Assembly: GCA_021776115.1 (NCBI GenBank) | Contig: JAJFGN010000058.1 | Span: forward strand, 1 to 64,000 | Source: Kiloniellaceae bacterium | GTDB lineage: Bacteria > Pseudomonadota > Alphaproteobacteria > Kiloniellales > J153 | Direction of reading: 5' to 3' | Length of the DNA stretch: 64,000 nucleotides | Shown here: positions 1-64,000 of the stretch, piece after piece | Layout of the letters: every line of letters starts with the position of its first letter | How positions within the stretch are numbered: position 1 is the stretch's first letter | Notes under the pieces: model-generated | What the model was told of the DNA's origin: nothing | The model's database searches: none | What the model saw: only the letters and a program-made list of their open reading frames with translations | Made by a program: the position numbers and the translations under genes

Positions 1-1115
<1,115 letters not shown>

Positions 1116-1244
1116 CTACACCGCGCCAAGCCAAGGACGGAATATCCGACCTTGGTTACTGCCGGGCGCGAGACCGCGGCTTGAAAAATTCGCGTCGCGA
1201 GTGCCGTCACATCGAAAGATTCGAAGCGGCATTCATCGACCCGA

Positions 1245-1574
1245 CTAGGCGGCTTTCTTGCCCTTTTTGGCGGCCTTACCGGCCTTGCCCTCGAGCACGC
1301 CCATGATGTCGGACTCTTTCATGATCAAGAGCTCGTCACCGTCCAGCTTGACCTCGGTGCCCGACCACTTGCCGAACAACACCCGGTCGCCGGCCTTGAC
1401 GTCGAGGGCATGGAGCTTGCCATCCTCGCCGCGCGCGCCTGGGCCAACGGCAATGACCTCGCCTTCCATCGGCTTTTCCTTAGCCGTGTCGGGGATGATG
1501 ATGCCCCCAGCGGTTTTCTCTTCCTGATCTGTACGTTTGACGACCACACGGTCGTGCAGTGGGCGAAACCTCAT
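1245..1574 (-). CDS. groES: Co-chaperonin GroES (10 kDa)
   Basis: Lid of the GroEL chamber. The 109-residue protein begins [12 protein letters not shown] and contains the GroES-typical stretches GGIIIPD and GEVIAVGPG. It ends in a Lys/Ala tail (about 14 residues) longer than in E. coli GroES. The reading frame extends upstream, but the ATG at 1574 is chosen because GGAGG lies just before it and the family consensus starts there. It is first in the operon, with the CIRCE operator 61 bp upstream. Confidence 0.97.
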
Positions 1575-1634
1575 GTCGGAGCCTCCAGTATTAACGACTT
1601 TCAATTCGGGAATATGCACCTCAAGAGGCGATTG

Positions 1635-1661
1635 TTAGCACTCCCTCAGGGTGAGTGCCAG
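1635..1661 (-). promoter_or_regulatory. CIRCE element (HrcA operator) of groESL
   Basis: TTAGCACTC, nine bases, then GAGTGCCAG. The left arm matches the CIRCE consensus exactly. The right arm matches only its first six bases (consensus GAGTGCTAA). It sits between the likely promoter and groES, where HrcA represses at normal temperature. hrcA itself is not in the window. Confidence 0.92.
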
Positions 1662-1663
1662 GG

Positions 1664-1691
1664 ATGTAATATCTCCCTCCCGACAAGTCAA
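1664..1691 (-). promoter_or_regulatory. groES: Probable groESL promoter
   Basis: Reading the minus strand, TTGACT (1691-1686) is followed after 16 bases by TTACAT (1669-1664), immediately upstream of CIRCE. The -35 belongs to a CTTGACTTG context that resembles both sigma-70 and alphaproteobacterial RpoH sites, so heat-sigma control is possible. The -10 is weak. Confidence 0.5.
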
Positions 1692-1868
1692 GACCCGGCC
1701 TTCGGGCCTGCCCCTGGATTTGGCCCCCAAAAGCGCTATCCCGCTAGCAGCAGTCTCCGCATATGGCTGCTAGCTTATTGTTTTATTTACTAGTTCTTGT
1801 TGTCATAGGTAAGCTGAATCGGCAAAATTACGAAGAGGGCCTCGCGGCCTGGGAGCGAGACAAGATCA

Positions 1869-2132
1869 ATGGGTGAGATCGAAAAACAGTTCAACAATTA
1901 CCGGCTGACCACCGCCGAGATCCTGTATCACCTGCCGGATCACCCAGCCCTTTTGCAGGCTTACGTCTGGCAGGAATACGACATCGCGCCGCGCTTTCCG
2001 GTCTTGCACAAGTTTCTGGATTTCTGGTCTCGCAACCTGGAAGGCAGGCTGCACTCGGTCAAGGTCGCCGACATCCAACTCATCCAGGCACCCGAATCGC
2101 GTTACGCCGACGCGCTGCTGCACTTACAGTAA
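1869..2132 (+). CDS. Usg-like family protein
   Basis: An 87-residue protein with the hallmark of the alphaproteobacterial Usg family: LTTAEILYHLPDHP near the N terminus, then WQEYDIAPRFP and a LEGRLHSVKVA segment. The family is named for an ORF near tryptophan genes; its biochemical role is not known. The start is the ATG at 1869. The gene stands alone between groES (divergent) and ctaA, so the 1692-1868 interval must hold its promoter. Confidence 0.85.
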   Translation: MGEIEKQFNNYRLTTAEILYHLPDHPALLQAYVWQEYDIAPRFPVLHKFLDFWSRNLEGRLHSVKVADIQLIQAPESRYADALLHLQ

Positions 2133-2229
2133 AATCTCCAAAAATTGGGGCCGCAGGGTCGTAATTTTCTGCGTCGGCCAAGCCACGCCGGCCGTGACCC
2201 AGGTGAAAAATACGGGCTAATCTAGGGAT

Positions 2230-2251
2230 GGCCGGCGGCCGCTCGCCGGCC
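2230..2251. repeat. GC-rich inverted repeat upstream of ctaA
   Basis: Eight-base perfect stem (GGCCGGCG / CGCCGGCC) with a six-base loop, ending 22 bp before the ctaA start codon. It may fold in the ctaA leader. There is no T-run, so it is not an obvious terminator. Confidence 0.4.
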
Positions 2252-2273
2252 GGCAGCAAGCCTGGGCCGTCCC

Positions 2274-3353
2274 ATGAGTATCTCAACAACCCTCGCGCCG
2301 GTTACGCCAGACGCACGCACCGATAGAGCCATTGGGCTCTGGTTGTTGGTTTGCGCCGCCATGATATTCGCGATGGCGGTGATCGGCGCGATAACGCGCC
2401 TGACCGAATCGGGCTTGTCGATCATGGAATGGGCCCCTTTCAGCGGCGCCCTGCCGCCCTTAAGCGAGGCCGAGTGGAACCGCGTGTTCGCGTTGTACCG
2501 GCAAATTCCAGAATACCTGGAAGAGAACGCCGGCATGACCCTGGCCGAGTTCAAGGCGATTTTCTGGTGGGAATGGATACACCGCCTTTGGGGCCGGTCG
2601 ATCGGCGTTGTTTTCGCAGTCCCTTTCCTGTGGTTCCTCTTGCGCGGACGGATCGGCCGGCGCCTGGCGCCGCACCTGGGCGCGATGTTCGTGCTGGGCG
2701 GCCTTCAAGGCGGGCTCGGCTGGTACATGGTGGCGAGCGGTTTCGCCGAGCGGACCGACGTCAGCCAATACCGCCTGGTCGCGCACCTGGGCCTCGCGGT
2801 GGCCATCTATGCGTATGTCCTTTGGATCGCGATGCGCCTGCTCGACCCCGTATCGGAACCGAGCCGCGGCCTCGGGCCCGCGCGCTTGCGCGCTTGTTTG
2901 ATCGCCCTCGCGGTGCTGGCCGGCATCACCATGGCTTCCGGCGGCTTCGTGGCCGGGCTTAACGCCGGCCTGATCTACAACACCTTCCCTTTAATGGACG
3001 GCCAACTGATTCCGGACGACTACGCGGCGCTCCAACCCTTGGCGCTGAACTTCTTTGAGAATGTCGCCGCGGTCCAATTCAACCACCGCGTTTTGGCGGT
3101 GGGCACGGTTCTGGTTGCTCTGGTGCTGTGGATCTGGTCGCGCCGGCTTGGCCTGGCGCCGGGCGCGCAACGGGCCCTAACTTCCGCCTTTGTCATGGCC
3201 CTAGCACAACTTGGTCTTGGAATCGCGGCCCTGGTCCTCGTGGTGCCGGTCTGGCTGGGCGCCTTACACCAAGCCGGAGCGCTGGTCCTGCTCAGCCTGA
3301 TCCTCTGGGCGATCCATCGGACTCGCCTGGACCCGGTGCAGGCCGTTCGATGA
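2274..3353 (+). CDS. ctaA: Heme A synthase, COX15/CtaA family
   Basis: Integral membrane enzyme that oxidises the C8 methyl of heme O to a formyl group, giving heme A for aa3-type cytochrome oxidase. At 359 residues it has the family's usual length and about eight membrane segments. Likely heme-ligand histidines sit in EWIHRLWGR, VAHLGLA, FNHRVLA and LHQAGAL. The long first periplasmic loop after RLTESGLS is typical of the proteobacterial/mitochondrial (COX15) type. The start is the ATG at 2274. The stop overlaps the start of the next gene, suggesting co-transcription. No ctaB or cox genes are nearby. Confidence 0.95.
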   Translation: MSISTTLAPVTPDARTDRAIGLWLLVCAAMIFAMAVIGAITRLTESGLSIMEWAPFSGALPPLSEAEWNRVFALYRQIPEYLEENAGMTLAEFKAIFWWEWIHRLWGRSIGVVFAVPFLWFLLRGRIGRRLAPHLGAMFVLGGLQGGLGWYMVASGFAERTDVSQYRLVAHLGLAVAIYAYVLWIAMRLLDPVSEPSRGLGPARLRACLIALAVLAGITMASGGFVAGLNAGLIYNTFPLMDGQLIPDDYAALQPLALNFFENVAAVQFNHRVLAVGTVLVALVLWIWSRRLGLAPGAQRALTSAFVMALAQLGLGIAALVLVVPVWLGALHQAGALVLLSLILWAIHRTRLDPVQAVR

Positions 3354-4225
3354 CCGCCACGCCCTATCGATACATCCAGGTTCAGCCCTTGACCAAGGCC
3401 CTTGGCGCGGAGATTTCGGGCGTCGATTTGTCGCAAGCCCTGGAGCCGGATGTCTTCGCCGAGATCGAGGCCGCGTTTCATCGGCACTTGGTCATCTTCT
3501 TTCGCGATCAGAAACTATCCCCGGCGCAAGAAGTTGCCTTCGCCGCACGCTTCGGCCCGGTTGGACGCTATCCCTTCGCCGCCCCACTCGAGGGCCATCC
3601 CGAGGTCATTGCCGTCATCAAAGAGGCGTCGCAGCGCACAAATTTCGGCGGCGTTTGGCACAGCGATACGGCCTACCTGGAACGCCCGCCGCTCGGCTCC
3701 GCGCTCTACGCGCTCGAGGTTCCAGCGCTTGGCGGCGACACGATGTTCGCCAACATGTACCTCGCCTACGAGGCCTTGTCCGAGGGTATGAGAACGCTGC
3801 TCGACGGCCTCAGGGCGATCAACACGGCCGGCAAGGACGGCGGCGCGGTGCGCGGCGATCACCTGGCGGACAACGCGAACCGCGTGGCGGACAACGCGAT
3901 GCGTGGTCAGAACCTCGATAAGATGAACCTGGAAGCCGAGCACCCGGCGGTGCGCACCCATCCGGCGACCGGGCGTAAGGCGCTTTACGTCAACCGTGCG
4001 CATAGTCTGCGCTTCGCCGGTATGACGGAGGCCGAAAGCAAGCCGATCCTCGACTTTCTTTTCGCGCATGCGGTGCGTGAGGAATTCACCTGCCGCTTCC
4101 ACTGGACCGAGGGGGCGCTTGCGTTCTGGGACAACCGCTGTACGCAACACTATCCCTTGAACGACTACCACGGACACCGGCGTGTCATGCACCGCGTAAC
4201 GGTCGAGGGCGCGCGGCCGAGATGA
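3350..4225 (+). CDS. TauD/TfdA family Fe(II)/2-oxoglutarate dioxygenase
   Basis: Non-heme iron oxygenase of 291 residues. The iron triad is visible: the HSD motif in GGVWHSDTAYLERPP near residue 103, and the distal His in RRVMHRVTVEG near the C terminus. The 2-oxoglutarate-binding Arg is probably in that final segment. The start is the ATG at 3350, whose ATGA overlaps the ctaA stop; a longer in-frame extension into ctaA is rejected. Family substrates range from taurine and other sulfonates to aryloxyalkanoates. No transporter or sulfonate gene is adjacent, so the substrate is unknown. Confidence 0.9.
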   Translation: MTATPYRYIQVQPLTKALGAEISGVDLSQALEPDVFAEIEAAFHRHLVIFFRDQKLSPAQEVAFAARFGPVGRYPFAAPLEGHPEVIAVIKEASQRTNFGGVWHSDTAYLERPPLGSALYALEVPALGGDTMFANMYLAYEALSEGMRTLLDGLRAINTAGKDGGAVRGDHLADNANRVADNAMRGQNLDKMNLEAEHPAVRTHPATGRKALYVNRAHSLRFAGMTEAESKPILDFLFAHAVREEFTCRFHWTEGALAFWDNRCTQHYPLNDYHGHRRVMHRVTVEGARPR

Positions 4226-4271
4226 CCGAACTTAGCGGCCCGGTGGCGGACCTGGATTTGCCGAACAGGCC

Positions 4272-4430
4272 CTAGGTCGTCCACGGCGTACGACACATTT
4301 CCCGCCACCAGTCGCGCTCGACGCCTGGCCGGACAAGGTGCGGAGCTTGCGCCTGGTTTTCATAACCCACGGCCTCGATCCCGGCATCTTCGAGAAAAGC
4401 CTGGCGTCCTTCGGCGCCGAGAGGTGACAT
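4272..4430 (-). CDS. Possible 52-residue protein
   Basis: An ATG at 4430 opens a 52-codon frame ending at 4272. The product is acidic at the start and ends in a Trp-rich segment (RDWWREM, then PWTT). It fills an otherwise empty 276-bp gap between the dioxygenase and osmC. No clear ribosome site is seen and I recognise no family. It could be a real small gene, the tail of a decayed one, or chance. Confidence 0.25.
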   Translation of the reverse strand: MSPLGAEGRQAFLEDAGIEAVGYENQAQAPHLVRPGVERDWWREMCRTPWTT

Positions 4431-4501
4431 TATCGTGAAGCGTCCGCGCGGGCGTCAAAGGCTATGATCGCGCCCCTCAATTTCAAAGAAGTGAGTCCAC
4501 C

Positions 4502-5011
4502 ATGAAGCCCGACGACCTGCGCCAGCTCCAAGCCCCGCTCAAGGACAACTACCGTGACGACCCAGAGGCCGCCGTCGTGACCATGCGCGCGGTTGGGGAG
4601 CAGGACGCGGCGAACCTGACCTGCAAGGTCGATACCGGCCGCGCCTTGGTCGAAGCCGGGCTGCACCCGGCGGCCGGCGGCAACGGTTTAACGGCATGCT
4701 CCGGCGACATGCTGCTCGAGGCGCTCACCGCTTGCGCCGGCGTGACCCTGCGCGCGGTCGCGACCGCGCTCGACATCCCGGTCAAAGGCGGCACGGTAAC
4801 CGCGGAAGGCGACCTCGATTTCCGCGGCACGCTGGCGGTCGATAAGGCAGCGCCGGTCGGCTTTCGCGACATCAGGCTGGACTTCAAGCTCGATACCGAG
4901 GCGACGCCGGAACAACTCGAGCTGCTGCTGAAACTGACCGAGCGCTATTGCGTCGTCTATCAGACCCTGAAAGCCAGTCCGCCGATCGCGGTCGCCTTGA
5001 CACACGCCTGA
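4502..5011 (+). CDS. OsmC family peroxiredoxin-like protein
   Basis: A 169-residue protein with the OsmC/Ohr arrangement: one Cys in the ALTACAGVTLRAV helix and a second in LTERYCVVYQTL, the pair used to reduce organic or fatty-acid hydroperoxides. GSGGNGLTACSGDMLLEAL-like sequence before the first Cys is typical of the YhfA-type branch. A GGxG-like glycine segment precedes DMLLEAL. The start is the ATG at 4502. It is monocistronic. Whether it acts as Ohr or as a divergent OsmC protein cannot be told from sequence. Confidence 0.88.
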   Translation: MKPDDLRQLQAPLKDNYRDDPEAAVVTMRAVGEQDAANLTCKVDTGRALVEAGLHPAAGGNGLTACSGDMLLEALTACAGVTLRAVATALDIPVKGGTVTAEGDLDFRGTLAVDKAAPVGFRDIRLDFKLDTEATPEQLELLLKLTERYCVVYQTLKASPPIAVALTHA

Positions 5012-5352
5012 AGGCTCGCCCGGTAAAATCTCTTCTGACGGGCCCCCGCCGCTAACACGCGCCCGAGCCTGATTCGCTCCGCAGCCGTCCAATTCAGCCT
5101 CGTCATCGGTTCGCTCATTTTGGCGACCTTGCTCAGAGCACAGACTCGAGCAAATCCTTTGGCCATACTCTAAATAAAACATTCTTTACTGTTAAAATTA
5201 CAAAAATTGAGCATAGTGTGACATTGCTAAATATTTGATTTATTGAAATATAATCAAAATATACGCTACATAGTCCATTGTAAAAGATCTCTGTAAATAC
5301 CACATACTTTACAAGCAGCAAATCATTGCCGCAATAAAGAGCTGGATATCAC
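5012..5352. other. Intergenic region with AT-rich half
   Basis: The first ~140 bp have normal GC; 5155-5350 is strongly AT-rich. Short frames exist on both strands but none has a convincing start or composition. It probably carries the promoter of the small gene at 5353. Confidence 0.6.
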
Positions 5353-5499
5353 ATGTCTTTTAAGAAATTTTCCTCTGCACAAGGCGCCCCAAACAACGAC
5401 AGCCCTGGCGACAAGTCCAAGGACGCGCCGGCAACCGATCAGCCGGCCGCACAGCCTGATAAGGCGCCGGCCAAAGTCGCACCCGCGGCCAAGTCGTAG
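5353..5499 (+). CDS. Small Lys/Ala/Pro-rich protein (48 aa)
   Basis: ATG at 5353 opens a 48-residue frame starting MSFKKFSSAQ. The rest is rich in Ala, Pro, Lys and Asp and so is probably unstructured. A short imperfect hairpin follows the stop. No family is recognised. It is the first of six consecutive small genes on this strand. Low-complexity composition makes chance coding possible, but the position just after the AT-rich promoter-like region supports a real gene. Confidence 0.45.
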   Translation: MSFKKFSSAQGAPNNDSPGDKSKDAPATDQPAAQPDKAPAKVAPAAKS

Positions 5500-5507
5500 C
5501 CATCGGA

Positions 5508-5533
5508 ACGGAGGGGGCTTGGTCCTCCTCCGT
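5508..5533 (+). terminator. Weak hairpin after the 48-aa gene
   Basis: ACGGAGG pairs with CCTCCGT across a 12-base loop, nine bases after the stop codon. No T-run follows, so it is a weak terminator or a stabilising hairpin. Confidence 0.35.
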
Positions 5534-5633
5534 CACCCCTAGGGTAACACCGCCTTACCGGAGGCGACAGGATAGGTGCGCTCTGCTCTGAAGCGAGGGG
5601 ACAAAGCGCAACCAGAAGACAAGGTATGTAATC

Positions 5634-5945
5634 ATGACGGACGACCCGGTCGACCTCGACGAGCGCCGCGGCATGGCCGCTCAACAAGCGACAGAATTTC
5701 GCCGTCAGCGCCTCCATGAGTTTCAGGCCGATCAGTTGGCCTTGCGACGCCGCCAAGAAGAGCTTGAGAAACTTCTCCTGGCCGCACCGGCGGAGACCTG
5801 GCCGGAGGCCGCGGCCAAGGCGCAGTATCTTATACAGCTCTTCGCCGCCACACCGGAGGCGCAGGACCCGCGCCGCAAGGAACTCATCGCGCATGCGCTC
5901 GACGATCTCACCCGCCTGTGCGAGCGCGCGAAGGAGTATTCATGA
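5634..5945 (+). CDS. Conserved-type hypothetical protein (103 aa), helical
   Basis: A predicted all-helical, highly charged protein (RRQRLHEFQADQLALRRRQEELEKLL) with likely coiled coil between residues 25 and 45, and a second helix pair after PETWPEAA-like sequence. No membrane segment or signal peptide is seen. The start is the ATG at 5634. Its stop overlaps the start of the zinc-ribbon gene by ATGA, so the two are translated together. Function unknown; a partnership with the zinc-ribbon protein is an inference from the overlap. Confidence 0.7.
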   Translation: MTDDPVDLDERRGMAAQQATEFRRQRLHEFQADQLALRRRQEELEKLLLAAPAETWPEAAAKAQYLIQLFAATPEAQDPRRKELIAHALDDLTRLCERAKEYS

Positions 5946-6139
5946 CCAATTCCCCAGCGACAGACGCGCCAAGCGATCAATCACCCATGGACGTCGCCAA
6001 GGTTCGCCAGTGCCTTAGGTGCAAAGCCACGTTTCCAAGCAAGTGGTCCGGCGAGCGGATTTGTCTGCGCTGCAAAAGTACGAACGCATGGCGGAATGGT
6101 GCGCCGCTTAGGTCCTGTCCTTCCAGCAATAGGCATTAG
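5942..6139 (+). CDS. Small zinc-ribbon protein (65 aa)
   Basis: Two CxxC knuckles (CLRC and CLRC) are spaced 15 residues apart around TFPSKWSGER, a four-Cys zinc ribbon. The remainder is short and polar. The start is the ATG at 5942, preceded by AAGGAG at 5931 and overlapping the upstream stop. Proteins of this form occur in alphaproteobacteria as uncharacterised putative nucleic-acid or protein-binding ribbons. No target can be inferred. Confidence 0.75.
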   Translation: MTNSPATDAPSDQSPMDVAKVRQCLRCKATFPSKWSGERICLRCKSTNAWRNGAPLRSCPSSNRH

Positions 6140-6192
6140 AGACCCGTCGCCAAGTGGCCACGCCGCATACAACAATTGAGGAACCTGAAGAT

Positions 6193-6375
6193 ATGAACAT
6201 ATCAGATCGTGGATCGAAGCACGTCTGCCGGAAGTGTGAGAGGAAGTATTACGACATGGAAAAAGAGATTGTTTCCTGTCCGATATGTGGCACTAAGCCG
6301 CATCCAGAGAAAGCGCTGAGAGCGGCGCCGCCGGCCAGAAAAACTGGCCGCACGACATTCGGGCGATACCCCTAA
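6193..6375 (+). CDS. FYDLN/TIGR02300-like zinc-ribbon protein (60 aa)
   Basis: HVCRKCERKYYDMEKEIVSC contains the CxxC and the aromatic-acidic turn (YYDM in place of FYDLN), and PICGTKP supplies the second CxxC. This is the pattern of the TIGR02300/FYDLN_acid family, usually longer with an acidic tail; here the tail is short and basic (TGRTTFGRYP). The ATG at 6193 is chosen over a GTG at 6154 because the family consensus begins just after it and no ribosome site precedes the GTG. Function unknown. Confidence 0.72.
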   Translation: MNISDRGSKHVCRKCERKYYDMEKEIVSCPICGTKPHPEKALRAAPPARKTGRTTFGRYP

Positions 6376-6441
6376 TAGGATCCTGATCCAGGTTTGTGCC
6401 GCACGGTCGAATTACCGGTGAGGCAGTTAGGGTATCGATTT

Positions 6442-6705
6442 ATGGCATTGAATTTCCCGAACGGATGCCGGAGCTACGATGAGAGGCGAAACCTTATCCG
6501 CTTTTGGGGATATGACCGCACGTTGGAAATATCGTTTTTCGTGGAGGCGAGCGCTCTCCACAAACTGTGCCCGCAGACCGGGAACGTGGAAGCTGAGTAT
6601 CTGGAGGCGTTCGACGCCTCACGAGATCGGATCCAAGAAACCGCTCGCAAAGTCTATTCGCGAACCCGCAAAGACGCCTACCTTCTGGCAGCGGCGGATT
6701 TCTGA
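6442..6705 (+). CDS. DUF1488 family protein
   Basis: An 87-residue protein beginning MALNFPNGCRSYDERR, then RFWGYDRTLEISFFVE and ALHKL, the signature of DUF1488, a small family of unknown function common in alphaproteobacteria and burkholderias. The ATG at 6442 is the family start; an upstream TTG at 6394 would add an unrelated extension. It ends the run of four small genes that starts at 5634. Confidence 0.85.
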   Translation: MALNFPNGCRSYDERRNLIRFWGYDRTLEISFFVEASALHKLCPQTGNVEAEYLEAFDASRDRIQETARKVYSRTRKDAYLLAAADF

Positions 6706-7034
6706 AAATTTCCGGCCGTTTTCGAGCGGCGGCCAGTTGGCGCCACGTTTGTGCAAGCTAACGAGGTGGGGAAGCCAATCCGCCCCACCGAAGGCCGCCG
6801 ATAATGCTTATCCGGCGGGATCGGCCCTGCCTTAACTGCGAGGAAATCGCCTGAATACCGCTATAATCGTCGCTCCAGAAATACTAGCAAAATCATTGTT
6901 ATCAGCAAGTTGACTGGCAAAACGACATGTAATTTATTTTGAAGAATACACGGGTGTTATTTATTTTTATTTTCTGCTATACTTAAATAATATTAAGGGG
7001 AGGAATAATTTTTCCCTAAGTGGAGGAAACGCAC
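6706..7034. other. Intergenic region with hairpin and AT-rich promoter zone
   Basis: A seven-base stem (GGTGGGG at 6765, CCCCACC at 6783) lies shortly after the DUF1488 stop, without a T-run. From about 6840 the sequence turns strongly AT-rich up to the ribosome site of the next gene. No coding frame is convincing. Confidence 0.6.
6976..6983 (+). promoter_or_regulatory. Possible extended -10 promoter
   Basis: TGCTATACT matches an extended -10 (TGnTATAnT) 52 bp before the 116-aa gene. The region upstream is AT-rich and no good -35 is present at 17 bases. Confidence 0.4.
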
Positions 7035-7385
7035 ATGAATGTGCCTAAATGGCTGAAACCTGCGCTGAATGGCGCCGTTGTTGGCGCTGCCGCGCTCGCG
7101 ATCGTCGGCTTCTCTTGGGGCGGATGGTTGACTGGCGGTACGGCCAAGCAAATGGCGTCCGACCAGGCGCGGCTCGAAGTCGTCGCTGCTTTGGTGCCAA
7201 TCTGCATGCAGCAATCCAGCCAGGACCCACAAGTCGTGGAGACGCTCGCCCAGTTGAAGGACGCCGGCAGCTATCAGCGCAGCGACATGCTCATGAAAGC
7301 CGGCTGGGCCACCATGCCGGGTTCAGACGATCCCAATCGCTTGGTCGCGCGTGCGTGCATGGAGAAGCTGGCAGCCCAGTTCTAG
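7035..7385 (+). CDS. Membrane-anchored hypothetical protein (116 aa)
   Basis: An N-terminal hydrophobic segment (AVVGAAALAIVGFSWGGWL, residues 14-32) is followed by an exported or periplasmic helical region with two Cys (PICMQQ and ARACMEK) that could form a disulfide. The ATG at 7035 is chosen because GGAGG (7022-7026) lies nine bases upstream. The length and layout match an uncharacterised protein type seen in Rhodospirillales. It stands alone, probably under the AT-rich promoter just upstream. Confidence 0.72.
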   Translation: MNVPKWLKPALNGAVVGAAALAIVGFSWGGWLTGGTAKQMASDQARLEVVAALVPICMQQSSQDPQVVETLAQLKDAGSYQRSDMLMKAGWATMPGSDDPNRLVARACMEKLAAQF

Positions 7386-7525
7386 CTACCGGCCCGATCG
7401 GCTTGGCTCGCGCCTGAGGCCTTTCCCGCCTGTTTTCCTTTGACGAGGCTATCCTGACAGCCTAATCGCCTATCCCGGTCGCCCACGACGCGGCGACCGG
7501 GTGCAACGAACGGGAGTTCTCAGGA

Positions 7526-8632
7526 ATGGCCTTCACCCAGTCAATCGGGCCGCGCATACGCAAGTCGCCCTACTTCGAGGCGACGGTCGCCGCTGGGGTC
7601 ACGCATTTTACCACCTACAACCACATGTACATGCCGGTGGCTTACGGCGATGCGGAAGCCGAGTATTGGCGCTTGGTCAAGGGCGTCGCCCTTTGGGATG
7701 TCGGGTGCGAGCGGCAGGTGGAAATCGTGGGACCGGATGCCGCGGCCCTGGTGCAGTACCTGTCACCGCGCGACTTGTCGCGCTGTAAACCCGGACAGGG
7801 CAAGTACGTGCCGCTGTGCGATCACGCCGGACGCCTCATCAACGATCCCGTGCTCCTAAAACTTTCCGAAGACCGCTTCTGGTTTTCAATCGCGGACAGC
7901 GACGTGCTGCTCTGGGTGCGCGCGGTCGCCGCCGAGCGCGGCTACAATGCCGAGATCCGCGAACCCGACGTCTCCCCGCTCGCGGTTCAGGGCCCGAAGG
8001 CGGAGGCTGTCGTAAGCGACCTTTTCGGCGACTGGCCCCGTTCGCTCAAGTATTTCTGGTTTCGCGAGACGGAGCTTGACGGCATTCCCTTGGTCCTGGC
8101 CCGCTCGGGCTGGAGCAAGCAAGGCGGGTTCGAGCTCTATCTGCAGGACGGGACGCGGGGAACGGAGCTATGGAATCTGGTTTGGGAGGCCGGACGCCCC
8201 TACGACATGGGCCCCGGCGCCCCCAGCTACTTCGAGCGAGTCGAAAGCGGCCTGTTGTCCTATGGCGGCGATACCGACGCCGAAACAAATCCCTTCGAGG
8301 TCAATCTGGGCAAGTACATCGATCTGGATATCGAGGCCGACTACGTCGGCAAGGCGGCCTTGCGTGAAATTTCGCGAAGCGGTCCGAAACGCCGCCTGGT
8401 CGGCCTGTTCCTGGACGGGGCGCGCATCGACTCCAACAAGCATTTCTGGAACGTGACGCTTGAGGGCCAAAGCGTCGGTAAGCTCACGGCCGTTACCTAC
8501 TCCCCGAAACTGGAGCGTATTATCGCACTTGCCCTGATCGAAACACCGGCCGCTGAATCCGGACGCGAGTTGGTGGTCGACGCGACGGAGGGTCCGCGCC
8601 GGGCCAAGGTAACCGAGTTACCCTTCTGCTGA
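7526..8632 (+). CDS. GcvT-family methyltransferase, DmdA-like
   Basis: A 368-residue tetrahydrofolate-dependent enzyme of the GcvT/DmdA fold. TTYNHMYMPV, LWDVGCERQVEIVGPDAAALVQYLSP-type sequence, VSPLAVQGPKAE and SGWSKQGGFELYL resemble dimethylsulfoniopropionate demethylase (DmdA), which moves a methyl from DMSP to THF, more than the glycine cleavage T protein. No gcvH or gcvP is adjacent, which also argues against the glycine cleavage role. The start is the ATG at 7526 with GGGAG upstream. Related demethylases (glycine betaine, sarcosine and others) share this fold, so the substrate is an inference. Confidence 0.75.
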   Translation: MAFTQSIGPRIRKSPYFEATVAAGVTHFTTYNHMYMPVAYGDAEAEYWRLVKGVALWDVGCERQVEIVGPDAAALVQYLSPRDLSRCKPGQGKYVPLCDHAGRLINDPVLLKLSEDRFWFSIADSDVLLWVRAVAAERGYNAEIREPDVSPLAVQGPKAEAVVSDLFGDWPRSLKYFWFRETELDGIPLVLARSGWSKQGGFELYLQDGTRGTELWNLVWEAGRPYDMGPGAPSYFERVESGLLSYGGDTDAETNPFEVNLGKYIDLDIEADYVGKAALREISRSGPKRRLVGLFLDGARIDSNKHFWNVTLEGQSVGKLTAVTYSPKLERIIALALIETPAAESGRELVVDATEGPRRAKVTELPFC

Positions 8633-8674
8633 AGCGCCGCGCGCCGGCGTGGCTGAGCGGCGTGGCGACCAATC

Positions 8675-9988
8675 CTACCCAGCGGTCTGCGGGCTGCAAT
8701 CGCGCGGATGTCTGACTAAACCGTATCCAAACAGATCGTCGCGTCCAGGCGAACCGAGATCGAGCAACCGAGGCATCAGGCCTTTGCGCGCCGTTTTGGG
8801 GTTTTTCGCCCCTCCCTTTGCAACACCCAATCCGATCAAGACACTGACATAGGGCGCCGCGAAGGAGGTGCCGCTTTGTAACTGGCCACCGCCGGGTACG
8901 GCGGTCCAGATGTCGACACCGGGCGCGGCAAAGTCAATATAGCTTCCGCGGTTCGCAAACTGATAGAGCCTTTGATCAACGTCCACGGCGGTCACGGCGA
9001 TGACGTAGTCGTAAGCGGCGGGGTAAGCGGGCGATGCCTGAGGTCCGCCATTACCGGCAGCGGCCACTAAAACGAATCCCTTGCGGTAGGCTTTGCCCAA
9101 GGCCTGGTCGAGAACCTGGTTGCTGGATCCGGCGACGCTGAGATTAATGACGTGGACCTTTTGGCTCGCGATCCAATCGACACCTCGTAGCAGCCCGATG
9201 ACGTTGGCCGTCACCCGGCCCTGCTCGTTAATCTCAAAGATGTTGGCGTGCTTGAGTTCCGCTGCTGGCATCAAGCCACCCCAGGACTGCTGCCCGATCA
9301 ACATCGCGGCGATGGCCGTTCCATGTTCGATGGCGCCGGGCCGGCGGTTTTCGGCATTGAACGAGCGATATTCCAGCTTCTGGCCCACCAGCGCCGGGTG
9401 TTCGAGGTCAACCGCGCCGTCGACCGCGCCAAGCCGGATCCCACGGCCACACTGTACCGAGGTTCTGCCCCAACCCATGACCGAGCGCGCTATGAGAGCG
9501 GGCGTCCGCTCACCGGCGGAGGGGTCGAGCCGATGATTGGCATCGACCGTCAGTCCCGGAAATTGGCGGCGCAGGCGGGTAACGGCGTCCGGCACGCTCG
9601 ACCCACTGGGTACGCGCAGGCGATAGACATCGACCGACAGGGTACGCAGGGAGACCTTTTCTATCACCGAGAACCCGAGTTGCTGAGCGCGCGACTCGAA
9701 ACCCTTGGGCGGATCGGAGATAATGATCTCGCCCGGTTCGAAGCGTTGGCTGGGCGGGAGCGTGGCGAGCTCCCGAGCTAAGGCGGAGTCCTCCGGATTT
9801 CGTCCGCCGGTCCGCGCGGATCCCGAGGTACCGTCACCCTGCAAGGCGCCGCCCTCGACACCGGTAAGACGGCCGTCCTTGTCGTAATAGAGAATCTTCC
9901 ATTCTGCGCCGAGCGGCGGCGCCGGGGTAAGCAATGCCACGACGACCGGAACGAGAAACGCAAGGGCTCTTGGGAATCGGGGCGGCAT
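8675..9988 (-). CDS. Secreted subtilisin-like serine protease (S8)
   Basis: A 437-residue protein with a signal peptide (about residues 1-28, ending PPLGA). A ~160-residue pro-region precedes the S8 domain. The triad is visible: Asp190 in LGAVDGAVD, His222 in EHGTAIAAML and Ser375 in GTSFAAPYV; Asn313 in AAGNGG fits the oxyanion hole. It acts outside the cytoplasm, on unknown substrates. It diverges from the RTX protein gene across a 251-bp AT-rich spacer, so the two may be co-regulated and the protease could process the secreted protein. Confidence 0.92.
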   Translation of the reverse strand: MPPRFPRALAFLVPVVVALLTPAPPLGAEWKILYYDKDGRLTGVEGGALQGDGTSGSARTGGRNPEDSALARELATLPPSQRFEPGEIIISDPPKGFESRAQQLGFSVIEKVSLRTLSVDVYRLRVPSGSSVPDAVTRLRRQFPGLTVDANHRLDPSAGERTPALIARSVMGWGRTSVQCGRGIRLGAVDGAVDLEHPALVGQKLEYRSFNAENRRPGAIEHGTAIAAMLIGQQSWGGLMPAAELKHANIFEINEQGRVTANVIGLLRGVDWIASQKVHVINLSVAGSSNQVLDQALGKAYRKGFVLVAAAGNGGPQASPAYPAAYDYVIAVTAVDVDQRLYQFANRGSYIDFAAPGVDIWTAVPGGGQLQSGTSFAAPYVSVLIGLGVAKGGAKNPKTARKGLMPRLLDLGSPGRDDLFGYGLVRHPRDCSPQTAG

Positions 9989-10239
9989 GAGTCCTCCTAA
10001 CGCGACGGCCCTGCGGATGCGTGATCGTCTTAGTTTCGTATTTAGTAACTTACCGCCAATTGAAATGGAGTTAATACCCTCGTCTGCCAGAGTATAAGTT
10101 TATAAACATCGTTAATTTCAATTAAAGATTCTAAATATAGAGGTGTAATATCTACAATTTGACGCTATTTGAGTTTGATTAACTTATCCGTCTTATCATC
10201 GCATCGTTCTTTCCTATTGCGTCTCATTTGAATTTAGGC

Positions 10240-12111
10240 ATGACGATGGCGAGTTCTGAAGGTTCCCAACAAAATCCAACCTCTCAAAAGGCCGCCCTGC
10301 CGGACCGGCATGGGGCGCCGGAATCCCTAAACGGCCAAGCAGATGCGCTTTTCCTGAGCGCGCCGGGAGATGCGGAACGCAGTGTCCACAAGGTCTATCC
10401 CGACCAGATTGTCGGTGCCCAATTCCCCTCGACCGCAGCCAGCGCCCTCCTCGAGGGGCCGGACTTGGTGCTCGCCTTCTCTAATGGCGGAGCCATCGTA
10501 CTGGCCGGATTTCTGAGCGCGCTACAGGCTGAAAACCCGCCCCAACTGGTATTCGAGGACGGCACGATATTCGCGTTCCCAAGCCATCTCGCCAGAGCCG
10601 CACCGGTCCAGGAGGACACAGGCTTGAGTGTCGCTTCCGGTCCCGGCGCGCCGGCGCCCGAGACCGACCCCGGCGTACCGACGGGCCAGCGCACATTTGA
10701 AAGAGATCAAGGATACGGGGAAGACTTTGGTGGCCTGAGCGAGGGGTTAGAAGCGTCCGGCACGCTTTCTTCGCCTGGATTCGCGGCACCGGACCAAGTG
10801 GCCGCTTCCGGCGGCGAACGACGCACGCCCGCACAGCCGGCCTCGGACTTGATCCTAGTCGACCCGGATTCGGGGATCCTTATCGACCCGGATTCGGGTT
10901 CGCCCCAGGCCGAAGCCCAGGTTCAACCAGTTGCCGGCAACACCCCGCCCAGCGGCCTCAGCTTGAGCGGCGGTTCGGTAGACGAATTGATCTTCGCGGG
11001 CATCCCGGTCGGGTTTGCGTCCGCCACCGATCCTGACGCAGGCGACAGCCTTACCTTCGCTCTGACCAACGACGCGGGGGGACGTTTCGTCGTCAACGCG
11101 GTCAGCGGCCTTGTCTCGACCGCCTTGCCCTTGGACTTCGAAACGGCCGCGAGCCATACGATTACCGTGCGTGCCACAGATTCAGCCGGCGCCGCGACCG
11201 AGGGGTCGTTCACGATCGCTGTCAACGACCTCAGCGAAATTGCCGGCAGCGCTGGTGCCGATGTCCTGGTCGGAACCGCGCAGATCGACGTGATCGACGG
11301 TCAAGACGGCGACGACCAGATTTCCGGGGGCGACGGCAACGACATTATCTTTGGTGGCATCGGCCGCGACACCCTGGACGGCGAAGGCGGTGACGACTCG
11401 CTCTTTGGCGAGGCGGAGAACGATATCCTTATCGGCGGTCCCGGTGCGGACCGCTTGTTCGGCGGTAGCGGTAACGACGCGCTCTTTATCGACGCCAACG
11501 ACATCTTTATCGACGGCGGCGCGGGCACGGACCGGGTTGACGTACAGGGCGCGGCAGGCGTGACCTTGAACATGACGTCGAGCAGCATCGAACTGGCTTT
11601 CGGTGGTGCGGGTAACGATATTTTCGACGCCACGGGGTCGAGCGCCAGCATCCGCCAGGATGGCGCCGGGGGTAACGACACCTTGACCGGCGGTAACGGG
11701 GGCGACAGGCTCCGCGGCGCGGACGGCGCCGACACGTTATTCGGCGGCGCCGGCGGCGATCTGCTCGATGGCGGCGCCCAAAACGACAGCCTCACCGGTG
11801 GAGCCGGCTCGGATGTCTTCGTTTTCAACTTGAGCTTTGCCGGCGGCCAGTTCACGGCCGAAGGAAACGACACGATCGCCGATCTTACGACCGCCGACAC
11901 CTTAAGTTTCCGTGGCCTGCTCGACGTGAACGGCGACACATTCGTCGATCTCGCGGATTTGATCGGGCACGTCTCGGTGGCCAGCGCAGGCGCCACAACG
12001 ACCCTGTCCTTCGATGGCGGTGGATCGGTTGATCTATCCGGCATCGCCGGCCCCTTCGGCAGCCTGGCCGATTTAACCGCCGCCGGTTTCACGCTCGAGG
12101 GCATGGCCTAG
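10240..12111 (+). CDS. RTX-type calcium-binding secreted protein with cadherin-like domain
   Basis: About 623 residues in three parts. The N-terminal ~120 residues resemble the FecR/Tir-like N-terminal segment of large surface proteins (DLVLAFSNGGAIVLAGF). An Ala/Pro-rich linker follows, with a duplicated DPDSG motif. Next is a cadherin-type domain (NTPPSGLSLSG to ITVRATDSAG), then two blocks of glycine-aspartate nonapeptides (DGEGGDDSLFG, DGADTLFGGAGGD) that bind calcium. The C terminus fits an uncleaved type I secretion signal. The start is uncertain: ATG at 10240 or 10246, or TTG at 10228, none with a clear ribosome site. No type I secretion genes are in the window. Confidence 0.85.
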   Translation: MTMASSEGSQQNPTSQKAALPDRHGAPESLNGQADALFLSAPGDAERSVHKVYPDQIVGAQFPSTAASALLEGPDLVLAFSNGGAIVLAGFLSALQAENPPQLVFEDGTIFAFPSHLARAAPVQEDTGLSVASGPGAPAPETDPGVPTGQRTFERDQGYGEDFGGLSEGLEASGTLSSPGFAAPDQVAASGGERRTPAQPASDLILVDPDSGILIDPDSGSPQAEAQVQPVAGNTPPSGLSLSGGSVDELIFAGIPVGFASATDPDAGDSLTFALTNDAGGRFVVNAVSGLVSTALPLDFETAASHTITVRATDSAGAATEGSFTIAVNDLSEIAGSAGADVLVGTAQIDVIDGQDGDDQISGGDGNDIIFGGIGRDTLDGEGGDDSLFGEAENDILIGGPGADRLFGGSGNDALFIDANDIFIDGGAGTDRVDVQGAAGVTLNMTSSSIELAFGGAGNDIFDATGSSASIRQDGAGGNDTLTGGNGGDRLRGADGADTLFGGAGGDLLDGGAQNDSLTGGAGSDVFVFNLSFAGGQFTAEGNDTIADLTTADTLSFRGLLDVNGDTFVDLADLIGHVSVASAGATTTLSFDGGGSVDLSGIAGPFGSLADLTAAGFTLEGMA

Positions 12112-12228
12112 CCGAGGTCTACCCCATTTCGCCATAGCCCACCCCCCGGGCCGTGCTAAGTTTGTCCCCGCCGTCTCGCGTCCAAGCGCGCGGGCGGCGA
12201 CCCCGCGGCTTGGGACAAAGAGGACGGC

Positions 12229-13359
12229 ATGGCCCTCATCAATTACCTGACTAAGATCCAGTTCGATTTCGGCGCGCTTTCCCTTCTGCCCGAAGAGATG
12301 TCTCTCCTCGGCATCGCGCGGCCGCTTCTGGTAACCGACAAGGGTATTGGGGCCAGCGGTCTGCTGCAGCGGCTTCGCGACGTCCTTCCCTCGGCGATGA
12401 CGGTCACGGTCTTCGACGGCACCCCGGAAAACCCGACCGAAGCAGCTATTCTTTTGGCGGCAGAGACTTTTCAAGAGGCCGGATGCGACGGCGTGATCGC
12501 GTTTGGCGGCGGTTCGTCCATGGATCTAGCCAAGGCCACTGTCTTGATGACAAGTCACGACGAGCCCTTTCACCTCTACGCCATGATCGAAGGCGGCATC
12601 CCGCGCATAAAACCGGTCCTGCCGCCCCTAATCGCGATCCCGACGACGGCGGGAACCGGTAGCGAAGTCGGGCGCGGCGCGGTCGTGACCCTGAATGATG
12701 GCCGCAAACTGTCCTTCATAAGCCCGTATCTAATTCCCAAAGTGGCGATCTGCGACCCCGAGTTGACCCTCGGCTTACCCGCGCGCCTAACCGCGGCGAC
12801 TGGCATGGACGCCATGACCCACTGCATCGAAAATTTTCTTTCGCCCGCGACCAATCCACCGGCCGAGGCCATCGCGCTCGATGGCCTATACCGGGCCACG
12901 CGGGCGTTGGAGCGCGCCGTCGCCGAAGGCGGTGACCGGCAGGCCCGTTGGGAGATGATGATGGCGGCGATGGAGGGCGCGCTGTCGTTCCAAAAGGGCC
13001 TGGGCGCGGTCCACGCCATGTCCCACCCCTTGGGTGCGATCCAAGAGCCGCGCCTGCATCACGGGACCCTAAACGCCGTGATCCTGCCCACAGTTCTGCG
13101 CTTTAACGAGGATCACGTCGGCGCCAAATATGCGCGCCTGCGCACGGTCATGGGTCTACCCGAGGACGCCGATCTCGCGGCCGAAATCGACTCATTGAAT
13201 GCGCGCATCGGCCTGCCCGGCGGCTTGCGCGAAATGGGCGTGAAGGAAGACTGGATCCCCGATCTCGCCGTGGCCGCGACCAAGGACCATTGCAGCGCGA
13301 CCAATCCGCGCCCAGCCTCCGCCGCCGACTATGAAGACTTGTTCCGTCAGGCGATGTGA
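12229..13359 (+). CDS. Iron-containing alcohol dehydrogenase
   Basis: Cytoplasmic NAD(P)-dependent dehydrogenase of the group III family, 376 residues, full length. The nucleotide-binding [10 protein letters not shown] is near residue 89, with PTTAGTGSE after it. The metal site is Asp and His in [13 protein letters not shown], His in [10 protein letters not shown] and His in [12 protein letters not shown]. The start is the ATG at 12229 with GAGGAC before it. Substrates in the family include ethanol, lactaldehyde, 1,3-propanediol and gamma-hydroxybutyrate; none is favoured here. Confidence 0.93.
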
Positions 13360-13378
13360 ACGCGGGTGGGCGCCGCCC

Positions 13379-13663
13379 CTATTTCAACTCGACCTCGACA
13401 AAGACGAATTCGAAATCGTTGGCGTTGATGACGTCGTGCTCGACCCCGGCCTGGCGCGTGTAGGACACACCGGCAGTCAGATCGCCAAAGCTTTCCGCGC
13501 CGTCGGGGCCGATCAATTTTAGACGCCCGGTGGTCATGGGGACGACGACATAGTCGTATTCGTGCCGATGAAATCCGGTCGCGGCGCCGGGCGCGAAACG
13601 CCATTCGGTGACTCGTAGCCGTTCGTTGTCGATCTGCAGCGTGGGAACGGCCTGACCGGTCAT
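13379..13663 (-). CDS. Small cupin-domain protein
   Basis: A single cupin barrel of 94 residues. Metal-binding residues are in GFHRHEYDYVVVPMTTG (His, His, Glu) with a later His in AGVEHDVINAND. It may act as a small metal-dependent isomerase, a sensor or a binding protein. Convergent with the alcohol dehydrogenase; the start is the ATG at 13663. The substrate cannot be named. Confidence 0.85.
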   Translation of the reverse strand: MTGQAVPTLQIDNERLRVTEWRFAPGAATGFHRHEYDYVVVPMTTGRLKLIGPDGAESFGDLTAGVSYTRQAGVEHDVINANDFEFVFVEVELK

Positions 13664-13686
13664 GGCCCCATCCGTGGGGTGCGTCT

Positions 13687-13760
13687 TGGAGCGGGCGAAG
13701 GGAATCGAACCCTCGTCGTAAGCTTGGGAAGCTTCTGCTCTGCCATTGAGCTACGCCCGC
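13687..13760 (-). tRNA. tRNA-Gly (anticodon CCC)
   Basis: The minus strand reads GCGGGCGTAGCTCAATGGC and onward, with D arm, an anticodon loop TTCCCAA (CCC), T loop GGTTCGATTC and an acceptor stem closing with GCCCGC. The 3' CCA is encoded. The outermost pair of the anticodon stem is a G-A mismatch; the rest of the cloverleaf pairs well. Confidence 0.96.
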
Positions 13761-13862
13761 GCCGGGACCGGCACAACCCTGCCGGTCGCGGATTTATAAG
13801 CCGGCCTTTAGCTACAATCAACTGGCCCCATTCAGGCGGTCCAGGCCATCACCTCTCCGCGA

Positions 13863-13940
13863 GGCGGAAACGCCGAGCTTGCCGAACGCGGCTGACAGGG
13901 CTATCTGCGCCCTGTAGGCTGCCGCGCTGAGAGATTCAGC
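13863..13940 (+). promoter_or_regulatory. Foldable leader upstream of the YnjBCD operon
   Basis: Three hairpins in 80 bases: GGCG-GAAA-CGCC (13863-13874); a two-part stem CGCGGC/GCCGCG (13887-13926) enclosing ACAGGGC/GCCCTGT (13895-13915); and GCTGA/TCAGC (13926-13940), which competes for one G with the second. The structure ends 24 bp before the start codon. It does not match the TPP riboswitch core (no CCTGATC-type segment after CTGAGA). It may be a riboswitch-like leader, an attenuator, or structure shared with the divergent tRNA promoter. Confidence 0.4.
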
Positions 13941-13964
13941 AACTTGAGAGAGGCCCCTAAACCC

Positions 13965-15173
13965 ATGCGCATCTTGCGTCTTCTTACCCTATTCTGTGCG
14001 CTTGTTGGCGGCTTTAGTTTATCCGCCTCGGCGGAAGCGCCGAAATGGGACGCCATCGTCGCCAAGGCAAAGGGGCAGAAAGTCTATTGGAATGCCTGGG
14101 GCGGAGACGAGCGCATCAACGCCTATATCGCCTGGACAGCCGAGCGGCTCTGGAACGACTATGGCATCTCGCTCCGCCACGTGAAGCTGTCCGACACCGC
14201 GGAGGCGGTCTCGCGTGTCCTGGCGGAGAAATCCGCTGGACGCGACAGCGACGGGTCTGTCGATCTCATCTGGATCAACGGCGAAAACTTCGCCGCGATG
14301 AAGCAGAACAAACTTTTGTTCGGCCCTTTCACGGAGACGCTGCCCAATTTCAAACTGGTTGATTTTGACGGCAAGCCCACGACCTTGATCGACTTTACGG
14401 TCCCGGTTGAGGGGCTGGAGGCGCCGTGGGGCATGGCTAAAATCAATTTCGTGTACGACAGCGCGCGAGTCCACCCCCCCCCGCGATCGATTCCCGCGTT
14501 CTTGGATTGGGCCAAGGCAAATCCGGGCCGATTTACCTATCCGGCGCCACCGGATTTCATCGGCTCCACCTTCTTGAAGCAGGTCTTGATTGAGCTCACG
14601 CCCGACCCAACGGCGCTTCAGAAACCAGCGCCGGAGAGTACCGAATTCGACAAGGCTACCGCGCCTTTGTGGGCCTATCTCGAAACCCTGCATCCACACC
14701 TGTGGCGCGGCGGAAAGATTTTTCCCGCCAGCGGCACGGCGCAAATGCAAATGCTGGACGACGGTGAAGTCGATATCGCGATTTCCTTCTATCCCTCGGA
14801 CGCCGCCTCGCTGGCGCAGAACGGCCGCCTGCCCGAAAGCGCCCGGATCTTCGTGCTGGACGGCGGCACCATCGGGAACACGCACTTCGTCGCCATCCCC
14901 TATAACGCTCAGGCGAAGGAGGGAGCCATGGTGCTGGCCAATTTCCTGATGAGCCCGGAAGCCCAGGCCCGCAAGCAAGACACCGCGGTTTGGGGCGATC
15001 AAACGGTTCTCGACGTGGCCGGACTTGGCGCAACCGACAAAAAGCTGTTCGACGATCTGCCGGCGCACCCCGCGCTCCTGCCGCCGGAAGCCTTGGGACC
15101 CACACTGCTGGAGCCGCATCCCAGCTGGATGACACGGATCGAATCGGAATGGCAACGCCGCTTCGGCGGTTAG
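13965..15173 (+). CDS. ynjB: ABC transporter substrate-binding protein, YnjB-type
   Basis: Periplasmic solute-binding protein of 402 residues with signal peptide MRILRLLTLFCALVGGFSLS to SASA. The fold and the phrases VYWNAWGGDERINAYIAW, DLIWINGENF and the conserved PWGMAKINFVYD match E. coli YnjB. Databases annotate YnjBCD as a putative thiamine transporter; that assignment is not experimentally firm. The ATG at 13965 is preferred to an upstream TTG because it begins the signal peptide and follows GAGAGAGG. It is the first gene of the importer operon. Confidence 0.88.
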   Translation: MRILRLLTLFCALVGGFSLSASAEAPKWDAIVAKAKGQKVYWNAWGGDERINAYIAWTAERLWNDYGISLRHVKLSDTAEAVSRVLAEKSAGRDSDGSVDLIWINGENFAAMKQNKLLFGPFTETLPNFKLVDFDGKPTTLIDFTVPVEGLEAPWGMAKINFVYDSARVHPPPRSIPAFLDWAKANPGRFTYPAPPDFIGSTFLKQVLIELTPDPTALQKPAPESTEFDKATAPLWAYLETLHPHLWRGGKIFPASGTAQMQMLDDGEVDIAISFYPSDAASLAQNGRLPESARIFVLDGGTIGNTHFVAIPYNAQAKEGAMVLANFLMSPEAQARKQDTAVWGDQTVLDVAGLGATDKKLFDDLPAHPALLPPEALGPTLLEPHPSWMTRIESEWQRRFGG

Positions 15174-15180
15174 CACCGAG

Positions 15181-16890
15181 GTGCGCGAGGGCAGGCCACG
15201 GGGAGGCATACTCCGCCACGCGCCGATCCTGACGCTTGCGCTATTCCTCGTGCCGATTGGGGCCGGCCTGATTGGGACCTGGCTGCCCGCGTTCGGCTAC
15301 CTGCCGGCGCTGGGCGGCACAGTCTTCGGGATCGACCCCTGGCGCGCCCTAGTCGATCATCCGAGCCTACCTACGGCACTGCGGCTGACTTTAGCCAGCG
15401 GCATTCTGGCCAGCGCTTTGTCCTTGGCCCTGGTCATCGCCTTTGTCGCCGCCTGTCACGACACGCGGCTTTACCACCGCTTGCGTCGGGCCTTGGCGCC
15501 GGTCCTGGCCGTGCCGCACGTCGCGATCGCGATCGGTTTGGCCTTCCTGATCGCACCGAGCGGATGGTTGGCGCGCCTGATCTCGCCCTGGGCGACCGGG
15601 TGGACAACACCGCCCGACGTCGCGATCGTCAATGATCCCCACGGCTTGGCCCTAGCCCTCGGATTGGTCGTGAAAGAAATACCCTACTTGCTTCTGATGA
15701 CCATGGCCGCGCTCGGCCAGGCCCAGGCCAACCAGCGCATGGCGGTCGCGCGGTCGCTTGGCTACGGGCCGGTGGTGGGTTGGCTCAAGACCGTGTTGCC
15801 CGCGGTCTATCCGCAGATTCGCTTGCCGGTATACGCGGTGATCGCGTATTCGCTTTCGGTGGTTGACATGGCGATGGTGCTGGCGCCCGCGACGCCGCCG
15901 CCACTCGCCGTATTGATCCTGCGCTGGTTCAACGACCCGGACCTGAGTCTGCGATTCCAGGCGGCCGCGGGGGCGGTGCTCCAGCTATGCATCGTGATCC
16001 TGGTTATCGCCACCTGGCACCTCTTGGAGCGCCTTGTCATACGCCTTGGGCGTCACTGGATCGCCGAGGGGTGGCGCGGCGGCGGCGGCGGCCTGGCGCG
16101 CACCGCCGCAGGTGGGGCGATGAGCCTCCTATACGGTGCGGCCGGCTTGAGTGTCCTGGTCTTGGGACTCTGGTCGCTGGCCGGTCGTTGGCGCTATCCC
16201 GATGCGTTTCCGGTGGATATGTCGTTCGGTACCTGGGCGCGTCACCTGTATAGCTTGCTTTGGGCGACATCGACGACTCTCGTCGTGGGCGTGGCCGCGG
16301 CCGGGATCGCGCTCGCGCTCGCGCTCGCTTGCTTGGAGAACGAGCAACGCCGGGCCTTGCGCACCACCAACCGCGCCTTATGGCTATTGTACGCACCCTT
16401 ACTGGTGCCTCAGGTCGCTTTCCTTTTCGGATTTCAGGTGGTCGCCGTACGCGCCGGTATCGATGGAACCTGGATAACCTTGATCTGGAGTCACATCCTT
16501 TTCGTGCTGCCCTACGTTTTCCTGTCCTTGGCCGACCCCTACCGCACCCTAGACGAGCGCTACGCACGTGCGGCCATATGTCTGGGGGCGCCGCCCAACA
16601 GAGTATTTTGGCGGGTTAAGTTCCCCATGCTTCTGCGGCCGATTCTCATCGCCTTCGCGATCGGTTTCGCGGTCAGCGTGGCACAATATCTGCCCACACT
16701 CTTCGCCGGCAGTGGGCGCTTCGTCACCCTCACGACCGAGGCGGTCGCGCTGAGCGGCGGCGGCGACCGCCGTGTTGTCGGTGTGTTTGCTTTTCTCCAG
16801 GCGGCCCTGCCGTTGCTCGTCTTCGGGATCGCCTTCGCTGTGCCGGCCTGGACCTTTAGGCACCGCAAGGCCTTGCGGATGGCGACATGA
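15181..16890 (+). CDS. ynjC: ABC transporter permease, YnjC-type (double length)
   Basis: A 569-residue inner-membrane protein with about 12 membrane segments in two homologous halves, each with an EAA-like loop (ARSLGYGPVVGWLKTVLP in the first; AICLGAPPNRVFWRVKFP in the second). One polypeptide therefore supplies both permease halves, as in YnjC. GTG at 15181 is the only plausible start, eight bases after the ynjB stop. Its stop overlaps the ATPase start by ATGA. Confidence 0.9.
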   Translation: MREGRPRGGILRHAPILTLALFLVPIGAGLIGTWLPAFGYLPALGGTVFGIDPWRALVDHPSLPTALRLTLASGILASALSLALVIAFVAACHDTRLYHRLRRALAPVLAVPHVAIAIGLAFLIAPSGWLARLISPWATGWTTPPDVAIVNDPHGLALALGLVVKEIPYLLLMTMAALGQAQANQRMAVARSLGYGPVVGWLKTVLPAVYPQIRLPVYAVIAYSLSVVDMAMVLAPATPPPLAVLILRWFNDPDLSLRFQAAAGAVLQLCIVILVIATWHLLERLVIRLGRHWIAEGWRGGGGGLARTAAGGAMSLLYGAAGLSVLVLGLWSLAGRWRYPDAFPVDMSFGTWARHLYSLLWATSTTLVVGVAAAGIALALALACLENEQRRALRTTNRALWLLYAPLLVPQVAFLFGFQVVAVRAGIDGTWITLIWSHILFVLPYVFLSLADPYRTLDERYARAAICLGAPPNRVFWRVKFPMLLRPILIAFAIGFAVSVAQYLPTLFAGSGRFVTLTTEAVALSGGGDRRVVGVFAFLQAALPLLVFGIAFAVPAWTFRHRKALRMAT

Positions 16891-17681
16891 GCCTAGAACA
16901 ACCGCCGGCGGGAAACCCCGAAGCCCATGCCCAGACGCCAAAGCAGACGCTCAGACTGTGCGGTGTCGAACTCTGTCTGGGAGAGCGGCGGCTGATCGGG
17001 CCGCTCGACCTAACCGTGGCGCCAGGTGAGATCGTGACGCTGATGGGACCGAGTGGGTGTGGAAAGTCGAGCCTGCTGGGTTATCTCTGCGGAACCTTGG
17101 ATCCCGCCTTTCACGGCGCAGGCCGGGTCCTGCTCGGGAGCGACGAGATATCGACGCTGTTGCCGGAGCGGCGCCGGGTCGGCATCTTGTTTCAAGACGA
17201 TCTGCTGTTTCCGCATCTATCGGTGGCTGAAAACCTGGCTTTTGGCCTGCCGTCCAGTGTTCATGGGCGCGCGGCGCGCCGGGCGCGCATTATAGCTGCG
17301 TTGGCCGAGGCCGACCTGGAAGGCTTCGCGGATCGCGACCCGGCCACACTGTCGGGCGGTCAGCGGGCGCGAATCGCGCTGCTGCGGACCCTATTGGCGG
17401 CACCGCGCGCCCTGCTGCTGGACGAACCCTTCTCCAAACTGGACGCCGGTCTTCGTGATCGGGTGCGGCGTTTCGTCTTCGAGCATGCCCGTCTCAACGC
17501 TCTGCCGAGTCTATTGGTCACTCACGACCCGGCCGATGCCGAGGCGGCCGGCGGAAAAGTCTTCGAAGTTGGCGTGGGCCAGCGACACGAGGCGGGCCAG
17601 GGCCCAGGGCCGGCACCGCGATGCGCCCAGGAATACGCCGCCAAGGCCCCATTCGATCCTTCATTCCCAGCAAAGTCGTAG
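16887..17681 (+). CDS. ynjD: ABC transporter ATP-binding protein, YnjD-type
   Basis: Cytoplasmic ATPase of 264 residues. Walker A is GPSGCGKSS, the Q loop LFQDDLLFPHLSV, the signature LSGGQRARIAL, Walker B LLLDEP and the switch His is in LLVTHDP. The C-terminal ~45 residues are proline/alanine-rich and dispensable-looking. The start is the ATG at 16887 inside the end of the permease gene. It completes the importer with the two upstream genes. Confidence 0.92.
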   Translation: MSLEQPPAGNPEAHAQTPKQTLRLCGVELCLGERRLIGPLDLTVAPGEIVTLMGPSGCGKSSLLGYLCGTLDPAFHGAGRVLLGSDEISTLLPERRRVGILFQDDLLFPHLSVAENLAFGLPSSVHGRAARRARIIAALAEADLEGFADRDPATLSGGQRARIALLRTLLAAPRALLLDEPFSKLDAGLRDRVRRFVFEHARLNALPSLLVTHDPADAEAAGGKVFEVGVGQRHEAGQGPGPAPRCAQEYAAKAPFDPSFPAKS

Positions 17682-17769
17682 CTTGGACAACTGGCCCAAC
17701 GCGGCGTAAAGTGGCCGCCAACACGCGAGAAATCCGGTGCGGCCGGGTCTGGCAGGAGTCGAACGAACC

Positions 17770-18162
17770 ATGTACCTCGAGATAACCGAAGCGATCTGCG
17801 TCACAGTGAAGCCGGTCTACCTGGAAGACCAATCCTCGCCAATCGAGAATCATTTCGTTTGGGCCTACCAAGTCCAGATAGAGAACACCGGCACTGAGAC
17901 CGTCCAGTTGCTCAACCGGCACTGGCGGATCACCGATACCATGGGCCGGCACCAGGAGGTGCACGGCGCCGGAGTCGTGGGAGAACAGCCGACCTTGGCC
18001 CCTGGCGAAAGTTTCGAGTACACCAGCGGCACACCGCTCACCACGCCCTCGGGGATCATGGTTGGCACCTATGAAATGGAGCGCGCGGACGGGCATCGGT
18101 TTGACGTCGCGATTCCGGCCTTCTCGCTGGATAGCCCGCATCAGCCGATCCAGTTGAATTGA
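17770..18162 (+). CDS. apaG: ApaG domain protein
   Basis: A 130-residue fibronectin-III-like protein with the ApaG consensus: FVWAYQVQIENTG, RHWRITDTMG, GVVGEQPTLAPGESFEYTSG and GTYEME. Its molecular role is unsettled; in enterobacteria the gene sits with apaH and ksgA, which are absent here. The ATG at 17770 is the family start (an upstream GTG would add an unrelated leader). It lies 89 bp after the importer ATPase on the same strand. Confidence 0.95.
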   Translation: MYLEITEAICVTVKPVYLEDQSSPIENHFVWAYQVQIENTGTETVQLLNRHWRITDTMGRHQEVHGAGVVGEQPTLAPGESFEYTSGTPLTTPSGIMVGTYEMERADGHRFDVAIPAFSLDSPHQPIQLN

Positions 18163-18246
18163 CGAAACCGGACCGGGGCATGGCATCGCGCGCGGCGCGC
18201 AAGGCCCGCGCGGCAAGCCGTCTCATCGATTGAAGGTGGCGCGCAG

Positions 18247-18912
18247 GTGACGCAACTCCCCAAGACCAAGAAAGCCGCCGCGGGCGAGCCCCTCGCGAAC
18301 CCGCCCAATCGCCCAACCGATCGCCCGACACGGGAAGCGGCCCTGGCGGCGGTCGAGGTCTTGCTGCGTTGGGCCGGCGACAATCCGGAGCGCGAGGGAT
18401 TGCGTGGCACGCCCGACCGTGTCGTGCGGGCCTACGAACAGTATTTCGCGGGTTATGATATCGACCCGAAGCAGCTTCTGGAACGCACCTTCGAGGAAGT
18501 CGAAGGTTATGACGAGATCGTTCTCTTGCGCGACATCCGTTTCGAATCGCACTGCGAGCATCACGTTATGCCAATCATCGGCAAGGCGCATGTCGCCTAC
18601 CTACCGAGCAACCGGGTCGTCGGGATCAGCAAGCTGGTGCGCGTTGTCGATGCCTACGCGCGCCGTTTGCAAATTCAGGAAAAGATGACGGCACAGGTCG
18701 CCAATACCATTGAGGAAGTCTTGCGGCCCCAAGGTGTCGCCGTCGTGATCGAGGCGTCGCACCAATGCATGACAACGCGCGGCGTGCACAGGCCAGGATC
18801 GACCATGATAACCAGCCGCATGCTCGGCCGTTTCCGCAGCGACCCGCGCTCACGGCGCGAGGTCTTGTCCTTGATCGGCAACGCGGGATCGGGACCGAGT
18901 GATTACGTCTAG
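18247..18912 (+). CDS. folE: GTP cyclohydrolase I
   Basis: Converts GTP to 7,8-dihydroneopterin triphosphate, the first step of folate (and queuosine precursor) synthesis. At 221 residues it is full length. Zinc ligands lie in [11 protein letters not shown] and [23 protein letters not shown] is the conserved central segment. The first 35 residues are a polar, Lys/Pro-rich extension. The start is GTG at 18247, after GAAGGTGG. Confidence 0.97.
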
Positions 18913-18951
18913 CGCTTTCGCGCTTGAAAGTGACCGGAAGCGACGCTGACG

Positions 18952-20397
18952 ATGATCGAATTTCGACCCGTTGTCTTTATCCTTGGAATCTTACTGTCGG
19001 TTTTAGCGGTTGCCATGATTATTCCCGCCGTGGTCGACGCCATGTTCGGGCACCCGGATTGGCAGGTTTTCACGGCGGCGGCCGGAGCGACGCTTTTCGT
19101 CGGCGTTGCGATGATCTTGACGGCGCGATCGGGCGGCTTCGCGTTTGCTCTGCGCGAAGCATTCCTGCTTACAAACCTGGCTTGGCTGGTTATCGCGATC
19201 TTCGGCGCTTTGCCGTTTGCGTTTTCCGAACTGGATTTAAGCGTCACCGATGCCTTTTTCGAATCGATGTCCGGCATCACCACAACAGGTGCGACGGTTA
19301 TCGTCGGCCTCGATTTCGCGCCGCCGGGTATTTTGCTTTGGCGGGCGATTCTGCAGTGGCTGGGCGGCATCGGTATCATCGTGATGGCGATCTCGATTCT
19401 GCCTATCCTGCGGGTCGGCGGTATGCAGCTTTTTCGGGTTGAGGCGTTCGAGACTGACAAGGTTCTGCCACGCGCAGCACAGATCGCGGGCGGGATCGGG
19501 ATCGTGTATCTGGCATTAACCGCGATCGCCGCGATCATTCTTTGGACGCTTGGCATGACCGGCTTCGATGCCGTCGCCCACGCCATGACCTCGATCGCGA
19601 CCGGCGGTTTCTCGACATCGGATCTCTCGCTCGCACACTTCGACAGCGCCGCGATCGATTGGTCGATATCTTTGTTCATGATTCTGGGTAGCGTGCCCTT
19701 CGTGCTTTACCTGCGCTTGGTGCGCGGGAGTCCCGGTTTTTTTCTGCGCGATAGCCAGGTGCGCTGGATGCTGACCATCATGGCGGCCGGGATATTGGCC
19801 GTTACGCTTTGGCTTTGGTGGTCGGGCACCATGAGCGCCGGTACGTCCTTGCGCTATGCCACGTTCAACGTGATCTCGATCATGACCGGCACGGGCTATA
19901 CGACCGCCGCCTTCGATACTTGGGGCGGCTTTGTCATGGCGATCATGTTTACCTTGATGTTCGTCGGCGGCTGCGCGGGATCGACAACCTGCGGGATCAA
20001 GATATTCCGCTTTCAGGTTCTTTACGCGACGGCCCTGACCCAGATGAAGCGCCTGCTACAACCGCATGGTGTGTTCTTTCCCTACTATAACAATCGGCCG
20101 GTTTCGGAATCGGTGTCGGCCTCGGTCATGGCCTTTTTCTTCCTCTTTATCGGCAGCTTCGGCGTCTTGGCCATGGGGCTTGGCATGTTCGGCCTGGATT
20201 TCATCACCGCGGTTTCCGGCGCCGCCTCGGCGATCGCCAATGTCGGGCCCGGCCTCGGCGACATTATCGGCCCAAGCGGCACCTACAGACCGCTGCCGGA
20301 TGGGGCGAAATGGCTGCTTTCCATAGGTATGCTGCTCGGCCGGCTCGAGCTTTTCACGATATTGGTTCTCTTCATGCCGATGTTCTGGCGCGGCTGA
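18952..20397 (+). CDS. trkH: Trk potassium uptake membrane protein TrkH/TrkG
   Basis: Potassium-translocating subunit, 481 residues, with four repeats of the membrane-pore-membrane unit. Selectivity-filter-like segments are SGITTTGATV, SIATGGFST, SIMTGTGYTTAAF and SAIANVGPGLG. It needs the cytoplasmic NAD-binding partner TrkA, which is not in this window. The start is the ATG at 18952. It is convergent with murI, the stops being 10 bp apart. Confidence 0.96.
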   Translation: MIEFRPVVFILGILLSVLAVAMIIPAVVDAMFGHPDWQVFTAAAGATLFVGVAMILTARSGGFAFALREAFLLTNLAWLVIAIFGALPFAFSELDLSVTDAFFESMSGITTTGATVIVGLDFAPPGILLWRAILQWLGGIGIIVMAISILPILRVGGMQLFRVEAFETDKVLPRAAQIAGGIGIVYLALTAIAAIILWTLGMTGFDAVAHAMTSIATGGFSTSDLSLAHFDSAAIDWSISLFMILGSVPFVLYLRLVRGSPGFFLRDSQVRWMLTIMAAGILAVTLWLWWSGTMSAGTSLRYATFNVISIMTGTGYTTAAFDTWGGFVMAIMFTLMFVGGCAGSTTCGIKIFRFQVLYATALTQMKRLLQPHGVFFPYYNNRPVSESVSASVMAFFFLFIGSFGVLAMGLGMFGLDFITAVSGAASAIANVGPGLGDIIGPSGTYRPLPDGAKWLLSIGMLLGRLELFTILVLFMPMFWRG

Positions 20398-20407
20398 GAC
20401 CAGAAAT

Positions 20408-21280
20408 TTAACCGGCTAGGCCCGACGCCAGGCGCTCGAAACTCACCGCCCGGCCGAAAAATCGGGAGGCCAGCGGGTCGATACGCGCCGGATCGCCGGT
20501 CGTGAAAAACCGGGGCTCGGGATTTGCGGGGTCCGGCGCGTCGAATTCCGGATGACGGGAGAGATAGCGCCCCAAGCTGTCGGCGACGATATCGGGTTGA
20601 TCCAATATCTCGACTCCGGGAGGCAGGGCGGCCGCGAAGTGCGTGGCCACCAAGGGATAGTGCGTGCACCCCAAGATCGCGGTATCTGGCACGGACGGCT
20701 CCGTTCCGGCCCCAATTCCGATCAAGGAGGCGGCCACGAAACCCGCGACCATCCGTGCGATCTCGGCCTCGGGCGCATCGAGCTCGATCCGGTCGACCAG
20801 GCCCGCGCAGGCCTGTTGCAAGACCGTGACCGCCGGCGCGCGGAGGCCAATCTCATAACGGTACGATCCGCTCTCGACAGTGCGCCGGGTAGCATAGACG
20901 ACAACGCTCTTCGCCTCGTGCGCCTGGCCGCTAGGCGGCGAAGTCACGTGCCAGGGTACCTTGGTGACCGCCTCGATCGTCGGCACGACCACGCCCAATA
21001 TTCGGTTGTCGGGCGCGGCATGCGGCAACCAGGATTGCTGCAAGCGGCGCAGGGCAACCGCCGAGGCCGTGTTACAGGCCAGCAGCACCAAGCGGCACCC
21101 GATCGAGAACAACCGCTCCACGTTGTCGCGCGTGAGTTCGTAAATCGCCTCGACATCGCGGGCGCCATAGGGCGCGTGCGCGTGATCGCCTAGATAGACA
21201 TAGCGATGTCCGGGAAGCCGGGCCGTAAGCGCATGGAGAATCGTGAGGCCCCCATGACCGGAATCGAATACGCCGATCAT
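20408..21280 (-). CDS. murI: Glutamate racemase
   Basis: Interconverts L- and D-glutamate for peptidoglycan. The 290-residue protein carries GVFDSGHGGLTIL at the N terminus and the two catalytic cysteines in LLACNTASA (near residue 70) and ILGCTHYPL (near residue 204). The start is the ATG at 21280. It follows the lipoprotein gene by 12 bp on the same strand. Confidence 0.96.
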   Translation of the reverse strand: MIGVFDSGHGGLTILHALTARLPGHRYVYLGDHAHAPYGARDVEAIYELTRDNVERLFSIGCRLVLLACNTASAVALRRLQQSWLPHAAPDNRILGVVVPTIEAVTKVPWHVTSPPSGQAHEAKSVVVYATRRTVESGSYRYEIGLRAPAVTVLQQACAGLVDRIELDAPEAEIARMVAGFVAASLIGIGAGTEPSVPDTAILGCTHYPLVATHFAAALPPGVEILDQPDIVADSLGRYLSRHPEFDAPDPANPEPRFFTTGDPARIDPLASRFFGRAVSFERLASGLAG

Positions 21281-21292
21281 CCCGCCGGTGAA

Positions 21293-21892
21293 TTACAAGA
21301 GGTAAGGGAACAGAACCGTCTTGACGGTTTGTTCGAGCTGCTTGTCCAACTCGCCCATAATATCTTTTGCCATCTCGTACCAAGCCTGGTCGCGCTCGCT
21401 CAGCGTAACGTCCTCACGCACGGAGCGGGAACGCACCGCTTCCGCCCGCGCCGAGGCGACAACCCGGCCAAGGGTATCTACGATCCGCATCTCCACGGCG
21501 ACCTTTGCATCGTACCTTTCGCTCTGGTCTTTCGTGACCAGCCCCGTCAGGCCGGTCGAGGTCTTGAGCGGCACGGCGACAACGGAAGCGTCAAGGATCG
21601 CGAATTCCACACGGAACCCGGCCCCGGCCGCGACCAGACGGTCCGCCGGCCAACGCTGCGCCGCATCCGATAGGCGCGCCGGCATGAGATGATCGACATT
21701 GGGCGAAGTTCCCGGCGCCTGATATTTCAGCATCACCGTGACTTCGCTCACATCCAGGCGAATCGGAGTCTGGTCCTCGAAAGTGATCGGCGGGTAAACA
21801 GGGCGCGGAGGTGCGGGAGTCGTGCAAGCACCAAGCCAGAAAGGCACGGCCGCGAGAACCGCGACAAGAATTCGTCTGCGCATCGGAGGCAT
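21293..21892 (-). CDS. Lipoprotein of unknown function
   Basis: A 199-residue exported protein with a basic n-region (MPPMRRR), hydrophobic core and lipobox LGAC, so it should be lipid-anchored. The mature part has alternating strand-like segments and ends in an amphipathic helix (MAKDIMGELDKQLEQTV). The start is set at ATG 21892, where the signal begins; an in-frame ATG at 21883 is equally possible. It lies between hslO and murI on one strand. No family is recognised with confidence. Confidence 0.75.
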   Translation of the reverse strand: MPPMRRRILVAVLAAVPFWLGACTTPAPPRPVYPPITFEDQTPIRLDVSEVTVMLKYQAPGTSPNVDHLMPARLSDAAQRWPADRLVAAGAGFRVEFAILDASVVAVPLKTSTGLTGLVTKDQSERYDAKVAVEMRIVDTLGRVVASARAEAVRSRSVREDVTLSERDQAWYEMAKDIMGELDKQLEQTVKTVLFPYLL

Positions 21893-21961
21893 ATTGAGCA
21901 CCGTTCCTTGATCAAGCCGCGCCGCGGCACACCCGTTCCTTACGCGCCGAATCAGGCACAA

Positions 21962-22969
21962 TCAAGACGCATAGACTTGCTCCAGGGCGGAGGAGTCGAA
22001 GCGGTAGTCCTGGTTGCAGAACTGGCAGGACATGACGATCTCGCCGTCGACCTTGAAATCCTCGACCTCGGCCCGCGGCAAGGAACGCAGTGTTTCCTCC
22101 AGGCGCGTGCGCGAGCAACGGCAGCGCGCGACGAGGGGCCGGCGCCGAAAGACGCGAACTCCCTCCTCGTGGAAAAGGCGGAACAGAAGATCGTTGATCG
22201 GCAGGCCCCAATCCAGCAACTCACCGGGTGTACAGCTTGCCTGCAAAATCATGGCCCGGCGCCAATCCTCAGCCTCATCGCTATCTTCTGGCGGCACGCC
22301 GCTTAGATCCTCGTGCGATTTGCGGGGCGACCCGCCCTGATCCGGCAGGCGCTGCAGGATCAAACCACCGGCGCGCCAGGCCCCCTCGACCTTGCCGGCG
22401 GCGACGATCAGGCCACACTGGATTTGTTCCGATTGCTTGAAATAGTGCTGCAGGCAGTCGGACAGCGAATGCCCGGTCAACTCGACGATCCCCTGATAAC
22501 GCTCGGTGTGCTCGCCTTGATCGACCGTAAAGGCCAGATATCCGCCCCCAAGGACATCGGCGATGGCCAGGGGCCCGGCCCCGCCCGACGCGGCGTGGCG
22601 CGCTAATGCGGCCTCCAGTTTTTCCATGTCGAAGCCCGCGTACCCGCGCAGATGGCCCTCGGAAGTGGCGTCGGCGACCATCATTTTGACCGGCCCGTCG
22701 CCCTTGGTCTGCAGCGTGAACACCCCGTCGTACTTCATCAGACTGGACTGCATGGCGGTCAGCGCCAGCATCTCGCCTAGCAGGGCCGCCAAGGCCGCGG
22801 GGTAATCGTGGCGCGAGACGATCTGGTCGAGCGAGTCCCCAAGGCGCACCAAATCGCCCCGAATGCCGGAGGATTCCAGGGTGAAGGTTTGAACCGCGTC
22901 GTAGTCTCGCGAAACCGGGTCCGCTTGCGCGGCGCCGGTCCGGGCTCGGTTTGGGCTCAAGTCATGCAC
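21962..22969 (-). CDS. hslO: Hsp33 redox-regulated chaperone
   Basis: Holdase activated by oxidation when zinc is released from four C-terminal cysteines. The 335-residue protein has the zinc set as RCRCSR (near residue 284) and CQFC near the end. The N-terminal domain shows [20 protein letters not shown] and [18 protein letters not shown]. The start ATG at 22969 lies inside the argF end (13-bp overlap), indicating translational coupling with arginine genes. Confidence 0.96.
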
Positions 22970-23874
22970 CAGTGAAGAATGCCCTTTTGCGCGTGCAAGC
23001 GATTTTCCGCTTCGTCCCAGACGACGGACCGCGGCCCGTCGATGACGCCGGCCGTCACTTCGTCGCCGCGGTGCGCCGGCAGGCAGTGCATGAAGATCGC
23101 GTCCGGCTTGGCCAGGCCCATGAGTCGTTCGTCCACTTGGTAGGGCCGCAGAATGTTATGACGGCTGGGGCTGTTCTCTTCGTCACCCATGGACACCCAG
23201 GTGTCGGTGACCACGCAATCGGCCCCCGCGACAGCGGCTTCCACATCCGGCGTGACGACGATTCTGCCGCCCTCGGCCGCGGCCCAGTCGAGCACGTCCT
23301 GTGGCGGCATCAACTGCGCCGGGCAGGCCAGGCGCAACTCGAAGCGGAAACGCACGGCGGCCTGTATCCAGGACGCCGCCATGTTATTGCCGTCGCCCGA
23401 CCAAACGACCACCTTGCCCTCGATCGGGCCGCGATGCTCCTCGAAGGTCATCACGTCGGCCATCAGCTGGCACGGGTGGGTCCGGTCGGTCAGGCCGTTG
23501 ATGACCGGCACGCTGGCGTACTCCGCCATTTCCAATAGGATCGCCTCGCTCGTCGTGCGAATCATGATGGCGTCGACATAACGCGATAAGACCCGGGCCG
23601 TGTCGGCAACGCTCTCGCCCCGGCCAAGCTGACTCCCGTCCCGCTCCATCACAACCGCTTCACCGCCCAACTGGTGGATCGCGCGCTCGAAGGAGACCCG
23701 GGTGCGAGTCGAAGGCTTCTCGAAAATCATCGCGAGCGCCTTGCCGGCCAAGGGGCCGCTGGACCCTTCGCCACGCTTGAAAGCGGCGCCCCGGCCAAGC
23801 ATGTCGCGCAAGGTCGAGGTATCGAAGTGCTCTAGGTCGAGGAAATGTCTCGCTTCAGGTACTTTGACTGACAT
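22957..23874 (-). CDS. argF: Ornithine carbamoyltransferase
   Basis: Forms citrulline from ornithine and carbamoyl phosphate. The 305-residue protein has the carbamoyl-phosphate site STRTR, the HPCQ motif in [10 protein letters not shown], the ornithine-side DTWVSMGDE and the catalytic Cys in MHCLPAHRG. The ATG at 23874 follows the argD stop with one base between. argB lies far away at 60244 in this window. Confidence 0.97.
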
Positions 23875-23875
23875 C

Positions 23876-25054
23876 TCAGGCCGCCTCGGCCCAGCCGGCG
23901 CAGGTGCGCTCGATAAGTCCGATCGCCTCGTCGATCTGCGCGTCCTCGATCACCAGGGGTGGCAGGATACGCACAACATTCTCCGCCGCCGGCACGACCA
24001 GAAGACCGGCATCGCGCAATCTCGCCGCCATCTCGGTATTGGGTACGACGCACTTGAGGCCCAACATCAAGCCCTGGCCACGCACCTCCCCCAGTATCGC
24101 CGGGAACCGCGCCACCATGGCCTCAAGCCTTTGGCGCAGATATGCCGCCTTGCGCACGACCTCCTCCAGAAACCCCTCTTTTAGAAGAACATCGAGCACG
24201 GCGTTGCCGACGGTCGTGCCCAGGGGGTTTCCACCATAGGTGCTGCCATGGGTCCCGGCGGTCATGCCGGCTGCGGCCGCCTCGCTCGCCACGAAAGCGC
24301 CGAGCGGAAACCCGCCGCCCAGTCCCTTGGCCAGGGCCATAGCGTCGGGCGCGATACCGGCCCATTCGTAAGCAAATAGCTTACCGGTGCGGCCCATGCC
24401 GCACTGGATCTCGTCAAACAACAGCAGCAACCCGAATTCGTCGCAGACCGCGCGTAAGCCGCGCAGGAAATCGGTGCTGGCGGCGCGTATGCCGCCCTCG
24501 CCCTGGATGGGCTCGACGAGAATAGCGGCGGTCTCATCCGTAATCGCGGCGCGCAACTCGTTCAAGTTGCCGAAGGCGACCTGATCGAACCCGCCGGAGA
24601 CCGGACCGAAGCCCTCCAGGTGCTTGGGGTTGTTGGCGGCCGAGAGAGCGGTCCAGGACCGGCCATGAAAAGCGCCGGTAAAGGTGATGACGCGGGTACG
24701 CTCCGGGCGGCCGTTATGATGATGGTACTTGCGCGCCAGTTTGATGACGCCTTCGATCGCCTCGGTGCCGGAATTGCAGAAGAACACGCGATCCGCGAAG
24801 CTGTGGGCGCACAAACGCTCGGCCAAGCGCTTGGCTTCGGGAATCTCAAACAGGTTGGAGACATGCCAAAGCTTTTGCGCCTGCTGTGTCAGGGCGGCGA
24901 CGACATGCGGATGCGCATGACCCAAGGCGTTGACCGCGATCCCGGCCGAGAAATCGACGAATCGTCGCCCATCGGTCGCGTAGAGATAAGCTCCCTCGCC
25001 CCGCTCGAAAGCGAGAGGGGCCCGCGCATAGGTCGGCATCAAGGCTTCGGTCAC
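23876..25054 (-). CDS. argD: Acetylornithine/succinyldiaminopimelate aminotransferase
   Basis: PLP-dependent class III aminotransferase of arginine synthesis, 392 residues. It contains [33 protein letters not shown], the PLP-lysine in [11 protein letters not shown] and [10 protein letters not shown]. The frame is open upstream to 25168, but GTG at 25054 is chosen: GGAGAAG lies eight bases before it and the family consensus (M/V-T-x-ALMPTYAR) begins there. It precedes argF in the same operon. Confidence 0.96.
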
Positions 25055-25192
25055 AGGACTTCTCCGAAACGTACAAAAATCCACCCGGCGGCAGCCAAGA
25101 GCCCGGCCCGCCAGCGGAAAAAGGGCGGAACTATTCTCGCAATCCAAGGCCTTGTCAATCAAGGCCAATGAAGCTGAAACCGGAGCCCGCCC

Positions 25193-26131
25193 CTAGTACA
25201 CCCGCTCGACCGTGTAGCCGCCTTGGGTCAGGAGGCTTAGGAGACCCTTTTCACCCGGCAGGTGCAGGGCCCCGACGGCGATAAAGGCGCCGCCCTCGCC
25301 TAAGCGCTCCGCCATGCGTTCCGCCATGGTCACATTGCGGTCGTCGTTGAAGCGGCGGAGAAACAACTCCATAAGCTCCGGCTGAGTTTCTCGCTGCGCC
25401 TGCATACGGGCGTAAATACCGCCGGTATCGCGGGCCAGATATTGCTGCGTCATCTCTTCGAACAGCACTTCGATCGTGGCGTTCTGCTCGATCGCGGAGG
25501 TGAGCATGCCGACCTGGCTGGCCTCGGGCATCTCGTTAAACAGGGCGATCTGCTCCTCCGGCGTCTCCAAGGCATGGACCGCCTTATCCTGGCGCGCCGC
25601 CTCGGCCTGCAAGCTTTGATCCATCGGCAGGCTGCCGCCGGCCGAGCGGGCCATCTCGCTGTCGGGAATGCTGAGAATCGACGCGAGAGCCCAAGGTTTC
25701 AAGAGCCGCAGCTGCGCCGGGCCGAGACCGTAACGGCGGCCCGCCTCGGTCACCTTGGCGAAGCCCTCCGGACCCAGGATCGCATCCAGCGTGCGCCCGT
25801 CTGACAGGACCATGGCCTGACCGATCTGCGCCCGGACTTGAGGGGTCATGATAATCTCGAAGGTCGCGCTCCGGGCCGAATCGAAGGCCTCACGCACCGG
25901 CGCCGGCAGGGCCAAGACCCGCTCGTCGGTGATGTGAATGGTGCCCAGAAGGTAGTTGGGCGCCGCGTCTGGGGCGGCGTTGGCGGCCTGAACACGCCAC
26001 AACAGCCCCTGACCGAAAGGAACCTCGCCGGCCCAAGCGACCGGCCGGCCGAAGGCCGCCAGCAGTAACAACAGTGGGGCGGCCAGGGCAAACGCGGCCC
26101 AACGGCGCAGATTCGGTGGAAATAGGAGCAT
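25193..26131 (-). CDS. TraB/GumN family protein
   Basis: A 312-residue protein with a hydrophobic N-terminal segment (LRRWAAFALAAPLLLLLAAFG) acting as signal peptide or anchor. The TraB/GumN signature is seen as YLLGTIHITD near the start of the mature part and AFIAVGALHLPGEKGLLSLL at the end, the paired GxxH motifs of this haem/peptidase-like fold. The ATG at 26131 is chosen because the signal begins there. Its role is unknown in bacteria. It precedes argD by 138 bp and probably has its own promoter. Confidence 0.85.
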   Translation of the reverse strand: MLLFPPNLRRWAAFALAAPLLLLLAAFGRPVAWAGEVPFGQGLLWRVQAANAAPDAAPNYLLGTIHITDERVLALPAPVREAFDSARSATFEIIMTPQVRAQIGQAMVLSDGRTLDAILGPEGFAKVTEAGRRYGLGPAQLRLLKPWALASILSIPDSEMARSAGGSLPMDQSLQAEAARQDKAVHALETPEEQIALFNEMPEASQVGMLTSAIEQNATIEVLFEEMTQQYLARDTGGIYARMQAQRETQPELMELFLRRFNDDRNVTMAERMAERLGEGGAFIAVGALHLPGEKGLLSLLTQGGYTVERVY

Positions 26132-26232
26132 GGCCCTGCCTGTTACCTCGTCAAAAAACCCGTGAATCGGGGATTCGCGCCCCAATCTAGCCGCGCGAAG
26201 GTTGCTGAGTAGTTAGGCTTTTAGATGAGGTC

Positions 26233-27057
26233 TCAGGGCTTAAGTTTGTAGCCCTTGGCGAAGAGCCGCCAGGCCACGCCGCCCAGAACCGCGATCATGG
26301 CCAGTAGAATACCCGCCGCCAGGGCCGGCGACTCCTGAGCCTGGCCGGTAAAGCCATAGCGAAAGCCCTCCACGGCATGAAAGGCGGGGTTGGCCTTGAA
26401 CAGCCATTGCACGTCGGCGGGCAATTTAGCGACCGCGAAAAAGGCGCCCGAAAGCAACGCGATGGGAAAGACCAGGAAGGTCTCGGCGGCACTGAAATGA
26501 TCCCAGCGCTCGGCGCAAATGCCAACGATTATGCCGAGAAAGGCGAACAGCAGCGTCGCCGCAAAGGCGAAGCCGGCAACCGCGAAGGGGGCGTGCAAGG
26601 GCAGGTCTACAAAAACGGCCATGATCGCGACAATTACGGTCGCCGTGATCATCGCATTGCTGGCCGCCGAGAGCGCGAAGGTGCCAACAACCTCCAGCGC
26701 CGTCATCGGCGCGCCCAGGATATCGCCGATCATGCCTTCGATCTTGTCATGGAATATCACCACCGCCGCAGCCTCGAAGGCGCTGTGAGTCAGGCTGAAC
26801 ATCACGATGCCGGGGGCTAGGAACTGGGCCAGGGAGACGCCGGGCATGGGCTCCCGGTCGCCGCCCAGCGCGAGCTGAAAGATCGCCAGGAACATCAGGC
26901 TCGTCATCGCAGGTCCGGCGACAGATTCCCCGGCGTAGCGCAGGAAACGAAGCTGCTCGCGCCGGTACAGGCTCCACATACCGCGCCAGTTGACCGGGCC
27001 GAACTTCCGCGCGCGCGGCGCCGTCAGATGAAGCGCCGGAATCGGTGGGTCTATCAA
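26233..27057 (-). CDS. ABC-2 type transporter permease
   Basis: Inner-membrane export permease, 274 residues, six membrane segments, with an N-terminal WRGMWSLYRREQLRFLRYAGE amphipathic segment and the closing LFAKGYKLKP. It is homologous in layout to the next gene upstream, so the two probably form a heterodimer. The only available start is TTG at 27057, four bases after the partner's stop. No ATPase gene is nearby. Confidence 0.85.
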   Translation of the reverse strand: MIDPPIPALHLTAPRARKFGPVNWRGMWSLYRREQLRFLRYAGESVAGPAMTSLMFLAIFQLALGGDREPMPGVSLAQFLAPGIVMFSLTHSAFEAAAVVIFHDKIEGMIGDILGAPMTALEVVGTFALSAASNAMITATVIVAIMAVFVDLPLHAPFAVAGFAFAATLLFAFLGIIVGICAERWDHFSAAETFLVFPIALLSGAFFAVAKLPADVQWLFKANPAFHAVEGFRYGFTGQAQESPALAAGILLAMIAVLGGVAWRLFAKGYKLKP

Positions 27058-27061
27058 GGGC

Positions 27062-27877
27062 TCATGCCTTCAGGCGATAGCCGGTCGCGAACATACGATG
27101 GACCAGCGCCCCAAGCGCGATATTGATGCCCAAGACGACGGCATAGCCGACAAGAGGCGAGCCATCGGCGCGGCCGATAAGGCCGTATCGGAACCCGTCG
27201 ATCAGATAGAAGAAAGGATTGAAATGGGCGATGAACTGCCAGTCCGCCGGCAGGCGCTCGATCGAATAGAATGTGCCTGAGAGAAACGAAAGCGGTGTGA
27301 TGATAAAGTTCGTGACCGCCGCCATTTGATCGAACTTCTCGGCCCAAATCCCGCCGATCAGGCCGAGCAACGAGAGCATGAGCGCGCCATTGACCGCAAA
27401 GTAGATCAGGCTTAGGGGATCGTATATGCGCATCGGAACGAAAACCGACATGGCCACACCGGCGACGCAGCCGACCATCAAGCCGCGCGTGACGCCGCCC
27501 GCCGCGATGCCCAGGGTCAATTCTCCGGCGGAGAGCGGCGGCATCAGCACGTCCACGATATTGCCCTGCACCTTGGCGATGACAATCGAGGACGAGGTAT
27601 TGGCGAAGGCGTTCTGCATCATGGTCATCATGATCAGGCCGGGGGCCAGGAACTGGATATACGGCATGCCGGCCACTTCGCGTCCGGCGCCGCCCAGGGC
27701 CAGGGCGAAGATCGCGAGGAACAGCAGCGTGGTCACCATCGGCGCCACCAGAGTCTGCGTGAAGACGTTGAGAAACCGGCGTACCTCTTTTAGGTACAAG
27801 GTCCAAAGGCCGCGCCAATTGACCGCGCCCATGGCGCGCGGGCCGCGCTGGCGGCCGAAAATACTATGTGCATCCAT
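27062..27877 (-). CDS. ABC-2 type transporter permease
   Basis: A 271-residue export permease with six membrane segments; NWRGLWTLYLKEVRRFLNVF at the front and YAVVLGIN, FATGYRLKA at the end mirror its neighbour. The frame is open far upstream, across the divergent recX, but ATG 27877 is the natural start by family length. Substrate unknown; such pairs export lipids, polysaccharides or drugs when joined by a DrrA-type ATPase. Confidence 0.87.
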   Translation of the reverse strand: MDAHSIFGRQRGPRAMGAVNWRGLWTLYLKEVRRFLNVFTQTLVAPMVTTLLFLAIFALALGGAGREVAGMPYIQFLAPGLIMMTMMQNAFANTSSSIVIAKVQGNIVDVLMPPLSAGELTLGIAAGGVTRGLMVGCVAGVAMSVFVPMRIYDPLSLIYFAVNGALMLSLLGLIGGIWAEKFDQMAAVTNFIITPLSFLSGTFYSIERLPADWQFIAHFNPFFYLIDGFRYGLIGRADGSPLVGYAVVLGINIALGALVHRMFATGYRLKA

Positions 27878-27925
27878 GGCGCATGACATAAGCCGCACAG
27901 TACCAACACGCAAGCAGCGCACACC

Positions 27926-28525
27926 ATGAGCTTGAGCCGAAGCAAGGACGGACATAGTGGTCCCGCCAAAACGCGAGCCAAAGGCCGCGAGCCGCGCCGG
28001 GCGACGGCGAGCTACCTCCGCAACTCCGCCTTGCATTACCTGGAACGCTACGCGACTTCGAGTGCGCATTTGCGCCGTCTCTTGACGGTCAAGGTCGCGC
28101 GCTCGGCAGCGGCGCACGGTACCGATGCCGCCGCCGGAGCGGCGGATGTCGAGGCCCTGATCGGCCGCCTCGAGCATATGGGGTTGCTCGACGATGACCA
28201 GTTTGCCCGGGCCAAGGCACGCACCCTGCACCAGCGCGGCAACTCGGCGCGCGCCATCCACGCGGCCTTGCGCGAAAAAGGCATAGACGCCGACCTGATC
28301 GAGGCCGCCCTAGGGTCCTTGAGAGAAGAAACGGCGCAACCTGAGTTGGCCGCGGCCCTGGTTTACGCCCGCAAGCGGCGTCTAGGTCCCTATCGCACCG
28401 AAGAGACGCGCGCCGACACGCGCGACCGCGACCTGGCGGCGCTCGGCCGGCGCGGCTTCAGCTACGACCTAGCCAGACGCGTCATCGACGCGGCCGACCC
28501 CGGCGAATTGGAGGCGGAGGCTTAG
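27926..28525 (+). CDS. recX: RecX family regulator
   Basis: Inhibits or tunes RecA filaments. The 199-residue protein has an unstructured basic N terminus and then the RecX three-helix repeats: ALHYLERYATSSAHLRRLL, LIGRLEHMGLLDDDQFA and AIHAALREKGIDADLI, ending with RRGFSYDLARRVID. The start is the ATG at 27926. It is divergent from the ABC permeases, and recA is not adjacent. Confidence 0.9.
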   Translation: MSLSRSKDGHSGPAKTRAKGREPRRATASYLRNSALHYLERYATSSAHLRRLLTVKVARSAAAHGTDAAAGAADVEALIGRLEHMGLLDDDQFARAKARTLHQRGNSARAIHAALREKGIDADLIEAALGSLREETAQPELAAALVYARKRRLGPYRTEETRADTRDRDLAALGRRGFSYDLARRVIDAADPGELEAEA

Positions 28526-28556
28526 CCTTACCGAATCGACCCGTCAAGACGAACGG

Positions 28557-29291
28557 CTAAATCGCCCGGCATCTCGGGCCGCTTTCCTTTGCGGTTTCTT
28601 GCTCATCGCTGGCTTCACTTCCAGCGCGTTCCGAAGTATTCACCTCTTCGTCTGGGGGAATTTCCTCGTATTCAAGGCCCGCCATCAAAACGTCGACCAC
28701 GTCCGTCTTGGCGTTGTCGGGGTCGACGAATTTCACGCGAAGTGTGGCCTCGTTGATTTCGCAGATCGAGGTCGAAGGAATGAAGAATACGACCCCGGTG
28801 GCTTGTTCTCCCGGTGTTAGGTATTTCTCGACAAAGGATTTGTTGCTGTAATCGAAGGTTCTTGCTTTTCGCGCACTTTCCTCTGCGTTAGAGGCGACCA
28901 ATACGCCAATCAATCCAAAAGCAATGCCTGAGCCCACCACACTACCGGATTCTCCAACCGTGCTAACAACCACATTAACGTTGGAAGAGGCATACGCCCG
29001 GCCATCTGGCAATACGAGCTGCACGTCGGACGGCCGAACGAGCATCGCACGATCCAACCCGTTCTCAACGGTCAACTGGATTGCCAAGACATTCGAGCCG
29101 GTCAAATCGGCGTCGAACAAGGTCTTCTGTCGTTCCGCCTGAATATAAGGGTCTACGGCGGCAGCCAGTCCATCCACAACCGTCCAATCGGCCTTTTCAA
29201 TTTGCGGAATCGGCTGCGATGTCGGCGTATATGAAGCACAGGCCGACAAGGTTGCCGCCGCGAAAACGATCGTCCAGATTGCTTTCGTCAT
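28557..29291 (-). CDS. Lipoprotein of unknown function
   Basis: The signal MTKAIWTIVFAAATLSAC ends in a lipobox (LSAC), so the protein should be membrane-anchored. The mature region (about 225 residues) is strand-rich with a glycine segment (GSVVGSGIAFGLIGVLVAS) that may insert into a membrane. The C terminus is acidic and Glu/Ser-rich, probably disordered. The ATG at 29291 suits the signal peptide; GTG at 29303 is an alternative with AGGGAG very close upstream. No family is recognised. Confidence 0.75.
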   Translation of the reverse strand: MTKAIWTIVFAAATLSACASYTPTSQPIPQIEKADWTVVDGLAAAVDPYIQAERQKTLFDADLTGSNVLAIQLTVENGLDRAMLVRPSDVQLVLPDGRAYASSNVNVVVSTVGESGSVVGSGIAFGLIGVLVASNAEESARKARTFDYSNKSFVEKYLTPGEQATGVVFFIPSTSICEINEATLRVKFVDPDNAKTDVVDVLMAGLEYEEIPPDEEVNTSERAGSEASDEQETAKESGPRCRAI

Positions 29292-29358
29292 ATCGGTACT
29301 CACTCTCTCCCTAAAACGTGGCTGATGATCTGCTTAAGGATAAATAGATTGCACCGAC

Positions 29359-30195
29359 TCAATAGAACGAATCATCACTAACTTTACAACGCTCTCCGGG
29401 CGCGCGGGCCACCAGCGCAAAGACACGGTGGGGAATCTGCAGCGGATCGCCCGGAAAATCGCGCGCGAGGCGGGCCGCCAATGCGGCGTCGAAGTCGCTT
29501 ACGGCCTCGGCGGGGAGACTGCCCCCCACCCCGGCGCTGGCGCGAATTCGGCCGCACCAAGCTTCGTGGCTGTAGGCGACCGTTAGATCGGCGCTGAAGG
29601 TTTCGAGATCGAGGAAACCGGCGTCCGCCGCATCCCCCAGCCAGGCCGGATATAGCCCGCTACCGCCATCCATATCCCAGGCCGGGTTGTGCCGCAGGAT
29701 CAAATCTTCGGTCGCGGCCACGACATTGCCGGGCCGCGGGATCCAGTCGAAATGGCAAATCGCCAGGCGCCCCGCCGGGCGCAGCAATCTGCGGACCTCG
29801 CGCGCCGCCGCCGCCCGATCGAACCAATGCCAGCATTGTCCGGCGCTTACCGCGTCAAATGCACGGTCCGGCAAGCCGGTTGCATCGGCGCTCGCGCACC
29901 GCGTTTCGATCGCGAGGCCTTCCGCCGCCGCCAGGGTGCGCGCCTCGGCCAGCATGGCTTCCGAGATATCCAGCGCCGTGACGAGGGCGCCACGGCGGCC
30001 GAACCCGCGCGCCAAGCTGCCCGTACCGCTGCCCAGGTCCAAAATACGCTGCCCCGTGAGCCCCACGCCATGGCCGGCCAAACGCTCGAACAGCACTTCG
30101 GGAAAACCGGCTCGAAACTCTGCATAATCGCGGGCGGTCGGGCTAAAGTCCGTTTTCAAGCCTAATCCACACTTTAGATGTGACGCAGCGCACAC
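29359..30195 (-). CDS. Class I SAM-dependent methyltransferase
   Basis: A 278-residue Rossmann methyltransferase with the SAM motif ILDLGSGTGSLARGF, the acidic post-strand-2 residue in VTALDISEAML, SADATGLP and FDAVSAGQCWHWFD. The C-terminal half resembles UbiE/Trm9-like methyltransferases of small substrates. Start GTG at 30195 is tentative; a TTG some 13 codons later also fits. The substrate is unknown. Confidence 0.85.
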   Translation of the reverse strand: MCAASHLKCGLGLKTDFSPTARDYAEFRAGFPEVLFERLAGHGVGLTGQRILDLGSGTGSLARGFGRRGALVTALDISEAMLAEARTLAAAEGLAIETRCASADATGLPDRAFDAVSAGQCWHWFDRAAAAREVRRLLRPAGRLAICHFDWIPRPGNVVAATEDLILRHNPAWDMDGGSGLYPAWLGDAADAGFLDLETFSADLTVAYSHEAWCGRIRASAGVGGSLPAEAVSDFDAALAARLARDFPGDPLQIPHRVFALVARAPGERCKVSDDSFY

Positions 30196-30289
30196 ACGGC
30201 GCGGATGTCACATGACATTGAATTGACCGGAGCAGGGTTCAATACCATACAATTACCGTCAAGACCTTGTCGCCATGGAGGATCTGAAC

Positions 30290-30766
30290 ATGATCGCGCT
30301 TACCCGAGCCACTCTGGCCGCGCTGCTGAGCCTAGGATTGATCGTCACCGGGGCGCTGGCCGCCGGAGGTGGCGGCAGTTCCTCTACAACCCAAAAACAA
30401 GATTCCTACTACACCGAAGCAAAGAAAATGATCGAAGCGGGCGACTTTAAGATGGCGGTCATGTTGTTGGAGCAATCGGTCGACGAGAACCCGGCAAACC
30501 CCGACGCCTACAACTACCTTGGCTACAGCCTGCGCAAGTCGGGCAACCAGGCGGATGCGCTGGTCAACTATCAGAAAGCGCTTGCCCTCGACCCGGAGCA
30601 CAAGGGCGCCAACGAGTATCTGGGTGAGCTTTATCTTGAAATGAATGATCTCGATAAGGCCAAGGAGCGCCTCGCTGTTCTCGATAAGGCTTGTTTCTTT
30701 GGCTGCGACGAGCTTCGGGAGCTAAAGGCCGCGATCGAGAATTTCGAAGCCAAGCGCGGAAGCTGA
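30290..30766 (+). CDS. Exported TPR-repeat protein
   Basis: A 158-residue protein with a signal peptide (about 1-25, ending GALAA), a Gly/Ser stretch and two to three TPR units (YYTEAKKMIEAGDFKMAVMLL, AYNYLGYSLRKSGNQADALVNY and EYLGELYLEMNDLDKAKERL). Two Cys near the end (CFFGC) could form a short disulfide loop. The ATG at 30290 is chosen for GGAGG eight bases before it. Likely a periplasmic scaffold; partner unknown. It is convergent with the cyclase gene, the stops being 8 bp apart. Confidence 0.85.
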   Translation: MIALTRATLAALLSLGLIVTGALAAGGGGSSSTTQKQDSYYTEAKKMIEAGDFKMAVMLLEQSVDENPANPDAYNYLGYSLRKSGNQADALVNYQKALALDPEHKGANEYLGELYLEMNDLDKAKERLAVLDKACFFGCDELRELKAAIENFEAKRGS

Positions 30767-30774
30767 ACCAACAA

Positions 30775-32460
30775 TCAGGCTCCAGCCTTTGCGGTAACCG
30801 GCGCATCCGCCGCGACGGGTAGTTGCTGGGCGTTCTTGACAACGCGCACCGATAGGGCACCGGCACGTCCGCGCAGTTCGATCTCGCGGGCGGGAAAACC
30901 TGAAAGATCCAATTCGGCATGCCGGACCACCGGCTCGGACACGACGAGCTGGGCGCGAAGCTCCTTGGTCATCGCCTCGAGCCGGCTCGCGGTATTGACC
31001 GTATCTCCGATGGCGGTGACCGAGGTTGCGCGGCCATAGCCCATCTCGCCGACGATCACCGGTCCGCTATGAATCCCGATGCCGATGCGAAGCGGCCGGT
31101 CCAGTTCGTGCGCCAGGGCGTTGTTGACCTCGACCAGGCGCTCGGCCATGCGCCGGGCCGCCAACATCGCATTGCTGCTTCCGATCTCCACCCCGCGCTC
31201 GACGCCGAATAACGCCATGATGCCGTCGCCAACGAACTTATCGACGCGGCCGCCGGATTCTTCAACCGCCATGCCCATGGCGGCGAAATAGCGATTGAGA
31301 ACGAAAACGACGTCGTAAGGCAGCCGGTTTTCGGCCATGGCCGTGAAGTCGCGCATGTCGGCGAAGAGGACCGCGACTTCGCGCTCTTCACCGTGAATGT
31401 GACGCACGCGCCCATCGCTCGGCGAGGCGGAGGGCGGCAGGAGCGGTGCGACTTGCAGATCGGCCGTCGGACGGGTCTGGCATGCCAAACGCACGTTGGG
31501 GGCGGCACCGATGCGTTTGAGAACCTTGGCCTCGTCGTCGCTCGGCGGTGCCAAATTCTCCAATCCATGGCCCACCCGCACGCGGCAAGTTGAACAACGG
31601 CCGCGGCCGCCGCACACGGAAGCATGCGGGATTCCCGCCCCGCGGCTGGCTTCCAGAACCGTAGCGCCGGCGGCGACTAGCACGCGGCGGCCTTCGGGAT
31701 AGGTGATTTGCACAACGCCGCGCCGCCGGTTGTAGGCGCCGCGCAAGCCCCGCGCCACGAACGCCAGGGCAAGCAGCCCGCCGGCCAAGGCAAGAACAGC
31801 GATCTCCAGGTTTTCGATAAGCGCAACGCCAGCCTGGTCGGCGAAGTTAATTTCGTCCCTGGCGGCCGCCATCCATCGCTCGTCGCTAGCCAGACGAGCA
31901 ACCTCGCGGCCGGCGAAGACGAAACCGCCGAGGGCGGAGACTGGCATCAATATGGCGAAGGCATAGAGCGTGGGAATGGCCGCGCGGTACCATGGCTTTA
32001 GGCGCAGCCAAAAATGCAGGCCGATACAGGCGTGAATCCACACCACCACAAGGGTTATGGCCTGACGAATCCCCAGACCCGGGCTGAAACTAAAATATAT
32101 CAGCAGGACGTAGGCGTAATTATCATTGACGCCAAACACCTCGTGCGCGAAACGGGTACCCAGGATATGTAGGGCGATGAGCGGTGGGATCGCGAGGCCG
32201 AACAGAATTTGCGCGGCCTCCCACGGCGGCATCGCCAGACGCCTGCGGCGGTAAATCGACCATAGCGCTAGCCCGATATGTACCAGAAGAGCGCTGTAAA
32301 GCGCGATCGACATGACCGGGTTGCGCCAGGTGAACTCGAAGACCCGCCGGCCTGACTCGAGCGCTTCGAGCGATATAAGACCCAAACTGTGATTGATGAA
32401 ATGCGTGAAGACGTAGGTGAAAAGGATCAGGCCGGTGACCAGATGCAGGCGGCGGCGCAT
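30775..32460 (-). CDS. Membrane 2Fe-2S ferredoxin-adenylate/guanylate cyclase fusion
   Basis: A 561-residue protein in three parts. The first ~240 residues hold six or seven membrane segments rich in His (LHLVTG, THFINHS), reminiscent of b-type cytochrome anchors. A plant-type ferredoxin domain follows with Cys283, 289, 292 and 327. Last is a class III nucleotide cyclase: metal Asp368 (FADMRD) and Asp412 (FVGDG), and the transition-state Asn/Arg in VNTASRLEA. Related fusions (CyaC-type) are known in rhizobia and are thought to couple redox state to cAMP. The start ATG at 32460 is preferred to TTG at 32475. Confidence 0.9.
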   Translation of the reverse strand: MRRRLHLVTGLILFTYVFTHFINHSLGLISLEALESGRRVFEFTWRNPVMSIALYSALLVHIGLALWSIYRRRRLAMPPWEAAQILFGLAIPPLIALHILGTRFAHEVFGVNDNYAYVLLIYFSFSPGLGIRQAITLVVVWIHACIGLHFWLRLKPWYRAAIPTLYAFAILMPVSALGGFVFAGREVARLASDERWMAAARDEINFADQAGVALIENLEIAVLALAGGLLALAFVARGLRGAYNRRRGVVQITYPEGRRVLVAAGATVLEASRGAGIPHASVCGGRGRCSTCRVRVGHGLENLAPPSDDEAKVLKRIGAAPNVRLACQTRPTADLQVAPLLPPSASPSDGRVRHIHGEEREVAVLFADMRDFTAMAENRLPYDVVFVLNRYFAAMGMAVEESGGRVDKFVGDGIMALFGVERGVEIGSSNAMLAARRMAERLVEVNNALAHELDRPLRIGIGIHSGPVIVGEMGYGRATSVTAIGDTVNTASRLEAMTKELRAQLVVSEPVVRHAELDLSGFPAREIELRGRAGALSVRVVKNAQQLPVAADAPVTAKAGA

Positions 32461-32552
32461 GTTTCGGCCCGTCAATTGCTGATGGAGACCGCTGGGAACG
32501 CGGCGGAACGTCGCAATGATAGGGAGCCGAGACGTGGCCGCAAGCCGGAGAG

Positions 32553-32843
32553 TTGTCCCTGCCCCAGATATCTTGCGGTCGGAACCCGGCCTTGAACGAC
32601 TTTCCCCCAGACCGATCCGAGCGGCGCGCCCGGCGGCGGGCGGCGTTGGGCCGCAAGATCGACACCAGCGTCCCCTCGCCCTGTATCAGCGTTTGCCAGA
32701 TCGATAACGCGACCGGCGAGTGCTTGGGGTGCCGGCGCACAATCGACGAGATTCGGGACTGGCTCATCATGACCGCCGAAGAAAAAAATGCGGTCCTGGC
32801 CCGGCTCGCGCGGCGCCAAACGGCAACCAGCGATGACCGCTGA
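32553..32843 (+). CDS. DUF1289 domain protein
   Basis: The C-terminal half carries the DUF1289 signature SPCISVCQID and GECLGCRRTIDEIRDW, four cysteines likely binding metal, with MTAEEKNAVL after it. The first ~40 residues are basic and not conserved-looking. The start is uncertain: TTG at 32553 follows GGAG; a later TTG is possible. The stop overlaps the start of the EamA transporter. Function unknown. Confidence 0.82.
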   Translation: MSLPQISCGRNPALNDFPPDRSERRARRRAALGRKIDTSVPSPCISVCQIDNATGECLGCRRTIDEIRDWLIMTAEEKNAVLARLARRQTATSDDR

Positions 32844-33768
32844 CAACAGCACGAAGTTGAGCCGGCCGATCGAGGTTCTGCCCCCAGCGGGATTCGCGCT
32901 CTTGGCGGCGCTTAGCCTGTTTTGGGGCCTGAACTGGCCGTTCATGAAAATCGCCTTGAGCGAGATTTCGGTATGGCCGTTCCGCAGCCTTTGCCTGACC
33001 GTCGGCGGCAGCGCCCTGCTCTCGATGACCGTGCTCGGCGGCGGTTCCCTGCGTATCGCCAGCCGCGAGATTCGCCCGCTTTTGCTGTGCTCGCTCTTCA
33101 ATATTGTCGGATGGCATATATTTTCCGGCTACGGCGTCTCGTTGATGGCGGCGGGCCGCGCCTCGATCATCGCCTTCACCATGCCCGTGTGGGCGGCCGT
33201 GCTCGGCGGCATCGTCCTACGGGAGCATTTGAGCTGGCGGCGCTGGCTTGGGCTCGCGCTCGGCATGACGGGGCTCGCCGTCTTGATCGGGCCGGACCTT
33301 GGCACCGTTGGCCGCACGCCCTGGGGCGCGGCCTTCATGCTCGGCGCGGCGGTTTCTTGGGCCCTGGGAACCGTCCTCATGAAACGCTTCACCTGGAGTC
33401 TGCAGACCTCGGCTCTAGCGGGCTGGCAGCTTCTGATCGGCAGCATTCCAATAACGCTGGGCGCTTTGTGGATCGGCGATTGGCCCGATCCGGCAGCCTT
33501 GAGCCGGGAAGCCTTGGCTGCGACCGCCTACGTTCTGATCGTGCCGATGATTTTTTGTCACTGGGCCTGGTTTAAGGTCGTAAGCCTGTTTCCCGCGGTG
33601 CTCGCGGCCGTCGGCACGCTGGCGATCCCCATTGTCGGCGTCCTGTCCAGTGGGGTCATTCTGGGCGAGCCCGTTGGCGCGCGGGAGATTCTTGCCCTGG
33701 CCCTGGTCTGCACCGCCTTGGCTGTGGTCTTGATCTTGCCCGCGCTGCAGCGGCGGACATCGACATGA
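32833..33768 (+). CDS. EamA/RhaT family drug/metabolite transporter
   Basis: A 311-residue inner-membrane protein with ten predicted segments in two EamA halves; the family motifs LFWGLNWPFMKIAL and GVILGEPVGAREILALAL are visible. It probably exports or imports an amino acid or metabolite. The ATG at 32833 lies within the end of the DUF1289 gene, so the two are co-translated. Confidence 0.9.
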   Translation: MTADNSTKLSRPIEVLPPAGFALLAALSLFWGLNWPFMKIALSEISVWPFRSLCLTVGGSALLSMTVLGGGSLRIASREIRPLLLCSLFNIVGWHIFSGYGVSLMAAGRASIIAFTMPVWAAVLGGIVLREHLSWRRWLGLALGMTGLAVLIGPDLGTVGRTPWGAAFMLGAAVSWALGTVLMKRFTWSLQTSALAGWQLLIGSIPITLGALWIGDWPDPAALSREALAATAYVLIVPMIFCHWAWFKVVSLFPAVLAAVGTLAIPIVGVLSSGVILGEPVGAREILALALVCTALAVVLILPALQRRTST

Positions 33769-33854
33769 CCGAGAGGTTTGAGCTTAGAACCTCGTGCGCG
33801 CCCAAATTTTTCGCTAAACTCGACAGCGGACAAAAACTGGAAGGACACCAAAGC

Positions 33855-34274
33855 ATGCCGGACTCCGACGAGACACCGGTCCAGTCGGACGCCGAGGTCG
33901 AGGCGGAAGCCCTCGCCAAGGCGGAGAAGGATGAAGCCGAATGGAATCGGCAATGGTTACTTTTCCCGACCGTTAGCCAGGACGATGAAGGTAACTGGCG
34001 CTATTGGGACGTGCCGGAGGACAGCGGCGTCTATAACGAGGATTGGGCCGTCGGTGAGCGCTTGGCGCGCGAGACCGTGATCCAAATGCAGAACTTTCAG
34101 TCCGGCAGCAATGTCTTGCGCCGGATCATGCGCGAGATCGACTTCGAATCGACGGTTGCCCAGGGTTTTCTAACCCGGATCGAGGACATGTTGACCAATC
34201 CGGCGCTCTATCTGGAATCGCTCGAGCCCGGCGCGGTCCGGGCGAAGCTGCGCGCCAGTTCCACGGCGTCCTAG
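33855..34274 (+). CDS. Hypothetical acidic protein
   Basis: A 139-residue soluble protein. It has an acidic Ala/Glu-rich start, a Trp-rich middle (FPTVSQDDEGNWRYWDVP) and a helical tail. The ATG at 33855 follows GGAAGG. A longer frame begins at 33765, overlapping the transporter stop; its extra 30 residues are basic and less likely. It lies just upstream of the MetF homologue, probably in one operon. No family is recognised. Confidence 0.7.
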   Translation: MPDSDETPVQSDAEVEAEALAKAEKDEAEWNRQWLLFPTVSQDDEGNWRYWDVPEDSGVYNEDWAVGERLARETVIQMQNFQSGSNVLRRIMREIDFESTVAQGFLTRIEDMLTNPALYLESLEPGAVRAKLRASSTAS

Positions 34275-34278
34275 CACG

Positions 34279-35226
34279 GTGCCAGACGCCCCTAACGCCG
34301 TGCAGAAGTCGTCGGCTAGCCTAAGAGATCGCCTGAGCGAACAAGACTTCGCGATCACGGCGGAGGTCCCACCTCCGCTGGCCGCGGCCCCGGAAGCGAT
34401 GCTCGCCCTGGCCGCGCCCCTGCGCGACCGGGTTGACGCGATCAACGTGACCGATGCGGCCGGCGCCCGGATCGCCATGTCCAGTTTGGCGGCGGCGGCG
34501 ATCTTACGCCGTGCCGGGGTCGAGCCGATCCTGCAAATGACCTGCCGCGACCGCAACCGGATCGCCCTTGCCGGCGATCTCTTGGGGGCGGCGGCCTTGG
34601 GAGTCGAGAATATCTTGGTGCTGCATGGCGACGACCCAAGCCAGGGCGATGCGCCGGACGCCAAGCCGGTATTCGATTTGGACAGCCGCGAGGTTATGAG
34701 CCTGGCGCGGCAACTTCGCGACGAAGGTGTCTTACCCTCGGGACGGAAGATCGAATCGCCACCGCGGTTCTTCATCGGGGCCGCGGATTCGCCGCACGAC
34801 CCGGCCGCGGGTTGGCGGCCCGACACTTTAATCGCCAAGCAAGCGGCAGGCGCCGAGTTCGTGCAAACGCAGTTCTGCTTCAACGCCGGGGTCGTGCGCC
34901 GCTACATGGCGCGTTTGTCCGAATTTGGCTTGGCAGAGAAGTTGCGCTTTTTGATCGGGGTCGGACCGGTCGCCTCGGCGGCAAGCGCGCGCTGGATGAA
35001 CGAAAAGCTATTCGGCGTGCACGTGCCCGAACCGGTGATCGAGCGCCTGGAGCGAGCCGACGACCCGGCAGCCGAAGGCCAGCGGATCTGCGTCGAATTG
35101 ATTCATGAACTGCGCCAGATCGACGGCGTGGCCGGCGTGCATATCATGGCGCCGCGCGGTGGCGCGCCCGCGATCGCGAAGGTCATCGACGGCTTGTCTC
35201 AAACTCAGCGTGTGAGATTCAGATAG
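34279..35226 (+). CDS. Methylenetetrahydrofolate reductase family protein
   Basis: FAD-dependent TIM-barrel protein of 315 residues. AITAEVPPPLAAAPEAM places the catalytic Glu found in MetF, and INVTDAAGARIAMSSLAAAAIL, PILQMTCRDRN and NILVLHGDDPSQGD match the folate/FAD site of the family. It is more divergent than E. coli MetF, as in methyl-transfer or C1 catabolic versions. Start is GTG at 34279, four bases after the previous stop. It could feed or drain the methyl-THF pool used by the DmdA-like protein at 7526; that link is an inference. Confidence 0.85.
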   Translation: MPDAPNAVQKSSASLRDRLSEQDFAITAEVPPPLAAAPEAMLALAAPLRDRVDAINVTDAAGARIAMSSLAAAAILRRAGVEPILQMTCRDRNRIALAGDLLGAAALGVENILVLHGDDPSQGDAPDAKPVFDLDSREVMSLARQLRDEGVLPSGRKIESPPRFFIGAADSPHDPAAGWRPDTLIAKQAAGAEFVQTQFCFNAGVVRRYMARLSEFGLAEKLRFLIGVGPVASAASARWMNEKLFGVHVPEPVIERLERADDPAAEGQRICVELIHELRQIDGVAGVHIMAPRGGAPAIAKVIDGLSQTQRVRFR

Positions 35227-35260
35227 AGTCTGAGTTTCAGATAGAGTCTGAGTTTCAGAC
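35218..35260. repeat. Tandem 18-bp repeat at convergent gene ends
   Basis: TTCAGATAGAGTCTGAGT occurs twice head to tail (35218-35235, 35236-35253), then the first six bases recur. Each unit holds a small palindrome (CAGA-TAGAG-TCTG). The repeat covers the end of the MetF homologue and reaches the stop of the convergent 94-aa gene, so it could act in termination from both sides. Confidence 0.8.
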
Positions 35261-35539
35261 CGGGCGGTACTGCCGGCTATCCAGCAAAACGACCGCCGAG
35301 AGTGTCTTGTAGTCCAGATCCCGCCGGTTGCATGCAAGAACCGCGTGCTCCAGGTTTTGCCCGTCCCGGTAGACACGCGACACCCGCCAAACAACGGAAG
35401 GCAGGCCCACACGATGAAATCGCTGTCCGATTTCCAGCCGAGTCTCGCCCGCCACCCTGGCCGCCTTGACATGCCGCAAGAAAGCGGCCGGCGCGTTCTG
35501 CCAATCCGATAGGACCAGGGTTGAATCGCGTCTGTTCAT
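35255..35539 (-). CDS. Hypothetical protein (94 aa)
   Basis: A soluble basic protein with a beta-rich central region (RLEIGQRFHRVGLPSVVWRV, then RVYRDGQ) and a single Cys. The ATG at 35539 is eight bases after the stop of the small membrane protein gene, so they form a two-gene unit. The pattern suggests a small SH3-like barrel; no family name is certain. Confidence 0.6.
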   Translation of the reverse strand: MNRRDSTLVLSDWQNAPAAFLRHVKAARVAGETRLEIGQRFHRVGLPSVVWRVSRVYRDGQNLEHAVLACNRRDLDYKTLSAVVLLDSRQYRPV

Positions 35540-35546
35540 GGCATGT

Positions 35547-35681
35547 CTAGAGGTTCAACCAACCCAGCATGTAAAACACGCCGACAAATATGGCGACCCC
35601 AATCAAAATGCCCTCTAGGCGATAAAACGCGCGGCGCTTGCCTTCGCGCGGCAGTTTACTCTCCGTCACGGATCTATACAT
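35547..35681 (-). CDS. Small single-span membrane protein (44 aa)
   Basis: ATG at 35681 with GGGAG six bases upstream opens a 44-codon frame. A basic front (KLPREGKRRAFYR) precedes one membrane segment (GILIGVAIFVGVFYMLGWL) that runs almost to the C terminus, predicting an N-in orientation. It sits seven bases before the 94-aa gene on the same strand. No family is known to me. The ribosome site, hydrophobic pattern and coupling support a real gene. Confidence 0.65.
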   Translation of the reverse strand: MYRSVTESKLPREGKRRAFYRLEGILIGVAIFVGVFYMLGWLNL

Positions 35682-36053
35682 CTATGTCTCCCACCGGCCG
35701 CGAATTTTCGCCGCTTTCGCGGCGGCGCGGCCATGCCGGCCTGAAGGCCGATCTATCGTTGGCGATCATCATACCACATTCCGGGCCTGAGTCTCGTGCC
35801 GGATTTCAGGTGATTGTAGGAACGCGAATCGGATAAGTTTAGGGGAGTTCGCCGCCGAATCGCGATGCCGCGCGAGTTGCGCACATCCTGCGCCGCGATT
35901 GAAAGACTCTATCTTCGTCTGTCGTGAAGCCCGCTCTCCTGCTGGCATTGACACTCATTTAAACCCGGCAGTAGAGTGATTTCTTTCCATGAGTCTCCAT
36001 GCGGGATGTTCATGACGAAGGGGTTCAATACTAATTAAATCTGGGAGGAGTCG
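35682..36053. other. Intergenic region upstream of the PQQ module
   Basis: Holds the divergent control regions of the small membrane protein gene and the PQQ dehydrogenase. A GCCGCTTTCGCGGC-type hairpin lies near 35711. No further coding frame is convincing. Confidence 0.55.
35947..35976 (+). promoter_or_regulatory. Possible promoter of the PQQ dehydrogenase
   Basis: TTGACA (35947-35952), 18 bases, TAGAGT (35971-35976), 78 bp before the start codon. The -35 is perfect; the -10 is a moderate match to sigma-70. Confidence 0.5.
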
Positions 36054-37331
36054 ATGAAAACGGGCGGTCTTTTCTTATCAAGCGTAAGCCTGACGTTGCT
36101 ACTATTTGCGAATCCGAGCTTCGCGGCGGGCGATGAAGCGAATCTCTCTAAACTGGGCGTCTTCAAGAAAACCGATACCGGCGCGATGGAGCGCGTGCCG
36201 CAAGGCGGCAAGTATGCGGAGAACCTGAAGAAAATCCTTCAGCAAATCAAAATGCCCGATGGCTTCAAGATCGAGCTTTTCGCGATCGTGCCCGATGCAA
36301 GAAATATGGCGGTTAGCCGGAACAAGGCCACCGTCTGGGTAGGCACGAGGAAATCCGCAGTCTGGTCGGTAACGGACAGGGATATGGACAACGTCGCCGA
36401 CACGGTGGAAGCCTTCAGCCCGAGCGTCAAGTTCGATATCCCGAACGGCGTCTGCTATTCGAAGGACGGTTTCCTATTCATCGCGGAGAGAAACCGCGTG
36501 ATGATGTTCCCGGCCGCGGAATACTTCATGGAAGGCTCCGACACGGTCGCGATCCCGATCGTGAAACAAGGCGATCTGATTCCCGAGGACGAAGAGTCGT
36601 ACAACCATACCGCGCGCGTATGTGCGATCGGCCCGGACAACAAGCTTTATGTCAGTTTAGGGCAGCCGTTCAACGTAACCCCGCCTGAGAAAGTGGAGCT
36701 CTATGCCAAAGTTGGCATCGGCGGCATGATCCGCATGAACAGGGACGGCTCGGAGCGCGAGGTGGTGGCCACCGGAATTCGTAATTCGGTCGGTCATGCC
36801 TTCAATCCTCAAGACGGCAGCCTCTGGTTCACAGACAATCAGGTCGACGGCATGGGGGACGAGATTCCGCCGGGCGAGCTGAACAAGATGCCCGAAATGG
36901 GCATGTGGTACGGCCACCCCTACTATGGCGGCGGCAGCACCAGAACCAACGAGTACAAAGACCAGTCGATTCCCGACGACCGGGCGGCCAAGTATGTGCC
37001 GCCTCAGGTTGAAATGGCCGCTCACGCCGCGGACCTGGGAATGATGTTCTACACGGGTAAGATGTTTCCCAAGAAATACCGCAACGCAATCTTCAGTGCC
37101 CAGCATGGGTCCTGGAACGCCGTGGTCCCCAGAGGCGCCAGGGTCATGGTCACCTACCTGGACGATGACGGGAACGCCGCGAGCACGGAGCCCTTCGCCG
37201 AAGGTTGGATGAACGAGAACGGTGTCTACCTCGGCCGGCCGGTTGACGTGCAACAGTACGTCGATGGTTCGATCTTGGTATCGGACGACAAGGCTGGGGC
37301 GATTTACCGCATCTCCTACAGCGGCAACTAA
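36054..37331 (+). CDS. Periplasmic PQQ-dependent sugar/aldose dehydrogenase
   Basis: A 425-residue exported protein (signal peptide 1-25, ending SFA) with the six-bladed propeller of soluble glucose and sorbosone dehydrogenases (GSDH fold). MPDGFKIELFA, the PQQ/Ca-site region QHGSWN and the metal-binding loop GIRNSVGHAFNP are visible. It would oxidise a sugar or aldehyde in the periplasm with PQQ as cofactor. The ATG at 36054 follows GGGAGGAG. The next genes encode a cytochrome c and PQQ synthesis, which supports the cofactor call. Confidence 0.9.
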   Translation: MKTGGLFLSSVSLTLLLFANPSFAAGDEANLSKLGVFKKTDTGAMERVPQGGKYAENLKKILQQIKMPDGFKIELFAIVPDARNMAVSRNKATVWVGTRKSAVWSVTDRDMDNVADTVEAFSPSVKFDIPNGVCYSKDGFLFIAERNRVMMFPAAEYFMEGSDTVAIPIVKQGDLIPEDEESYNHTARVCAIGPDNKLYVSLGQPFNVTPPEKVELYAKVGIGGMIRMNRDGSEREVVATGIRNSVGHAFNPQDGSLWFTDNQVDGMGDEIPPGELNKMPEMGMWYGHPYYGGGSTRTNEYKDQSIPDDRAAKYVPPQVEMAAHAADLGMMFYTGKMFPKKYRNAIFSAQHGSWNAVVPRGARVMVTYLDDDGNAASTEPFAEGWMNENGVYLGRPVDVQQYVDGSILVSDDKAGAIYRISYSGN

Positions 37332-37357
37332 CCTCTAGTCGAACCGATAACATTGGA

Positions 37358-37387
37358 ATTTGGGCCGGGTGAAAACCCGGTCCAAAT
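37358..37387 (+). promoter_or_regulatory. Strong intercistronic hairpin
   Basis: A 13-base stem (ATTTGG, one G-U pair, CCGGGT) is capped by a GAAA tetraloop between the dehydrogenase and the cytochrome gene. No T-run follows. It probably protects the upstream message or partly terminates it, giving more dehydrogenase than downstream products. Confidence 0.6.
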
Positions 37388-37405
37388 GCCTTCGGTCAGG
37401 TGAAT

Positions 37406-37750
37406 ATGGCTATGTCAAGAATACTCCCCATCCTTGCTGCCGTGCTAATGTCCGTGATCGGATTGGCCGGCAATCGGGCTTTCGCCGGGGATCCGATGGC
37501 TGGAAAAGCGAAGGTGGAGGCCGCGTGCCAGGTGTGTCACGGATTGGATGGCAGGGCCACCGCTCCCATGGCCGCGAACCTAAGCGGCCAACAGAAAGAG
37601 TACCTTGTCGCCCAACTCGAGGCTTACCGCGCGGACAAACGCCGCCACGAGCAGATGAACATCATCGCGAAAATGCTCAGCGACGACGATATTGAAAATG
37701 TGGCAGAGTGGTATTCGAGCATCAAGATAACCATAGAGATGCCGAACTGA
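37406..37750 (+). CDS. Small c-type cytochrome
   Basis: A 114-residue periplasmic class I cytochrome with a signal peptide (about 1-27, ending RAFA). One heme site, Cys41-Gln-Val-Cys44-His45; MNIIAKML in the C-terminal half is the likely region of the sixth ligand Met. It is the natural electron acceptor of the PQQ dehydrogenase upstream. The ATG at 37406 follows AGGTGA. Confidence 0.9.
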   Translation: MAMSRILPILAAVLMSVIGLAGNRAFAGDPMAGKAKVEAACQVCHGLDGRATAPMAANLSGQQKEYLVAQLEAYRADKRRHEQMNIIAKMLSDDDIENVAEWYSSIKITIEMPN

Positions 37751-37815
37751 GTTTCTGGCTCAGGATCAAAAGCCGCAGTTAAGCTGCATTGAACCGGTAA
37801 AGAAGGAACCTGAAA

Positions 37816-37899
37816 ATGACATGGAAGACCCCGAAAATCGTCGAGATCGCCGTCGGCATGGAAATCAACGCCTATGCCTGCGCGGAGTTGAGAAAGTAA
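37816..37899 (+). CDS. pqqA: PQQ precursor peptide PqqA
   Basis: A 27-residue peptide, MTWKTPKIVEI then AVGMEINAYACAELRK, with Glu16 and Tyr20, the two residues cross-linked by PqqE to become PQQ. Length and spacing match PqqA exactly. AAGGAACC precedes the ATG. It is 66 bp after the cytochrome stop and 47 bp before pqqB. Confidence 0.95.
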   Translation: MTWKTPKIVEIAVGMEINAYACAELRK

Positions 37900-37946
37900 C
37901 TCGGCCCCGTACGGCCGGGTTGCCGCGCGGCACAATCCCGTAATCC

Positions 37947-38882
37947 ATGCGGATCCTTATCCTCGGTTCGGCCGCCGGCGGCGGTTTCCCGCAGTGGAAT
38001 TGTAACTGCCCGGTTTGCCAGGCGGCACGGGCGAACGACGGGCGCGCGCGGGCGCGCACGCAGTCCTCGATCGCCGCCAGCGCCGACGGCGAACGCTGGG
38101 CGTTGTTCAATGCCTCGCCCGATCTGCGCCAGCAAATCAACGAGAATCCGGCCCTACACCCGCGCACCGGAACACGGCATAGCCCGATCTCCTCGGTGGT
38201 TCTGACCAACGCGGATGTCGATCATGTCGCCGGACTCTTGACCTTGCGCGAGCGGCAGCCGCTTTCGCTCTACGCCAGCGACCGGGTCCACGGCGCCCTC
38301 GAAGCCAATCCGATATTCGGGGTTCTCAATCCGGATTTCGTGGCGCGCCGGCCCCTGCCTCTCGGTACGGCACAGGAGATACACGACCGTGACGGGACCG
38401 GGATCGGCCTCAGCGTCGAAGCCTTCACGGTGCCGGGCAAGGTCGCGCTGTACCTGGAAGACGAGAGCGCCGGCGCGGACGCAAACTTCGGCACGCGTGA
38501 GGGCGATACCATCGGCCTGTGCGTGCGCCAACGCGACAGCGATGCCGCGTTCTTCTATATTCCGGGCTGCGCGGCGCTGACCCCGCCGCTCGCCGCCCGA
38601 TTGAAGGGCGCGCAGCTGGTGTTGTTCGACGGCACCTTGCACGAGGACGAGGAAATGGTGAGCGGCGGCCTGAGCCCAAAGACGGGTCAGCGCATGGGTC
38701 ACATCAGCATCTCGGGGCCGAACGGCTCGATCGCCGCCTTCGCGGGGCTCGGCGTACAGCGGCGCATGTTCATTCACATCAACAACTCCAACCCGGTCCT
38801 TTTGGAGCAGTCTCCCGAACGCGCGGCGGTCGAGCGCGGCGGCTGGGAAATCGCCATGGACGGTCAGGAGATTGAGATATGA
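37947..38882 (+). CDS. pqqB: PqqB, metallo-beta-lactamase-fold PQQ synthesis protein
   Basis: A 311-residue protein with the PqqB signature GSAAGGGFPQWNCNCPVCQ at the start, TNADVDHVAGLLTLRE as the metal-site region and GHISISGPNGS near the end. PqqB hydroxylates the cross-linked precursor after peptide cleavage. The cysteines at the start fit its structural zinc site. Its end overlaps pqqC by ATGA. Confidence 0.95.
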   Translation: MRILILGSAAGGGFPQWNCNCPVCQAARANDGRARARTQSSIAASADGERWALFNASPDLRQQINENPALHPRTGTRHSPISSVVLTNADVDHVAGLLTLRERQPLSLYASDRVHGALEANPIFGVLNPDFVARRPLPLGTAQEIHDRDGTGIGLSVEAFTVPGKVALYLEDESAGADANFGTREGDTIGLCVRQRDSDAAFFYIPGCAALTPPLAARLKGAQLVLFDGTLHEDEEMVSGGLSPKTGQRMGHISISGPNGSIAAFAGLGVQRRMFIHINNSNPVLLEQSPERAAVERGGWEIAMDGQEIEI

Positions 38883-39607
38883 GCCCTGACGAGCTGGAAG
38901 CCCGCCTGCGCCAGATCGGCGCGGAGCGCTATCACGACCTACACCCTTTCCACAAGCTGCTGCACGGAGGTGCGCTCAACAGGGGACAGGTTCAGGCCTG
39001 GGTCCTCAACCGATACTGCTATCAAAACGCCATCCCCAGGAAGGACGCGGCCCTGATTTCGCGCATCCATGACGTTGAGTTGAGGCGCGAGTGGCGGCGC
39101 CGCATCGAGGACCACGACGGCAGCGGTCCCGGGGAAGGGGGGATCGAACGCTGGCTCGTGCTCGCCGAGTGCGTGGGACTGGACCGCGACTACGTGGTAT
39201 CCACCGAAGGAGCGCTGGCGGCAACCAAGTTCGCCGTCGAGGCCTACGTGCGCTTCGTGCGGGAGCGCCCCTTGCTGGATGCCATCGCCTCTTCGCTCAC
39301 CGAACTTTTCGCCCCCGGTATCCACAAGGAGCGCATTGCCGGCTTGTTGCAGCACTACGATTTCGCCGACGACAAGTCCCTGTCCTACTTCCGCAAGCGC
39401 CTCGAGGAGGCGCCGCGCGACGTGAAGTTCGGGCTTTCCTACGTGCTGCGCGAGGCGCGCACCGCCGAACAGCAGCAAAACGTGATCGACGCACTTTTGT
39501 TCAAGACCGACGTGCTCTGGGCGCAGCTCGACGCCCTGCATCACGCTTATGTGGAGCCGGGAAACATCCCGCCCGGCGCCTTCGTACCCGAGGAAATGAC
39601 AGCATGA
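38879..39607 (+). CDS. pqqC: PqqC, pyrroloquinoline-quinone synthase
   Basis: Cofactor-free oxidase for the last step, AHQQ to PQQ. The 242 residues show [51 protein letters not shown] and an end typical of stand-alone PqqC. The ATG at 38879 overlaps the pqqB stop. There is no PqqD domain fused to the end, unlike the PqqCD fusion in some methylotrophs. Its own stop overlaps the pqqE start. Confidence 0.95.
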
Positions 39608-40743
39608 GCGAGGCCATGACGGACGCCCGCCCGCAAGGGGCGGCGGAGATGCCGGCCGGCCCAGCGCCGCCGCTTGCGATCCTCTTCGAGCTGTCGCACC
39701 GCTGCCCGCTGCAATGCCCCTACTGCTCCAATCCGCTGGCGCTGGAGCGCGCGCACGGCGAACTCGATACCGCCACCTGGATGCGGGTGCTGGACGAGGC
39801 CAACGAGCTTGGCGTCCTCCAGGTTCACTTCTCCGGTGGCGAGCCCAGCGTGCGCAAGGACCTGGAAGAGCTGGTCGCGCACGCCGCGCGGATCGGCCTC
39901 TATACCAATCTCATCACCTCCGGCGTTTTGATCGACCGCGCGCGCCTGGAACGCCTGGCCGAAGCCGGGCTCGATCACCTGCAACTCAGCATCCAGGACA
40001 GCGACCCGGCCAACGCCGACCGCGTCGGCGGCTACAAAGGCGGGCATGCCAAGAAGATGGCGCTGGCCGGCTGGGTCCGCGAAATCGGGCTGGCCTTGAC
40101 CATTAACGCGCCGATGCACCGGCACAACCTGGACCGACTGGAGGACATTATCGAGCTGGCGGCGAGTCTCGGTGCCGGGCGGCTCGAGGTCGCGCATGTG
40201 CAGTACTACGGCTGGGGTCTGAAGAACCGGGCTGCGCTCATGCCCACGCGCGCGCAACTCGACCGCGCGACCGGGATCGTGGAGGCTGCGCGGGCGCGGC
40301 TCAAGGGCGTCATGGTGTTCGACTACGTAGTGCCGGACTACTACGCCCGGCGGCCCAAGGCCTGCATGGGCGGTTGGGCGCGTCAGTTTCTCAACGTCAC
40401 GCCCAGCGGCCAGGTCATGCCGTGCCATGCCGCCGAGACCATTCCCGGCCTGCGCTTTGACAACGTGAAAGACCGCCCGCTGAGCGAGATCTGGGCCCAG
40501 TCGGAGGCCTTCGCGCGCTTTCGCGGCACCGACTGGATGCCGGAGCCCTGCCAGTCCTGCGAGCGGCGGGAGATCGATTGGGGCGGTTGCCGCTGCCAAG
40601 CCCTGGCCATTACCGGCGACGCCGCCGCGACCGATCCGGCCTGCGCCCTCTCGCCCCATCACGAGGCTCTCGTGGCCCTGGCCGAGGCCGAATCCCACAC
40701 GCAAGCCCCACCCTTCGCCTATCGCCGCTTTACGGCGGAGTAG
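39604..40743 (+). CDS. pqqE: PqqE, radical SAM enzyme cross-linking PqqA
   Basis: A 379-residue SPASM-type radical SAM protein. The SAM cluster motif is Cys34-x3-Cys38-x2-Cys41 in [13 protein letters not shown]; the auxiliary-cluster cysteines lie in [27 protein letters not shown] and PACALS. It joins Glu and Tyr of PqqA and normally requires the chaperone PqqD, whose gene is not found beside it. The ATG at 39604 is chosen; a much longer open frame upstream is a shadow of pqqC. Confidence 0.95.
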
Positions 40744-40777
40744 CGCGCTTTCCGTTTAGGTCGAAACGCCGCCGCGA

Positions 40778-41044
40778 TCAGGGCATCGCCAGTGGCCGCT
40801 CCGCGACCGGATCGAAACTCTTGGCTTCAAAACGATAGAATCCTTGAGCCTCGATGGAGCGCATGGCCAAACCTTCGTCGAAGGCGACACGCTCTTTGCC
40901 CATCTCGCCGTAAACCCCGACCTTGATAAGCTCGTCACCGGGCGTCGGGCAGACATTACCGCTCATGACCGCATCGGCATGCTTTTCATCGGTCACGATG
41001 AAATAGTCGTGGTCGCTTTGGCACTGATATACATGGAACTCCAT
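40778..41044 (-). CDS. Hypothetical protein (88 aa)
   Basis: A small soluble protein beginning MEFHVYQCQSDHDYFIVTDE, with two Cys (QC and NVCP) and no membrane segment. The ATG at 41044 is chosen because GGAGG lies five bases upstream; an ATG at 41056 adds four residues. It is convergent with pqqE. Comparison with PqqD finds no match, so it does not fill that gap. No family is recognised. Confidence 0.65.
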   Translation of the reverse strand: MEFHVYQCQSDHDYFIVTDEKHADAVMSGNVCPTPGDELIKVGVYGEMGKERVAFDEGLAMRSIEAQGFYRFEAKSFDPVAERPLAMP

Positions 41045-41524
41045 GGCTGCCTCCATTTAGAGACCCCTGCGTGATTATAGTTAACGCCACGCCGCCGGAT
41101 TTCGCCATGACTCAGATCAAACTGCCCCTTACTCCTTTAAACGGTTTCCCTGTTATTCCCTGCTGAACAGGGAATTTTTTTGACCCCACCCGTCCCGGCG
41201 CGGCCCAAGCAAGGCAAAGGCGGGGGAAAACGTAAGAGGGTTTATAGAGGGTCCGCGCGAACGCCCCCGCCCGGCGATGACACTATTGGTGCACAACACC
41301 GTCGGCGCAACGCCCATACATCGGCGGAACCAATCCCAGCAAACCGAACAAGTCGTCACGCGCTGGCCGAACCAGCACTGGAGTCGACTCTAACAACTAA
41401 ATGATATACAACTTACAGTTGTTATAAAAAGGCGTTTCTATGCTATCGCGCATCAAGATGGGTTATTGAAAAGTTAGTTCGAATCTGACGGAGTAAAACA
41501 TCTAAAGTTGAAGGAGGGCACATC
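41045..41524. other. Intergenic region with terminator and AT-rich end
   Basis: Contains the TTCCCTGTT-type terminator at 41146, then GC-rich noncoding sequence, then an AT-rich stretch (41390-41520) that should hold the promoter of the orphan gene at 41525. AAGGAGG lies just before that start. Confidence 0.6.
41146..41181 (+). terminator. Intrinsic terminator
   Basis: TTCCCTGTT / AACAGGGAA forms a nine-base stem with an 11-base loop, followed by seven T. Read on the plus strand it would end transcripts from the pqq operon, some 400 bp downstream of pqqE. The CCCTG/CAGGG wording resembles a repeat family widespread between alphaproteobacterial genes, so it may be a mobile copy. Confidence 0.85.
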
Positions 41525-42208
41525 ATGGGCATGTTCAAGCCGCAAATTAGGATCAGTATAGACCCAAGCCTCAAAACCTATGCACTGGAGGCAACAGTAA
41601 TGGTACCCAATGGGTGTTACCTGTCGGGAGGCACCGAACGCGGGCTACCCAAAGATCAATACGATGTGCCCGAGACGGAACCAGTCATTTTGAAAATTGT
41701 CAAACGTGATGGCCTCTGCACCCAAGGGCTCAAAATGCTGGAATACTATCTGCCAGGCATTCCGCTCGTTGAAGGAAAAGACCGCCTGATTGCATTCGCA
41801 ACAGTCGGTGATGACGTAGTTGGCGTAGCTTCAAAGCCAGTTCTGCAGGTTGAGAAACTTAAGTCTGCAATGACTGCACCGCAGCAGCTGTCTGGCGCCC
41901 AATTGAATTCCGTCTGCGCGTGGGTTAACGCAATGCCTCCAGGTCCGCCGCGTATTATCACGGTCTTAAACGTCTTTGCTCCTTGTCTAAACCATCAGTT
42001 TGATGTGGTCGATCATGGGCACTTCGGCGTTACAGGCCGCACCTTATTATTGAAACTAAGCGCTAAACGCCCCGATATCTGTCTAGATGCTATTTTCGAT
42101 GGGCCAGTAAAGTTTGAAAGGGAGATAAAGAAGCCGGATGAGTTTGACTCTGTTGCGGTTGAATTTGAGGGTAAGCTCACGTTCGACCCTCTTGAAACCG
42201 TTGTCTGA
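41525..42208 (+). CDS. Orphan hypothetical protein (227 aa), lower GC
   Basis: No family is recognised. The protein is beta-rich with repeated hydrophobic-polar alternation, six Cys spread through it (GCYLSGG, GLCTQG, SVCAW, APCLNH and others) and no signal peptide. The ATG at 41525 follows AAGGAGG. Base composition and codon choice are less GC-rich than neighbours, and it lies between a repeat-like terminator and a transposase element, so it is probably acquired. A six-base hairpin (42211-42229) follows the stop. Confidence 0.7.
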   Translation: MGMFKPQIRISIDPSLKTYALEATVMVPNGCYLSGGTERGLPKDQYDVPETEPVILKIVKRDGLCTQGLKMLEYYLPGIPLVEGKDRLIAFATVGDDVVGVASKPVLQVEKLKSAMTAPQQLSGAQLNSVCAWVNAMPPGPPRIITVLNVFAPCLNHQFDVVDHGHFGVTGRTLLLKLSAKRPDICLDAIFDGPVKFEREIKKPDEFDSVAVEFEGKLTFDPLETVV

Positions 42209-42242
42209 ATTGGACTCTTTGTCAGTCCAGTAAGATACTAAT

Positions 42243-43014
42243 GAATTCTGAGGATACCAAATTCCTGGGAACAGAATAATTCCTTAGCGCCCCTATCTAT
42301 GTCTTGGGCTTGGGGCCGGGTTTGGCCTTTTTCAGGGTCCGGCCTAGGCGCTCTTCGAGTTGGGTCACGAAGCGGGCGCTGCCGAGCGGGCGGCCGGTGC
42401 TTATGTGAGCGCGAATTGCGGCGAGATCCTCGGCGCCCAACCCGGCGCGCAGAAAATCTTTCCAATCGGGGGCCCGGCTGAGCAGGGGCCGCACCCTGAC
42501 CACGCCGTCGTCCTGACCGGCGAGATGCGCCCGTGCGCTCGACCATTTCCAGGCCCGCGCCGTGTGCGCCAGTTTCGCACGCACGGGGTTGAGCTCGACA
42601 TAGCGCGCGCAGGCCAGCACATGCCCCCGGTCCATGGGAAAAGAGGCGAAGCGCCCCTGCCACAGATAACCACGCCAGCCGGTGTGGAAATGGACGTATC
42701 GGGTGTAACGCCGGTGCGTCTCGCCAAGGGCGGCGCGCAGGCCGTCCGCCTCGCGCGGCACCAGGATCAGATGGACGTGATCGGGCATCAGGCAGTAGGC
42801 CCAGACCGCGACCCCGGCGGCGCGCGTGTGCTCGGCCAGGAGCTCGAGATACACCCGGTAGTCCGCGTCCTCGAAGAAGACCTGCTGACCCCCGTTGCCC
42901 CGCTGAGTCACAAGATGCGGCAGCCCCGGCGCCACCACGCGCGCCAATCTCGCCATGACAAGAGCCTAGGCGCGGTCGGCGCCGGCGTCAATTAGTATTG
43001 TGTCCCCTGAACTC
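42243..43014. mobile_element. RAYT-type element with imperfect terminal inverted repeats
   Basis: GAATTCTGAGGATACCAAA at 42243 and, inverted, GAGTTCAGGGGACACAATAC ending at 42995-43014 match at about 15 of 20 positions and flank a single transposase gene. The 772-bp unit is like a solitary REP-associated tyrosine transposase unit. Target duplication was not detected. Confidence 0.6.
42297..42956 (-). CDS. REP-associated tyrosine (Y1) transposase
   Basis: A 219-residue IS200/IS605-like HUH transposase. The HUH motif is His60-Val-His62 in CLMPDHVHLIL, and the catalytic Tyr is in HRRYTRYVHF (Tyr84 or Tyr87). GYLWQGRFASFPMD and YVELNPVRAKL are further RAYT hallmarks. The C-terminal tail is basic. 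The start is the ATG at 42956. It appears intact. RAYT proteins often serve to spread REP hairpins rather than to move themselves. Confidence 0.9.
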   Translation of the reverse strand: MARLARVVAPGLPHLVTQRGNGGQQVFFEDADYRVYLELLAEHTRAAGVAVWAYCLMPDHVHLILVPREADGLRAALGETHRRYTRYVHFHTGWRGYLWQGRFASFPMDRGHVLACARYVELNPVRAKLAHTARAWKWSSARAHLAGQDDGVVRVRPLLSRAPDWKDFLRAGLGAEDLAAIRAHISTGRPLGSARFVTQLEERLGRTLKKAKPGPKPKT

Positions 43015-43055
43015 TACATCGAACACGGACGTAAGCCGGAACACGTTATCGATCG

Positions 43056-43736
43056 CTATGCCTGCAGGCTTTCGATTAGGAGCTTGGCTGCGGCTTCCGA
43101 GGATTGTGGGTTCTGCCCCGTGATCAGCAGCCCATCGCGAACGGCAAACGAACTCCAGTTGCCGGCTTTTCGGAATTTAGCGCCCAGTTTTATGGCCCCC
43201 TGCTCCACGGAGAAGGGTACATAGTCCGACGCGCCGACTTCAAGCTCCTCACCGTCGGTGAAGGCGGTAATTTCCACGCCCTCGATCAGGTGTTTGCCAT
43301 CGGCGGTTTTGGCGTGCAGCAGAGCTGCCGTGCCGTGGCAGACGGCCGCCACCGGTTTGCCCTGGGCATATAAGCTTGAAATCAGGGCCAACGAGTGATC
43401 GTCGCTCGCCAGATCCCACAGGGGGCCATGGCCGCCGGGATAGAAGACAGCATCGAATCCGTCGGGCGTTACGTCGCTCAAACGTTTGGTTTTTTCCAAC
43501 AGGTTTTGCGCCACTTTATCCTCGTCGAAGCGATGCGTGGCGTCGGTCAAGAATTGATCCTGGCGGCTGGCTGGATCCACCGGCGGAAGTCCCCCCTTGG
43601 GCGAGGCCAGCGTAATTTCCGCACCGGCATCTAGGAAGCTGTAGTAAGGCGTGGCGAACTCCTCCAGCCAGAAGCCGGTGGGGTTGCCGGTGTCGCCGAA
43701 ATCGGCGTGGGAGGTAAGGACCATCAAAATCTTCAT
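43056..43736 (-). CDS. DJ-1/PfpI family protein (Hsp31-like)
   Basis: A 226-residue class I glutamine-amidotransferase-fold protein. The nucleophile is Cys in VAAVCHGTAALL, with the upstream Glu in NPTGFWLEEFATP and a His after GHGPLWDL as partners. This set matches Hsp31/glyoxalase III-like enzymes that handle methylglyoxal or protect proteins. The ATG at 43736 is chosen since AGGAAG is at the right distance; 43742 is an alternative. It diverges from the LysR gene, its probable regulator. Confidence 0.92.
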   Translation of the reverse strand: MKILMVLTSHADFGDTGNPTGFWLEEFATPYYSFLDAGAEITLASPKGGLPPVDPASRQDQFLTDATHRFDEDKVAQNLLEKTKRLSDVTPDGFDAVFYPGGHGPLWDLASDDHSLALISSLYAQGKPVAAVCHGTAALLHAKTADGKHLIEGVEITAFTDGEELEVGASDYVPFSVEQGAIKLGAKFRKAGNWSSFAVRDGLLITGQNPQSSEAAAKLLIESLQA

Positions 43737-43820
43737 TGTCATCTTCCTGTCGTTTGTGAACAGCGATGACGGAAAGATAATCGTTTAATTTTCTTGGTAT
43801 AATTCGCAATATACTTAACT

Positions 43821-43845
43821 TATTGTAATATTTTCTTTTACAATA
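43821..43845. promoter_or_regulatory. Likely LysR operator
   Basis: Perfect eight-base inverted repeat TATTGTAA, nine bases, TTACAATA, within the 117-bp AT-rich spacer between the divergent DJ-1 and LysR genes and eight bases before the LysR start. The T-N11-A layout fits LysR family sites. Confidence 0.7.
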
Positions 43846-43853
43846 GAGGCCGA

Positions 43854-44726
43854 ATGTCAGACGAAATTCGAGGCATGCTGGTCTTCGCTCGGGTGGTGGA
43901 AAGCGGCAGTTTTGCTGAAGCGGCACGACGCTTGGGCGTCAGCCGCGCCGCCGTCAGCCATCAGGTAAAGCAGCTGGAGGCGCGGCTGGGGACCCGGTTG
44001 CTCCACCGCAGCACCCGCAGCCTGAGCCTGACCGATGTCGGCGCCAGCTATTACCAAAGCTGCAAGCTGATCGCCGAGGAAGCCACCTCCGCCAACCAAC
44101 GCGTGCAGAGTCAGAGGGACGAACCGGTCGGGCGCATCTCGGTCACCTGTTCGACCAACTTCGGCCTCGCGCGCGTGGTGCCGGTCCTAAGTACCTTCCG
44201 GAAGCTCTATCCCAAGGTGGAACTGGACGTGGAGCTTACCGATGCCATTGTCAATCTGGTGGAAGGCGGATTTGACCTTGCGCTCCGCGCTGGCCCCCTC
44301 CCCGACTCCGGGATGATGGCGCGTAAGATCTGCAGCACCCAGCGGCATATCTGCGCCGCGCCGGATTATCTGGAAGCGAAGGGAACGCCCCACACGCTGG
44401 AAGAGCTCTCGACCCACGCCTGGGTCACCTATAGCCGCAACCCGGGGCATATCGGCCTGTTCCGCGACAGCCGGGAATACCGCCTGAAAATCGCCGGCCC
44501 GGTGCGCACCAACAATGCCGCCGCGCGGTTGAAGTTCGTCCTGGAAGGGCATGGGTTGGGCCTGCTACCGGCCCATGAAGTCATGAGCCAGCCGGAAGGA
44601 CGATTGACGATATTGCTTCCGGACTACCAGTTGACCCCGCTGGATCTCTACGCCGTGTACCCCCCCGGTGCAGCCTCCACCATGAAGGTGCGTAAGTTGA
44701 TCGACTATTTGGCGGCGCAGTTATGA
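43854..44726 (+). CDS. LysR family transcriptional regulator
   Basis: A 290-residue protein. The N-terminal winged helix is MLVFARVVESGSFAEAARRL then GVSRAAVSHQVKQLEARLG; the effector domain spans about residues 95-285 (RISVTCSTNFGLARVVPVL, with the C-terminal GLLPAHEV). The ATG is at 43854. It most likely controls itself and the divergent DJ-1 gene through the palindrome at 43821. The effector is unknown. Confidence 0.93.
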   Translation: MSDEIRGMLVFARVVESGSFAEAARRLGVSRAAVSHQVKQLEARLGTRLLHRSTRSLSLTDVGASYYQSCKLIAEEATSANQRVQSQRDEPVGRISVTCSTNFGLARVVPVLSTFRKLYPKVELDVELTDAIVNLVEGGFDLALRAGPLPDSGMMARKICSTQRHICAAPDYLEAKGTPHTLEELSTHAWVTYSRNPGHIGLFRDSREYRLKIAGPVRTNNAAARLKFVLEGHGLGLLPAHEVMSQPEGRLTILLPDYQLTPLDLYAVYPPGAASTMKVRKLIDYLAAQL

Positions 44727-44998
44727 TGGCGGACTCACTTGAGTATGGCCGCGTGACCGGCGCGGGGCGCGCGGACGCGGAACCCGCCTTCGTCGATGCT
44801 TGGCAGGCCGCGGGAAATGAACCCGATCCCGGCTACACCTTCCTCTATCCGCCCGAGCAATGCGACAGGCGAGACAAGCGCATCGACTACTGTTTTGTCT
44901 GTTCCAAGCTCGCGGATCGTATCCGCAAGTGCTGGATCGACACCGAGGCGGAAGGCTCCGATCATCAGCCGATCTGGACCGAACTCGCCTGTAAGTAA
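44723..44998 (+). pseudogene. C-terminal remnant of an endonuclease/exonuclease/phosphatase protein
   Basis: The frame matches only the C terminus of the EEP fold: DKRIDYCFV, then the catalytic GSDHQPIWTEL. The N-terminal catalytic Asn and Glu motifs are missing, and the frame begins by overlapping the LysR stop. It is best read as a decayed or transposed fragment of 91 residues, not a working nuclease. Confidence 0.75.
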
Positions 44999-45013
44999 CT
45001 CGCCTGTAAGTAA
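44984..45013. repeat. 15-bp tandem duplication at a stop codon
   Basis: CTCGCCTGTAAGTAA occurs twice in a row across the stop of the nuclease remnant, so the stop and the preceding codons are duplicated. It looks like a replication slip in non-functional sequence. Confidence 0.85.
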
Positions 45014-45122
45014 GCTGTAACCGTCCAGCGTCGCCGATCTGCCGCGATAACGATGTCGCTGTTAGGTTCAGGGTTGAGCGTAACGCCAGGGCAGCGGTTC
45101 ATCGATGCATATGATTTTGGCG

Positions 45123-46157
45123 CTATTGCGTCGGGTCCGACGAGACTCGGATCACCAGCTTGCCGAAATTCTTACCCTTGAGCAGGCCCATCAGCGCCTT
45201 GGGCGCGTTCTCGAGCCCATCGACGAAATCCTCTCGATATTTCACCCGGCCCTCGCGAATCCAAGCGCTCATGACTTGTTGAAATTCGCGCTCCTGCGCG
45301 GCGAAATCCCAGACGATGAAACCTTGAATTCTCAAACGGTTGCTGAGAACCGAGCGCATCAGCAGGGGAATTTTATTCGGTCCCTCGGGCGCCCCGGTAG
45401 CATTGTATTGGGCAATCAGCCCACAGACAGGAACCCGCGCGAAAAAATTGAACAAGGGCAAGACGGCTTCAAACACCGCGCCGCCGACATTCTCCCAATA
45501 AATATCCACGCCCTCGGGGCAGGCCCCGGCGAGTTTCTCCGCAAAGTCCGGATCGCGATGGTCGAGGCAGTCGTCGAACCCGAGGTCGTCGATGACGAAC
45601 TTGCATTTCTCGGGTGAGCCGGCGACGCCTATGACGCGGCACCCTTTTATCTTTCCAATTTGCCCGACAGCGGAGCCGACGGCGCCCGAGGCCGCGGCAA
45701 CGACGAGCGTCTCACCTTCCTTCGGCTGGCCGATATTGAGAAGCCCGGTATAGGCCGTCATGCCCGGCATGCCGAGAACGCCGAGCGCCGTCGAAATGGG
45801 CGCCTTCGCGGAATCGAGCTTGCGCAGCCCCTTGCCATTGGAGAGCGCGTAGTCCTGCCAACCGGTTTGGCCGAAGACGATGTCACCCCCGGTGAATTTC
45901 GGATGCTTCGACGCGACGACCTGACCGACCGCGCCGCCGGTCATGACGTCACCAATCCCGACCGGTTCCGCATAGGACTTCGCCGCGTTCATGCGGCCGC
46001 GCATGTAAGGGTCGAGCGAGAGATAGATTGTGCGCGTCACCACTTCGCCATCGTCTGGCGCAGGCACCGGCGTTTCCACCAACTCGAAATCGCTTTCCTT
46101 GGGGGCGCCATCCGGCCGCGCCGCCAGCAGAATCCGGCGGTTTGTTTTTCTCGTCAT
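45123..46157 (-). CDS. Medium-chain NADP-dependent oxidoreductase (PTGR/CurA-like)
   Basis: A 344-residue zinc-free MDR protein. The nucleotide site is GETLVVAAASGAVGSAVGQ near residue 150; LSLDPYMRGRM near the start and YWENVGG are features of the prostaglandin-reductase/leukotriene B4 dehydrogenase branch that reduces alpha,beta-unsaturated carbonyls. The ATG at 46157 follows GGGAGACGAC and begins MTRKTNRRI. A protective role against reactive carbonyls would fit the nearby DJ-1 protein. Confidence 0.93.
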   Translation of the reverse strand: MTRKTNRRILLAARPDGAPKESDFELVETPVPAPDDGEVVTRTIYLSLDPYMRGRMNAAKSYAEPVGIGDVMTGGAVGQVVASKHPKFTGGDIVFGQTGWQDYALSNGKGLRKLDSAKAPISTALGVLGMPGMTAYTGLLNIGQPKEGETLVVAAASGAVGSAVGQIGKIKGCRVIGVAGSPEKCKFVIDDLGFDDCLDHRDPDFAEKLAGACPEGVDIYWENVGGAVFEAVLPLFNFFARVPVCGLIAQYNATGAPEGPNKIPLLMRSVLSNRLRIQGFIVWDFAAQEREFQQVMSAWIREGRVKYREDFVDGLENAPKALMGLLKGKNFGKLVIRVSSDPTQ

Positions 46158-46494
46158 GTCGTCTCCCTCAAGCGGCAATTGGAAGCGTACCGTGGCCTCC
46201 GGGCGCGTCCAGCGCTAGGCATGCGGAATGGCGCCAAGTGACCCGCCCCTAGGGTTAGTACCATATAGTCGCCGGCGCCAGGCGTGGACTCGCCCCGTTA
46301 ACCCGGCATTCACCAAAAACCGTGTAAACCGGGGAAGACTGGATTAGCCGACTCGGCTGTCGGGACCGGCTAGTCGGGGCCAAGACTTGGCGCAGGGCAC
46401 GACGGGGCGCCGCCCGGCCGGGCCGCAACGCCCCCGACGGCCGGTATGCGGCCGCGCGAAGGAAAGCTATCGTTTTGTTTTACGAGTGGAATAC
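46158..46494. other. Intergenic region between oxidoreductase and tRNA-Arg
   Basis: GC-rich sequence without a credible coding frame. It should hold the oxidoreductase promoter. No named element was found. Confidence 0.55.
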
Positions 46495-46571
46495 TGGCGC
46501 GCCCGGGAAGACTCGAACTCCCAACCTCCTGATCCGTAGTCAGACGCTCTATCCAATTGAGCTACGGGCGC
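46495..46571 (-). tRNA. tRNA-Arg (anticodon ACG)
   Basis: The minus strand starts GCGCCCGTAGCTCAATTGG; the anticodon loop is CTACGGA (ACG), followed by the T loop GGAGTTCGAGTCT-type segment and acceptor closure GGGCGCG. The 3' CCA is encoded. ACG is read as inosine-modified ICG, the usual arginine tRNA for CGN codons in alphaproteobacteria. Confidence 0.96.
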
Positions 46572-46827
46572 GGCGCGGGTGCGATCCGGCTGAAAACTCG
46601 GTCGCCGGACCTCAAAGCGCGCGGACATTACGCGACGCCGCTGTGCGGCGCAAGGGCTTCGCAACTGGCAGGAATCCTGGGATTCCGCTGGCTCAAGTGG
46701 GGGAAATGTGACTTGTACGCCCAGAATCCATCCAGTACTATCGCCGCTCGCTTAGGGGGGACGGGGACAATTGACTCTTACTTATTTCAGAGTTTCATTG
46801 TTCGCGGAATAATCGGTGGGAATCTCC

Positions 46828-48015
46828 ATGTATAAAAGAGAAATCTCTCTGTTAAGACGGACCGCGCCCGTCTTGGCGACGGTTTTTTTCTTGGGCGCCT
46901 GCACCTTTATGGACGAGGCCTTGCTCCCCTCCTTGACCGGAGAGTCCGCATCCAGCGCCCAGACACAAGCGGCCGCAAGCGCCGCGGCGCCTCAAGCCAC
47001 CGCTCAAGCCCAGACTCCGCGCGCCGCACCTGCTGCGCCCGGTGGCGCCCCGTCGCTGTTCGGCAGCTCGAATTTCGAAGCGCCGGGCGTGACCAACGCG
47101 CAGCCGAGCGGCACGCATGTCGGACAAAAGATCGAGGAACTGCGCGGCGACCTGGCCCGGCTTCAGTCGCGCATGTCGGAGCACAACGGTCAACTGCAGG
47201 GCCAACGCGCCGCGGCGCGGCAAAGCGCGAACGCTTATCACAGCTTGGTCGGCGACGTTAATTCGCGCCTGCAAGTCGGCACCACCCCCGGCAACCCGGA
47301 GCTGGTGGCCGAATGGAACCAGGCCCAGGTCGAACTGAATAAGGTCGGCGAGAGCATCTCGGTTCTCAACGCTCTTTCCAACGAGGCCGCGTCGACCTCC
47401 GCCCTGGCGGCGTTCCTGCTGGAATCGACACGCGCGACCTTCGAGCTTCGCGGCGCCGTGGAAGAAGACCATCGCCAGCTGGCGATTCTGGAAGACGAGG
47501 TCAATAAGACGGTCGTCGTCGTCGATCGCTTGCTGAACGAACTTTCCGAGGATGTGGCGCGCACCCAGAATTACTTCACGGCGGAGCGTTCGAACCTCAC
47601 CGCCATGCAGGTTGCCATCGACAACGGCGAATACATTGGCGGCAGCTTGGCGAGCCGGGCTTACGGCGTGCCCGCGCCACCGCCGACGGGCGGCGCGGCG
47701 GCCCTGGTCGGCCAGCGTCAGCCTCTGGTGGTGATCCGTTTCGCCGACCCCAACGTCCAGTACGAGCAAGCCTTGTTCTCGGTTGTGAACCGGGCCCTGG
47801 AACGGCGGCCGAACGCCGGTTTCGATCTGGTCGCGATCACGCCGAACACCGGCTCGCCCGCGCAGATATCGCTCGCGACCACCAAATCGCGCCGCAACGC
47901 CGAGAACGTCTTACGCTCGCTGACCAGCATGGGCCTGCCTGCCGACCGCGTCACCCTGTCCGCGACCAGCAGCGCGCAGGCCCAAGGCAACGAGGTCCAC
48001 GTTTACGTGCGCTGA
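46828..48015 (+). CDS. Lipoprotein with coiled coil and OmpA-like C-terminal domain
   Basis: A 395-residue protein. The signal ends in lipobox LGAC near residue 25. An Ala/Gln/Pro-rich linker follows, then a long helical region (residues ~95-260) with heptad-like pattern. The C-terminal ~100 residues (QPLVVIRFADPNVQYE to NEVHVYVR) resemble the OmpA/MotB peptidoglycan-binding fold. It is likely an envelope-spanning lipoprotein. The ATG at 46828 suits the signal; a GTG at 46816 lies upstream. Confidence 0.8.
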   Translation: MYKREISLLRRTAPVLATVFFLGACTFMDEALLPSLTGESASSAQTQAAASAAAPQATAQAQTPRAAPAAPGGAPSLFGSSNFEAPGVTNAQPSGTHVGQKIEELRGDLARLQSRMSEHNGQLQGQRAAARQSANAYHSLVGDVNSRLQVGTTPGNPELVAEWNQAQVELNKVGESISVLNALSNEAASTSALAAFLLESTRATFELRGAVEEDHRQLAILEDEVNKTVVVVDRLLNELSEDVARTQNYFTAERSNLTAMQVAIDNGEYIGGSLASRAYGVPAPPPTGGAAALVGQRQPLVVIRFADPNVQYEQALFSVVNRALERRPNAGFDLVAITPNTGSPAQISLATTKSRRNAENVLRSLTSMGLPADRVTLSATSSAQAQGNEVHVYVR

Positions 48016-48113
48016 GGGCTCTCGCTGTAAGTCCGCCAGCTTGAACCCTGCAACGGCGTCCTAGATGCCACGAATTTCTCTTCCACCACACTAGATTCAT
48101 AACCCGTAAAGTC

Positions 48114-48161
48114 GTCATGTGTGGACGGCCCCTTGCGCCGGCGGGGCCGTCCACACATGAC
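48114..48161. repeat. Perfect 19-base inverted repeat
   Basis: GTCATGTGTGGACGGCCCC (48114-48132) pairs completely with its complement at 48143-48161 across a ten-base loop. No T-run flanks either side, so it is not a standard terminator. It lies 98 bp after the lipoprotein stop. Confidence 0.9.
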
Positions 48162-48260
48162 GGCAATGAATTAGAGTCGAACTTCAGTTCCGCCGGCCCC
48201 GTTCGACTTCGCATATCTACAAGATATAGCGGCCTTGTGCGGGCACACCCCAAAATTTTG

Positions 48261-48395
48261 TTGACCAGGCACGTGAGCCGCTGATATCAGAGCGGCACAG
48301 GTGCATGGACGCGGGCCCATGAAAAGACCCTGACGACACGGCCCGGTTCGGCGTGACCGCTTTGGCGGATCGCCGGGCCGGGCCGTTGTTATTTC
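48261..48395 (+). ncRNA. Possible small RNA between a promoter-like site and a long hairpin
   Basis: TTGACC at 48261 is followed after 15 bases by TGATAT, and the interval ends in a long hairpin with a T-rich flank. No coding frame fits. CTGATATCAG at the -10 is itself palindromic, so it could be an operator. No known RNA family (6S, 4.5S or tmRNA) was matched. Confidence 0.3.
48338..48386 (+). terminator. Long multi-part hairpin, terminator-like
   Basis: Stacked stems ACGGCCCGG/CCGGGCCGT, CGGCG/CGCCG and CCGC/GCGG enclose a TTTG loop, separated by small internal loops; TTGTTATTT follows. It is the strongest foldable structure in this gap. Confidence 0.6.
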
Positions 48396-48458
48396 AGGTT
48401 AAAGCGGGGCGCGGGGTTACTGCGACTCATATCCCGTCTCGAACGCCAAGACTCATGA

Positions 48459-48568
48459 CTTATCCTTCGAGACGCGTTCTTCGAACGCTCCTCGGGATGA
48501 GGCGGGTGTTCTATCCAAAAAGATTACCTCATGCTGAGCAGCCGCGCGGCGGCGTCTCGAAGCATGGC
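48459..48568. repeat. Two alphaproteobacterial-type palindromic intergenic repeats
   Basis: Unit one (48459-48502) reads ATCCTTCGAGACGC with the complement-like CTCGGGATGAGG; unit two (48527-48567) reads CCTCATGCTGAG with CGTCTCGAAGCATGG. Both match the common CCTCATCCTGAG/CTCGAAGGATGAGG repeat found between genes in this class, in different states of decay. Confidence 0.75.
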
Positions 48569-49159
48569 AGCCGGGTCGCGAATTCCGGGATCCGGTATCG
48601 AGAGCGGCCCAGCCCACAAATTTGCGCGGCAGGTTTCGCTAAAGCGGTATGTTTCGGGATGCGGAAATAAATGAAGGCGCCAGGTGCGCGGACGCGGGGC
48701 CCTTCGCAATGCACTCCGAAGAGTACAACCCTGACGCCTTCCGAACCCTGGGTGCCCTTGAGACCCGAATCTCCCTCTTCTTGCGGCCCCTAGGAGCCGT
48801 AGATCGGGGGGACCCTGCGATCCGAAGACCGCCCGTTTCATCTGGCTCGTTGACCCGAAAGCCACCTAACCCGACGAACCGATAACCCCAAAAGATCCTT
48901 CCGGTTCGCGCGCTTTAGATCCCGAAAGACCCAAGCACGGGAATAATGATTATTTATTTCGCTCCGGCGAACAATCGCAAACGCAAATACTCATCGAAAA
49001 TTCTGTGGACGAAACTGCGATATTTGCACAATTGCTCCACAGTTTTTTCCACAGCAACTCGTTGCCGCCGAATCGAAAACCCTTCGCGGCGGCGTTGCCG
49101 CGCATCGCATCGTAAGCTTTAATTCGGCGACCAAGAATTTCACTGCAGGAACTTCCCGC
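48569..49159. other. Noncoding region upstream of gpt
   Basis: No gene is seen. A degenerate copy of the CAGGTGC..GGACGCGGG segment of 48298 recurs at 48681. Near 48995-49050 several TGTGGA/TCCACA words occur, too imperfect to call DnaA boxes. The gpt promoter should lie at the right end. Confidence 0.5.
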
Positions 49160-49648
49160 ATGACAGACGCCGCCGCGCCATCGAAAACGTTTCCGGTCTC
49201 TTGGGATCAACTGCATCGGGACGCCAAGGCCCTGGCCTGGCGTTTGATGGCAGGCGGGCCATGGCAGGGAATCGTGGCGGTCACGCGCGGCGGATTGGTT
49301 CCCGCCGCGATCGTCGCGCGCGAGCTGGAAGTTCGTTTGATCGATACTTTTTGCGTTGTCAGTTACGATGACCGTGAGATCGGCAATGTGCGCATCCTCA
49401 AGGATGTGGAAGGCAAGGGTGAAGGCTGGCTGATCATCGACGACCTGGTCGACACCGGTCAGACCGCCAAGGTGGTTCGCGAACACTTGCCCGAGGCGCA
49501 CATGGCGACCGTCTATGCAAAACCGGCCGGGCGGCCGCTGGTCGACACCTTCATTACCGAAGTGAGTCAAGACACCTGGATTCTATTTCCCTGGGACACC
49601 GAGCTGCAGTCGGTGCCGCCACTGGCCCGCACAAAGGCGGGACTCTAG
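49160..49648 (+). CDS. gpt: Xanthine(-guanine) phosphoribosyltransferase
   Basis: Purine salvage enzyme making XMP or GMP from PRPP and base, 162 residues. The PRPP motif is [35 protein letters not shown] is the other conserved loop, and WILFPWD near the end matches the base-binding region of E. coli Gpt. ATG at 49160. Its stop codon is the first base triplet of a palindrome shared with panC. Confidence 0.94.
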
Positions 49649-49670
49649 AGCATGATCGGATCATGCTCTA
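49646..49670. terminator. Palindrome between gpt and panC
   Basis: TAGAGCATGATC, one base, then GATCATGCTCTA: a perfect 12-base inverted repeat. It starts with the gpt stop codon and lies 13 bp from the panC stop, so it may serve both convergent genes. AGAGCATGATC is also a common intergenic motif in rhizobia. No T-run. Confidence 0.6.
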
Positions 49671-49683
49671 ACCAAGCTCGAGA

Positions 49684-50559
49684 TTACGCGACCGATATGT
49701 TGTCGATGAGGCGTGTCGAGCCCAACCAGGCGGCGGCGAAAAGCCGCGCCGGCGGCCGGGCGCGATCAAGCGCGGCCAAAGTCTCGCCGTCGCGCAGCTC
49801 AAGATAATCGATCCGCGCGAAACCGGCGTCCTCAAGCATCCGGCGGCCCTGCTCCAGGATCGATTTGGCTGGGCCGCCCGACGCCAGGGCGCGGGCCAGT
49901 TCGCATAGAATCCGGTAAAGCGCGGGCGCCCGGGCCCTATCTTCGCGTGAAAGATTGGCGTTGCGCGAGGACAAGGCCAGACCGTCGGCATCCCGCGCCG
50001 TCGCCACGCTCTCTATGCGGACCGGAATATCCAGGTCCCGAGCCGCTCGACGAACCACGAGCAGTTGCTGGTAGTCCTTTTCGCCGAAAAATGCGGCGTC
50101 AGGCGCGGCCTGGCACAACAGCTTCGAGACAATCGTGCTAACCCCGTCGAAATGGCTGGGTCGCGTGGCGCCGCACAAGCAGGCGGTCAGGCCGCTCACC
50201 GTGACCGCCGTGGCAAAGCCAGGCGGATACATCTCCTCTTGCGCCGGTATGAACAGCAGATCGGCGCCGGCCTCCGAGAGCAACCTGGTGTCGCGCCCTA
50301 TGTCGCTAGGATAACGCGCCAAGTCGGCGCGGTCGTCGAACTGCGTCGGGTTGACAAAGATCGTCACCGCGACGCGATGGCATTGGGCGCGCGCGGCCCC
50401 AACCAGGGCCAAATGCCCTTCGTGCAGCGCCCCCATGGTGGGCACGAGCGCGACGGTATCGCCAGCGGCCCGCCACCCGGCCACGATGCGGCGCAGATCG
50501 GCAACGCTCCTCGAAACCGCGAGCTTGACCCGGTTGTTCTTTTCTTGGGCTCCACTCAT
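49684..50559 (-). CDS. panC: Pantothenate synthetase
   Basis: Joins pantoate and beta-alanine with ATP to make pantothenate. The 291-residue protein has PTMGALHEGH at residues 40-49, the FVNPTQF loop, FGEKDYQQLLV and SSRNANLS. The start is the ATG at 50559. panB and panD are not in the window. Confidence 0.96.
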   Translation of the reverse strand: MSGAQEKNNRVKLAVSRSVADLRRIVAGWRAAGDTVALVPTMGALHEGHLALVGAARAQCHRVAVTIFVNPTQFDDRADLARYPSDIGRDTRLLSEAGADLLFIPAQEEMYPPGFATAVTVSGLTACLCGATRPSHFDGVSTIVSKLLCQAAPDAAFFGEKDYQQLLVVRRAARDLDIPVRIESVATARDADGLALSSRNANLSREDRARAPALYRILCELARALASGGPAKSILEQGRRMLEDAGFARIDYLELRDGETLAALDRARPPARLFAAAWLGSTRLIDNISVA

Positions 50560-50643
50560 GGTTTGGAGAGGACCTCCGACGACGCCCGGTCGGGGCCAGT
50601 GCTGGGAAAACGGGTGGAGCGGCCGCCGCAGGATGCGGACCTT

Positions 50644-51399
50644 CTAGGCCCCTTCGGAGATGACCTCTAGGGCCGCCCGGTCCGACAACTCGACCTTTCC
50701 GTTGCTCTGCAACGCGATCGCCCCGCCTTGTTTCAACTGGGTGAAAGTGCGGCTCACGGTTTCGGTCGTCAGGCCCAGGAAGTCGCCGATATCGTTCCGG
50801 CTCATGGGAACCGAGATCGGGTTATCCTTCTGGCCGCGCTGCACCGCGCGCCGCGACAGCATGAGGAGGAACGAGGCGACCTTCTCGCGCGCCGTCTTGC
50901 GCCCAAGCAGCAACATTTGCTCCTGCGCAACCGCCAGTTCATGGCTGGCCATGCCGAGGAGCCTGCGCTCCATCCTGGGATAGCGCTCCAGCAAGGGCTC
51001 AAGCAGCTTCCGGGGAAAGCGGCACAAGGTCGAAAAAGTGACCGCCTCGGCGCTGTAAGCATAGGTCTCGTCGTTGGCGAGGCCTAGAAAATCGCCGGGA
51101 AACAGAAACCCGGTCATCTGCCGCCGCCCATCGGGCAGAAGCTTGTATATCTTGATCGCGCCGGCGGTCACATTGAAGACATGCTTGGCCGGTTCGGCCT
51201 CATCGAATAGCGGCTCCCCCGGCCCCAGTTCGACACTGGAGACGATGGCCGACATATCCGCCACCTCCCGGTCGTCCAGGGCCGCGCACAGGGTCAAGTG
51301 GCGCACATTGCAGGCACTGCACGGAGATCCGGGTCCGCCGGTCCGAGGCGCCGGGTCGGGCAAGTGAGCCGACATCTTTCTGATCTCAAAAAGCGACAT
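50644..51399 (-). CDS. FNR-type oxygen-sensing transcriptional regulator
   Basis: A Crp/Fnr family protein of 251 residues. Cysteines 27, 30 and 38 plus Cys126 match the four 4Fe-4S ligands of E. coli FNR (20, 23, 29, 122), so it should sense oxygen through a cluster (FnrL-like). The cNMP fold is central; the DNA-recognition helix is in GLTTETVSRTF, with Glu and Arg as for TTGAT-N4-ATCAA sites. The start is the ATG at 51399, after AGGCGG. Targets in this window cannot be set. Confidence 0.93.
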   Translation of the reverse strand: MSLFEIRKMSAHLPDPAPRTGGPGSPCSACNVRHLTLCAALDDREVADMSAIVSSVELGPGEPLFDEAEPAKHVFNVTAGAIKIYKLLPDGRRQMTGFLFPGDFLGLANDETYAYSAEAVTFSTLCRFPRKLLEPLLERYPRMERRLLGMASHELAVAQEQMLLLGRKTAREKVASFLLMLSRRAVQRGQKDNPISVPMSRNDIGDFLGLTTETVSRTFTQLKQGGAIALQSNGKVELSDRAALEVISEGA

Positions 51400-51561
51400 A
51401 GCCGCCTGTCCGCAATTCCACAGCCTGAGGCTAATACTACACGGCGGGGGCCAGGAATCCAGCCCAACGCCGAAATTCGCTCATTATTGGGTGCGGACCA
51501 AGATCCATTGGCCCCGGCCATTGATGTAGGTCAAGGACGCCTTTCCCCCGAAAGGCCCAGC

Positions 51562-52080
51562 ATGGACATCCGACCAACAGTTACATCCGAAACGGCCGTG
51601 CGCGAATTAACCACAGAACCCCTGACAATTGAACGAATTGACCAAGCCTTTCCCCTGGTCCAGACCTCCTTGCCGCATATCCTCCTGGACGACTGGCGCG
51701 GCTTTGCACGCGATAAGATTCGCGCGGGCGCCTCCGGTTCCGAAGGTATACAGAGCGTCATCGCGGAGCAAAATTATATCGCCGGCCTGAGCATATACCG
51801 CATTGAGACGGTCCTTTTCCACGGCCCAGCCCTGATTGCGGACCATTTCATGGCCCTCGACCTCTTCGACCGCCCGGCCGTGGCCCACGCCTTGGCGGAA
51901 TTTCTGGAGGATCTGGGGCGCCAGCGTGGCTGTACCGCCTTGCACACCAATATCCCCGAGAGCGGTGTTCGCTGGCAGGGGTCAGACGACTGCTTGGCCT
52001 CGATCCTGCGCGAACGCGGCCACACCGTCGAATCGCTGCTTCTGTGCAAGACGCTCGGCAACGCACCCGTGCGCAGCTAG
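51562..52080 (+). CDS. Hypothetical GNAT-like protein
   Basis: A 172-residue protein with a pattern like the N-acetyltransferase fold: an N-terminal helix-loop (IDQAFPLVQTSLPHILLDDW), strands, a helix with ALAEFLEDLGRQRGC and ALHTNIPES. The acetyl-CoA-binding Q/RxxGxG/A loop is not clear, so activity is doubtful. The start is the ATG at 51562. Its stop overlaps that of the histidine kinase by four bases on the other strand. Confidence 0.6.
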   Translation: MDIRPTVTSETAVRELTTEPLTIERIDQAFPLVQTSLPHILLDDWRGFARDKIRAGASGSEGIQSVIAEQNYIAGLSIYRIETVLFHGPALIADHFMALDLFDRPAVAHALAEFLEDLGRQRGCTALHTNIPESGVRWQGSDDCLASILRERGHTVESLLLCKTLGNAPVRS

Positions 52081-53480
52081 CGGTCGGTTCCGGGGTTCGG
52101 TAAGACCAGCTTGAAGCGTGTCCCCTCGGCGGTCGAGCTCTCCAAACGCAAATCGCCCCCATGCGCCCGCATTAACTCGCGAGCGATCGCCAGGCCCAGC
52201 CCGGTCCCGCCGGGCCGCGCCGAGCCGGCGAAGGGCACGAACAGGTTCTCCCGCGCCCGTGGCGGCAGGCCGGAGCCGTTGTCGGTAACATAGATCACGG
52301 TCTGATCCCCGTCGCGTTCAGCGGTGACATCGACCCGCGCCGCGCCGGCGTGGATCGAATTTTGGCTCAGGTTGCTCAGGACTCGGTGAAGCTGCTCCTT
52401 GTCGGCCTCAATCTCGAAGGCGCCGTCGAACAGACAGCGAAGCGCGGGCGTCCCGTTGATTTTCTCCGGCAGGTTCTGGCCGACGTCGGCGACCAGCTCA
52501 GCCAGGTCGAAACGGCGCGGCTCTATCCTCGGCGCGCCCTGGCGGGTGAAATCGAGCGTTTGAGCGCACAGATTGACGGCCCGGTCGATGGCGCCCATCA
52601 GGGTCGGCGTCACGCGTTGCACCTCCGGGTCCCCGCTCGCCGCCAGGCGGTCGGAGACCAAACGCGCCGTGGCCAGAATGTTTCGCAAATCGTGATTGAT
52701 CTTGGTGACGGCGGTTCCCAGCGCGGCCAGATGCGCGCGCTGTTGCAGGGCATCGCGCAAGCCATGCTGCATGCTTGCCAGCTCGCGCCGGGCAACCCCG
52801 ATCTCGTCGGTGCGCGCGGTCGGCAAAGCTATTCGCGACGCATCCTCGGGGTCCTCGCGAAAGCGCGCCATGTTCTCCGTCAGGCGGCGCAGGGGCCTCA
52901 CCATGAGCAGATGCAGGCTGAGATACACCAGCGCGGCCGTGAATAGCGAAATACCGAACGAAAGACCCAGAATACGGTTGCCGTAACCGATCATCAGGGT
53001 CCGGAGTTCGGCTTCGTCGAGCACGATCTCAACCAGAATATTCGGATCGTTTGGCGAGGGCCCGACCACGCGCAAAATCCGGCCGCCGTCGCCCAGCAAG
53101 GTTCTCACGGCGCTGCCGATCAGGGCAAAGAAGTTGGTGTCCCGCAGATCGAAGCTGGTGTCGAGCCGGTCGGGCTCGGCCGACATGAGCATGAGCTTTC
53201 CAGCGTTCGGCTTGGTCAGAGCAACCATGTAAGCGCCGACGTGGGTCAGCAGCTCGCGTTCCAGCTCCTCGCTGACCATGTTGTCCGGGGTCGCCTCGAG
53301 CGCCAGGATAGCCAGGTGCGCGTCGCCCAGGCGCTCCTGCAGGTAAGTCAGACGAAACCGGCCGATGGAGGGCGCGAAAATCAGCACCTCGGCCAGCATC
53401 ACGAACGCGATCGTCAGAAGCAGAAGCTTTGCCGACAGGCTCTTGGCCAGCGGCGGTAGTCGCAGCTTGGTCACCGTCAT
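52077..53480 (-). CDS. Sensor histidine kinase with HAMP domain
   Basis: A 467-residue membrane kinase: two membrane segments (residues ~18-38 and 175-195) bound a periplasmic sensor, then HAMP (VRPLRRLTENMARF). The phospho-acceptor His is in KINHDLRNILATARLVS; N box NLSQNSI, G1 TDNGSGLP and G2 GGTGLGLAIAREL are intact. ATG at 53480. No response regulator lies beside it, so its partner is elsewhere. It follows the CNPC-repeat gene on the same strand. Confidence 0.92.
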   Translation of the reverse strand: MTVTKLRLPPLAKSLSAKLLLLTIAFVMLAEVLIFAPSIGRFRLTYLQERLGDAHLAILALEATPDNMVSEELERELLTHVGAYMVALTKPNAGKLMLMSAEPDRLDTSFDLRDTNFFALIGSAVRTLLGDGGRILRVVGPSPNDPNILVEIVLDEAELRTLMIGYGNRILGLSFGISLFTAALVYLSLHLLMVRPLRRLTENMARFREDPEDASRIALPTARTDEIGVARRELASMQHGLRDALQQRAHLAALGTAVTKINHDLRNILATARLVSDRLAASGDPEVQRVTPTLMGAIDRAVNLCAQTLDFTRQGAPRIEPRRFDLAELVADVGQNLPEKINGTPALRCLFDGAFEIEADKEQLHRVLSNLSQNSIHAGAARVDVTAERDGDQTVIYVTDNGSGLPPRARENLFVPFAGSARPGGTGLGLAIARELMRAHGGDLRLESSTAEGTRFKLVLPNPGTDR

Positions 53481-53708
53481 AGTATGATTATACCATGAAG
53501 TGGCCGCGCAGGTACGGCTAAGGCGCAAACAACCCGCGCCGCGACGTTTTTCGGTGTGCGGGCCAAGGCCCAACGACGGAGAGCGTCCGGCCCGGGTCCA
53601 GTGGGATCGAAAGAAGTGGCGCGCCGCTACCGACCAAGGGAGAGGGAGGGTTCGGAAGGCAGCGGACGCGCCGGCACCTCAGCAATCGAAGGCCAACTTC
53701 GCTTGAAC

Positions 53709-54002
53709 CTAGTTGGTCGTCGCCTTGCAGGGGTTGCAGGGGTTGCACTTGGCCGCCGCGCAGGGGTTGCACGGATTGCACTTCTTGGCCGCCGCGCAAG
53801 GGTTGCAGGGATTGCACTTCTTGGCCGCCGCACAGGGGTTGCAGGGATTGCATTTGGCCGCCGCACAGGGATTACACTTCTTTGCGTCGCTCGCGGCGAT
53901 CTGCACCGGGGTGTCGGCCGCTTTCGCGCTGGCGCCCGGAAGGGTGGCAGCGCCCGTCGCCAAGGTTGCGACGCTCAGTGCTAGAATTGTCTTCTTAATC
54001 AT
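53709..54002 (-). CDS. Periplasmic CNPC-repeat protein, cysteine-rich
   Basis: A 97-residue protein: signal peptide (MIKKTILALSVATLATGAAT, cleaved near GASAKA) and a mature tail that is almost all Cys-Asn-Pro-Cys. One CNPC, then four CNPCNPC blocks, separated by AAAK or AAAKK spacers: 14 cysteines. The DNA repeats with a 33-36 bp period. The ATG at 54002 follows AGGAGG. Exported Cys-rich repeats of this type suggest metal (copper, zinc) binding or a modified peptide; neither is shown by sequence. An MbnB-like or DUF692 maturase is not adjacent. Confidence 0.8.
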   Translation of the reverse strand: MIKKTILALSVATLATGAATLPGASAKAADTPVQIAASDAKKCNPCAAAKCNPCNPCAAAKKCNPCNPCAAAKKCNPCNPCAAAKCNPCNPCKATTN

Positions 54003-54297
54003 AATTCGCCTCCTAGAGTGATGCCTCGCCGGCAGGTTCGCCGGCCGCGCGCACCGGGCCTTGGTACATGGGCGTCGCTGCAAACCTGTCGGCAGCGACA
54101 TACCCATTCCGGAAAAGCGCGCCCCAAGATAATGGCGATTCGGGTCAGACTTCTCGACTCACGTCTGAGCGTTTTGGTTCACAAGTCCGTGAAAGTTATC
54201 ACGAATTTCTCACCGCGGCGGATCGTGGGACGGCTCTTGGCGTGCCTGGCCCGGTATGAAAAGGGCTTGGAAAAACGAGGCAGGATCCGACGCACGA
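54003..54297. other. Control region upstream of the CNPC-repeat gene
   Basis: A GC-rich 295-bp spacer with the repeat gene's ribosome site at its left end and a CGCCGGCAGGTTCGCCGGC inverted repeat at about 54028. No coding frame is convincing. A separate promoter for the CNPC gene is likely. Confidence 0.5.
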
Positions 54298-55722
54298 TCA
54301 GCCCAGACGGGCGAGCAAGCGAACCAGCCATTTGGTGCGCTCGCTAAATAGCTTAGGCACGTAGAAGCTGCCCGCCGCGCGCTTGTTGGCTTCGCCCAGA
54401 GTCGGGTAGGGCGCGATCATTTCGGCCAGGGCCGAGACCTTGGCGCCTTGAGACATCGCCAGCACCCAGGGTTGAATCAACTCCCCCGCCTGCTCCCCGA
54501 CGATGGAAGCGCCCAAAATCTTGCCGTTCGGCGCGGTGACCGCCTTAACCAGGCCACTGGTTTTCCGCTCCGCCTGGGCCCGGTCGTTTTCCGCGAAAGG
54601 CCAGCGCAGGATACGGATATCGCCATGCGCCTCGCGCGCGGCTTCCTCGGTCATCCCGACCTGGGCAAGCTCGGGCGCGGTGTAGGTGACCCAGGGCATG
54701 GACCGGGTATCGACCTTCGCCGGCCAACGGAACAAGGCGTTCTTAATGACGACCCCGGCGTGGTATCCGGCCATGTGGGTGAACTGCGGGCCCCCGGCCA
54801 CATCGCCTGCCGCAAAAACGCGCCGGTTCGTGGTGCGCAAGCGGCCGTCGACCTTTACGCCGCGCCGATCGAAAGCGATGCCCGCCGCCTCAAGGCCCAA
54901 ACCCTCGAGGCTTGGCGTTCGGCCGGCTGCGAGCAGCAAGGTGGAGCCGGTAATCCGGTCCTCCTGGCCGTCGCGCTCGATCCTGACGCCGACACCGCCG
55001 TCCGTGCGCTCGACCCCGACGACCTTGGCGCCTTCGTAGAGATGGATACCGTCGGCGCGCAATTTGTTGCGCAGGACCGAGACCAGCTCCGGATCATCCT
55101 TGGGCAAAATAGCGGCCATCTCGACGATGCTGACCTTGGCGCCGAGGAGCCGAAACGCCTGGCCGAGTTCGCAGCCGATCGGCCCGCCTCCGATGACGAT
55201 CAGATGATCCGGCCGCTCGGTCAGATCGAAAACCGTTTCGTTGGTCAGGAACTCGACGCCGTCGAGCCCGGGGATCGGCGGAACCAGGGGCCGGGATCCG
55301 GTCGCCACCACGAAGCGCCGGGCCCGGATGCGGGTGCCGCCCGCCTCGACCTCGCGTACGTTAACGAAGCGTCCGGCGGTTTTGAGAACGGTAACCCCAA
55401 GGCCCTCGAAGCGCTCCTCCGAATCCATCGGGGCGATCGAGCCGATTACACCCTGCACGTGATCGTGGACCGCCTGGAAATCGATGCGCGGCGGGTCGAA
55501 ATGAACCCCTAGGGCCTCGGCGCGGAGGTGCCCGGTGGCGGCCTTGGCGGCAACCAGCAGGGCCTTCGAGGGAATACAGCCATAATTCAGGCAGTCGCCG
55601 CCCATCGCGGCCTTTTCGATCAAGACCGTATCGGCCCCCATTTGCGACGCGCCCGCCGCGATGGACAGGCCGGCGGAGCCGGCGCCGAGAACGCAGATGT
55701 CCGGCGTTAGGATATCATTCAT
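54298..55722 (-). CDS. FAD-dependent disulfide reductase, MerA/Lpd-like
   Basis: A 474-residue class I pyridine-nucleotide-disulfide oxidoreductase. The FAD site is GAGSAGLSIA, the redox pair Cys in GGDCLNYGCIPSKA, the NAD(P)H site GGGPIGCELG and the second FAD motif AAGDVAGGPQFTH. In the C-terminal motif APYPTLGEA, Tyr replaces the catalytic His of Lpd and glutathione reductase, as in MerA, but the MerA C-terminal Cys pair is missing. Such proteins often pair with TVP38-family proteins, as here. The substrate is unknown. Confidence 0.9.
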   Translation of the reverse strand: MNDILTPDICVLGAGSAGLSIAAGASQMGADTVLIEKAAMGGDCLNYGCIPSKALLVAAKAATGHLRAEALGVHFDPPRIDFQAVHDHVQGVIGSIAPMDSEERFEGLGVTVLKTAGRFVNVREVEAGGTRIRARRFVVATGSRPLVPPIPGLDGVEFLTNETVFDLTERPDHLIVIGGGPIGCELGQAFRLLGAKVSIVEMAAILPKDDPELVSVLRNKLRADGIHLYEGAKVVGVERTDGGVGVRIERDGQEDRITGSTLLLAAGRTPSLEGLGLEAAGIAFDRRGVKVDGRLRTTNRRVFAAGDVAGGPQFTHMAGYHAGVVIKNALFRWPAKVDTRSMPWVTYTAPELAQVGMTEEAAREAHGDIRILRWPFAENDRAQAERKTSGLVKAVTAPNGKILGASIVGEQAGELIQPWVLAMSQGAKVSALAEMIAPYPTLGEANKRAAGSFYVPKLFSERTKWLVRLLARLG

Positions 55723-55814
55723 ACCGGCCTGCCCCTTCCCCAGCCCCTAGCGCCCTGGTAACGCACGTCCCGGCGGCGCACGCCCTGGACCCAATTGCAA
55801 GACCGCGCCGCGCC

Positions 55815-56564
55815 TCAACCCGATCCGGCCTGGCGCGCCCTGATTTTCTTATAGACCACGGGCAGCAGTGCCAAGATAGCAATGCCGAGGATTGGAATCA
55901 GGATCTCCGGTGTGAAGATGATCCGCAGGTCCGGCGTATCACCGGCGTCCAGGATCGCCCCCAGTCCGTTACCGAGGCTCGCGTAGACGAAGGTGCCGGG
56001 GATGATGCCGAAAAAGGTCCCGATCACGTAAACGCGCAGCGAAATACCCAGGAACGCCGGCACCAGATTGACCAGCCAGAACGGGAACAGCGGTATCAAG
56101 CGCAGCACCAGGAGGTAATTCAGGGCATTTTCCCGGAAGCCTTCCTCCATGCGGCGCAGGGCTGGGCCGGCCTTGGCGCGCAGCACATCGCCCAAGGCCG
56201 TGCGCGCCGCCAGGAACAGGCCTGTCGCCCCCAGCGTGGCCCCGATCACGACGCAAACCGCCGCCGGCACGGTCCCAAATAGAAATCCGGCGGTCACGGT
56301 CAGCAAGGCGCCCCCGGGAATCGAGAAGGCCACGACCAAGGCGTAGATCGCGACGAACGCCAAGCCAGCGAGCAAAGGACTGTCTTCGACCTGGTCCGCC
56401 AGCCAATCGCGATGCTCGCGCAGGGCGTCGAGCCCAACAAAGCGGTCCAAGCCGAGGGCGAAGAACAGCGCCAAGCCCACACCCAGGATCGCCAGGGGCG
56501 CTAATCGGTAGAGCAAGCGCCCCTTCTTGGCGGTTCTGCCGGCGGAACCGGTCATCGCATTCAC
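55815..56564 (-). CDS. TVP38/TMEM64 family (DedA superfamily) membrane protein
   Basis: A 249-residue inner-membrane protein with about six segments. SIPGGALLTVTAGFLFGTVPA and the conserved RLIPLFPFWLVNLVPA with GTFFGIIPGTFVY mark the VTT/SNARE-associated fold. The family is linked to lipid scrambling or metal/ion homeostasis. It is 92 bp upstream of the flavoprotein on the same strand, a frequent pairing. The start is the ATG at 56564. Confidence 0.9.
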   Translation of the reverse strand: MNAMTGSAGRTAKKGRLLYRLAPLAILGVGLALFFALGLDRFVGLDALREHRDWLADQVEDSPLLAGLAFVAIYALVVAFSIPGGALLTVTAGFLFGTVPAAVCVVIGATLGATGLFLAARTALGDVLRAKAGPALRRMEEGFRENALNYLLVLRLIPLFPFWLVNLVPAFLGISLRVYVIGTFFGIIPGTFVYASLGNGLGAILDAGDTPDLRIIFTPEILIPILGIAILALLPVVYKKIRARQAGSG

Positions 56565-56837
56565 TCGTCCTTCCCCACGGTTCGCGAAAAGCCGGCTCCC
56601 CAGGCTCTGGGCCCGCCTTTCTAGTATCGCAGCTTAGCACCGGCCAGTAACCTTGGTGTGAGGCCCCTACCCCGATTTTCCGCCCACCGCCACGGCGGGA
56701 TCATCGCAAACGCCCGAGCGGCGGGCCAGTGCCGAGGTAAATGAGCGGTATATCAGGCCTGTCGCCGTTGACAGACTGGGCGGCGGCCCGTATACAGCCA
56801 GCCGAATTCCAACCTAGCAGATACCGGAGAAACTGCC

Positions 56838-56972
56838 GTGAAGCGCACCTATCAACCAAGTGTGCTGGTCCGCAAGCGCCGCCACGGCTTTCGGGCCCGC
56901 ATGGCGACCGTGGGCGGCCGCAACGTCATCGCGCGCCGGCGCGCCAAGGGTCGCAAACGCCTCTCCGCGTAA
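56838..56972 (+). CDS. rpmH: Ribosomal protein L34
   Basis: The 44-residue basic protein ([20 protein letters not shown], then [18 protein letters not shown]) is the full bL34. Start is GTG at 56838 after GGAG. It begins the rpmH-argB block on the plus strand. The 273-bp gap to the TVP38 gene holds its promoter. Confidence 0.97.
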
Positions 56973-56981
56973 GCCGTTGTG

Positions 56982-57410
56982 ATGCCCAGCATCGGGCGGC
57001 TGAAGAAACGGTCCGACTTCCTCAAAGTGGCCGCGGCGCGCTCGAAATGGGTCACTCCAGGTCTGATTTTGCAAGCCCGCCAGCGGCCGGTGCCGGACAA
57101 GGCGGGTGAAGCCGGCCGGCCTTCATTCGGGCGGACAACTTACGACGAGGGCCCAGAAGTCCGGGTCGGGTTTACGGTCAGCCGAAAGGTCGGCAACGCG
57201 GTTCAGCGAAATCGGGCGCGGCGTAGGCTGCGGGCGGTGGCGCGGGCAGTCCTGCCGGCAGGCGGGCGGGCAGGTACCGATTACGTCTTGATCGGACGCC
57301 GCACGACGCTGGAACGGCCGTACGAGGCGCTGAGTGAGGATTTGCGCGTAGCGCTTGAACGGCTCAGCGGTTCGGTGCGGACGCGGCGGACCGCCCAGGC
57401 GGTAAAGTAG
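56982..57410 (+). CDS. rnpA: Ribonuclease P protein component
   Basis: Protein cofactor of RNase P, 142 residues. KKRSDFLKVA, FTVSRKVGNAVQRNRARRRLR and VLIGRRTTLER are the family core. A ~20-residue charged insertion (around DKAGEAGRPSFGRTTYDEG) makes it longer than E. coli RnpA. ATG at 56982; GTG at 56979 is one codon earlier. It follows rpmH by nine bases. Confidence 0.95.
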   Translation: MPSIGRLKKRSDFLKVAAARSKWVTPGLILQARQRPVPDKAGEAGRPSFGRTTYDEGPEVRVGFTVSRKVGNAVQRNRARRRLRAVARAVLPAGGRAGTDYVLIGRRTTLERPYEALSEDLRVALERLSGSVRTRRTAQAVK

Positions 57411-57418
57411 AGGCGCGT

Positions 57419-57712
57419 ATGAAAGTCCTGGAGATCGTGGCGGTCGGCATCATCCGCGGCTATCAGTGGTTCATCCGGCCAATCCTGCCGATGAGCTGCC
57501 GCTACTGGCCAAGCTGTTCTCACTACGCAATCGAGGCCGTGCAGCGGCACGGTGTGCTGCGCGGCAGTGTGCTCGCGGTCTGGCGCGTGCTGCGCTGCAA
57601 TCCTTGGGGCGGCTTCGGACTCGACCCGGTGCCGGAGCGTTTCTCTCTCAAATTGCGGATCCGCCACCCGGATGGCGGCAATTGCACTGCGCCTCGCCAC
57701 GACCATATTTAA
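57419..57712 (+). CDS. yidD: YidD membrane protein insertion efficiency factor
   Basis: A 97-residue protein with the YidD signature: GYQWFIRPILPMSCRYWPSC, HYAIEAVQRHG, GSVLAVWRVLRCNPWG and the four conserved Cys. It assists YidC, encoded 36 bp downstream. The C-terminal tail is longer and polar. ATG at 57419. Confidence 0.95.
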   Translation: MKVLEIVAVGIIRGYQWFIRPILPMSCRYWPSCSHYAIEAVQRHGVLRGSVLAVWRVLRCNPWGGFGLDPVPERFSLKLRIRHPDGGNCTAPRHDHI

Positions 57713-57748
57713 GCGACCGAGCACGTAGCCAGGATTCAAATACATCTC

Positions 57749-59518
57749 ATGGACCAAAAAAACCTAATCCTGGCGATCGTCCTCTCGGTCGCCATTTTAT
57801 TCGGCTTTCAAATTTTTTTTGGCGAGCAGTACGTCGCCCCACCGCAAGGCGGCCCGGATGCACCGCTAAGCGCCGATGGCACTGCGCCGCCTACCGCCGC
57901 ACCGACGGCCGCCGCACCCGGCGGCGTCAGCGTGCCGACGGCGGGCGGAACGACCGCCATTCCCGCCGCGCCCGCCGAGCTGACCCGCGCGGAAGTCATT
58001 GGCAAAGGGGCCCGGGTTGCCATCGAGTCGCCAACCTTGCGCGGTTCCATATCGCTGCTCGGCGCGCGGGTCGACGATCTGGTCCTGACCAGATACCGCG
58101 AGACCATCGAGCCCGATAGCGATGAGATCGTCCTGTTGTCGCCGCAAGGCACGGACAAGCCGTATTTCGCGGATTTCGGTTGGACCGACGCAGGCAGCGG
58201 CGCGTCCCTGCCGAATGCGGAAACGCTTTGGCAGGCCGACGCCAGCGTCCTGTCCCCGGACCAACCTGTCACCCTGTCCTGGGACAACGGCGCCGGCCTG
58301 CGTTTCGAGACCCTTTACAAGATCGACGAGAACTACCTTTTCACGGTCACGCAGCGTGTATTCAACAGCTCCAGCTCAGCGATTACCTTGCTGCCATACG
58401 GCTTGGTATCGCGGACCGGCACGCCCGATATCCTGGGCTTCTATATTCTCCACGAAGGCTTGCTCGGGGTCTTCGACGAAACCCTCACGGAAATCGATTA
58501 CAGCGACCTGAGCGACGACGGCCCGGTCCAGAAGGAAACCACTGGCGGTTGGCTGGGCATCACCGATAAGTATTGGCTGGTCGCGCTGGTCCCCGATCAA
58601 AAGCGTCCGATTAGCGCGCGGTTCCTGCACGACGGCCGCAGCGGCGTAGACAAATACCAGACCGATTTCCTCTACCCCGGCGCCACCCTGCAGCCCGGCG
58701 CCGCGACCGAGGTCACCAGCAGCCTCTTCGCCGGCGCGAAGAAGGTCTTGCTTCTAGACGACTACGAGGCCGAGCAGGGTATTGCGCGCTTCGACCTGGC
58801 GGTCGATTTCGGTTGGTTCTATTTCCTGACCAAGCCTTTGTTTTACGCCCTGCACTATCTCGCCGAAAAAATCGGCAACTTCGGCATCGCGATCCTAATC
58901 CTCACCGTTGGCATCAAGCTGTTGTTCTTCCCCTTGGCCAACAAGTCCTATGCCGCGATGGCGAAGATGCGCAAGCTGCAGCCTGAACAGGTTAAGCTGA
59001 AGGAACGATTCGGCGACGACAAGCAACGCATGAATCAGGAAATGATGGCGCTTTACAAAAAGGAAGGCGCCAATCCGCTCGCGGGATGTTTGCCGGTCGT
59101 GGTTCAAATTCCGGTGTTTTTCGCACTCTATAAGGTGATGTTCGTCACCATCGAAATGCGCCACGCGCCGTTCTTCGGCTGGATTCAGGATCTCTCGGCC
59201 TCAGACCCAACCTCAATTTTGAACGCCTTCGGACTCATGCCTTGGGGTGTGCCGGCGCTGGGCGCGCTGGAGCCGCTTAATTTGGGTGTGTGGCCGATTG
59301 CCATGGGAATCACCATGTTCCTGCAACAGCGGCTGAACCCACAACCGCCGGATCCGGTTCAGGCCAAGATTTTCCTCTTCATGCCGATCATCTTTACCTT
59401 TCTGCTGGCGCAGTTCCCGGCCGGGCTCGTGATCTACTGGACCTGGAACAACATGCTCTCGATCGCGCAGCAGTACGTGATCATGCGGCGCCACGGTGTG
59501 CGCATAGGCCGGACGTGA
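57749..59518 (+). CDS. yidC: Membrane protein insertase YidC
   Basis: Inserts and folds inner-membrane proteins with or without SecYEG. The 589-residue Gram-negative form has an N-terminal anchor (residues 7-24), a periplasmic domain of about 330 residues with a Pro/Ala-rich start, and five C-terminal segments including the conserved KTEMRHAPFF-type loop (here TIEMRHAPFFGWIQDLS) and YWTWNNMLSIAQQ. ATG at 57749. Its stop overlaps the GTP-binding gene. Confidence 0.97.
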   Translation: MDQKNLILAIVLSVAILFGFQIFFGEQYVAPPQGGPDAPLSADGTAPPTAAPTAAAPGGVSVPTAGGTTAIPAAPAELTRAEVIGKGARVAIESPTLRGSISLLGARVDDLVLTRYRETIEPDSDEIVLLSPQGTDKPYFADFGWTDAGSGASLPNAETLWQADASVLSPDQPVTLSWDNGAGLRFETLYKIDENYLFTVTQRVFNSSSSAITLLPYGLVSRTGTPDILGFYILHEGLLGVFDETLTEIDYSDLSDDGPVQKETTGGWLGITDKYWLVALVPDQKRPISARFLHDGRSGVDKYQTDFLYPGATLQPGAATEVTSSLFAGAKKVLLLDDYEAEQGIARFDLAVDFGWFYFLTKPLFYALHYLAEKIGNFGIAILILTVGIKLLFFPLANKSYAAMAKMRKLQPEQVKLKERFGDDKQRMNQEMMALYKKEGANPLAGCLPVVVQIPVFFALYKVMFVTIEMRHAPFFGWIQDLSASDPTSILNAFGLMPWGVPALGALEPLNLGVWPIAMGITMFLQQRLNPQPPDPVQAKIFLFMPIIFTFLLAQFPAGLVIYWTWNNMLSIAQQYVIMRRHGVRIGRT

Positions 59519-60234
59519 GCGGAGAAGGCGGAACCGCCGGCACGCAGCAGGGCGCGCTTCAAGCTCAACAGAGCCACGACGACCCCACGCCGGAGCAGAT
59601 CGAGGCCGGCCGGTACCTCTTCGCGCAATCCTGCATCTTCCTCGGCGCGGCCGCCGACGAAAGCTGGATGCCGAGCACCAGCGTCGCCGAAGTCGCTTTT
59701 GCCGGCCGTTCCAATGTCGGCAAATCGAGCCTGGTCAACGCGCTGACCGGACGCAAGACCCTGGCGCGCACGTCGCACACCCCGGGGCGCACGCGTCAGC
59801 TCAACTTCTTCGACCTGGGCGGCCGGCTGGTGCTGACCGACTTGCCCGGTTACGGCTATGCGCGGGCGGCGAAAACCGACGTTCAGCGCTGGTCCGCGCT
59901 CACCGAGCGTTACCTGAAGGGCCGGCCGCAGCTGCGCCGCGTGCTGTTGCTGATCGACGCGCGCCACGGCCTGAAGGATACCGACCGGCGTGTTATGTCG
60001 AGCCTGGACACCGCGGCGGTGTCCTATCAAATAATTTTCACCAAGGCCGACAAATTGACGGCCGGGGCCTTGGCCAAGAATCTGGAGACGACGGAAGCGG
60101 AGTTGGCGACGCATGCCGCGGCCCACCCCAACATCGCGGTCACCAGCGCCGTCGCAGGCACCGGCATCGCGGAGCTGCGCGCCGCCTTGGCCGCGCTCGC
60201 CGAAGATGTGGCGGTTGCGCGCGAAGAACAGTAG
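59515..60234 (+). CDS. ysxC: Ribosome-biogenesis GTP-binding protein YsxC/EngB
   Basis: A 239-residue GTPase needed for 50S assembly. G1 GRSNVGKSS starts at residue 64, G3 is DLPGYGYA, G4 TKADKL and G5 TSA. GTG at 59515 overlaps the yidC stop (GTGA); a longer frame reading back into yidC is rejected. The first ~35 residues are a polar extension. It is followed by argB after nine bases. Confidence 0.95.
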   Translation: MSGEGGTAGTQQGALQAQQSHDDPTPEQIEAGRYLFAQSCIFLGAAADESWMPSTSVAEVAFAGRSNVGKSSLVNALTGRKTLARTSHTPGRTRQLNFFDLGGRLVLTDLPGYGYARAAKTDVQRWSALTERYLKGRPQLRRVLLLIDARHGLKDTDRRVMSSLDTAAVSYQIIFTKADKLTAGALAKNLETTEAELATHAAAHPNIAVTSAVAGTGIAELRAALAALAEDVAVAREEQ

Positions 60235-60243
60235 ATTGTCGTC

Positions 60244-61152
60244 ATGAGTCAGAGAAACTTCACGGACACAAAGCATTGGCTGCGCACGGCGCGGACGCTC
60301 AGCGAAGCCTTGCCCTTCATGCGCCGCTATGCCGGGCAAACCTTCGTCATCAAGTATGGCGGCCATGCCATGGGCGACCCGGCATTGGCGGAAGTCTTCG
60401 CCAAGGACATCGTGCTGATGAAGCAGGTCGGAATCCATCCCGTGGTCGTGCACGGCGGCGGGCCGCAGATCGGGCAAATGCTGGAGCGCCTGAAAATACA
60501 AAGCGAGTTCGTCGACGGCCTGCGCGTGACCGATGCCGCGACCGTCGATATCGTCGAGATGGTGCTGTCGGGCAACATCAACAAAGCCATCGTCAATGCC
60601 ATAAATGCGGCGGGCGGCACCGCCATAGGACTATCGGGTAAAGACGGCGGTCTGATCCAGGCAACGCGCCTGCGCCGGAGCGTGCGCGACAGCGAATCCA
60701 ATATCGAGAAAGTTCTCGACCTCGGCTTCGTCGGCGAACCGAAAACCATCAAACCGAAGATCCTGACCGCCTTGGAGCAATCGGGCATGATTCCGGTGAT
60801 CGCCCCCATCGGGGTCGGCGAAGCCGGCGAGACCTATAACATCAATGCCGACACGGTCGCGGGCGCGATCGCGGGCGCGATCGGCGCGGCGCGGTTGCTG
60901 TTGCTGACCGATGTGATCGGGGTCTTGGACAAGGCGGGAGAACTGGTCACCGACCTAACCGTGGATAAAACCCGCGCGCTATGCGCCGACGGGACGATCT
61001 CCGGCGGCATGATTCCCAAGGTGGAGACCTGCATCGCCGCGGTTCAAAGCGGGGTCGAGGCGGCGGTGATCTTGGACGGACGAGTCCCGCATACCCTATT
61101 GCTGGAAATCTTCACCGACCGCGGCATCGGAACGCTCATCAAGCGGACTTAA
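60244..61152 (+). CDS. argB: Acetylglutamate kinase
   Basis: Second step of arginine synthesis, phosphorylating N-acetylglutamate. The 302 residues have [25 protein letters not shown], the substrate-binding [20 protein letters not shown] and MIPKVETC. The long N-terminal helix ([17 protein letters not shown]) is typical of arginine-inhibited hexameric forms, so feedback control is likely. ATG at 60244. It ends the conserved block. Confidence 0.97.
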
Positions 61153-61159
61153 TGTCTGG

Positions 61160-61620
61160 CCCGAAGCGAAGTGCTTTCCATCTCTGGCTTCGTAGATTTA
61201 CTACCTTCATACGTCATTGCCGGGCTTGGCCCACGGCTGTCCGGTTTAATCACGCGGCCAGGCCCGCAGCGGTCCCGGCGCCGGAGGTCACCCCCCTCCC
61301 GGCCTCCCCCCGTCAAGGGGGGAGGAGAAAATGCGCCACGGCGCCAACGAATTAACCCTCCCCCTTCGATGGGGGAGGGTGCGCGAAGCGCGGGTGGGGG
61401 TGACAGCCTCGCCTAGAACACTCGGCACTGGAGGACGCGTCGCTTTCATGTCCCAACCACCAACGCTAGCCGTCAAAACCTTGGGAGATCAGGGCGATCC
61501 AATGGTGGCGCAAATTTAAACCGGACACCCGTGGGTCAAGCCCGGCAATCCATCGAGGTTCCGAGCCTCGCTCCTAGATGGACCCTCGGGTCAAGCCCAA
61601 GGGTGACAAACGAGAGGCAA
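61160..61620. repeat. Cluster of mosaic intergenic repeats
   Basis: The region between argB and the DUF2336 gene is a mosaic: CGTCATTGCCGGGCTTGGCCC near 61219; a hairpin of CCTCCCCCC/GGGGGGAGG at 61303-61325; ACCCTCCCCC/GGGGGAGGGT at 61355-61380 with GCGCGAAGCGC after it; and GGTCAAGCCCGGCAATCC and GGGTCAAGCCCAAGGGTGACA near 61533-61607. These are standard alphaproteobacterial intergenic repeats. No coding frame is credible. Confidence 0.8.
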
Positions 61621-61635
61621 ATGGCACTCGCCGGT

Positions 61636-62898
61636 CTAGTCTTCGCTCCAGCCGACCAGGCCCTCGAAAAATTCTAGCTGCCACTTCATCTCGTCTTCGC
61701 CCAGGGGATAGTCGGTTCCATTCCGGGGATTGAGGGCTTGATTGGGCGCGATGCCGCCCATGCGCAATTGAAGCTGGACCGCGAAACGCATGGAGCACCC
61801 GGCTTTCCACGCCAGCGCCGTCACCCCCTTGGCACTGTGAGCCGAAAAGATGTGGTCGACCATCGCGTGGGGCATTTCGGCGCGCAGGGCGAGGCCATGC
61901 CGAATGAGGTCGCGTTCGCCGGCATTCAGCGCGGCGGTCAAGGCTTGATCGTCCAGCTTCCCGCTTTTGTGCAAGCGCTTGGCTTTCGCGGCCGGGTCTT
62001 CGCCCGCTTTGTCCTCGCCTTCCCCGGATTTCAGACGGCGGCGGACCTCCTTGGCCACGGCCTTCGCGGTTTTGCGGTCGAGGTCTTGTCGCGCCTGCAG
62101 CATCGAGAGCAGCGAACCGGCCACGAAACTGGCCAGCTTGCGGATTGCGCCCGAGGACAACTTGGGGCGCAGGACCAGCGGCTTTTGCCATGCCGTCACC
62201 TTGATTGCGGCATCGACCAAGCCGTCCAAGGCGTCTTCGCGGATCTGCGCGCTATCGTTGTCCAAGAGGGCGGCGATCGCGTCGTTGTCCGTGGTGCTGA
62301 CGATCGCGTCGGCAACCCTTTCGCCGACCCCGTAGCGCCGCGAGATCGCGCTTAGCTGCTCTCTGCCGGAGCCGCCCTCGATGATCTCAATGAGGTCTTG
62401 ATCGCTCAACAAGGGCGAAAATTCGAGAACCGGACAGGCGACAACCTCTTCGACATCGCGCGCCAGGCTTTGGATCACCTGCGGCGGCGCGCTGGCCAGG
62501 TCCTTTAGCGTTTCCGCGATAATTTGCCGCACCCGGATTGCCTGGTCCTGGGCCAGTATCTCGATCACCTCGATCAGGTATTTCTGAGCTTGTTCCTGCC
62601 CACCGGCGTCGAGTTCGGGCATCAGGTCCGCGATCTTGTCGGCCAGTATTCGGCGCACCGCCTCGTCGCGATCGCGCGCCAGAAGTAAATCGGCCTGGCG
62701 CGGCGTTTTTCTGTTGGCGGCAATGCGCTCACGGACGTCGACCGAATCGTCCTCGGCCATGAAATACAGAACTTCGGGGCGGACATCCTCGCGCCGGGCA
62801 ATGCCGGCGCGCACCTGCGGGTCCTTGTCCTTGGCCAGGCGTTTGGACTCTTCGTAGGTTAGGGCGGCGTCGGTGCCCGCTTTCGCGACCCGTGTCAT
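61636..62898 (-). CDS. DUF2336 family protein
   Basis: A 420-residue soluble protein. The N-terminal two thirds are helical repeats of the HEAT-like type typical of DUF2336 (LAKDKDPQVRAGIARRED and DEAVRRILADKIADLMPEL); the last third includes a basic segment and a compact C-terminal domain. It likely acts as a scaffold. The ATG at 62898 overlaps the stop of the diguanylate cyclase gene, suggesting joint signalling; function is otherwise unknown. Confidence 0.85.
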   Translation of the reverse strand: MTRVAKAGTDAALTYEESKRLAKDKDPQVRAGIARREDVRPEVLYFMAEDDSVDVRERIAANRKTPRQADLLLARDRDEAVRRILADKIADLMPELDAGGQEQAQKYLIEVIEILAQDQAIRVRQIIAETLKDLASAPPQVIQSLARDVEEVVACPVLEFSPLLSDQDLIEIIEGGSGREQLSAISRRYGVGERVADAIVSTTDNDAIAALLDNDSAQIREDALDGLVDAAIKVTAWQKPLVLRPKLSSGAIRKLASFVAGSLLSMLQARQDLDRKTAKAVAKEVRRRLKSGEGEDKAGEDPAAKAKRLHKSGKLDDQALTAALNAGERDLIRHGLALRAEMPHAMVDHIFSAHSAKGVTALAWKAGCSMRFAVQLQLRMGGIAPNQALNPRNGTDYPLGEDEMKWQLEFFEGLVGWSED

Positions 62899-64000
62899 GC
62901 GCCCCCCTCCGGTGCCGGGACCGAGACCTCGACCGCGCCCTTTCCGCGCCGCTTAACCTCGTACATGGCCTTGTCGGCCCGCTCGACCGCATCGGCTACC
63001 GTCTCTTCGCCGCCGGAAGAGCAGTAGGCAGCCCCGATCGAGAAGCCCAAGGGACGCGCCTCGTCACCGGACAAGGCGCTCAACTCTTCCGAGGCCTGAC
63101 AAATTTCCCAGCCCTTGTGCTCCGTCGCGGCCTGACCGATGTCCTCGACGAAAACCGCGAATTCGTCGCCGCCAAGGCGCGCGACCAGATCGCGGCTGCG
63201 GGTATGGTCGCGCAGGATTCGCGCGACCGTGACGAGGGCAAGGTCGCCGCGCTGATGGCCGTGCCGGTCGTTGACCGCCTTGAAATTATCCAAGTCGATG
63301 AAAAACAGCGCCGCACCGCCGCGCCAAGCCGCGCGGCGCGAGAAGCGGCGCTCCAGTTCCCCAAGAAGACTGCGCCGGTTATGCAGCCCGGTCAGGGAAT
63401 CCGTTGAGGACAGCTCTTCAAGCTCTTCCTGGCGCGCGAGTTGCCGGTTGGTCAGACCGATTTGACCCGCGATCTCGGCCAGGAGCACGCGATCCTCGCG
63501 GCCCCAGGGACCGGCGGTGCCGTCCCGCCATAGGCACAAGATACCGTTCCAGGCTTCCTCGAAATGCGTCGCGCGTCCGAAAAGCAGCCCGCCGCCGGTC
63601 TCGATCTCGACCTCGCTTTCGCCTCGAAGCAGCCGCTGAACCAACGCCTGTATCTGCGTGTCGCCGGGCAGGTCGCCGGCCTGGGCGGCGCAAATAATTT
63701 TGCCGTTGCGATCCTGGCGGTAGATGGCCGCGCCGGTCGCGGGAAGCGCGGGCACGACGGCGCCGCACGCGGCGGCAAGCACCCGCGCCGGGTCCATCTC
63801 ATCGCGCAGAATGCCCAGGATATAGGCCAGCAGCCGTTCGCGGTGCCGGTCGACGGCCAGGCGCGCTTCGTGCCGGCGCTCGGCGGTGACGTTACGGCAC
63901 AAGCCGCGGGCGCCACGCCATTCGCCATTAGAATCGAAAAGCGGCAGGGCCGTCGCCAGTAAGCAAGCCGACTCGCCGTCGCGCCCCTTGAGCCAGACCT
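62895..64000 (-). CDS. PAS-GAF-GGDEF diguanylate cyclase (5' end outside window)
   Basis: The visible C-terminal 367 residues hold the end of a PAS domain (VWLKGRDGESACLLATAL, LCRNVTAERRHEA), a GAF-like domain (LLAYILGILRD, then TGAAIYRQDRNGKII) and a GGDEF catalytic domain with DSLTGLHNRRS, FFIDLDNFKAVND and the intact RLGGDEFAVF. It should make cyclic di-GMP. The inhibitory RxxD site is not present in the expected spot upstream of GGDEF (the residues are RSRD). The gene is open at the right edge; the start is not seen. Confidence 0.93.
   Translation of the reverse strand, partial: VWLKGRDGESACLLATALPLFDSNGEWRGARGLCRNVTAERRHEARLAVDRHRERLLAYILGILRDEMDPARVLAAACGAVVPALPATGAAIYRQDRNGKIICAAQAGDLPGDTQIQALVQRLLRGESEVEIETGGGLLFGRATHFEEAWNGILCLWRDGTAGPWGREDRVLLAEIAGQIGLTNRQLARQEELEELSSTDSLTGLHNRRSLLGELERRFSRRAAWRGGAALFFIDLDNFKAVNDRHGHQRGDLALVTVARILRDHTRSRDLVARLGGDEFAVFVEDIGQAATEHKGWEICQASEELSALSGDEARPLGFSIGAAYCSSGGEETVADAVERADKAMYEVKRRGKGAVEVSVPAPEGGA

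Follow-up and report, generated by a model that had tools for sequence, protein, structure and literature searches.

A cysteine-repeat gene and its neighbors

The minus strand of the window, the 64,000-nucleotide stretch of DNA analyzed here, contains a 97-amino acid open reading frame (ORF; 53709..54002, ATG at 54002 and stop at 53709) with 14 cysteines and an AGGAGG ribosome-binding site 6 nt 5' of its ATG. This ORF, supported by its translation and by orthologs, was the only one in the 64 kb to pass a Cys-repeat filter. In its product, MIKKTILALSVATLATGAATLPGASAKAADTPVQIAASDAKK precedes one CNPC and four CNPCNPC blocks with AAAK or AAAKK spacers, and these five blocks hold all 14 cysteines. 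Codons 1 to 30 (53913..54002, minus strand) encode an N-terminal Sec-type signal sequence, judged by eye and by its conservation in orthologs, bearing out the earlier note's description of an exported CNPC-repeat protein with 14 cysteines. No Pfam or NCBIfam model matched the protein, including DUF2282/Buf1 (Buf2 and EGKCG have no public model) and the metallothionein families. AlphaFold2 predicted a disordered chain with a pLDDT of 40 and no secondary structure.

The blocks are encoded by a degenerate 36-bp tandem array of CNPC(NPC)AAAK units (53727..53870, minus strand; 4.2 copies with 89% matches by TRF). Differences between the blocks are mainly synonymous (pS of 0.385, pN of 0.064), which marks the array as a sequence under selection, not a tract newly made by slippage. 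Compared with sister species G001, the last four blocks contain zero nonsynonymous differences. The CNPC protein sequence is under purifying selection. The earlier note had proposed that the DNA repeats in step and that slippage can change copy number; the repeat is there, and block number and type do differ between sister species, but the array is too degenerate and too clearly selected to be a recent product of slippage. TRF also reported short tandem repeats elsewhere in the window, at 10851-10898, 34779-34824, 35213-35259 and 60857-60893.

Three co-directional genes accompany the CNPC gene on the minus strand, each identified by domain match and as a conserved neighbor. The order is a TVP38/VTT-domain membrane protein (55815..56564; PF09335), a MerA/dihydrolipoyl-dehydrogenase-like FAD oxidoreductase (54298..55722) that has no export signal, the CNPC gene, and downstream a HAMP/HisKA/HATPase sensor histidine kinase (52077..53489). 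The earlier note had called for a search for conserved neighbors in relatives, and tblastn recovered the co-directional TVP38-(MerA)-CNPC-kinase order at 22 loci, two Sneathiella-type genomes among them, in a count that tolerates contig edges and some losses. By the same searches the MerA-like match is absent from L075 and L077-L079, where TVP38, CNPC and kinase are all present, and L073 and L074 gave no TVP38 match. The set may be a stress-response operon; the intergenic gaps of 295 and 219 nt in the window leave room for separate promoters. Scanning for consensus promoter and terminator sequences gave no match, and the genes next to the CNPC gene include no dedicated copper transporter or regulator.

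Family members and heme-domain fusions

Family members were found in 35 of 58 relatives, and a Chlamydiia match (L058) proved to be a different Cys-rich protein and was excluded. Sneathiella chungangensis is one example of a cultured carrier. Across 89 members we observed a conserved N-P-C core, A/K spacers and between 7 and 60 cysteines, with commonest Cys-Cys steps of 3, 6 and 5. The residue before the asparagine is often not cysteine, so the evenly spaced CxxC units described in the earlier note do not hold for the family, and some relatives have repeats entirely without proline. The cysteines themselves, whose loss from homologs the earlier note had named, together with absent metal binding, as a refutation, are kept. 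The CNPC protein is a member of a widespread, undescribed family of bacterial cysteine-repeat proteins.

Relatives carry two forms, a short one like that of the window and a long one in which the repeats lie before or inside a cytochrome P460 domain, with CxxCH kept in all 34 of 34 P460 fusions. The window's own genome encodes a second family member, of this long type (G000:C37; L061 8261-9346), whose P460 domain scores 26.1 bits, just under the cut-off of 27, with CxxCH present as in the other fusions; an adjoining stand-alone P460 protein scores 35.3 bits against the same cut-off. That region (L061 6423-9877) contains, in a row, a LysR-type regulator, the stand-alone cytochrome P460, the CNPC-P460 fusion and a Sel1-like protein. 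Elsewhere, Cys- and Met-rich NPC repeats (NPCAPANPCAAMKPMG) are fused to a P460 domain in L203 (5744-6838), adjoining a gene for DUF6969 (PF22308), and these Met-rich motifs suggest copper. Gammaproteobacterial members, for example in Vreelandella utahensis, have repeats on either side of a SoxA/TsdA-like cytochrome c. The repeat gene of Halospina denitrificans (L059 9462-10013) seems to shift frame ahead of its cytochrome domain, possibly through a frameshift or a sequencing error.

These fusions bear on two alternative roles. The CNPC dithiols could pass electrons, sulfane sulfur or NO to the fused heme domains and to the adjoining pyridine-nucleotide-disulfide oxidoreductase, as the P460 and SoxA/TsdA-like fusions, the MerA-like flavoprotein next to the CNPC gene, and a YeeE/YedE sulfur transporter and DUF302 near L091 would allow. 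We regard such a redox relay as distinctly improbable, given that the oxidoreductase carries no export signal and is missing at four CNPC loci, and that the Burkholderia glumae repeat gene described below sits in a metal-stress context. A disulfide-held structural or cross-linking envelope protein would suit a low-complexity chain that is predicted to be disordered and exported, but it would explain neither the heme-domain fusions nor the recurrent partner genes and metal-stress context, and we consider it very improbable.

Linkage to DUF6969 and an FGE-like protein

DUF6969 genes adjoin distant members of the CNPC family, and a literature search on the CNPC repeat and DUF6969 returned no relevant paper. 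Among the 58 relatives, DUF6969 is encoded in 34 of 35 genomes with a CNPC protein versus 11 of 23 others, and the lone exception (G039) is a 72% complete genome. Of 289 alphaproteobacterial genomes, 28 have two or more NPCNPC sites and 25 of these encode DUF6969, against 45 of the 261 without (Fisher p of 1.7e-14); both comparisons are uncorrected for shared ancestry. Around 79 DUF6969 loci, the density of ORFs with Cys repeats is 0.095 per kb out to 3 kb and 0.007 per kb at 3 to 7 kb, an approximately 13-fold difference, and 36 of the 79 have such an ORF within 3 kb, although some of these loci were picked for the closeness of both genes, which inflates the fraction and the ratio. A less biased set of 20 DUF6969 loci from genomes without the NPCNPC pattern still yielded a divergent Cys-repeat protein nearby in 8, as did most loci from the wider phylum, and about half of all examined DUF6969 loci have no Cys-repeat gene near them.

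Linkage to DUF6969 outlasts changes in the repeat itself. The linked motifs include CGAC (L183), KCAPKC (B. glumae), CAAKKP (L206), ACAAGC (L209), NPCAAK and the Cys/Met-rich form of L203; between clades the motif drifts while the export signal, the cysteine density and DUF6969 are retained. Such drift around a maintained cysteine density is more what one expects of a buffer that works through its thiols than of a protein with a catalytic or adhesive function. CNPC-type repeats define a family partnered with DUF6969. In most genomes of the window's own bacterial order, DUF6969 and CNPC are not linked, and in L166 the TVP38-MerA-CNPC arrangement of the window occurs with DUF6969 adjoining.

A protein related to formylglycine-generating enzyme (FGE-sulfatase-like) with an N-terminal export signal, as judged by eye, often adjoins the repeat genes and DUF6969. 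These partners carry a PF03781 domain (E values of 1e-46 and 3e-37). The motif KGGSWDDxGCG[VI]CR is invariant among them, present in 20 of 20 proteins, and the alignments do not fix the position of its GCG[VI]C relative to the canonical FGE cysteine pair. Pairs of FGE-like and DUF6969 genes at L152, L154, L155 and L132 often adjoin genes for TRAP-type transporters (TAXI-like binding proteins) and a universal-stress-protein-like gene. An apparent FGE-DUF6969 fusion in L174 was dropped, as its long ORF arises by extension out of frame.

A single DUF6969 gene occurs in the window's genome, beside an FGE-like gene on another contig (G000:C26). The earlier note's remark that no known maturase flanks the CNPC gene is correct within the window but misleading, since candidate partners are encoded elsewhere in the genome. 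The ties to DUF6969 and the secreted FGE-like protein in relatives resemble a maturase setting, and we infer that the distant pair serves the CNPC protein of the window.

No signal sequence is evident in DUF6969. Its invariant residues form a cluster (H80, H82, E94, H95, H97 and H99, plus E59, H62, D67 and D70), which includes E-H-G-H-F-H and H-x-H. An AlphaFold2 model built from 6 sequences is fairly good overall (pTM of 0.84, pLDDT of 77.6) and weakest around residues 50-70. A Foldseek search with the model returned no solved fold at E <= 0.001. The highest VIA-align score was a Z of 4.7, covering 51 residues, and no fold could be named; the lack of a match does not by itself establish a new fold. 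Because no solved fold matched, an enzymatic activity for DUF6969 is a guess.

A proposed metal buffer handled by DUF6969

Bufferins are Sec-exported, Cys-rich, copper-binding proteins that are modified before export (PMC12452194). The CNPC protein has a similar Sec signal and poly-Cys body, and might accordingly be taken for an ordinary MNIO-modified bufferin or oxazolin of the known metallophore class. Searches for MNIO (PF05114) gave zero matches in the window's genome, a 98.7% complete draft, which is strong but not absolute evidence of absence, and on this basis we rejected MNIO maturation of the CNPC protein in that genome. In addition, the distribution of the family does not track MNIO, and DUF2282 and all other Pfam and NCBIfam models failed to match, making membership of the known class extremely improbable. 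Both types of system occur together on Burkholderia glumae plasmid p2_YH43 (L194/L196), where two MNIO bufferin clusters containing DUF2282, DUF692, a DNA-binding-domain protein and DoxX are close to a DUF6969/KCAPKC pair. The same plasmid island carries merC/merR, arsenosugar genes and a TVP38/FAD-oxidoreductase fusion.

Based on the bufferin precedent and the metal context of DUF6969 in B. glumae, we propose a bufferin-like role in which DUF6969 replaces MNIO. The CNPC protein would be a poly-Cys soft-metal buffer, an MNIO-independent analog of bufferins whose precursor is handled by DUF6969 before export; this is our preferred reading, held tentatively at somewhat under an even chance. DUF6969 would bind or modify the reduced precursor in the cytosol, Sec would then export it, and the FGE-like protein may act on the product in the periplasm. 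There the protein would buffer soft metal ions, most likely Cu(I), with a capacity set by block number, while the adjoining histidine kinase and oxidoreductase may sense or support the stress response. The single DUF6969/FGE-like pair would serve both family members of the genome. The family, its conservation, its partners and its contexts are observed, while metal binding, modification and export are inferred from them. Outside the cytoplasm the protein probably binds up toxic metals, copper among them. The two readings offered in the earlier note, a metal sponge and the substrate of a modifying enzyme, are both partly supported.

A simpler alternative is an unmodified, metallothionein-like sponge whose thiols bind metal directly in the periplasm, with DUF6969 acting as a cytosolic chaperone that holds the precursor in a reduced state fit for export. 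The extreme cysteine density (14 of 97 residues, and up to 60 cysteines in fusions) and the predicted disorder are consistent with it, as is the drift of the motifs around retained cysteines, which an enzyme with strict recognition would resist. A plain sponge would have no need for the frequent FGE-like partner, however, and bufferins are a precedent for modification of an exported Cys-rich buffer (PMC12452194); we judge it unlikely, if still a serious contender. A more ambitious form of the modification model would make DUF6969 a new class of peptide-modifying metalloenzyme with CNPC-type proteins as its substrates, forming an RiPP-like, MNIO-independent route to periplasmic poly-Cys metallophores that is finished by the secreted FGE-like copper enzyme and sometimes wired to heme. 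We put this forward as speculation that is probably wrong in its full extent.

A buffer handled by DUF6969 would supply a functional hypothesis and a candidate substrate for this unstudied domain, which roughly one in four of the alphaproteobacterial genomes sampled encode, and would suggest that exported Cys-rich metal buffers have evolved on more than one occasion, with distinct partner enzymes.

Comparison with known systems

The CNPC family shares with bufferins and oxazolins a Sec signal (here assigned by inspection), a Cys-rich body and a cytosolic partner. Cytochrome c and FGE-sulfatase domains occur fused to some bufferins, bufferin-cytochrome c-FGE fusions having been reported (PMC12452194), and DoxX genes lie near bufferins and CNPC-type genes alike. 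The CNPC case differs in having no MNIO in the genome, no DUF2282, another repeat, and a different constant partner, DUF6969. In canonical FGE a bis-thiolate site of two cysteines holds Cu(I), and the enzyme oxidizes the cysteine of CXPXR (PMC12123546). The partner protein likewise belongs to PF03781 but has the invariant GCG[VI]C, and the CNPC repeats share C-x-P with the FGE consensus but are missing its arginine. Cytochrome P460 recurs as the C-terminal domain of the long paralog, CxxCH included, with CNPC repeats preceding or interrupting it. Metallothioneins have a similarly high cysteine content and CxxC dithiols, whereas the CNPC family is predicted to be exported, consists of low-complexity (C)NPC repeats, matches no family model and includes heme fusions. 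The copper-storage protein Csp1 is an exported protein that stores Cu(I) with many inward-facing cysteines in a four-helix bundle. The CNPC protein likewise has abundant cysteines and a predicted export signal; its chain is predicted to be disordered.
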